This document shows, piece by piece, positions 1 to 35,095 of a stretch of DNA of 35,095 bases. Source of the stretch: Chloroflexota bacterium (GTDB lineage Bacteria > Chloroflexota > Anaerolineae > Anaerolineales > E44-bin32); NCBI GenBank assembly GCA_024277995.1, contig JAJRUD010000165.1, positions 1 through 35,095 of the forward strand. Reading direction: 5' to 3'. Under the pieces are notes generated by a model. It ran no database searches, was not told the DNA's origin, and saw only the letters and a list, made by a program, of their open reading frames with translations. The position numbers and the translations under genes are program-made. Position 1 is the first letter of the stretch. Every line of letters begins with the position of its first letter.

Positions 1-36
1 GGCAACCAGGTCTACTTCGCCCAGACCATCCGATGA
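1..36 (+). CDS. 3' end of an upstream CDS (partial, ...GNQVYFAQTIR*)
   Basis: Open frame from base 1 to TGA at 34-36; too short to identify. Confidence 0.35.
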   Translation, partial: GNQVYFAQTIR

Positions 37-100
37 TGCCTTTGACAAGGGGGCGACCAGACACTAGAATCGCATCCAGGGGATACCGGGAGGGCTTCTC

Positions 101-1234
101 TTGAGCCGCTGGCCAGGCAAGTACGTCATAGGCATCACGGGCAACATCGCCACAGGCAAGAGCGTGGTACGCAAGATGCTGGAGCATCTGGGTGCATACG
201 GCATCGACGCCGACGCGCTGGCGCATCGCGCCATCGCCAAGGGCGCGCCGGGCTACGCCGTGGTGGTGAGGACCTTCGGCGAATGGGTGCTTGACGAAGA
301 GGGATACATCGACCGCGGGCGCCTGGCCAAGCTCGTGTTCTCCGACCCGCAAGCCCTGCAGCGCCTGGAGGCCATCGTCCACCCTCTGGTGACCCACGCC
401 GTGGATCTGTTGATCCGACGCGCCAAGCAGAGCGTGGTGGTCATCGAAGCCATCAAGCTCCTGGAGACCGACCTGGCCGCGGGCTGCGACAGCATCTGGG
501 TGGTCCACGCCCCAGAAAAACTGCAGGTGGCGCGCCTGATGCACAAGCGCAAGATGTCGGAGGCGGCCGCCCGTCAACGCATCGCCGCCCAACCCCCCCA
601 GGAACTCAAATTGCGCGCCGCGAACGTGGTCATCCACAACAACGGCACTTTTGAGAACACCTGGAACCAGGTGCAGGCTGCCTGGTCCAAACTCCCCAAG
701 CCCAAGGAACCGCTGCTCGAGTCGCCCACCATCACGCACCCCGGTCGGTTGATCGTGCGGCGCGGCCGGCCGCAGGACGCGGCGGAGATCGCCCGCTTCA
801 TCACGCGCGTCACACACGGCAAGCGCCGCATGACCCGCCAGGACGTGATGGCCGCCTTCGGCGAGAAAGCTTATCTGCTCCTGGAGCGCGAAGGGGATCT
901 GGTAGGCGTGGCGGGCTGGCAGGTCGAGAACCTGGTCACCCGCATCGACGAGCTCTATTTCGAATCGGGCCTGTCGCTGGACCAGGCCATCCCGGCCTTG
1001 ATGGAGACCGTCGAGCAGGCCTCCACCGAGCTGCAGAGCGAAGCCTCGCTGCTCTTCCTGCCCCCCTATCTGGCCCAGCACGTCGGCACCTGGCGCGCCG
1101 TCGGCTACAAGCCCCAGACCATCCAGGGGCTCGGCGTGCGAGCCTGGCAAGAGGCAGCCATCGAATCCATGCCGCGCGGCGCCTCGCTGTGGTTCAAGCG
1201 CCTGCGCGAAGATCGCGTCCTGCGCCCCATCTGA
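101..1234 (+). CDS. coaE: Dephospho-CoA kinase (CoaE) fused to a C-terminal GNAT-like domain
   Basis: TTG start; GITGNIATGKSVV P-loop, DADALAHRAI and VVIEAIKLLET typical of CoaE; about 160 extra C-terminal residues starting LIVRRGRPQDAAEIARFI look GNAT-like. Confidence 0.9.
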   Translation: MSRWPGKYVIGITGNIATGKSVVRKMLEHLGAYGIDADALAHRAIAKGAPGYAVVVRTFGEWVLDEEGYIDRGRLAKLVFSDPQALQRLEAIVHPLVTHAVDLLIRRAKQSVVVIEAIKLLETDLAAGCDSIWVVHAPEKLQVARLMHKRKMSEAAARQRIAAQPPQELKLRAANVVIHNNGTFENTWNQVQAAWSKLPKPKEPLLESPTITHPGRLIVRRGRPQDAAEIARFITRVTHGKRRMTRQDVMAAFGEKAYLLLEREGDLVGVAGWQVENLVTRIDELYFESGLSLDQAIPALMETVEQASTELQSEASLLFLPPYLAQHVGTWRAVGYKPQTIQGLGVRAWQEAAIESMPRGASLWFKRLREDRVLRPI

Positions 1235-1404
1235 TCCCTTCGCCCCGCTCCGCCCGACCTCCCCAATCCCAACCTGCAACCATCGACGCCCCGCAGCCGC
1301 CCGATACCTTCGCCACCCGACTTCGACCGCCCGAAAGGCAGGGAGGCGGGCCCACGAGCTGACCCGCCCCCATCATCACTTCCTGCGAACCGCGTGCAAA
1401 CCTA

Positions 1405-2763
1405 TCAGGGCAGCGTCCAGTAGGCCACTTCCTCCACCCAGACGGTCATATCCTGCGTCTGGCCGGATCCGATGAACAGGCCGAACTTGCCCTGCTCATG
1501 TCCCTGATCCTGCACTTCCGCCACCAGCGTCCCGTTGATGTACAGCCTCAGGTTGTCACCCTCGGCCCACAGGCCGAGGCGGTTGGTCTGGCTCGGACCG
1601 GTGCGGATGAGGGAACTGGGGGTCCAGTCGATGATCTTGCGGAAGGAATCGCCCTCCCATGAGCGCAGCGCGTAGTTGCCGTTGCAGGTGACGCCGAAGA
1701 GGTATCCCACCCAGCCCTTGTCACTGCTGGTAGCACGCGCCATCAAGCCGTAGCGATCGGGCCCATTGCAATCCCCCGTAGTGGCGCGCATCTCGAGGTA
1801 GAAATCCGACACCACCGGCCAGGACAGCAGCCATCCTTCCCAGAAATCAGGGTCGAAGGCCTGCATGCGAAGCTTGCCGTCCTGCAGGGTGAAACCCACA
1901 TTGTCGTCTTCGTAGAGGGCCCAGTTCTGGGCGGTGGTGAAGGTGTCCTGGAAGGCGGGTTCGCCCAGCGTGTCGCGCGGGTCGGCCGCCGCGAGGGTCG
2001 GCGTGGCACCAGGCGTGGCGGTGAGGGCGGGCGTCGTGGTCGGCGATGGGGAAGGCAGCGCGGTTGCCGTGGCCGGCGGGATGGGCGTATCGGTCGGCAC
2101 GGGAGAGGCGGCGGCCGTCGGCTCAGGAGAGGCGGCTTCCAGGCGCCTCCAGCCGAAGTTTACGTCAGTGCGGACGTCATCCTTCGCCAGTTGCACGCTC
2201 TGTGAGACTTGCGCCTGGGCGGCATCGGCCGATCCGCCCGGGTACGTCCAGGTGCCAGCGCCCAACGCGCTGGCATTCGACCCTTGAAGCGGATCGATGC
2301 TCACGCAATACTTGCCGGCGGGCAGACTGCTGAAAACGTACAGTCCGTCCGGCCCGGTGACGGCCCCGATGGCCGGGCCCTGCTGGGGACACTCGCCGGC
2401 GGCCAGGGAAACCTGCACACCGCCGATGCCGGCCTCATCGGCTCCCATGACACCATCGGGCATGAAGCCGCCAGCCGGATCAGCGACACAGCCCGGCGGC
2501 GGGGCACCCTCCTGCTGGTCGGTAGCGCAGCGGTCCAGCCAAACGCGTCCCGCGATCCCCCCGCTCGGAGGCGGGGGCTGGGCCGGCGTCGATGGGTTGG
2601 TGGGCAGCGGCACCGATCCCGGCGCGGACAGATTGCAGGCCGCGACCACCATGGTCAGCAGCAAGATGGCGACGACCTGAAGGACCCACCGAGATCTACG
2701 CGCCACGACACCCACCTCCTCGGCCCCGCTGGAGGCCACCGGCACCGGCCTCCCCGGGACCAA
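1405..2763 (-). CDS. Secreted lipoprotein: SdrD B-like domain, Thr/Pro-rich linker, LamG/DUF1080-like beta-sandwich
   Basis: Lipobox-like LLLTMVVAAC; GRVWLD...GADEAGIGGVQVSL...TGPDGLYVFSSLPAGKYCV typical of SdrD B; (TP)-rich linker; C-terminal NRLGLWAEGDNLRLYINGTLVAEVQD. Confidence 0.8.
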   Translation of the reverse strand: MVPGRPVPVASSGAEEVGVVARRSRWVLQVVAILLLTMVVAACNLSAPGSVPLPTNPSTPAQPPPPSGGIAGRVWLDRCATDQQEGAPPPGCVADPAGGFMPDGVMGADEAGIGGVQVSLAAGECPQQGPAIGAVTGPDGLYVFSSLPAGKYCVSIDPLQGSNASALGAGTWTYPGGSADAAQAQVSQSVQLAKDDVRTDVNFGWRRLEAASPEPTAAASPVPTDTPIPPATATALPSPSPTTTPALTATPGATPTLAAADPRDTLGEPAFQDTFTTAQNWALYEDDNVGFTLQDGKLRMQAFDPDFWEGWLLSWPVVSDFYLEMRATTGDCNGPDRYGLMARATSSDKGWVGYLFGVTCNGNYALRSWEGDSFRKIIDWTPSSLIRTGPSQTNRLGLWAEGDNLRLYINGTLVAEVQDQGHEQGKFGLFIGSGQTQDMTVWVEEVAYWTLP

Positions 2764-3110
2764 CCTGAAGTCCGTCCCTCATCGAGAGCGGCGTCGCTCT
2801 CCACCCTCTCGCTGTTCATTATGCCGCCAAGAGGACAGCGAAGCAAGCGCCTGCTGGCAGCCTGCGATCGCAGCCGACCAACAGCAAAAGTCCCCGACGC
2901 CCTCTCACGCCTCGAGGGGACCGGGGGCCTTTGCCAGACGTCACAGGCCGCGCCGCCCTCCCATCAGCACTCATCACATTCGATCCAGTAGCCGCGATCT
3001 GCGGTGAAATCATCCTGGGAGGGTCCACTCGCCGGCGCGGCGAAGGCCTGCGTGGTTGCAGTTGGTCCGGGCCTGGGAGTGGCCTCGCTCGAGCTGCCGG
3101 CCAGGAAAGA

Positions 3111-3203
3111 TCAAGCCAGCAGCGCCAGGACGAGCGCCGCCAGAGCGATGAGGGGTTGGCATAGACCTCGCAAGGGATCAGGAGAGCCGCTGAAGGGAAA
3201 CAT
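3111..3203 (-). CDS. Candidate 30-aa small membrane protein (MFPFSGSPDPLRGLCQPLIALAALVLALLA)
   Basis: ATG preceded by GGGGGTG, hydrophobic C-terminus, lies in the gap between rsgA and the lipoprotein gene on the same strand; below the ORF-track cutoff. Confidence 0.35.
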   Translation of the reverse strand: MFPFSGSPDPLRGLCQPLIALAALVLALLA

Positions 3204-3302
3204 GGTCACCCCCTGTCAGGTGGCAACGACTATCGCTGCCCAACCCTGGCATGGCCTTCAGAGGTTGTCAAACCGCGGTGGGGGATCGCGCGGGTCGGGG
3301 CC

Positions 3303-4217
3303 TCAATCCAGGTCCCCCAGGCGCAGGCGCTGATAGGATTCATAGCGCTGGCGGCTGATCTCGCCGCGCTTCAGCGCCGCCAGGACGGCGCACCCCGGCT
3401 CATGAACGTGCGTGCAATCGCTGAAGGCGCAATGGGCCACCAGCGGGCTGATCTCGCGGAAGTAACCATCCAGCTCCTCGGGCTCGATGTCCCACAGGGC
3501 GAAGGCCTTCACCCCCGGCGTATCAGCCACATAACCGCCCCCTTCCAGGGGAACCAGCTTGGGGACGACGGTGGTGTGCTGCCCGCGGCCTGTGGCCTTG
3601 CTCACTTCACCGATGCGCAGCCCCAGATCCGGTTGGATGGCGTTCAGCAGGCTCGACTTCCCCACCCCTGAGGGCCCGGCGAAGACCGAAAGCTTGCCGA
3701 TCAACGCCTGGCGCAGCTCGTCGATGCCCTCCCCGGTTTTGGCCGAGGTGTAGAACACGGGATACCCAAGCCTCTCGTATACACCGAAGAGGCCCCTGGC
3801 CTCTCGCCCGCCGATCAGGTCCACCTTGTTGGCGCAGATGACCGCCGGGATGTCCTGCGATTCGGCCACCACCAACAACCTGTCCAGCAGCCGGAAGTTG
3901 GGCGCGGGCTCGGCGCAGGAGAAGACGAAGACCGCCTGGTCCAGGTTGGCCACGATGACCTGTTCGCGCTCGCTGCCCGGCGCACGACGCGAGAGCGCCC
4001 GCTCCCGCTCCTCGATCTCCTCAATGGCGGCCACGCCTTCATCCACCAGGGACACCTTCACCCGATCGCCCACCGCGATCAGATCCCGCGCGCGGCGCCG
4101 GCGCTTGTGGCGGCCTCGCAACTGCGCCGTCACCACGCCCTGCGGCGTCTCCACGGCGAAGAAGCCCGACTGGGCGCGTATGACGAGACCGGGGAGCAGA
4201 TCCTCGCTCACAGCCAT
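3303..4217 (-). CDS. rsgA: Ribosome small subunit-dependent GTPase A
   Basis: Circularly permuted GTPase: NKVDL before GPSGVGKSSLLNA; DTPGVKAFAL; zinc motif HCAFSDCTHVHEPGCAV. Confidence 0.96.
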   Translation of the reverse strand: MAVSEDLLPGLVIRAQSGFFAVETPQGVVTAQLRGRHKRRRRARDLIAVGDRVKVSLVDEGVAAIEEIEERERALSRRAPGSEREQVIVANLDQAVFVFSCAEPAPNFRLLDRLLVVAESQDIPAVICANKVDLIGGREARGLFGVYERLGYPVFYTSAKTGEGIDELRQALIGKLSVFAGPSGVGKSSLLNAIQPDLGLRIGEVSKATGRGQHTTVVPKLVPLEGGGYVADTPGVKAFALWDIEPEELDGYFREISPLVAHCAFSDCTHVHEPGCAVLAALKRGEISRQRYESYQRLRLGDLD

Positions 4218-4227
4218 GCTTGATGAG

Positions 4228-6465
4228 TCAGGGGGTTGGGGTTCCTTCAGGGGCTGCTGCCTCCGGGCCCTCGGTCGGAGTCGGCGTGCGCGTCACGCCG
4301 ATCTGCGACTCCCAGGGATACAAGGAAAGTGGGCGGCCGAAGAAATAGGCCTCCAGCACGCGGCGGAAAATGGGCGCGGCCCATTCGGACCCCTCGCCCT
4401 GGTTCTCCACGATCACCACCACTGCGATATCCGGCTTGTCCTCGCGCTCTTCGAATGTGTATCCGGCGAACCAGGCATGGGGCTCGCCGAAGCCGCTGGT
4501 GGCCGTCCCCGTCTTGCCGGCGACGTTCAGGTTCAGGCCCAGGAAGCGTCTGCGGGCCGTGCCCTTGGGAGCTCGCACCACCTGTGCCATAGCCTGCTGG
4601 ATGACGGCCAGGTTCTCGGGGCTCACGGGGAGCTGCCCCTGAACTTCCAGCGTCGCCTGGTAGCTCACCTGGCCCTCCGGGCTCTGCACCCGCTCCACCA
4701 GGTAAGGCCGGTAGAGCGTCCCGCCGTTGCCCACCGCGGCGATGAAGCGTGCCACCTGCAAGGGGGTGATGTTCAATTGCGCCTGGCCGATGGCCAGCTG
4801 CACCGCGTCGCCCGGCCCCCATTCCTCGCCCACGTTCTCCAGCTTCCACTCGGGATTGGGCACCACGCCCGCCTCGTCGCCGATCTCGATGCCTGTAGGC
4901 TTGCCCAGGCCGAAGGCGGCCGCCATATCCGGCAGGGCCGTGGTCATCCCCTTATTGTAGAGGTCCAGTCCAATGTGCCAGAAATAGGGGTTGCACGAGC
5001 GCTCCAGCCCCTGGACCAGCGTGAGTTCGCCGTGCGGCGGCAGATCTTTCTCCACCGTCCAATCGGTGAAGGTATAGCCAGGCAGCTCACGGAAGTAGCC
5101 GTCGCAGGTGTAGATCGTGTCATCGGCGTATTCGCCCGATTCGAGCGCCGCGGCCATGGTGATGATCTTGAAGACCGAGCCCAGGGGGTAGAGCCCGTGC
5201 GTGGCCCGGTTGACCAGGGGCTGATTGCGGTTCTGGAAGAGCAGCGTCAACCCGTCGCCGCTGTTGGGGTTGCGGGGGTGGAAGAGGTTGGGATCGAAGC
5301 CGGGTGAGGACACCATGGCCAGCACGGCCCCCGTGTCTCGCTCCAGCACCACGATGGCCCCATTGAAGCCTGCCATGGCCTGCTGGGCGTAGCGCTGCAG
5401 GTCGCGGTCCAGGGTGGTGTAGACAGCCTGAGCCGGCTCGGAGGGACGCTCGGCCAGCTTCTCGATCACCTGGCCCCCGGCATCCGTCAGCAGCAGCACA
5501 CCCTGCGGCTTGCCGCGCAAATCGTCCTGGAAGGCGGCCTCGATGCCCGTGCGCCCCACGAATTCATCCGGAAGGTAGCCGCGCGCCATGTAGTCGTCAA
5601 CTTCTTCCCTGCTGATCTGCTGCACGTAGCCCACGGCGTGGGGCGCCAGGCCGCCGTCCACGTAGAACCGGCCCGAGTACTCGCCCCACTGGACGCCGCC
5701 CACCGCGGCCAGCGTCCCCTGCACGCGTTGGAACTCCGACAGCCGCACCTCGCCCAGGGGAATCAGGTAGTCGGTGCCGCGCACGGCGTCGTAACGCGCC
5801 TGGATGTTCTCCGGCCGCTCGTCCAACAGCCGCGAGAGCACGCGCAGCATGGCGTCCTCGGCGTCCTCGTCGCCGATGGTATTGGGCACGATGTACAGCC
5901 CGACTACCTCCTCCTGCACGGCAAGCCCCTGCCCCTCCCGGTCGTAGATATTGGCGCGCGTCGGCGGGTCGATGGTCAGCCGCAGCCGGTTGCCGCCTTC
6001 CAGCTCGGGCAGGATGGTGGTTTCGCTCCAGGCCACGCGCCATTCGCCTTCGATGCGCTTCAGGTCCATGAAGGTCTCCCGCACCAGGTCGCCCACCACA
6101 GCGCTGCTCAGCGTGACGCGATAGCGCACCTGGGCTGATTGGGGGTTCACCAGGGAGGAGACGATCTCATAGTCGACGCCCGTAATCGCGGCCGCCACCC
6201 GCACCTCATCGTAGCGCGCCTTGAAGTCCTCGAAGGAGAGGGCATCCTGAGTCAAGGGGGTGAGCATGGCGTACATCGCTTCATAGTCCCCCTCTTTCCA
6301 GGCGTCCAGGAAGCGCCCGGCGGCCGCCTCGGCATCAGGCGCCGGCAGGTGGGTCACCGCCGGAGGCGGCAGCGTCGGCGGCTGCCCCGGCGTTGGCGTC
6401 CCGCCGCTCAGCAAGCCGCAGCCGGCCAGCAACAAAGCCCCAAGCGGTACGCAGATCCACCTCAA
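4228..6465 (-). CDS. Penicillin-binding protein (NTF2-like/MecA_N N-terminus, dimerisation domain, transpeptidase), lipobox-like N-terminus
   Basis: SVFK, SCN and KTGTA active-site motifs; LLLAGCGLL at N-terminus; Thr/Pro-rich C-terminal tail. Confidence 0.93.
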   Translation of the reverse strand: MRWICVPLGALLLAGCGLLSGGTPTPGQPPTLPPPAVTHLPAPDAEAAAGRFLDAWKEGDYEAMYAMLTPLTQDALSFEDFKARYDEVRVAAAITGVDYEIVSSLVNPQSAQVRYRVTLSSAVVGDLVRETFMDLKRIEGEWRVAWSETTILPELEGGNRLRLTIDPPTRANIYDREGQGLAVQEEVVGLYIVPNTIGDEDAEDAMLRVLSRLLDERPENIQARYDAVRGTDYLIPLGEVRLSEFQRVQGTLAAVGGVQWGEYSGRFYVDGGLAPHAVGYVQQISREEVDDYMARGYLPDEFVGRTGIEAAFQDDLRGKPQGVLLLTDAGGQVIEKLAERPSEPAQAVYTTLDRDLQRYAQQAMAGFNGAIVVLERDTGAVLAMVSSPGFDPNLFHPRNPNSGDGLTLLFQNRNQPLVNRATHGLYPLGSVFKIITMAAALESGEYADDTIYTCDGYFRELPGYTFTDWTVEKDLPPHGELTLVQGLERSCNPYFWHIGLDLYNKGMTTALPDMAAAFGLGKPTGIEIGDEAGVVPNPEWKLENVGEEWGPGDAVQLAIGQAQLNITPLQVARFIAAVGNGGTLYRPYLVERVQSPEGQVSYQATLEVQGQLPVSPENLAVIQQAMAQVVRAPKGTARRRFLGLNLNVAGKTGTATSGFGEPHAWFAGYTFEEREDKPDIAVVVIVENQGEGSEWAAPIFRRVLEAYFFGRPLSLYPWESQIGVTRTPTPTEGPEAAAPEGTPTP

Positions 6466-7136
6466 CGTTCACCTCGCAGGATGGGTCCATACACAGGGCA
6501 ATCATACCCTGTAAACCGCTGGCACGCGCCAGGGACGTCCTGCGCCGGTTCATAGCCCCAGCCCCTCATGGCGCGCGTCAGGTGGCAGAGCGGCAGCCCC
6601 ATTACGCTGGCGTAGCAACCTGCCAGGCGCTCCAGCTCCACCGGTTGGAAGCCCGCATGTTGAATGGCGTAACCGCCTGCCTTGTCCAGAGGATCGCCAG
6701 AGGCCGCGTAAGCTGCCATCGCCTCCAGGCTGTAGGCACGCATGGGGACCATGGTCTCGCACAGCTCCAATTGCTCCCGGCCATCGGAGTCCACCAGAGC
6801 CAGCGCGGTCAGCACCCGATGCGAGCGGCCGCGCAGCGCCAGCAACATGGCGCGCGCCTCTTCGACGTCTTGGGGCTTGCCCAGGATCCGCTCCCCGTCG
6901 ACCACGATCGTGTCGGCCGCCAGCACCAGCGACCCTGGGTGGTCGGCGTGTGCGGCACGGGCCTTATCCAGAGCCAGACGCCTCACCAGTTCCGCCGGGG
7001 CCTCACCCGGGCGTGGCCGTTCATCGATCGCTGTCGGATGAACGGTGATCGCCCACCCGGTCAGCGCCAGCAGTTCGCGTCGCCTGGGGGAAGCCGAAGC
7101 CAGAACCAGTCTCACTGTCCGCGATGGAATGGCCAT
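6462..7136 (-). CDS. maf: Maf family nucleoside triphosphate pyrophosphatase
   Basis: LVLASASPRRRELL; LVLAADTIVVDGERILGKP; GGYAIQ; 4-nt overlap with the downstream PBP gene. Confidence 0.95.
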   Translation of the reverse strand: MAIPSRTVRLVLASASPRRRELLALTGWAITVHPTAIDERPRPGEAPAELVRRLALDKARAAHADHPGSLVLAADTIVVDGERILGKPQDVEEARAMLLALRGRSHRVLTALALVDSDGREQLELCETMVPMRAYSLEAMAAYAASGDPLDKAGGYAIQHAGFQPVELERLAGCYASVMGLPLCHLTRAMRGWGYEPAQDVPGACQRFTGYDCPVYGPILRGER

Positions 7137-7147
7137 GCCGGACTGGG

Positions 7148-7639
7148 TCAGCTGCCCTCCGGGCCGTGCACGTGGCCGTGAGTGAGTTCTTCATCCGTAG
7201 CCGCGCGCAGCCCGACCACCTTGACATCGAAGGTGAGTTCCTTGCCCGCCAATGGATGATTGAAGTCCAGGCGCACTTCATCGCCCTCGATGCCCACGAT
7301 GCGGGCGTTGTAAACGCGTCCCTGGTTGTCTCGCAACTGCAGTTCCGTGCCCACCTGCATGGGAATGTTGTCCGGAAAGTCGGTCTTGGGGAAAGTCATC
7401 ACGGCCTCGGGGTCCAGCTCGCCATAGCCGTCGACCGGTCCAACGACCACCTGCTTGTCGTCGCCCAAGGACATGCCGTAGAGTTCCTTTTCCAGACCCG
7501 GGATGATCTGACCGCTGCCCTGAATGAACTCGATGGGCTCGCCGCCCTCCGAGGTATCCACGACCTCGCCATCCACCCGCAGGGTGTACTCCAGACTCAC
7601 CACATCCCCTTCCGCGATCACTCGTTTCTCGTCTTCCAT
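7148..7639 (-). CDS. FKBP-type peptidyl-prolyl isomerase, SlyD-like
   Basis: VSLEYTLRVDGEVVDTSE...IPGLEKELYGMSLGD...DFNHPLAGKELTFDVKVVGLR; ATG at 7639. Confidence 0.93.
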   Translation of the reverse strand: MEDEKRVIAEGDVVSLEYTLRVDGEVVDTSEGGEPIEFIQGSGQIIPGLEKELYGMSLGDDKQVVVGPVDGYGELDPEAVMTFPKTDFPDNIPMQVGTELQLRDNQGRVYNARIVGIEGDEVRLDFNHPLAGKELTFDVKVVGLRAATDEELTHGHVHGPEGS

Positions 7640-7827
7640 CTCCCGCTGCTCCTTTATCCTTGGTTCGCCCATCCTCTCCGACCGCCTAAGCTGCCGGGTC
7701 GAGGGATTCTATCACAGGCCCAGGCCCGAACCGCGCTGCTTTCCCCTGGCCCAGCGTCTCCGGGTTGTCGGCCTATCATCAGCTCACGGGACGCAGGTTG
7801 GTGTAAAATGAAATGGCCGGAGGGTTC

Positions 7828-7953
7828 ATGATGGGTGCCCAATCGCTCGCATCTCTGCTGTTGTTTCTGCTGCTCGATATCCTCTCCTTTTTCCTGTACC
7901 TGGCCCTGCTGGGCTACACCTTCCTGGCCCGCGTGCTGCGCCGCCAGAGCTGA
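7828..7953 (+). CDS. Candidate 41-aa single-TM small protein (MMGAQSLASLLLFLLLDILSFFLYLALLGYTFLARVLRRQS)
   Basis: AGGG upstream of tandem ATGs, strong hydrophobic core with C-terminal Arg cluster, fills the gap before rarA; missing from the ORF track because of its length. Confidence 0.55.
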   Translation: MMGAQSLASLLLFLLLDILSFFLYLALLGYTFLARVLRRQS

Positions 7954-7975
7954 ACCCGCGGCCTGCCCTGGATGG

Positions 7976-7981
7976 TACAAT
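7976..7981 (+). promoter_or_regulatory. Possible extended -10 (TGGTACAAT) upstream of rarA
   Basis: TGn + TACAAT 16 nt before the ATG at 7998. Confidence 0.4.
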
Positions 7982-7997
7982 CCCCGGCAGGCACCCC

Positions 7998-9422
7998 ATG
8001 GACCTCTTTGACCACGCTCTGAAGCAGCGTATGGCGCGTGAGGCGCCGCTGGCGGCCCGTATGCGCCCCCGATCCATCGAGGAGTTCATCGGCCAGGAAC
8101 ACATCCTCGGCCCTGGCCGGCTGTTGCGGCGCGCCATCGAGGCCGACCGTCTTTTCTCCTCCATTTTGCTCTGGGGTCCACCCGGCACCGGCAAGACCAC
8201 CCTGGCGATGATCATCGCCAACCACACCCGCTCCCACTTCGAGACCATCTCCGCCGTGCTGGCCGGAGTCCGTGAACTGCGCCGCGTGATCGCCGCCGCC
8301 CGCGAGCGGCGCAAGCTGCACGGCCAGCGCACCACGCTCTTCGTCGATGAGGTTCACCGCTGGAATAAGGCCCAGCAGGATGCCCTGCTGCCGCACGTGG
8401 AGGACGGCACCATCACCCTCATCGGCGCCACCACAGAGAACCCCTACTTCGAGGTCATCTCCGCCCTGGTTTCGCGCTCGCGCGTCTTCCAACTGCGCCC
8501 CCTGCAGGACGACGAAGTGCGGCAGGTCATCGAGCGCGCGCTGAATGACCGCGAGCGGGGCTTTGGCGACCGCCAGGTGCGCCTCGACCCCGCCGCACTG
8601 GATCACCTGGTACGCGTGGCCGGCGGCGATGCCCGCAACGCGCTCAATGCCCTCGAACTGGCCGTCGAGAGCACGCCACCCGATGAGCAAGGGGTCATCC
8701 ACATCACGCTCGAGGTGGCCCAGGAATCCATCCAGCGGCGGGCCGTGCTCTACGACAAGGACGGCGACGCCCACTACGACACGGTCTCCGCCTTCATCAA
8801 GTCCGTGCGCGGCTCCGACCCCGACGCCGCCCTCTATTGGCTGGCGAAGATGCTCTACGCCGGCGAGGACCCGCGCTTCATCGTCCGCCGCCTGCTCATC
8901 CTGGCCTCGGAAGATGTCGGACTGGCAGACCCCATGGCCCTGGTGGTGGCCTCCGCCGCCGCCCAGGCCTTCGACTACGTCGGCCTGCCCGAAGGCGTCT
9001 ATCCCCTGGTGGAAGCCACGCTCTATCTGGCCACCGCCCCCAAGTCCAACACCACCGGCGCCTACTTCAAGGCCTACAAACTCATCGAAGAACAAGGCAT
9101 CGTCGAGGTGCCTGACCACTTGAAGGATAGCAGCCGCGACGCCAAGGCCCTGGGCCACGGTCAGGGCTATCGCTACCCACACGATCACCCCGCTCACCAC
9201 GTGGGCCAGGGCTACCTTCCAAAGCGCCTCTGGGGTACCTATTTCTACCGTCCCAGTGATCAGGGATACGAGCAGGAGATACGGAGCCGCCTGGAGCGCT
9301 GGCGCGAAGCGCAGCGCAAAGCCCTCGGCCTCGAGCAGACCCATGAGGTCCCCGACCTCTCGCAGCAGGAAATCGAACGCGCCAAGCGCCACCATGGGCG
9401 CAGCGGTCCGCAGGCGCGCTGA
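7998..9422 (+). CDS. rarA: Replication-associated recombination AAA ATPase RarA/MgsA
   Basis: LWGPPGTGKTTLA; FVDEVHRWNKAQQDALLPHVEDGTITLIGATTENPYFEV; GDARNALNALE. Confidence 0.95.
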   Translation: MDLFDHALKQRMAREAPLAARMRPRSIEEFIGQEHILGPGRLLRRAIEADRLFSSILLWGPPGTGKTTLAMIIANHTRSHFETISAVLAGVRELRRVIAAARERRKLHGQRTTLFVDEVHRWNKAQQDALLPHVEDGTITLIGATTENPYFEVISALVSRSRVFQLRPLQDDEVRQVIERALNDRERGFGDRQVRLDPAALDHLVRVAGGDARNALNALELAVESTPPDEQGVIHITLEVAQESIQRRAVLYDKDGDAHYDTVSAFIKSVRGSDPDAALYWLAKMLYAGEDPRFIVRRLLILASEDVGLADPMALVVASAAAQAFDYVGLPEGVYPLVEATLYLATAPKSNTTGAYFKAYKLIEEQGIVEVPDHLKDSSRDAKALGHGQGYRYPHDHPAHHVGQGYLPKRLWGTYFYRPSDQGYEQEIRSRLERWREAQRKALGLEQTHEVPDLSQQEIERAKRHHGRSGPQAR

Positions 9423-9538
9423 CATATGGCACCCGCGAGCGCTCACCGCGCCGGGCACCGGTGCCCGCCCTGCGGCTGATTGATCACCTGCCGGGAAGGA
9501 CCTCCGGCGGCGGCTGAAACCCACATCCGAGGCAGAAC

Positions 9539-10159
9539 ATGACCACCATCTATCTGATCCGTCACGGCGAAAACGACTTCCTGGGCAAGAAACTGGCCGG
9601 CTGGCTGCCCGGCGTGCACCTGAACGAGAGGGGCCGCGCCCAGGCCGAAGCTCTTGGTCGCGCCCTGAAGGCGACGCGCCTGCAGGCCGTCTACGCCAGC
9701 CCCCTGGAGCGCACCATGGAGACGGCCGAGCCCATCGCCCGCGACCAGGGGCTGGAGGTGACGCCGCGCCCCGGCCTGGGTGAGATCCACATCGGCCGCT
9801 GGGAAGGGCGATCGTTGAAGGTGGTTCGGCGAGGCAAGCTCTGGCAGACCATCCAGCAGACGCCCACCCTGGCGCGCTTCCCAGAAGGAGAATCCTATCC
9901 CGAGGCCCAGGCCCGCGTGGTGGCCGAGCTGGAAGCGCTGCGCGCGCTGCACCCCGGTCCACGGGCCGCTTTCGCCTGCGTCTCGCATTCAGACGTGATC
10001 AAGATCGCCATCGCCCACTACCTGGGCCTGCCCCTGGACCTTTTCCAACGCCTGGTCGTGCAGCCTGCATCCGTCAGCGTGCTGCACATCGACCACGGTT
10101 CCGTGCGCCTCGACCGCCTGAACGACACCTGCGCCGTTCGCGATGGACCACCTCGGTGA
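9539..10159 (+). CDS. Histidine phosphatase family protein (MSMEG_4193-like putative phosphomutase)
   Basis: YLIRHGEND; SPLERTMETAEPIA; CVSHSDVIKIAIAHYLGL; adjacent to DUF3090 and SCO1664-family genes. Confidence 0.9.
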   Translation: MTTIYLIRHGENDFLGKKLAGWLPGVHLNERGRAQAEALGRALKATRLQAVYASPLERTMETAEPIARDQGLEVTPRPGLGEIHIGRWEGRSLKVVRRGKLWQTIQQTPTLARFPEGESYPEAQARVVAELEALRALHPGPRAAFACVSHSDVIKIAIAHYLGLPLDLFQRLVVQPASVSVLHIDHGSVRLDRLNDTCAVRDGPPR

Positions 10160-10214
10160 TATACTTGACCCCCACAGGCGCATCTCATGCCTTCCCGCCT
10201 TCCCGGAGCGGAGC

Positions 10215-10742
10215 ATGCCGGCCAAGGAATACAACCTGAAACCCGTCAACCGTATCACCACCGGCGCCATCGGCTCCCCAGGCAAGCGCGTCTTCTACAT
10301 CCAGGCACGCACCGCCGAACAACTGGTGACCCTGACGGTGGAGAAAGCGCAGGTTCAATCCCTGGCCATCGGCGTCGAGCAGTTCCTGGTTGACCTGCAG
10401 GAGCGCTACCCGGACCTGCCCGAGGCCTCCGGCGATTACGTAGAAGCCGAGATGGAACTGGAAGAGCCCATCGAACCCGCCTTTCGCGTCGGGCAGATCG
10501 GCCTGGGCTACGACGAGGAGACCGACCTGATGGTGCTCGTGGCGCGCGAACTGATGCCCGAAGGCTCTGACCCGGATCAGGGCGCCGTGGCTCGCTTCTG
10601 GTGCACCCGCTCCCAACTGCGCGCCATGTGCCACTGGGGGATCGAGGTCGCCAGCCGCGGCCGGCCCATCTGCGGCAATTGCGGCCAGCCCATCGACCCT
10701 GAAGGCCACTTCTGCCCCAAGCGCAACGGCCACAGGCGCTGA
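10215..10742 (+). CDS. DUF3090 family protein with C-terminal zinc-ribbon-like Cys motif
   Basis: IGSPGKRVFYIQARTAEQLVTLTVEKAQVQSLA; C-terminal CGNCGQPIDPEGHFCPKRNGH; start reset to ATG 10215. Confidence 0.88.
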   Translation: MPAKEYNLKPVNRITTGAIGSPGKRVFYIQARTAEQLVTLTVEKAQVQSLAIGVEQFLVDLQERYPDLPEASGDYVEAEMELEEPIEPAFRVGQIGLGYDEETDLMVLVARELMPEGSDPDQGAVARFWCTRSQLRAMCHWGIEVASRGRPICGNCGQPIDPEGHFCPKRNGHRR

Positions 10743-10783
10743 GTGCTGCATGCAAGGGATATTCCCCGCTCGAGAGACCACCC

Positions 10784-11560
10784 ATGAGTGATATGCCCGC
10801 CCCCTCCCAACCCCGGACGCGAGCAGGCACTGCCAGCTTCGAGCGCGACGGGCGGGAGATCCTGCTCGCCCTGCGCCGCGGCCAGGTGCACCTGGCCGGT
10901 GAGTTCCTCTGGGGTTCGAACCACACCTTCCTCGTCCAGGTGGAGTACGCCGAAACCCGCATACCGGCCGTCTACAAGCCGCAGCGGGGCGAGCGCCCGC
11001 TGTGGGATTTCCCGCGCGGCACTCTGGCAGCGCGCGAAGTGGCCGCTTACGTCACCAGCCAGGCCCTGGGCTGGGATATCGTACCGCCCACCGTGCTGCG
11101 CCAGGAAGGGCCCTCCGGCCCGGGGTCGCTGCAGTTCTTCGTCGACGCTGACCCGGAACACCACTACTTCACCTTCAGCCAGGACGAGAAGCAGCGCCTG
11201 CGCCCGGCTGCCATCTTCGACCTGCTGGTCAACAACGCCGACCGCAAGGCCGGCCACGTGCTCATCGACCGCAGCGGTCACCTGTGGCTCATCGACCACG
11301 GCGTCTGCTTCCACCAGGAGCCCAAACTGCGCACCGTGATCTGGGACTTCGTCGGCGAGACCTTCCCTGAAGCGCAGCTGCGCGACCTGGCCGCCTTCCA
11401 CCGGCGCTTGCTCGGCGACCCCGACCTGCGCGCCCGGTACAATGAGTTGCTCTCCCCCAGCGAGGTCGAAGCCCTGATCAGACGCGTCGAGGCGCTCCTG
11501 CGCGATCGCCGCTTCCCTGAGCCGGGCCCTGGGCGGCCCTACCCCTGGCCGTTGGTCTAG
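10784..11560 (+). CDS. SCO1664 family protein (PI3/PI4-kinase-like fold)
   Basis: AVYKPQRGERPLWDFPRGTLAAREVAAY; FDLLVNNADRKAGHVL; LWLIDHGVCFH. Confidence 0.88.
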   Translation: MSDMPAPSQPRTRAGTASFERDGREILLALRRGQVHLAGEFLWGSNHTFLVQVEYAETRIPAVYKPQRGERPLWDFPRGTLAAREVAAYVTSQALGWDIVPPTVLRQEGPSGPGSLQFFVDADPEHHYFTFSQDEKQRLRPAAIFDLLVNNADRKAGHVLIDRSGHLWLIDHGVCFHQEPKLRTVIWDFVGETFPEAQLRDLAAFHRRLLGDPDLRARYNELLSPSEVEALIRRVEALLRDRRFPEPGPGRPYPWPLV

Positions 11561-11617
11561 AGCTGCGAGGGGAGGTACCTGACCCAGGTGGAAGACAGAC
11601 GCCCGTCCGAGACAAGC

Positions 11618-11645
11618 CATCAGCGATCAGCGCTCAGCCATCAGC
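11618..11645. repeat. Heptanucleotide tandem repeat, 4 copies of (c/g)(a/c)TCAGC plus degenerate flank
   Basis: catcagc|gatcagc|gctcagc|catcagc in the intergenic region. Confidence 0.75.
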
Positions 11646-11727
11646 CGTCGCTGATCTCCTTTGCCTGTTCCCCGGTCCCTGACCACCGCCTACCGATCGC
11701 CGGTCCCTCTCCCACCCGGAGTGCCTC

Positions 11728-12759
11728 ATGCCCCATACCGACTTGATCTTTCTCGGCTTTGGAAACGTGGGCCAGGCCCTGGCCCGCTTGTTGTTGCGCA
11801 AGCGCACGACCCTGGAGGAGCGCTGCGGCATTACCTGGCGCGTTGTGGCCATCGCCACCGGAAGCCACGGCGCGGCGCTGGATCCGGCGGGCATCGACCT
11901 GGAACGCGCCCTGGCGCTCGCCGAGGCCGGGCACGACATGGGCGCCCTTGCCGCACGGGCAGTCCCTCAGGATCGGCTGGAGCTGATCCGCGCCAGCGGC
12001 GCCCACGTGCTTTTCGAGAACACGCCCGTGAACTACGAGAGCGGCCAGCCCGCCATCGATCACATCCGCACCGCCCTGCAGGCCGGCATGCACGCCATCA
12101 CCGCCAACAAGGGCCCCGTTGTGCACGCCTATCAGGAACTCAGCGAGCTGGCGCGCGCACAGGGTCGCTGCTTCTTCTTCGAGTCCGCCGTCATGGACGG
12201 CGCACCGGTCTTCGCCCTCTGGCGTGAGGCCCTGCCCGCCGCCGAGCTGCGCGCCTTCCGCGGCGTCCTCAACTCCACCACCAACCTGATCCTGACCCTG
12301 ATGGAACAGGGCCGCAGCTTCGACGAGGCCGTCGCTCACGCCCAGTCCATCGGCATCGCCGAGACCGATCCCTCCGGCGACATCCAGGGTTGGGATGCGG
12401 CCATCAAGGTGGCCGCGCTGGTGACCGTGCTCATGGGGGTGCCGCTCAAACCGAACCAGGTGGAGCGGCGCGGCATCGAGAACCTTACGCTGCAGGACAT
12501 CGAAGCTGCGCGCGCCGCCGGCCGGCGCTGGAAACTGGTCTGCGAGGCGGAGCGCACCAGCCCGGGGGTGCGGGCGCGCGTACACCCGCAGCAGGTCGAG
12601 CCCAGCGATCCGCTCTATCAGGTCATGGGAACCTCTTCGGCCGTCACCTTCCACAGCGACGTCCTGGGCGCCCTGAGCCTGGTCGAGGACGACCCCGGGC
12701 CGCACACTACGGCCTACGGCCTGCTGGCCGATTTCATCAACGCCCTGCGCCAAGCTTAA
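11728..12759 (+). CDS. hom: Homoserine dehydrogenase
   Basis: LIFLGFGNVGQALARLLL; ITANKGPVVHAYQEL; FESAVMDGAPVF; GVLNSTTNLILTLM; AETDPSGDIQGWDAAIKVAAL. Confidence 0.93.
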   Translation: MPHTDLIFLGFGNVGQALARLLLRKRTTLEERCGITWRVVAIATGSHGAALDPAGIDLERALALAEAGHDMGALAARAVPQDRLELIRASGAHVLFENTPVNYESGQPAIDHIRTALQAGMHAITANKGPVVHAYQELSELARAQGRCFFFESAVMDGAPVFALWREALPAAELRAFRGVLNSTTNLILTLMEQGRSFDEAVAHAQSIGIAETDPSGDIQGWDAAIKVAALVTVLMGVPLKPNQVERRGIENLTLQDIEAARAAGRRWKLVCEAERTSPGVRARVHPQQVEPSDPLYQVMGTSSAVTFHSDVLGALSLVEDDPGPHTTAYGLLADFINALRQA

Positions 12760-12775
12760 AATATTCGCCCGCCAC

Positions 12776-12804
12776 TTGACCCGCGCCCGTTTCTCTTGTA
12801 GACT
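12776..12804 (+). promoter_or_regulatory. Sigma70-type promoter TTGACC-17-TAGACT
   Basis: -35 12776-12781, 17-nt spacer, -10 12799-12804. Confidence 0.7.
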
Positions 12805-12840
12805 GCGTGCGCGCATTTTGCAGAAAGGAGCAGGCGACTT

Positions 12841-12942
12841 ATGCACAACCTCATCCCCAATCGCCTCTGGGTTGCAACCCCGGCTGCCTTCGGCAGCGGT
12901 GTTGTCCCCTTTCCTACGCGGAGTGCGCCTACTGAACGGTAG
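12841..12942 (+). CDS. 33-aa leader peptide (MHNLIPNRLWVATPAAFGSGVVPFPTRSAPTER)
   Basis: AAAGGAG Shine-Dalgarno at 12824-12830, ATG at 12841, TAG at 12940; promoter upstream and terminator downstream. Confidence 0.65.
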   Translation: MHNLIPNRLWVATPAAFGSGVVPFPTRSAPTER

Positions 12943-12980
12943 ACCTTCTGACTGAACGACAGAACCGCGGGCGCGCTCCG
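12919..12980 (+). promoter_or_regulatory. Predicted antiterminator helix: 12919-12930 (CGGAGUGCGCCU) with 12969-12980 (GGGCGCGCUCCG)
   Basis: 12 contiguous pairs including two G-U; 3' arm takes 6 nt of the terminator 5' arm. Confidence 0.6.
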
Positions 12981-12996
12981 GCGCCCGTGGTTTTTT
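12965..12996 (+). terminator. Intrinsic terminator/attenuator hairpin
   Basis: CCGCGGGCGC/GCGCCCGTGG 10-bp stem with one G-U, 6-nt loop, followed by TTTTTTG. Confidence 0.85.
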
Positions 12997-13003
12997 GTCT
13001 CAG

Positions 13004-13044
13004 CGCACAAGCCGGCCGCGGGCACCCTGCGGCCGGCTTGTGCG
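13004..13044 (+). repeat. 16-bp perfect inverted repeat hairpin just upstream of an RBS
   Basis: CGCACAAGCCGGCCGC/GCGGCCGGCTTGTGCG with 9-nt loop; acggagg RBS follows. Confidence 0.85.
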
Positions 13045-13060
13045 TTTACGGAGGGTCCCG

Positions 13061-13261
13061 ATGAACATCAATCTCTCTTTCAACGGTCACGACATATACG
13101 TCCAGGGCCGCCTGCGCCGCGCGGAACTGATGCAGCACGCACAGGAAGAGCGCATGCTGCGCTCAAGGCGCCGCCGACCGAGCTTGCGCCTGGCAATGTT
13201 GCTCGCCGGGGATGCAGGCCTGGCTGCCCTGGCGCTGCTGGCGCTGCTCTCACTGCTGTGA
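13061..13261 (+). CDS. 66-aa small membrane-anchored protein
   Basis: ATG 13061 after GGAGG; Arg-rich middle and hydrophobic C-terminus LAMLLAGDAGLAALALLALLSLL. Confidence 0.6.
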   Translation: MNINLSFNGHDIYVQGRLRRAELMQHAQEERMLRSRRRRPSLRLAMLLAGDAGLAALALLALLSLL

Positions 13262-13360
13262 TCCCGGGGCGCCGCAGGCCGCGGCGAAAGCCTCTGCGCG
13301 GCTTCGGCGCTCCGGATCGCTGCCCGGCCTGGCGACAGGCCTTCGCTCTCGAGGTGTCAT

Positions 13361-14185
13361 ATGCAGAAGATCGCCATCGACGTTGAAGAACTGTACAAAG
13401 TGTTCCGCAAGCCGCGCCGCCGTCCCTGGCGCGCCAGGGACGGCAAGCCCGCCGCAGGCCAGGTCGTGGCTGTGGACCATGTCTCGTTCCAGGTACACAG
13501 GCGCGAGATCTTCGGCGTGTTGCGTCCCAACGGTTCCGGCAAATCGACCCTGATCCGCCTGATCGCCACGCTGCTGCTGCCCGATGGCGGCCGGGCCGAG
13601 GTCTTCGGTCACGACGTGGTGCGCGAACCCATGGCCGTGCAGCGCCTGATCAATCGCGTCTCCGTGGAGGCCTCTTTCTTCAAGAAGCTGTCACCCATGG
13701 AGAACCTGCTCTACGGCGCCCGTCTCTACGGGTTGCCGGCCAGCCAGGCCAGGGTTGCCATCCACGCCATCCTGAAATGCATCGGCATCGAAGAGCGCTC
13801 CATCGGCCAGCCAATGCAAGAGATGTCGCGCGGCATGCAGCAGAAGGTGGCCATCGCACGCGCCCTGCTCACCCGCCCGGCGCTGCTGCTGCTCGACGAG
13901 CCCACCACCGGTCTCGACCCGCGCTCCAAGCGCGAGGTGCAGGACCTGGTGCGCGAGCTGCGCGAGCAGGACGACACCACCATCGTGCTCACCACCCACG
14001 ACATGGTCGAGGCCGAGGTACTCTGCGACCGCATCGCCATCATGGATTCCGGCAAGGTGGTGGCGCTGGGCACACCTCAGGGCCTGCGCCAGCTAGTGCC
14101 CTCCCGCAACGGCCACCAACCGACCCTGGAGGACGTATTCCTGGAATTGACCGGCAAACAGCTCGTCAGCGAGGAACGCGTTTGA
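13361..14185 (+). CDS. ABC transporter ATP-binding protein (drug/ABC-2 exporter type)
   Basis: Walker A-like LRPNGSGKST; MSRGMQQKVAIARAL signature; LLLLDEPTTGLDP; TTHDMVEAE. Confidence 0.92.
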   Translation: MQKIAIDVEELYKVFRKPRRRPWRARDGKPAAGQVVAVDHVSFQVHRREIFGVLRPNGSGKSTLIRLIATLLLPDGGRAEVFGHDVVREPMAVQRLINRVSVEASFFKKLSPMENLLYGARLYGLPASQARVAIHAILKCIGIEERSIGQPMQEMSRGMQQKVAIARALLTRPALLLLDEPTTGLDPRSKREVQDLVRELREQDDTTIVLTTHDMVEAEVLCDRIAIMDSGKVVALGTPQGLRQLVPSRNGHQPTLEDVFLELTGKQLVSEERV

Positions 14186-14268
14186 TGCGCGCCATCCGCT
14201 TCCCCGCGGCTCAGCGCCGACTGCTGAATGTTGGTTGCCCACTGTAACTCTTCGAAAGGTGAATCACC

Positions 14269-15096
14269 ATGTTCGCCAGCACCACCCAACAAATCCGCGC
14301 CTCTTACGCCTTCGTCGAGCGCAACGCCTATCTGGTCAAGCGCTATTGGTCCTGGGAGCTGGTCTGGCTCTCCTACTCCATCGCCAACAGCCTGTCGGTG
14401 TCCTACATCGGGTTGGGGATGGAAAGCATCGGCGGCCAGGGCATCGACGGCCGATACCTGGTGCTCTACCTTGTCGTGGGCACACTGGTCTGGCGCTACC
14501 TGTCGATGATCTTCTATTGGATCACCGACATCATCGGCCTGGAGCGCTGGGAAGGCACCATCGAGTACACGCTCATGGCGCCCATTCACCGGCTGACCCA
14601 CATGGCCGGCCAGACCCTCTTCGCCGTGATCTACAGCATGCTCTTCACCGGTGTCATCCTGGCCGTCACCGTGCTGCTCTTCAAGCTGGACCTCTCGCAG
14701 GCCAACCTTCTTGGCGGGACGCTGGTGATGCTGGCCGGCAGCCTGTCCTTCATCGGCGTCGGCATCGTGGGCTCGGTGCTGCCGCTGCTCTTCCCCGAGC
14801 GCGGCAGTCAGATGACCCATGTCATCATCGCCCTGCTGTTGCTGGTCTCCGGCGTGTACTACCCTATCGAAGTCCTGCCGATGGCTCTGCAGCGTATGTC
14901 GATGCTCTCGCCGGCCACCTACGTCCTGCGCGGCGTGCGCGCCGCTCTGCTGGAGAACGCGCCCATGGCCCGCCTGTGGCCCGACATCTGGCCCGCCATG
15001 CTCATGGGACTGGCCGCCGTTCCGGCCGGCCTGTGGGTCTTCGGCCTGGCAGAACGCTATGCCAAGCGGACGGGCAAGCTGCATCGCAATGGCTGA
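14269..15096 (+). CDS. ABC-2 type transporter permease
   Basis: Multiple hydrophobic segments; YYPIEVLPMALQRMSMLSPATYVLRGVRAALL typical of ABC-2 permeases; follows the ATPase gene. Confidence 0.88.
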   Translation: MFASTTQQIRASYAFVERNAYLVKRYWSWELVWLSYSIANSLSVSYIGLGMESIGGQGIDGRYLVLYLVVGTLVWRYLSMIFYWITDIIGLERWEGTIEYTLMAPIHRLTHMAGQTLFAVIYSMLFTGVILAVTVLLFKLDLSQANLLGGTLVMLAGSLSFIGVGIVGSVLPLLFPERGSQMTHVIIALLLLVSGVYYPIEVLPMALQRMSMLSPATYVLRGVRAALLENAPMARLWPDIWPAMLMGLAAVPAGLWVFGLAERYAKRTGKLHRNG

Positions 15097-15117
15097 TTTC
15101 GAAGGAGCGATCACAGC

Positions 15118-16158
15118 ATGACCACCATCCCGACACCCATCCAGCAAGGACAATCCGATCCGGCCCAGCGCCTCATCCTCAGGCCGGCCACCATGCAGGA
15201 TCTAGAGGTCGTCGCCGACCTCTTCAACCGGCATGCCGTGGCAACCACCGGCGCGCCTGAGACCAACGTTGAGCGGCTGCGCAGAGGGTGGACCACACCG
15301 GGATTCGACCCGACCCACAACGTCCGCCTGGCCGTGAACTCCCGGGGGGAGGCGCTGGGCGTCGTCAAGCTATGGGACCTGGACGAGCCGCCCCTGATAC
15401 ACTACGTCGCATGCGCCGTACACCCGGAGCATCTGGGCCGCGGCATCGGCACGGCGCTCAACTGCTGGGCCCATGACCGCGCCCGGGAGTCGCTCCACCG
15501 CGCCCCGCCGGGGGCGCGCGTGGTGGTCCACAGCTACACCGTGAGCGGCCACGAGCCGACGCGCCGGCTCTTCGAGAGCCTGGGGATGCGCCTCATCCGC
15601 CACTCCTACCACATGGTCATCGACCTGCAGGCCCCCATCCCGGAACCGCGCTGGCCGGCGGGCATCAGCCTGCGTCCCTTCGCCCCCGAGCGCGATGCCG
15701 AGGCCGTCTTCCGCGCCGAGGACGAGGCCTTCCAGGATCACTTCGGCTACGTGGAGGAGCCCTTCGAGACGGCCTTCCCGCGCTGGCGCCACTACCGCCT
15801 GCAGGGGGAGAGCTTTGACCCCGCACTGTGGTTCGTCGCCGTGCAGGGCGACCAGATCGCCGGGCTCTCCATCTGCCGGCTGAAGGCCGATGATGACCCA
15901 CAGATGGGCTGGATCTCCTCGCTCTGTGTGCGCCGCCCCTGGCGCCGCCGCGGCCTGGCCCTGGCCCTGCTCCTGCAGTCCTTCCGCGCCTTTCGCGAGC
16001 GAGGGCAGCAGCGGGCCGGGCTGGGGGTCGACGCCAGCAACCTGACGGGCGCCACTCGCCTCTACCAGCGCGCCGGAATGCGCATCCAGCGCCAGTACGA
16101 CCTCTATGAACTCGAGCTGCGCCCGGGTAAGGAACTGGCCACGGTGAGCCTGGAGTGA
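15118..16158 (+). CDS. GNAT family N-acetyltransferase, two tandem GNAT domains
   Basis: AVHPEHLGRGIGTALNCWA and LCVRRPWRRRGLALALLLQSFRAFRERGQQRAGLGVDASNLTGATRLYQRAGM. Confidence 0.9.
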   Translation: MTTIPTPIQQGQSDPAQRLILRPATMQDLEVVADLFNRHAVATTGAPETNVERLRRGWTTPGFDPTHNVRLAVNSRGEALGVVKLWDLDEPPLIHYVACAVHPEHLGRGIGTALNCWAHDRARESLHRAPPGARVVVHSYTVSGHEPTRRLFESLGMRLIRHSYHMVIDLQAPIPEPRWPAGISLRPFAPERDAEAVFRAEDEAFQDHFGYVEEPFETAFPRWRHYRLQGESFDPALWFVAVQGDQIAGLSICRLKADDDPQMGWISSLCVRRPWRRRGLALALLLQSFRAFRERGQQRAGLGVDASNLTGATRLYQRAGMRIQRQYDLYELELRPGKELATVSLE

Positions 16159-16193
16159 GAGAAAGCGGGCTCCTTGAAAAAGCCCGCTTTCTC
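16159..16193 (+). terminator. 13-bp perfect hairpin immediately after the GNAT stop codon
   Basis: GAGAAAGCGGGCT-N9-AGCCCGCTTTCTC. Confidence 0.7.
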
Positions 16194-16241
16194 CCCATCG
16201 CGCGTTACAATTCGAGGCACCTGGAAAGGGGCTCAGCCGCC

Positions 16242-16877
16242 ATGACAGAAGCACCACCCAACATACGCGCCGTCATCTGGGATCTGGGAGGCGTGCTCGT
16301 CCGCACGGAAGACTGGACCCCGCGCGCGCGCTGGGAGCAGCGCCTGGGGCTGGAGCCCGGCGCGCTCTCGCGCCTGGTCTTCGAAGGCGAGGCTTCCCGC
16401 AGGGCATCCATCGGCCAGGCCGACACGGCCGACGTGTGGCAATGGGTCGGTCGCCGGCTGGGCATCCCGGAGGAGGAATGGCCCCTCCTGGAACGCGACT
16501 TCTGGTCCGGCGACAGCGTGGACATGGAGATCATCGCCTTCATCCGCGGGCTGCGCCCGCGCCTGGCAACCGGCCTGCTGAGCAACGCCTGGCCCTCCCT
16601 GCGCCAAGCCCTTGAAGAGCACTGGCGCATCGCCGACGCCTTCGATCACATCGTCATCTCCGCTGAGGCCGGCATGGTCAAGCCGGACCCGCGCATCTAC
16701 CACCTTGCCCTGCAGGGCCTGGGGGTCGCGCCTGAAGAGGCGATCTTCATCGACGATTTCATAGAGAACGTCGAGGGCGCACGCGCCGTGGGTATGCACG
16801 CGGTCCACTTCCGCTCGTCCGAACAGGCATTGGAAGAGGTCCGCGCCCTGCTCGATAACACTTCTGCGGGAGCCTAG
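16242..16877 (+). CDS. HAD superfamily hydrolase
   Basis: VIWDLGGVLVRTEDW; GLLSNAWPSLR; MVKPDPRIYHLALQGLGVAPEEAIFIDDFIENVEGA; start reset to ATG 16242. Confidence 0.92.
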   Translation: MTEAPPNIRAVIWDLGGVLVRTEDWTPRARWEQRLGLEPGALSRLVFEGEASRRASIGQADTADVWQWVGRRLGIPEEEWPLLERDFWSGDSVDMEIIAFIRGLRPRLATGLLSNAWPSLRQALEEHWRIADAFDHIVISAEAGMVKPDPRIYHLALQGLGVAPEEAIFIDDFIENVEGARAVGMHAVHFRSSEQALEEVRALLDNTSAGA

Positions 16878-16991
16878 CATGCGTCGCCGCAGCGAACGGG
16901 ACAGGAGCGGCTGGGATCCTATCCCCGACCTGCCTGCCATGGCGGCCGTCGGCCCCACAGAACATCGCCTCGCCGCGGGATTCGAATCGCG

Positions 16992-17885
16992 ATGAGCAGG
17001 GGACGCCTGCAGGAACTGCGCCACGACCTGCTCGCCGCGGCCCGCACCGGGTCGGCCGATGCGATCCAGGCGGCTCTCGACGGTTTGGCGCGCTTCCCCT
17101 CGCCCCGCCGGCGATCCGTCGCCGGGCTGCGGCTCGCGCCCAAGGACCTGCGCCTTCTCGGCTTGCACCTGGGCGACGCCCTGCCGCCTCAGTCCCGCCG
17201 AGGAGCATTACGCTCCCTCACCGCGCATCCCGCACCCACCGTCCGCGCCCTGCTCGCATGGGCGTTGCTCGCCGCCTGGCCCGAGCTCTGGGCCGTGGGC
17301 TTGGCCGAGGAATTGCTCACGGCGCCTGAACCGTCCGTGCAGTCGGCGGCTCGCGAGGCTCTGCTCACCCTGCCCCACGAGGAACGCCTCCGGCTCTCGA
17401 AACATTGGGGCAGTTCCCCCGAGCCGCTCCTGCGAAGCGCAGCGCTCACCCTGCTCCCCGGCGCCGCGGCAGCGGAGGCCCTGACCACCCTGCAGCGCTC
17501 CGCCGATGACCCGGCCCCCGAAGTGCGCGCCGCGGCGGCCGAGGCATTGGCCTGCGCCGCCCAGGAGCGACCCGATGACGTGATCCAGGCGCTGCTCGAA
17601 TGGGCCGAGCAGGCCTCAGCGCCGCAGGCCTGGGTGTTCGCCAAGGCCTTGGCCAGAAGCCCGCTCGTCAGCCGGCCGCGAGAGGTGCTGCCCATCCTGG
17701 AACGCCTGGGGCGGCGCCATGGCCAGGACCCCGACGTCGCCCGCGCCCTGGTGGGCACCCTGCGCGCCCTGGCCCGCCGCGGCGCCCGATCCCAGGTCCT
17801 GGAAGCTCTCGAAGGATGGGGGGGCGCGCAGGACGCCTCTCTACGCTCGCTGGCCGAGCGCGGCCGGCAGCGCCTGGCATCATAG
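16992..17885 (+). CDS. HEAT-repeat-like alpha-solenoid protein
   Basis: Repeating DPAPEVRAAAAEALACAA / EPSVQSAAREALLTLP / APTVRALLAWALLAA helices. Confidence 0.7.
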   Translation: MSRGRLQELRHDLLAAARTGSADAIQAALDGLARFPSPRRRSVAGLRLAPKDLRLLGLHLGDALPPQSRRGALRSLTAHPAPTVRALLAWALLAAWPELWAVGLAEELLTAPEPSVQSAAREALLTLPHEERLRLSKHWGSSPEPLLRSAALTLLPGAAAAEALTTLQRSADDPAPEVRAAAAEALACAAQERPDDVIQALLEWAEQASAPQAWVFAKALARSPLVSRPREVLPILERLGRRHGQDPDVARALVGTLRALARRGARSQVLEALEGWGGAQDASLRSLAERGRQRLAS

Positions 17886-17990
17886 CCGTCGAAGACGGCC
17901 GCGGCACGCCCGGCCGCCCGCTGGGGGAAAGACGAGCCTGGATGATTACAGTGAAATCGGCAGCTGACCTCTTTGCGCCCGCAGGATCCA

Positions 17991-19145
17991 TCAGGGCAAG
18001 AAGTTCAGCGGATTCACTTTCCCCCACAGGTCGCTCATCATCTCGAAGTGCAGGTGCGGGCCGCGGCAATTCCCCGAACAACCAATCAGGCCAATGAGTT
18101 GACCCTGAAAGACGGCCTGTCCGCATCCCACGTTCACCTGGCTCAGGTGAGCGTAGAGCGTCTGCCAGCCGTTTCCACGGTCCAGCACGATCACCAGGCC
18201 GTAGCCCCAATTGTTCCATCCAGCGAATACCACCACGCCCGTGTCAGCGGCGGAGACACCGTGGCCCATCGCTCCGCCGATGTCGATGGCCGAATGCGTA
18301 TCAGGGTCATAGCCGAAACCGGAGATGCTGCGCAAGGGAGTGGGCCACACGAAAGTCGCCCTTCCCGTCGGCCCGGAGGCCACGCTTCCACAGTAGCCCG
18401 GCCCCAGGATCTTGGCCGCAGCGGGGTTGCTGCGGGAAATGCGCGGCGCGCTCCAGGTGGGCACTTCGCGTCTGCCCTCCGGGATCACCAGCCAGGTCCC
18501 CGCCTCGATGTCCGGATTTAAGGGGTCCACGTCCGGGGCCAGGCCGTTGCCAGGCCAGTCTATGATTTCTTCAATCTCCACTTTAAAGAAGCGCGCCACT
18601 CCCAGTAGAGTGTCTCCCTCATGCCACTCATAGTACGCGCCGTCCACTGGGAGGATGTTCAGATCCTGCCCCGGACGCAGGCTATGCGGATCCCCTTCCA
18701 GGACATCCCAGTTGCCCCACAGGATCGTGGAAGGTTTGAGCCCGAATCTTTCTGCGATACCGAAGAGGCTATCACCCGGCTGGACCAGATATTTCACCAC
18801 AGCAACGCGCGGACGGTCAGGAAACAGCGTGTGGGGGTTCGCCCGTCGCGGGACGCCTCCCGCTCCCACGGGGATTGCCGTCGGATAAACCGGTAGATCG
18901 GCCATATCAACCAGCGGACCTTCGGCCTGCAGGCTCGCACCCTCCGGCGTCCACGTCGCGGCCACGGCACGCGCCCGGAATGGGTCGAGGGGCTTCCCCC
19001 ACAGGATCCCGCTTCCCAAAGCCAGGACACCCAGGCCGGCTGCCACGATGGCCAGTTTCGCCCCCTTTCGCACACGCCCGGCGGCATGGGTGGCCTCGCC
19101 AGAGGCAGCCTCATTTTCGAGCCTCATGCGATCAGGGTCATCCAT
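17991..19145 (-). CDS. Membrane-anchored LysM + M23 family metallopeptidase
   Basis: VQPGDSLFGIAERFGLKPSTILWGN and WHEGDTLLGVARFFKVEIEEIIDW (LysM-like); HSAIDIGGAMGHGVSAADTGVVVFAGWNNWGYGLVIVLDRG...GPHLHFEM (M23); N-terminal TM; start set at ATG 19145. Confidence 0.92.
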   Translation of the reverse strand: MDDPDRMRLENEAASGEATHAAGRVRKGAKLAIVAAGLGVLALGSGILWGKPLDPFRARAVAATWTPEGASLQAEGPLVDMADLPVYPTAIPVGAGGVPRRANPHTLFPDRPRVAVVKYLVQPGDSLFGIAERFGLKPSTILWGNWDVLEGDPHSLRPGQDLNILPVDGAYYEWHEGDTLLGVARFFKVEIEEIIDWPGNGLAPDVDPLNPDIEAGTWLVIPEGRREVPTWSAPRISRSNPAAAKILGPGYCGSVASGPTGRATFVWPTPLRSISGFGYDPDTHSAIDIGGAMGHGVSAADTGVVVFAGWNNWGYGLVIVLDRGNGWQTLYAHLSQVNVGCGQAVFQGQLIGLIGCSGNCRGPHLHFEMMSDLWGKVNPLNFLP

Positions 19146-19305
19146 GTCATACCCCCCACCGACGTAGCCATCACAGCAATGGGCCAAAACCGCTGTCAAC
19201 GACCTGTTCTCATACGGCTTGCCTGCGGACACCCGCTGGCGCCACCGACCCGCCTGGCTTATACTCCCAGCGGTTCGGACCAACCTAGCTCAGGGAGCGT
19301 ATGCC

Positions 19306-21978
19306 ATGAGTCGACGCCCATCCCCCTTCGCGGCGGCGCGCCTCGGCCTAGCCCTAACGCTGAGCCTGGCGCTGATCGCCGCCACCTTCACCCCTACCCC
19401 CTCCCGGATCTCCCCCAAACTCCCCTCCCCCGCCCTCCAAACCCAGACCAGCCTGCTCATCGACGCCCTCTACTACGACACTTACCTGGCCAACGAGCCC
19501 GAGGAGGCCGTGGCGCTGATCAACGTCGGGTCCGCCGCGGTGGACCTGGCGGGGTGGAGCATCAGCGACGGAGAAGGTACTGTGACCTTCCCCGGCTACA
19601 GCCTGGCACCCGGCGCCCGCGTCTGGGCGGCCCGCACGGCCACCTCCTTCCAGCAGGAGTTCGGCTTCAAACCCGACTTCGAGTACGGCGGCGATTCAGA
19701 CCCGGCTGTGCCTGACATGAACGGCACTGCCCCGGCCTTCGCCAACAGCGGCGACGAGGTGATCTTGCTCGATCCGGCCGGCACGACCGTGGATGCCCTG
19801 GTATACGAGGCGGGGGACGTGACCATCGCCGGCTGGTCCGGCCCGGCCCTCTTCCCTTACACCCAGGGCTATTTCGGCGCCGAGGGCCAGATCCTCTACC
19901 GCAAGCTCGATCAGACCACCGCCATGCCCATTCCCGACACCGACACCCTGGCCGATTGGGCCCAGGCGACCGATGATGACATCGACGGCAAGAAGGTCCA
20001 GTACCCGGGCTGGGACCTCCTGCGCTACTTCTTCCCGCTCAAGACGACCCAGACCGCCAACCTGACCTACCTCATCGCCCCCGACAACATCTTCGATGCC
20101 TACCTGGCCGAGATCAACAAGGCCAACAGCTACATCCACATCGAGGGCTATTCCTTCACCAACGCCCACATCGCCGATGCGCTGGTCGCCAAGCTCCAGG
20201 CCGGGGTCCAGGTGCGCGTGCTGCTGGAGGAAGAGATCGTCAATGGCATTTCCGACCAGGAACGCTGGATCTGCCAGCAGATCGAGGCCAACGGCGGCGA
20301 ATGCTGGTTCATGTACAACGACGACCCCACCGACGTCCACGACCGCTACACCTTCCAGCACGCCAAGTTCACCGTCGTGGATGGGGTCACCCTGCTCACC
20401 GGCTCCGAGAACCTGAACGGCTCCTCCATGCCGGCCGACGACAAGGCCGACGGCACGTGGGGCAACCGCGGCGTCTACATCATCACCGACGCTCCCGACT
20501 TGGTGAACCACGCGCTGGACATCTTCACCCACGACCTGGATCCCGCCAACCACAAGGACGTGCGCCGCTGGGATCCCGCCATCGACGCCCCGCCGGCCGG
20601 CTTCTCACCCGACTACACCACCGGCGGTACCGGCTACAGCGTCCAGTTCCCCGACCCGCTGGTTTTAAGCGGCACTTTCGACTTCGAGGTGGTGCAGTCG
20701 CCGGATAACTCCCTGCGCCTGCAGGACAGCCTGCTCGGGCTGGTGGCGCGCGCCGGTGCCGGCGGCGTGGTGCTCGTGGAGCAGCTTTACGAGCGAACCT
20801 ATTGGGGCCCCTCCACCAGCGACCCGGCCACCGACCCCAACCCGCGCCTGGAGGCCTACATCGACGCCGCCCGGCGCGGGGCCGACGTGCGCATCCTGCT
20901 CGACTCCTACTACGATGACCCGGCCGACCCACGCGGCAACGCGGCCACCTGCAACTACGTGAACAACATCGCCTCCAGCGAGGGCCTCGACCTGGCCTGC
21001 CTGATCGGCAACCCCAGCGGTACGGGCATCCATAACAAGATGGTCCTGGTCTGGGACGGATCCCAGGGCTGGACGCATACCGGCTCCATCAACGGCTCGG
21101 AGAATTCCAGCAAGAACAACCGCGAGCTGGCCGTGCAGGTTCGGTCGACGGCGGGCTACAACTACCTGGCCGACCTCTTCGAGTACGACTGGGTGGTCTC
21201 AGGCGGGGCGCCCATCTTCCCCACGCCGACGCCCACCGCCACGGCCACCTTCACCGCCACACCGACGGCCACCGCCACGCCTACCGCCAGCGCCACCCCC
21301 ACCTTCACGCCAACCTACACGCCCGCCGCTACAGCCACACCCACCTTCACCGACACACCAACCGCCAGCGCCACCCCCACTGCGACGGCGACGGCCACCC
21401 CCACCTTCACGCCAACCTACACGCCCACGCCCGCGGGCCCCAACCACCTGCTCATCCGCGAGGTCTTCTACGACACGCCTGGCAAGGACTCCGACGAGGA
21501 GTGGATCGAGATCTACAACCCGACCGGCAGCACGGTGGACCTCTCCGGTTACAAGCTTGGTGATGAAGAGACACGGGGCGGCGGCGAAGGCATGTATCGC
21601 TTCCCCGGCGGAGCATCCATCGCCCCGGGGCAGGTGCTGGTCGTGGCGCTCAAGGCGACGGGCTTCCGCGCCCTCTACGGCTTCGACCCGGACTATGAGG
21701 TGAAGGACAGCGATCCTGCCGTGCCGGACATGAGCGTCTATTCCGCCTGGGCCGGCGGAACCATCGCGCTGAGCAACACCGGCGACCAGGTGCTGCTGCT
21801 CGACGAAACCGACACTTCCGTCGACGTGGTGACCTACGAGCGGGGCAGCTATCCCGGCGTGGTGGCGCACCCCGGCGTGGCCAGCGGCCACTCTATCGAG
21901 CGCTCACCCGCGGACCAGGACACCGATGACTGCAGCCTGGATTTCGTGGACCGCTTCCCTCCCACGCCAGGCGGATAG
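19306..21978 (+). CDS. Secreted phospholipase D-like protein flanked by two lamin-tail domains
   Basis: Signal-like N-terminus; two HxK motifs [21 protein letters not shown] and [27 protein letters not shown]; paired LTD-like segments each with DSDPAVPDM; Thr/Pro linker. Confidence 0.9.
21214..21438 (+). repeat. Degenerate tandem repeat coding for the Thr/Pro-rich linker
   Basis: gccacccccaccttcacgccaacctacacgccc occurs twice within a (ACN CCN) rich tract. Confidence 0.8.
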
Positions 21979-22067
21979 CACCCAGAATCGCCCAGGGCCA
22001 CGGGGCTTCCGAAGCTCCGGGGCCCTCTTCGAGCACAGCCCTGGCGGGGAAAGGTCGCCTCGCCTCC

Positions 22068-22320
22068 GATAAACCACAAGACCTGACGGACATCGAAGGC
22101 CCGTCAGGTCTTGTGGTTCTCAGCGAATGAGCCTCCTGCCATCCAAAGGGCGGCCGGCACTGCCGCTCTTGCCGGGAGACACCCTGTCCCTTACCGCTTG
22201 GAAGGGCGGCGCTCCAGCCGATCGGCGTTCGGGCATCCGCCCCGCCGTGGCGGCGGATGGGCCGGAGCAGACCGCGGCTGACAGGGGCACGCAGCCCTGA
22301 GGTGGCCTGAGGCTCGTTCC
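22068..22320 (-). ncRNA. Candidate structured ncRNA (6S RNA-like), own promoter and terminator
   Basis: Minus promoter TTGACA-17-TAAAGT, predicted +1 GG at 22320; terminal stem GAACGAGCCUC/GAGGCUCAUUC (one mismatch), CCCUGUC/GACAGGG, GCUCCGGCC/GGCUGGAGC; ends in an 18-bp hairpin; no convincing ORF. Confidence 0.55.
22072..22118 (-). terminator. 18-bp perfect inverted repeat (AACCACAAGACCTGACGG / CCGTCAGGTCTTGTGGTT)
   Basis: 11-nt loop; followed on minus by TTTATC; could be bidirectional with the end of the PLD gene. Confidence 0.8.
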
Positions 22321-22326
22321 TACATT

Positions 22327-22355
22327 ACTTTAGGAGCCCCTGCGCACACTGTCAA
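22327..22355 (-). promoter_or_regulatory. Sigma70 consensus promoter TTGACA-17-TAAAGT
   Basis: -35 at 22355-22350, -10 at 22332-22327 on the minus strand. Confidence 0.75.
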
Positions 22356-22512
22356 GCCGCGATCCTCTTAAAAAAGGTACCATGCCCAAACGCGCTGAGT
22401 GCGCCCATCGCCTGCCTCATATTCGCCATCCTCGCGGCCCCAGGGCCTGCGGCCGTTTTGGGCTATAATCGCCGCACTCCGATCTCTGACGCAGATAGCA
22501 GGGAGGCCCCCC

Positions 22513-22620
22513 ATGATCCACGAGGTGTGCGTTCGAATGGGCAGCCCGGCGACGGCAACGCCTCCGCCGGTGTCCCTCGCCCAAAGCAGGGTTCCCCTCG
22601 CGGGGGAGGCCCGCCCATGA
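22513..22620 (+). CDS. Candidate 35-codon upstream ORF overlapping the DagK-like start (ATGA)
   Basis: GGGAGG upstream of ATG; TATAAT at 22464-22469; stop overlaps the ATG at 22617. Confidence 0.35.
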   Translation: MIHEVCVRMGSPATATPPPVSLAQSRVPLAGEARP

Positions 22621-23531
22621 GCCGCCGAGTGAAATTGATCTTCAACCCCCACGCGGATCGGGGGCGCGCCTGGGACATCGCCGCCTCCCTGCAGTCCGTC
22701 ATCGAGCGCCTTGGCGAAGGTTCCTGGGCCGCGACGGAATATCCCACCCACGCCACCGAGCTGGCCAAGGAAGCTGCCGAAGATGGTTTCGACATCGTCG
22801 CCGCGCTGGGAGGGGATGGCACCGTCCATGAGGTGGTCAACGGCTTGATGCAGATCCCCGCCGATCGACGCCCGATGCTGGCCGCAGTGCCCATCGGCTC
22901 CGGCAACGACTTCTGCGCCAACGCGGGGCTTCCGCTCTCGCCGGAGGAGGCCATGCAAAGGGTCTTCAACGGCGAACCCCGGCCCATCGACATCGGCGTG
23001 ATGCAGGACGACACCGGCCGCACCGAATACTGGGACAACACCGTGGGTATCGGCTTCGGCGCCTTCGTCACCCTTTATTCCTATCGCTCCGCCCACCTGC
23101 AGGGCTTCACCATGTACCTGTGGTCGGTGATCCTCACCATCCTGCGCAACCACGACCCCCTGCACATGAAGATCATCACCGATGCGGAAACCATCGAGTG
23201 CGACGTGCAGTATTTCGTGCTTGCCAACGGCGCCCGCGAGGGAGGCGGTTTTCTGGTGGCGCCTGAAGCCCGCAACGACGACGGCCTGATGAACTACGCC
23301 ATGATCGAGCACGTCTCACGCCTCATGATGTTCCGCATCATCCCGGAAGTGATGAAAGGCACGCACGAGCGCTTCAAGCCGGTCCGCCTCGGCACGTTTA
23401 AGGAAGTGCGCATCACCTCTGATCCCCCTATGGCCATCCACGCCGACGGAGAGATCCTGGCCGGCTTCACCTCCCAGGTGCGCGAAGTCAGCGCCCGATT
23501 GATCCCGGGAGCGCTCAAAGTGGTCACCTGA
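22617..23531 (+). CDS. Diacylglycerol kinase/LCB5-type lipid kinase
   Basis: KLIFNPHADRGRA; ALGGDGTVHEVVNGLM; VPIGSGNDFCANAGL. Confidence 0.92.
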   Translation: MSRRVKLIFNPHADRGRAWDIAASLQSVIERLGEGSWAATEYPTHATELAKEAAEDGFDIVAALGGDGTVHEVVNGLMQIPADRRPMLAAVPIGSGNDFCANAGLPLSPEEAMQRVFNGEPRPIDIGVMQDDTGRTEYWDNTVGIGFGAFVTLYSYRSAHLQGFTMYLWSVILTILRNHDPLHMKIITDAETIECDVQYFVLANGAREGGGFLVAPEARNDDGLMNYAMIEHVSRLMMFRIIPEVMKGTHERFKPVRLGTFKEVRITSDPPMAIHADGEILAGFTSQVREVSARLIPGALKVVT

Positions 23532-23552
23532 CCGGCGCGCCGGTCCCGCGCC

Positions 23553-25148
23553 ATGCGCGACCTGCTGTCTTCTCTGCTGGACCACGACCTGGGTCACCTG
23601 AGGATCGTGGCCGAACTTTGGGGCCTCGACCTGCCGCCCGGAGGCGTGCGCCAGGCGGCTCCCCCACTGGTCCAGGCCATGCGCGATGAGACGCTGCTGA
23701 GCGAGGTGGTGGAGAGCCTCCCGACCCCGGCCCGCCAAGCTCTCGATGCACTGCTGGCCGCCGGTGGACGCCTGCCCCTGTCCGACCTCTCGCGCCGCTT
23801 CGGCCCGCTGCGCGCCATGGGCCCTGGTCGCCGCGACCGCGAGAAACCCTGGCGTGATCCCGCTTCCCCACTCGAAGCCCTCTGGTATCGCGGCCTCATC
23901 GACCGTGCCTTCGGCCAGGGCCCACACGGCCCCTTGGAATACGCCTACATCCCGCGCGACCTGCTCGCCCTGCTCCCCGCCCCGCAAGAGACGCTCGGGG
24001 GCGCACCCGGCCGGCCCGCCGCCGACCCGCCGCACACGCGCCCTGCCCGCACCCTTGCCGTGGACGACGCCACCACGCTGCTTGCCGCGCTGCGCCGCAA
24101 TCCCGCTCCGGGCCGATCGCTCCCTCCCGACCGCGCCGACGCTTTGCAGCCCTTCTTGCTTCAGCCGGCCTCGCTCACCATGCTGATCACGCTGCTGCTG
24201 GAAGGGGCCCTGCTGCAGTCCGAACCACTCAGGCCCCTCCCGCAGGCGGTGCGCGCCTTCCTGGACGCCCCGCGCCGCGCATCCCTCGAACACCTCATCC
24301 AGCTCTGGGTACGATCCCGGCACTGGAACGACCTGCAAGCCCTGCCACACCTGGAAGCCCCAAACGGCTGGCCCAACGACCCTCTCGCCGGGCGCCAGGC
24401 CGTGCTCGATTTGCTGCGCCCCATTCCCTCGGGCACATGGTGGGACCTGGAAACCTTCCTCCAGGCGGTGCGCGATCGTCAGCCAGCTTTTCAGCGCCCG
24501 GCCGGCGATTTCGATTCCTGGTACCTGCGCGACCGGCGCACGGGCCTCTTCCTGCGCGGCTTCGAGCATTGGGACGCCGTGGAAGGGGAGCTGCTGCGCT
24601 TCTTCATCGCCGGACCGCTGCACTGGCTGGGGCTCTGCGACCTGGGCGCCGTTGATCCTGAGGCGCCGCCCAGCGCCTTCCGCCTGACGCCGCTGGCCCC
24701 GCTGCTGTTCGGTGAGCAGGCACCGCAGGCCGCCCAGGAGGAGCCCGAGACGGCGGGCCGCCTGAGCCCGGACGGGCTGGTGCTGGTGCCGCGCACGGCC
24801 TCGCGCGCCCTGCGATACCAGATCGCCCGCCTGGGCGCGTGGGTGGGTCTGCAAGGCGAGCGCTATGCATACCGCCTCACCCCCGGATCCTTGCAGCGTG
24901 CCTCCCAACAGGGACTCCAGATGGCCCACGTCCGCGCTGTGCTGGAACAGGTCTCCGGAGCGGCGCTGCCGCCTCCGTTGGAGAAAGCCCTGGCCCGCTG
25001 GGCCGAGCACGGTATCGAAGCACGCCTGGAGCGCCTCATGATCCTGCGTGTGCGGCATCCCCAGGTCCTGAAAGACCTGCTATCCCGCCGCGCCACGGCC
25101 CGCTACCTGGGCGAGCAGCTCGGCCCCACGGCAGCCATCGTGCGCTAG
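23553..25148 (+). CDS. Helicase-associated (XPB/Ssl2 N-terminal-like) domain protein, probably truncated by an in-frame TAG
   Basis: C-terminal ATARYLGEQLGPTAAIVR then TAG; frame stays open as RDWKPLLEAAARQGLLLDPPTPEAWP to TGA at 25227-25229. Confidence 0.65.
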   Translation: MRDLLSSLLDHDLGHLRIVAELWGLDLPPGGVRQAAPPLVQAMRDETLLSEVVESLPTPARQALDALLAAGGRLPLSDLSRRFGPLRAMGPGRRDREKPWRDPASPLEALWYRGLIDRAFGQGPHGPLEYAYIPRDLLALLPAPQETLGGAPGRPAADPPHTRPARTLAVDDATTLLAALRRNPAPGRSLPPDRADALQPFLLQPASLTMLITLLLEGALLQSEPLRPLPQAVRAFLDAPRRASLEHLIQLWVRSRHWNDLQALPHLEAPNGWPNDPLAGRQAVLDLLRPIPSGTWWDLETFLQAVRDRQPAFQRPAGDFDSWYLRDRRTGLFLRGFEHWDAVEGELLRFFIAGPLHWLGLCDLGAVDPEAPPSAFRLTPLAPLLFGEQAPQAAQEEPETAGRLSPDGLVLVPRTASRALRYQIARLGAWVGLQGERYAYRLTPGSLQRASQQGLQMAHVRAVLEQVSGAALPPPLEKALARWAEHGIEARLERLMILRVRHPQVLKDLLSRRATARYLGEQLGPTAAIVR

Positions 25149-25225
25149 CGCGATTGGAAGCCGCTGCTCGAGGCCGCAGCCCGCCAGGGGCTCCTGCTCG
25201 ACCCGCCCACCCCGGAGGCCTGGCC

Positions 25226-26422
25226 GTGAAACCGCCCGCAGGACTGATCCCGGCCTTCCAGGAGACCTTCGAGCGCGCGCCGACGGTCCTGGCCCGCGCC
25301 CCGGGGCGGGTCAACCTGCTGGGCGAGCACGTCGATTACAACGAGGGTTGGGTGCTCCCCGCGGCGCTGGATATGGCGGCCTGGATCGCCGCCGCGCCCT
25401 CCCATGACCGTCGGGTGACGGTGCACGCGCTGGATTTGAAAGAGAGCGCGTCTTTTGACCTGGACGATCTGGCATCGCGCCTGACCGTAGAGGGGGAGCC
25501 GCTGCCCGGCTGGGCCCGCTACCCGGCCGGTGTGGCCTGGGCCCTGGGGCAGCGCGGCCTGCGCCCGGCCGGGCTGCTCGCCGTCCTGACCTCCAGTGTA
25601 CCCATCGGCGCCGGCCTGTCCTCCTCCGCTGCCGTCGAGGCGGCTTTCGCCGTGGTCTGGGACCATCTGGGCGGCTGGGCCCTGCCGAGAATGGGGTTGG
25701 CGCAACTCTGCCGCCGCGCAGAGACAGCATACGTGGGCGTGCACTGCGGCCTGATGGATCAGTTCGCCAGCCTGCACGGCCTGGCCGACCACGCCCTGCT
25801 CTTCGACTGCCGCACGTTGAACTGGGAAGCCGTACCGCTTCCGGCCCAGGCCGTCCTGGTCATCGCCGACAGCGGCGTGCGCCGCGCCCTACAGGATTCG
25901 GCCTACAACGAGCGCCGTGCCGCTTGCGAGCGCGCCGTCGCGCTGCTGCGCCCACTCGTGCCCGGCCTGCGCGCCCTGCGCGACCTCTCCCCCGCGGCGC
26001 TGCGCGAGCATGCGGATGTGCTCCCCCCCACTGTCCTCAAGCGGGCCGAACACGTCGTGCAGGAATGTGCGCGCGTGCTGCAGGCCGCCGATCGACTGCG
26101 CGCCGGCGACCTGCCGGGTTTCGGGCAACTCATGCTGCAGGGCCACGCCAGTCTGCGGGACCTGTACGAAGTGAGCACGCCCGAGCTGGATGCCCTGGTG
26201 GAGATCGCGACCGGTCTGCCCGGCTGCTACGGAGCGCGTCTCACCGGCGCCGGGTTCGGAGGCTGCACCGTAAACCTGGTGGCCAGGGCGCAAGCGCCCC
26301 TCTTTTCACGCCAGCTCGCTGAGCGCTATCACGAACATGTGGGACGAAACGCGACCGTGTGGATATGCCGCGCCGCACAAGGCGCGCGCGCCTGGAACAC
26401 GCCCCAAACCCCTCCCGAATAA
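25226..26422 (+). CDS. galK: Galactokinase
   Basis: APGRVNLLGEHVDYNEGWVLPAAL; VPIGAGLSSSAAVEAAF; GLMDQFASLHG; GARLTGAGFGGCTVNLV; GTG start at 25226. Confidence 0.95.
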   Translation: MKPPAGLIPAFQETFERAPTVLARAPGRVNLLGEHVDYNEGWVLPAALDMAAWIAAAPSHDRRVTVHALDLKESASFDLDDLASRLTVEGEPLPGWARYPAGVAWALGQRGLRPAGLLAVLTSSVPIGAGLSSSAAVEAAFAVVWDHLGGWALPRMGLAQLCRRAETAYVGVHCGLMDQFASLHGLADHALLFDCRTLNWEAVPLPAQAVLVIADSGVRRALQDSAYNERRAACERAVALLRPLVPGLRALRDLSPAALREHADVLPPTVLKRAEHVVQECARVLQAADRLRAGDLPGFGQLMLQGHASLRDLYEVSTPELDALVEIATGLPGCYGARLTGAGFGGCTVNLVARAQAPLFSRQLAERYHEHVGRNATVWICRAAQGARAWNTPQTPPE

Positions 26423-26435
26423 CCTGAGACCCTAT

Positions 26436-26526
26436 CTTGTGTCTTGTGTCTTGTGTCTTGTGTCTTGTGCCTTGTGCCTTGCGTCTTGTGTCTTGTGCCT
26501 TGTGCCTTGTGCCTTGCGTCCTGCGT
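26436..26526. repeat. Heptanucleotide tandem repeat, 13 copies of CTTGTGY-type unit
   Basis: cttgtgt x4, cttgtgc x2, cttgcgt, cttgtgt, cttgtgc x3, cttgcgt, cctgcgt. Confidence 0.95.
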
Positions 26527-26539
26527 CTTCTATCCCCCT

Positions 26540-26911
26540 CTACCCTCCCCCCAGCGCCTTCTGCAGCGCCGCTTCCAGCTCATCTAATGTGACCGGTTTG
26601 AAAACAAAGGCGTTGGCGCCGATGGCCAGCGCCTCGTCCACTTGTGAGTCGGCGGTTTCCGAGGAGAGCATGACCACCGGCAGGCCTTTCAGTTCGTCCC
26701 GCATGCGCAGGAATTCCAGCATGTCGATGCCGCTGACCTCGGGCATGTTGATGTCCAGGACCATGACGTCGGGGCGTTTCCCCGTCAGCAGCTTGCGCGC
26801 CGCGCTGCGAGCGTCGCGATAGACTTCGACATTGAAGTCGAGCAGTTGCAGCATCAACTTCACCGCGTGGCTCATTTCATCGTCGTCGTCGACAATCCAC
26901 ACCGAGCGCAT
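26540..26911 (-). CDS. Single-domain response regulator (receiver only)
   Basis: VWIVDDDDEMSHAVKLML; DVMVLDINMPEVSGIDML; VVMLSSETADSQ; FVFKPVTLDELEAAL; start reset to ATG 26911. Confidence 0.92.
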   Translation of the reverse strand: MRSVWIVDDDDEMSHAVKLMLQLLDFNVEVYRDARSAARKLLTGKRPDVMVLDINMPEVSGIDMLEFLRMRDELKGLPVVMLSSETADSQVDEALAIGANAFVFKPVTLDELEAALQKALGGG

Positions 26912-26981
26912 GCGCCCCTCCTCGGATTTCAGCCCAGCGGGCTCCGCAATTCGATCCCGCCGCCCCCACAGTCGGCGGACC

Positions 26982-28841
26982 TCACAACTCCGCTCTGATC
27001 CTCTCGGCCAGCTCGCGGCTGATGCCAGAGACGGCCGCCAACCTCTCAACTCCGGCCTTGCGTATCGATTCCAGGTCACCGAAGGCATCCAGCAGCGCCT
27101 TGCGCCTCCGTGGTCCGATGCCCGGGATCTCCTCCAGACGCGAAGCCAGACTCTTGCGCCGGTGCCGGATGCGATGGTGCTGCAAGGCGAAACGATGCGC
27201 CTCATCGCGCACCCGCTGCAGCAAATACAGGCCCTGAGAGCGCCGAGGGAGTATGATAGGATCTCGCTTTCCGGGCAAGAAGATCTCCTCGTGCTCCTTG
27301 GCAAGTCCGGCCGCCGGGACCTTTTCTGCCAGCCCATGGGCCTGCAACACGCGGACTGCGCGCGCCAACTGGCCCTTGCCGCCGTCGACGATCAGCAGAT
27401 CAGGCAGGATCCCGAAGGCGAGGTCGAGCTTGCCGCCGGGCCTGTCGGCCTCTTCCACGGCCAGCTCCCAGCGGCGGAAGCGCCTGCGCAGCACTTCCTC
27501 CATGCTGGCGAAATCGTCCTGGCCCTGCACGGTCTTGATGGTGAACCGCCGGTACAGGCGCTTGTTGGGGGCGCCGCGTTCGAAGACTACCATGGAGGCG
27601 GCGGCGCTGGTACCCTGCAAGGTCGAGACGTCATAGCACTCGATGCGGATGGGCGGGCGGGTCAGGCCCAGGGCCTGCTGCAGCTCAGCCAGCGCCTGCA
27701 CATGCTTGCTTCGATCCGCCTCCCAGCGGGCACGCAGCATCGACAGGGTCTCGGCGGCGTTCTCGGCCGCCATGCGAACCAGCTCGCGCTTCATCCCCCG
27801 CCGCGGCACGACCAGGTGCACCCGATCGCCTCCCCGTCGTTCAGCCAGCCAGGCCTCGATGATGCGGCTCTCCTCGATCTCCGTTGGCAGCAGGACCCGC
27901 GGGGGCACGTACGCCGCCTGTTGGTAGAACTGCATCAGGAAGGCTTCCACCAGTTCACGGTCATCCGCCGTGCGCGCCCCTTCCAGGATGAAGTATTCCC
28001 GGCCGACCAGCTTGCCGCCGCGCACGAAGAAGACCTGCACACAGGCCTCCCCCCTGTCACGGGCGAAGGCGACGATATCTGAATCGATCTTCTCGCGCGA
28101 GACCACCTTCTGGCCCTCAACCACCTTCTCGATGGCGCGCAATTGATCGCGGATGGCCGCCGCCCTCTCGTATTCCATCGCCCCGGCGGCGCGCTGCATC
28201 TCCTCCTGCATGCGCCTCACAACCGGCTCTGTCTTCCCCTCCAGGAAACGACACAGGTCGGCGATCATGGCCCGGTACTGATCCTGTCCCACTGCGCCGA
28301 CGCAGGGCGCCAGACAGAGCTTGATGTCCCGGTACAGGCAGGCACGCTCGTCCTCCCCGGTGATCACACGATCGCAAGTCAGGTAGGGGAAGATGCGGCG
28401 CAGCACGTCCAACGTCTGATGTACGGCCCACATGCTGGTATAGGGACCGTAGTAGCGCGCGCCGTCATCGACCATGCGCCGTGTAACCGTCACTTTCGGG
28501 AAGGCGTCGGCCCAATGCACCTTGATGTACGGGTAGCGCTTGTCGTCCTTCAGCCTGACGTTGTACTTCGGCCGATGGCGCTTGATGAGGTTCATCTCGA
28601 GGATCAGCGCCTCGAGCTCAGACCCCACTACGATCCATTCGATGTCGGCGATGCGGGAGACCAACTCCGCCGTCTTGCGCTGCAGATGCGCGGAGCTGTG
28701 GAAGTAGGAGCGCACCCGGCTGCGCAGGTTGACAGCCTTGCCCACGTAAATCACCCGGCCGGCTTCGTCTTTCATCAAGTAGCAGCCAGGCTTGGCGGGC
28801 AACCCTTCGAGCAGGAGGCGCAAACGTTCAGGCGCGGCCAT
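26982..28841 (-). CDS. uvrC: Excinuclease ABC subunit C
   Basis: LPAKPGCYLMKDEAGRVIYVGKAVNLRSRVRSYF GIY-YIG; FLEGKTEPVVRRMQEEM; IECYDVSTLQGTSAAASMVVFERG; C-terminal HhH IPGIGPRRRKALLDAFGDLESI. Confidence 0.98.
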   Translation of the reverse strand: MAAPERLRLLLEGLPAKPGCYLMKDEAGRVIYVGKAVNLRSRVRSYFHSSAHLQRKTAELVSRIADIEWIVVGSELEALILEMNLIKRHRPKYNVRLKDDKRYPYIKVHWADAFPKVTVTRRMVDDGARYYGPYTSMWAVHQTLDVLRRIFPYLTCDRVITGEDERACLYRDIKLCLAPCVGAVGQDQYRAMIADLCRFLEGKTEPVVRRMQEEMQRAAGAMEYERAAAIRDQLRAIEKVVEGQKVVSREKIDSDIVAFARDRGEACVQVFFVRGGKLVGREYFILEGARTADDRELVEAFLMQFYQQAAYVPPRVLLPTEIEESRIIEAWLAERRGGDRVHLVVPRRGMKRELVRMAAENAAETLSMLRARWEADRSKHVQALAELQQALGLTRPPIRIECYDVSTLQGTSAAASMVVFERGAPNKRLYRRFTIKTVQGQDDFASMEEVLRRRFRRWELAVEEADRPGGKLDLAFGILPDLLIVDGGKGQLARAVRVLQAHGLAEKVPAAGLAKEHEEIFLPGKRDPIILPRRSQGLYLLQRVRDEAHRFALQHHRIRHRRKSLASRLEEIPGIGPRRRKALLDAFGDLESIRKAGVERLAAVSGISRELAERIRAEL

Positions 28842-28893
28842 TGCGGCCCGATTCTAACACAGCGCCTTTGCCACCGCTGCCTCCGCTTGCTGG

Positions 28894-28911
28894 TGCTATA
28901 ATCGCGCCATG
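28894..28911 (+). promoter_or_regulatory. Extended -10 TGCTATAAT placing +1 at or next to the ATG (leaderless)
   Basis: TATAAT 28897-28902, 6-nt gap, ATG at 28909. Confidence 0.6.
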
Positions 28912-30177
28912 CGTCGCACCTTAATCCTGATCCCCCTCCTCGTTCTGCTGTTGGCCGCCTGCGCTGGAACCGAAACGGCGCCGGATGCCACCGCAGGTCC
29001 GGAGAACGTGGCCACCGTCACGGCCACCCCTCCTCCTCCCCCCGCCTCAGCGCATGACATCACTTTGTGGCTGGCGCCCCGCTTCGCACCCGATCCCGAC
29101 ACTGCTGCCGGCGCGTTGCTCGCCGAGCGCCTGCAGGCCTTCGAGGCCGGTCATCCAGCCCTGGTGATCCGCGTCCGCATCAAGGACGAAGAAGGAAACG
29201 CCGGCCTGGTCCAGACTCTCACGGCCGCCTCCGAGGCCGCTCCCGGTGCGCTGCCCGACCTGCTTTCGCTGAATCCCGGCGGATTGAACACCACCTCGCT
29301 CAAGGGCTTGATCGTGCCGCTTGAGGATCTCCTGCCCCAGCCCACCTCGCCCGCCTGGTACGAGCACAGTCTGGGCGCGGCTCTGGTTGACGGCGTCTTC
29401 TACGGCTTCCCCTTCGCGAGCAATGCGGAAGCTTTGGCTTATCGGCTTGACCTGTACGAAACGCCTCCCACGTCCTGGGCGGATGTGATCGACGGTCCCG
29501 CCCCCTTCCTCTTCCCGGCCGGTGATCCAGCGGCACGTTTCACCATCGCCCAGTACCTGGCCCTGGGCGGATCCCTGCGCGATGAGACGGGCCGCCCTGC
29601 GCTCGACCCCGCCATCCTCTCCGAGGTGCTGGCCTTCTACGCCTCCGCCCGCAATTCAGGCGTGTTGCCCCTCTCGGCACGCCAGTACACCTCCGCCCAG
29701 GAGACCTGGCGCGCGCTGCACGACGGACGCGCCGCCAGCGCAATCGCGCCTTTCGATCAGTTGCTCATCCAGCGAGACCCCGAAAACACCTCCGGTATCC
29801 CCCTGCCCACACGCGACGGCAAGGGGATCGCCTTCAGCCAGACCTGGTCATGGGCCGTCGTCACGCAGGATCCCACCCGGCAGGCCTTGGCAGCGGATCT
29901 CATCCTGTGGCTCAACAGCCCTGAATTCCTGGGGCCATGGACCGAAGCCCTGGGCCTGCTGCCGCCCACCAGCGACGCGCTGGCTGCGTGGAGCGAGGCG
30001 AAGGCCGCCGGCATCACCAGCGGCATGGTCACCGTCACTCAGGCCGGCCCTGGAACTGAAACTCTCAACATCTTCGGCCCTGCCATCTCCGCCGCCGTCG
30101 AGGCGGTTCTGAGCGGCGGCATGGCCCCCGAACAAGCTGCGCTGCAGGCTGCCCAATCCCTGCAGTCGGCACCCTGA
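28909..30177 (+). CDS. Extracellular solute-binding lipoprotein (ABC sugar-type)
   Basis: MRRTLILIPLLVLLLAAC lipobox; FYGFPFASNAEALAYRLDLYETPPTSWADVI; GRAASAIAPFDQLL. Confidence 0.88.
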   Translation: MRRTLILIPLLVLLLAACAGTETAPDATAGPENVATVTATPPPPPASAHDITLWLAPRFAPDPDTAAGALLAERLQAFEAGHPALVIRVRIKDEEGNAGLVQTLTAASEAAPGALPDLLSLNPGGLNTTSLKGLIVPLEDLLPQPTSPAWYEHSLGAALVDGVFYGFPFASNAEALAYRLDLYETPPTSWADVIDGPAPFLFPAGDPAARFTIAQYLALGGSLRDETGRPALDPAILSEVLAFYASARNSGVLPLSARQYTSAQETWRALHDGRAASAIAPFDQLLIQRDPENTSGIPLPTRDGKGIAFSQTWSWAVVTQDPTRQALAADLILWLNSPEFLGPWTEALGLLPPTSDALAAWSEAKAAGITSGMVTVTQAGPGTETLNIFGPAISAAVEAVLSGGMAPEQAALQAAQSLQSAP

Positions 30178-30190
30178 ACCGGTTTCGGAC

Positions 30191-31486
30191 ATGCCCGACC
30201 TTCGTTTCTCGGACCATCAGCGGCACATAGCAGCCATCCGCCAGGCCGCGCTGCGCGCGGCCGACGCGGCGCGCGCCGTGGAGTCCAACCTGCGTCTCAC
30301 CGGCGATGGGCTCTTCGTCGGCTCACGTCGCTTTGCCCTCGCGCCGCAGGGACGGCTCTATCTGGTGGCGCTCGGCAAGGCTTCGCCCGCCATGTCCCGC
30401 GCCGCGGCGCAGGTGCTGGGCGAGCGCCTGTACGCGGGCGTCGCCGCCGTGCCGCAGCAGGGGGCCGGCGAGCCCCCGGCGCACGTGCGTTTCATCCCCG
30501 CCGGTCACCCTTTGCCCGACGAGGGCAGTCTGGCTGCCGGGCGCGCCGTCGCCGATTTGCTGTCCCAGACCCGGCCTGAAGACCTGCTCCTGGCCCTGGT
30601 CTCCGGCGGTGGCTCTGCCATGCTCGAACTTCCCCCACCGGGGGTGAGCCTGGAGGACCTGCGCCGGTTGAACAGCCTGCTGCTCCGCTCGGGCGCGCCG
30701 ATTCAGGAGATCAACACCGTGCGCCGTGCCCTCTCCCGCATCAAGGCCGGCGGACTGGCCCACCTGGCCGCGCCCGCTCGCAGCGCGGCCCTGATCCTCT
30801 CCGACGTGGTCGGGAACCGCATCAGCGCCGTGGCCTCCGGGCCGACTGTGCTGCGCGCCGTGCCGCCTGGGGCGGCGCGACTGGTCCTGGAGCGTTATGA
30901 CCTGTGGGACCAGGCCCCTCGCCCCGTGCGCGCTTTCTTGAGCGGACACACCCGACCCATCACGCGCGCCCCGCGTCCGTACAATCTGATCGTCGGCAGC
31001 AACCGGCAGGTGGCGGAGGCCGCCGCGCAATGCGCCGCCCAACTGGGCTTCCCGACGCGCGTGCTCAGCTATCGCATGCAGGGCGAGGCTCATGAACAAG
31101 GGCTGCGGATCGCCCGCTCCCTGCGGCGGACGGCGCGCCCCGCTTGCCTGCTCATGGGTGGTGAGACCACCGTCACCGTCCGCGGTGACGGTCGCGGCGG
31201 CCGCAATCAAGAACTGGCCCTGGCCGCCGCGCTGGCCCTGGAAGGGGTGCGCGACGTGGCCGTGATGTCCCTCGCCACCGATGGCATCGACGGACCCACC
31301 GACGCCGCCGGCGCCCTGGTGACCGGGGAGTCTGCCGCCCGCGCTCGCGCCCGCGGGCTGGACCCACACGCCGCCCTGCAGGCCAACGACAGCTACACGC
31401 TGCTCGACGCCCTGGACCTGCTCATCCGCACCGGTCCGACGGGCACCAACCTCAACGACCTGGTCGTGGGGTTGGCCTATCCCTGA
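30191..31486 (+). CDS. Glycerate 2-kinase (DUF4147/MOFRL family)
   Basis: LYLVALGKASPAMSRAA; LLLALVSGGGSAMLELPPPGVSLEDLRRLNSLLLRSGAPIQEINTVRR; ALILSDVVGNRISAVASGPT; MGGETTVTVRGDGRGGRNQELAL. Confidence 0.95.
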   Translation: MPDLRFSDHQRHIAAIRQAALRAADAARAVESNLRLTGDGLFVGSRRFALAPQGRLYLVALGKASPAMSRAAAQVLGERLYAGVAAVPQQGAGEPPAHVRFIPAGHPLPDEGSLAAGRAVADLLSQTRPEDLLLALVSGGGSAMLELPPPGVSLEDLRRLNSLLLRSGAPIQEINTVRRALSRIKAGGLAHLAAPARSAALILSDVVGNRISAVASGPTVLRAVPPGAARLVLERYDLWDQAPRPVRAFLSGHTRPITRAPRPYNLIVGSNRQVAEAAAQCAAQLGFPTRVLSYRMQGEAHEQGLRIARSLRRTARPACLLMGGETTVTVRGDGRGGRNQELALAAALALEGVRDVAVMSLATDGIDGPTDAAGALVTGESAARARARGLDPHAALQANDSYTLLDALDLLIRTGPTGTNLNDLVVGLAYP

Positions 31487-31495
31487 CCCATGCCG

Positions 31496-31524
31496 TTGAC
31501 CACCGCTCGCGGCCCGGTTACAAT
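31496..31524 (+). promoter_or_regulatory. Sigma70 promoter TTGACC-17-TACAAT for the phosphohexomutase
   Basis: -35 31496-31501, 17-nt spacer, -10 31519-31524, ATG 31558. Confidence 0.7.
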
Positions 31525-31557
31525 GCCGCCGCCCGCGCTACTTTCCCAAGGAGCATT

Positions 31558-33012
31558 ATGACCATCCATTTTGGCACCGACGGCTGGCGAGGGGTGATGT
31601 CCGACACCTTCACCTTCCACAACATGCGCCTGGTCACACAGGCGGTGGCCGACGCCGTGGCCTCCGATGAATGGCTCAACGGCGGTCAGCAGGGCGTGCG
31701 GCCCGACCCGCGCCGCATGGTAGTGGGTTTTGACACCCGCTTCCTCTCCGACCGTTTCGCCGTCGAAGCAGCCCGTGTGCTGGCCGCCAACGGCTACACC
31801 GTGTACCTCACCAATGCCGACGTGCCCACCCCGACCGTCTCCTACGCCGTCCGCCACCTGGGCGCCATCGCCGGGCTCATGATCACTGCCTCCCACAACG
31901 CCCCGCGCTACAACGGCCTCAAGCTCAAGGCCGCCTACGGCGGCGCAGCCATGCCTGAGCAATGCCGACGAGTGGAGGTGTACCTGAACGATAACGAGGC
32001 GCGCGGCCGCGGGCCGAACCTGATGGACTACGATCACGCCCGCGACGCCGGCCTGATCCGGCGCTTCAACCCTACCCCCGCCTACTACGACCACCTGCGC
32101 ACCCTGATCGACCTGGACGTCATTGCCGACAACCCACAGCACGTCGTCGTCGATTCGATGTACGGATCCGGGCGCGGTCAGATCAAAGGCTTCCTGCAGG
32201 GCACAGGCTGTGAGGTCTTTGAGGTGCGCGCCGAGATGAACCCCGGCTTCGGCGGGATACACCCCGAGCCCATCGCCAAGTACCTGGGCGCCCTGGCCGG
32301 GGCCATCGCCGCCGGCCGCGGCCAACTGGGCTTGGCCACCGATGGCGACGCCGACCGCATCGGCGCCATGGACGGCCGCGGCGCTTTCGTCGACCCGCAC
32401 CGCATCCTGGCCCTGGCAATCAAGTACTTCGTCGAGCAGCGGCAATGGAAGGGCGCTGTGGTCAAGACCGTCTCCACCACGCGCATGGTCGACCGCCTGG
32501 CGAACAAGTATGGCCTGCAGGTCATCGAAACGCCGGTGGGCTTCAACCACATCGCCGATCACATGCTCAACGGCGACGTGCTCATCGGTGGCGAAGAGTC
32601 CGGCGGCATTTCCTTCCGCGGCCACATCCCCGAGGGGGACGGCGTGCTCATGGGGCTGCTGCTGGTAGAGATGGTGGCCGCCACAGGCGAACCGCTCGAA
32701 GCACTGGTGGAGGACCTCCTGAAGGAGGTCGGTCCGGCCCATTACAAGCGACTCGACCTGCGCCTCTCGCGCCCCATCGCCAAGGATCGCCTGGTGACGC
32801 GGCTGAAGGACGATGCGCCGGCTGCCATCGCCGGCACATCCATCGAGCAGATCAGCACACTGGATGGCGTGAAGTACGTCCTGGCGGACGACTCCTGGCT
32901 CCTGATTCGTCCTTCCGGCACCGAACCGGTATTGCGCGTCTACGCCGAAGCACACCATCCGGATATGGTGGAAGCTTTACTGGACTTCGGTCGCGACCTG
33001 GCCGAAGACTGA
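31558..33012 (+). CDS. Phosphoglucomutase/phosphomannomutase family protein
   Basis: FGTDGWRGVM; GLMITASHNAPRYNGLKLK; LATDGDADRIGAMD; GGEESGGISFRGHIPEGDGVLMGLLL; RPSGTEPVLRVYAEA. Confidence 0.95.
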   Translation: MTIHFGTDGWRGVMSDTFTFHNMRLVTQAVADAVASDEWLNGGQQGVRPDPRRMVVGFDTRFLSDRFAVEAARVLAANGYTVYLTNADVPTPTVSYAVRHLGAIAGLMITASHNAPRYNGLKLKAAYGGAAMPEQCRRVEVYLNDNEARGRGPNLMDYDHARDAGLIRRFNPTPAYYDHLRTLIDLDVIADNPQHVVVDSMYGSGRGQIKGFLQGTGCEVFEVRAEMNPGFGGIHPEPIAKYLGALAGAIAAGRGQLGLATDGDADRIGAMDGRGAFVDPHRILALAIKYFVEQRQWKGAVVKTVSTTRMVDRLANKYGLQVIETPVGFNHIADHMLNGDVLIGGEESGGISFRGHIPEGDGVLMGLLLVEMVAATGEPLEALVEDLLKEVGPAHYKRLDLRLSRPIAKDRLVTRLKDDAPAAIAGTSIEQISTLDGVKYVLADDSWLLIRPSGTEPVLRVYAEAHHPDMVEALLDFGRDLAED

Positions 33013-33070
33013 ACCCATAAAGCGTCTGCCAGAGCCTCACCTACAGTGCCCTTACGCCCCGGGCAAACGG

Positions 33071-33115
33071 GAGAAGGCCGCCACCCTTCGACTGGCTCAG
33101 GGTGCCGGCCTTCTC
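33071..33115. terminator. Near-perfect 17-bp bidirectional terminator-like hairpin between convergent genes
   Basis: GAGAAGGCCGCCACCCT / AGGGTGCCGGCCTTCTC (one mismatch), 11-nt loop TCGACTGGCTC. Confidence 0.75.
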
Positions 33116-33152
33116 TGCAAATCATGAATGCGGCGGGGGGGCGGTCTCTGAC

Positions 33153-34475
33153 TCAGCCTCCGCGCGGCGTGGAGAGCAGCTTGTAGCCCCTGCCGCGCTG
33201 GGTGATCAGATAGCGCGGGTTGGCTGGATCAGGCTCGATCTTGCTGCGCAGTCGGCTCACCAGCTTCTCAACACGGGCGTCATCCACATCGCCCAGATAC
33301 TCCTCGCCCCACACACCGGTCACGATGCGATACTTGTCAGTGAGCTTGTCCCGCCGTTCGTACAGCAGGTTCAGCAGGCGGAACTCGAGGTCGGTCAGCA
33401 CCGGGATGCGCACGCCGTCCACCCAAACGTCCCCCGAGTCCGGATCCAGATAGACCCCCTCTTCTGCCACCCGGGCGCCGCGGCCGCGCCGGGCCACGAA
33501 AGACTCGAACACGGGCGAAAAGAGGCGCCCTGCGCGAACCAGTCCCAGGCGCTCCAATACCTGCAAGGTTTTCGGCGGCAGACCCGCCTGCACATCCAGG
33601 GCCAGAGAGGTGAGGGCCGCCTGCTCCTCCTGGTGCAGCTGACTCCAGATCTTGAGACACTCGACGCGCGCACCCGGTGCGCCGCGCGCCATCGCCTCCA
33701 GGTCGCCTTGCCAATCTTTGGGAAGCCCGGCCAATGCCTGAGCCAACGCCACGAGCAATCCTGGATGCCCTCCGGCAAGCCGCAGACAGACCGCGCGCCG
33801 CGCCGCTGTGAGCCCTTTCAGCTTCAAACCCTTCAGCAGCTCGTCGGCTTCCTTGTCACGTAGGGGCGGCAGGGCATAGATGAAGCGCGAGAACAGCTCG
33901 GCGAACTCGTCCTCCACCTCCTGGTGTCGCAATTGGGGAAGGGTGCGCAGGGTGGCCACGACGTAGGCCAGCCGGTCCCGGAAGCGGTCGCGCAGCGCCC
34001 GCATGTTGAGCAGCGCGCGCTCTTCCAGGCTGGTGTAGATCTCGTCGAATTCGTCCAGCAGGAGCAGCAAGTCTTGCTCGAGCCCTTCGCACAACTCGGT
34101 GAGGGCCAGGTTGAAGGCCAGGGAGGCGGTGAAAGCGTTTTCGGCCTCGGTCACCGCTTCGTGATGTTGGCGCACCTTTTCCACAAGCGTCGCGGGAACC
34201 CGCCCTTCCAGGTTCTCCAGCAAGGAGCGCAGCACCACTTCATAGAAGGCCTGGGCCGAGATAGCAACCGCCCGGTTGCAGTCCACATAGATCAGCAACC
34301 CGGGTTTGCCGCGAAGCCTGTGATAGCGCTCACCGGCCTGCGGACCGGCGAGGGCACGCATGAAGGTCGATTTTCCCGTGTTGCTCAGACCTATCAGCGA
34401 GACGCAGCGGCCGTTGGTCAGGTCCTGCAGGACGCGCTCAATGAGCGATGGGAAGGGCAAAGTGGATAGAGCCAT
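33153..34475 (-). CDS. AAA/STAND-like ATPase fused to a C-terminal OmpR-type winged-helix DNA-binding domain
   Basis: LIGLSNTGKSTFM; LLLLLDEFDEIY; C-terminal LTDLEFRLLNLLYERRDKLTDKYRIVTGVWGEEY...RLRSKIEPDPANPRYLITQRGRGYKL; start set at ATG 34475. Confidence 0.85.
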   Translation of the reverse strand: MALSTLPFPSLIERVLQDLTNGRCVSLIGLSNTGKSTFMRALAGPQAGERYHRLRGKPGLLIYVDCNRAVAISAQAFYEVVLRSLLENLEGRVPATLVEKVRQHHEAVTEAENAFTASLAFNLALTELCEGLEQDLLLLLDEFDEIYTSLEERALLNMRALRDRFRDRLAYVVATLRTLPQLRHQEVEDEFAELFSRFIYALPPLRDKEADELLKGLKLKGLTAARRAVCLRLAGGHPGLLVALAQALAGLPKDWQGDLEAMARGAPGARVECLKIWSQLHQEEQAALTSLALDVQAGLPPKTLQVLERLGLVRAGRLFSPVFESFVARRGRGARVAEEGVYLDPDSGDVWVDGVRIPVLTDLEFRLLNLLYERRDKLTDKYRIVTGVWGEEYLGDVDDARVEKLVSRLRSKIEPDPANPRYLITQRGRGYKLLSTPRGG

Positions 34476-34493
34476 GACACCTTCAGACAGCGT

Positions 34494-34522
34494 GGCAGGG
34501 TCAACCCGTGGTTGACCCTGCC
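34494..34522. repeat. 13-bp perfect inverted repeat with 3-nt centre upstream of the AAA-wHTH gene
   Basis: GGCAGGGTCAACC-CGT-GGTTGACCCTGCC. Confidence 0.9.
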
Positions 34523-34551
34523 AAGGATAACACAAAGTCTTGTAGGCGAAC

Positions 34552-35091
34552 TCACCCCGTCGTGCGTGTGCGCAGTTGCCTGACCAGCAGGATCAACGCG
34601 ACCAGCGCCAGCCCCATGAGCACCAGTCCGGGGATACCCACGTCGTCGGCGAAGCCCGTATTGGGCAGCGCGGTGGGCGTGCTGGTGGGAGTCCCGGCCT
34701 GGGCGGCGTCCAGGGTGGCCTGGAAGACAGCGGTGGCCGTCAGCGGCGCCAGCGTTGGCAGGGTGGTGAAAGGTGTGGGGGTATCCGTGGGCAGTACCAC
34801 CACCTGCGTGGCGGTCACCGTGGGTGAGGGCGACGGCGTGTTGGTCGGAGCGGCCGTGGGTGTGGCCGTGGCGCGCTCAGCCTGAGCGGTCTGCGTAAGG
34901 GACTGGGCAACCTGGGTGTTCTGAAGCGCGATCTGCGTCGGCTCCTGCTGGCGTGCCGCGCGCTGGCGGGGCGCGATCACCAGCGCGTAGACCGCCAGGC
35001 AGATCATACTCAGGACCAGCAGTCCCCCGAGCCCGACGGCCGCGATGATGAACGTCCGGTTCGAGGATTCTTCCGGCAGGGGAGCGCCCAC
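34552..35091 (-). CDS. Membrane protein with N-terminal TM, Thr/Pro-rich stalk and C-terminal LPNTG-like sorting signal; 5' end may lie outside the window
   Basis: TFIIAAVGLGGLLVLSMICLAVYALVI TM; TATPTAAPTNTPSPSPTVTAT; LPNTGFADDVGIPGLVLMGLALVALILLVRQLRTRTTG. Confidence 0.7.
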   Translation of the reverse strand: MGAPLPEESSNRTFIIAAVGLGGLLVLSMICLAVYALVIAPRQRAARQQEPTQIALQNTQVAQSLTQTAQAERATATPTAAPTNTPSPSPTVTATQVVVLPTDTPTPFTTLPTLAPLTATAVFQATLDAAQAGTPTSTPTALPNTGFADDVGIPGLVLMGLALVALILLVRQLRTRTTG

Positions 35092-35095
35092 TTCA

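Follow-up and report, generated by a model that had tools for sequence, protein, structure and literature searches.

Is the region ahead of an exporter and acetyltransferase cassette in an Anaerolineales genome a switch operated by the ribosome? We addressed this question in a window of 35,095 nt (the whole stretch of DNA that was analysed: contig JAJRUD010000165.1 of the Chloroflexota bacterium assembly GCA_024277995.1), for which an initial annotation had proposed a complete ribosome-mediated attenuator. In our assessment the element is very probably a ribosome-mediated transcription attenuator, a member of a family present across Anaerolineae, which answers impaired translation. The computed part of this reading comprises the reading frame, the exclusive covarying helices, the gene context and the class-wide distribution; the behaviour of ribosome and RNA polymerase, the change in readthrough, the expression and the inducer are inferred.

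Parts of the element and genes of the cassette

The following features of the window are referred to below.

12776..12804, + strand, promoter: TTGACC (12776-12781), a 17-nt spacer and TAGACT (12799-12804), from the promoter scan
12824..12840, + strand, SD AAAGGAG (12824-12830) and region 1, AGGCGACTT (12832-12840), a potential pairing partner of the leader end (anti-antiterminator)
12841..12942, + strand, leader ORF of 33 codons, ATG at 12841 to TAG at 12942, peptide MHNLIPNRLWVATPAAFGSGVVPFPTRSAPTER followed by the stop
12919..12930, + strand, region 2, the conserved leader end CGGAGTGCGCCT, which pairs with region 3
12963..12996, + strand, putative terminator T1, a hairpin with a T tract
12969..12980, + strand, region 3, the T1 5' arm and loop, antiterminator partner of region 2
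13003..13045, + strand, second hairpin (T2 position), -43.5 kcal/mol
13061..13261, + strand, 66-aa ORF with a hydrophobic C-terminus, no Pfam or NCBIfam match
13361..14185, + strand, ABC ATPase, DrrA-like (PF00005; best match TIGR01188 drrA, below cut-off)
14269..15096, + strand, ABC-2 type permease (PF01061; drrB match weak, below cut-off)
15118..16158, + strand, GNAT acetyltransferase with two GNAT domains (PF00583, PF13302)

The promoter, the AAAGGAG, the 33-codon ORF and the hairpin with a T tract, as read off in the initial annotation, are all present. The helix between SD and leader end (anti-antiterminator), the second, stronger hairpin and the existence of an element family lay outside that annotation. 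A gap of 16 nt separates the end of the upstream homoserine dehydrogenase gene, hom, from the promoter, which is the one promoter-like site detected by the scan (0.2 expected in shuffles); 119 of 148 elements likewise have a -35/-10 pair at a comparable distance.

The T1 hairpin (12963-12992) has an energy of -25.1 kcal/mol, not reached in any of 200 shuffles, and its T tract is TTTTTT at 12991-12996. The hairpin is absent from the list produced by a simple terminator scan, and the terminator call thus rests on fold, T tract and conservation. On these grounds the claim of an intrinsic terminator before the structural genes can be upheld, with termination itself inferred.

The 12-nt pairing proposed earlier between 12919-12930 and 12969-12980 was found as a 12-bp helix (-25.1 kcal/mol for the duplex alone), which covaries in relatives. 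The arm-to-arm fold of regions 2 and 3 gives -26.9 kcal/mol (z -3.8), and the 2:3 energy of the window is the lowest among the 143 elements measured. The pairing of region 1 with region 2 is weak in the window, being limited to a 5-bp core (AGGCG/CGCCT), and strong in relatives. The window leader folded alone has ordinary stability (z -0.8), which counts against our best explanation. The second hairpin is without a good T tract and directly precedes the SD of the next ORF. No second copy of the leader was found in the same genome, the only result being a self-match of the second hairpin.

As to the cassette proposed initially, its ABC ATPase, ABC-2 permease and GNAT acetyltransferase are supported by Pfam. 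The 66-aa ORF, also counted in, was rejected as a conserved member, having no counterpart among 26 relatives; it is probably accessory or lineage-specific. A weak match to it exists in its own genome (G000:C200:37026-37199, 39% identity, E 1.3e-5). For the permease no relative was found among solved structures. The GNAT gene is followed by a gene for a HAD-type hydrolase (DLGGVLVRTED; window 16221-16877), and similar HAD genes lie near the switch in L063 (2383-2991), L077, L078, L086, L087, L091, L101, L121 and L159.

Relatives and distribution of the element

Fourteen other genomes of the order supplied orthologues of the ABC ATPase, and in 13 of them the upstream stretch was long enough. All 13 usable orthologous leaders have the same arrangement, while the gene further upstream differs between them. 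A covariance model, R1, was built from these leaders with the window left out; its structure includes the SD/leader-end helix and T1 only. In a search of the window's own genome R1 found the element at 12823-12994 (59 bits, E = 3.6e-11). Since a model built without the window recovers it, the element is not a product of chance.

Across the order, R1 matches 183 of 301 genomes and is represented in 82 of 112 genera, with no more than five matches per genome. A refined second model, built from 92 matches, detects the element in 160 of 396 genomes of the class Anaerolineae (Chloroflexota). In a sample of 400 genomes from the phylum, which doubles as a specificity control, 34 genomes have a match, all of them in Anaerolineae and none outside the class. 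The check suggested in the initial annotation, conservation of leader ORF and helices in relatives, was thus passed across both order and class.

A nucleotide-pattern scan gave matches mainly in Anaerolineae/Anaerolineales and unclassified Chloroflexota; cultured carriers such as Bellilinea caldifistulae (GOMI-1) and Longilinea arvoryzae (KOME-1) are among them. Pattern matches in Kiloniellales, Planctomycetota, Methylocystis, Alphaproteobacteria, Algicola and one IMG/VR contig were taken as chance, because no convincing model match accompanied them. A caveat is that the element set was partly collected by means of the leader-end motif itself.

Reading frame and peptide of the leader

The frame is open to the leader-end motif in all 142 elements with an assigned start (ATG in 137), the corresponding numbers for the other offsets being 32 and 63. 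The assigned starts were picked so as to reach the motif, which qualifies this count; in a control that took the first ATG between 10 and 40 nt into the element, just one of 137 frames ended short of the motif. Judged from sequence, the leader ORF is a genuine reading frame, its translation being inferred. Most leaders are 22-35 codons long.

Variation in the middle of the peptide is almost unconstrained (pN/pS ~0.67, pooled over 30 overlapping close pairs). Three readings of the conserved leader end, CCTTNTCGNAGTGCGCCTNNTG, occur: 115 leaders give P-x-R-S-A-P, 25 use a second frame (..LSECAC or ..LSYCACCP before the stop) and two use the third frame. Two of the frames are seen as well among the model-gathered loci alone, without the motif-gathered part. 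Because the leader end is read in three frames, we infer that the conserved entity there is the RNA, not the peptide. The two third-frame leaders end, before the stop, in ..LLEVRLLTVR (L152) and ..LFEVRLLTVS (L162).

The leader sequences contain no run of one regulatory amino acid, in agreement with what had been remarked for the window. The Arg-X-Arg motif, a known macrolide/ketolide arrest motif of the ErmDL type (PMC8298421), occurs in the coding frame of 16 of 106 leader clusters, against an expected 4.0, for the most part at codons 9-14. A ribosome stalled at this position would leave region 2 free, which would favour the ON state. The likeness to ErmDL-type leaders extends to part of the leaders and not to that of the window, from which the motif is absent; therefore, we consider Arg-X-Arg a lead for a subset only.

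Copies of the element before ABC-F genes in L142, L148, L167, L183 and L197 have no clear SD region 1 and retain the leader end and T1. In L148 the position of the ATG near the -10 box suggests a leaderless leader ORF.

Covariation of the competing helices

The leader end covaries both with the SD of the leader, as an anti-antiterminator, and with the terminator, as an antiterminator. In the 1:2 helix, typically formed by GGAGGCGCAC of region 1 and GTGCGCCT of region 2, 97.3% of cells are paired, with both-side changes in five of the six pairs. For T1 the paired fraction is 92.9% and both-side changes occur in all ten pairs, which makes 15 of 16 for the two helices together; the cells with both-side changes number 112 in total versus 30.5 in shuffles. 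The alignment behind these counts was fitted to the structure, so that the counts lean towards structure; the energy tests are independent of the alignment. In these tests the duplex energy within a locus beats that of permuted partners for both 1:2 and 2:3 (0/5000 each), and the result holds when each similarity cluster contributes a single leader and when partners are permuted only inside a gene class (0/3000). Leaders with GGAG pair off with CTCC in T1 (p 8e-10); likewise GTAG goes with CTAC, GCGTC with GACG at the SD and TTGCG with CGCAA. The controls lessen the effect of shared ancestry and do not eliminate it. The proposal that antiterminator and terminator helices exclude each other gains support here, as both are kept in relatives with compensatory changes.

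Genes downstream of the element

Elements were selected by the RNA model or the nucleotide motif and not by gene, with the exception of the founding orthologues of the window ATPase. Among the 139 elements with a readable first ORF, the first gene is of a resistance type in 122: ABC exporters whose membrane and ATPase domains are fused, often two in tandem (46), DrrA-like ATPases (40), GNAT acetyltransferases (25), ABC-F ribosome-protection-like proteins (7; two were scanned and both exceed the NF000355 cut-off) and MFS transporters (4). GNAT genes, such as the one in the window cassette, recur directly under the same element at other loci. The recurrence of resistance-type genes downstream of related elements backs the efflux/modification unit inferred initially for the window. 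Export, acetylation and ribosome protection would fit a common signal of impaired translation, with the drug substrates undetermined.

Some first genes encode proteins of about 150-200 aa without Pfam or NCBIfam match (L061:1837-2286, L119:4362-4841, L193:3695-4276), some of which share a YRVDYLN-like start. A protein of the 23S rRNA-intervening-sequence type (PF05635 in L073) recurs as the product of the second gene under the switch, which follows the first ABC exporter gene (L073:2697-3092; relatives in L084, L116, L146, L150, L155, L189 and L191).

The second hairpin

A T2 hairpin follows T1 in 84 of 140 elements; it is a frequent feature where the first gene is DrrA-like, GNAT or MFS and is seldom present ahead of ABC exporters (6/46). 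The T1 3' arm is a better match for the T2 5' arm at its own locus than for T2 5' arms taken from other loci (0/3000), and in the window, as read from the letters, pairing is possible between 12983-12990 and 13016-13023. T2 could be a copy of T1; alternatively, an arm released when T1 opens could in turn open T2. The data do not discriminate between these possibilities. In a chained switch of the latter kind, capture of the T1 5' arm by the leader end would free the T1 3' arm, which would in turn capture the T2 5' arm, and both barriers would open together.

Proposed mechanism and alternative explanations

In the attenuator that we favour, region 1 is the leader SD, region 2 the leader end, and regions 3 and 4 are the arms of T1. 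With no ribosome on the leader, 1:2 would form and T1 would terminate transcription. A ribosome that finishes the leader and stands at the stop would cover region 2, and T1 would form (OFF). A ribosome delayed within the leader, either in its first half or around the middle, would open 1:2 and leave region 2 free; 2:3 could then form, and transcription would reach the exporter and acetyltransferase genes. The peptide is under little sequence constraint and has no repeated amino acid; we therefore infer that the likeliest signal is impaired elongation as such, as opposed to a lack of one particular amino acid. Antibiotics that target the ribosome are the most likely natural inducers, an inference made without expression or drug data.

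Another cause of a stall in mid-leader could be uncharged tRNA, as in an attenuator answering amino-acid starvation. Arginine would be a candidate: its frequency is raised 12-14 codons ahead of the conserved end, to about 20% in frame A leaders. However, most leaders have no Arg at that place, there is no run of a single amino acid, and the downstream genes are not amino-acid biosynthesis genes; we regard starvation as an improbable trigger. An Erm-type leader, in which the nascent PxRSAPxxR end would sense the drug, is suggested by the high conservation of this end in 115 of 142 leaders. A stall at the leader end would, however, cover region 2 and favour termination. The RSAP end was rejected as an arrest peptide, since the same nucleotides are read in the second frame (25 leaders) and the third (two); with three frames, the pN/pS given above and Arg-X-Arg in a minority only, a conserved arrest peptide is not in evidence, and this explanation is very improbable.

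The remaining two alternatives make the ORF accidental. That a ligand-binding riboswitch or a protein-binding leader carries it incidentally is very doubtful: the long conserved leader, the internal hairpin and the alternative helices could belong to such an RNA, but the frame is strictly kept, the interior sequence is variable, there is no conserved unpaired core, and Rfam offers no match. The end of hom, so close to the promoter, raises the possibility of ordinary terminator(s) of that gene with a fortuitous ORF. Yet the upstream gene varies by locus while the element stays with the downstream gene, the promoter lies between hom and the element, the ORF is conserved, and the alternative helices covary; this explanation can hardly be maintained.

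Relation to known systems

To our knowledge, antibiotic-responsive attenuators have been described singly and mostly in Bacillota. Two leaders of Bacillus subtilis, bmrB (for bmrCD) and vmlR, whose drug induction was shown by experiment (PMC4191407; PMC9226507), are close in architecture, a likeness that for neither leader rests on sequence comparison. The vmlR leader has a uORF, an anti-antiterminator, an antiterminator and an intrinsic terminator, and also a hairpin downstream of the terminator, comparable to T2, that could be disrupted by readthrough pairing; like some Anaerolineae elements, it controls an ABC-F gene (PMC9226507). In contrast, its uORF is very short and it serves a single gene in Bacilli, whereas the leaders of the present element are about 22-35 codons long, the element stands before five gene families in a different phylum, and its leader end itself pairs with the leader SD. 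The bmrB leader, located before a heterodimeric ABC exporter and induced by ribosome-targeting drugs, shares the translated leader ORF, the terminator, the antiterminator and a predicted anti-antiterminator (PMC4191407). It has 53 codons, belongs to one organism and contains the helices inside bmrB, while the Anaerolineae element is class-wide with a leader end conserved in nucleotides. The mutually exclusive 1:2, 2:3 and 3:4 helices are those of trp/his attenuators, from which the element differs in having no regulatory codon run, in its genes (exporters, acetyltransferases) and in the lack of an Rfam leader match.

Searches of Rfam 15 at gathering and permissive thresholds gave no match apart from chance miRNA- or sRNA-like ones. 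We found no earlier description of the element in Anaerolineae/Chloroflexota in the open literature; most subscription literature was outside the search. Within the scope of Rfam 15 and the open literature, the attenuator architecture of the trp/vmlR/bmrB type is known and the class-wide Anaerolineae family is new.

Anaerolineae are a mostly uncultured class, in which the switch recurs before different resistance-type genes. We put forward only tentatively, as a possibility short of probable, that one peptide-independent, translation-sensing RNA switch, with chained T1 and T2 in many copies, constitutes a class-wide resistance regulon. One RNA read in three frames is a natural experiment that separates RNA constraint from peptide constraint. 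If the interpretation is true, ABC exporter, DrrA-type, acetyltransferase, ABC-F and MFS genes of an environmental class would belong to a shared RNA regulon for resistance, and the leader alone would flag resistance-type genes whose substrate is undetermined.
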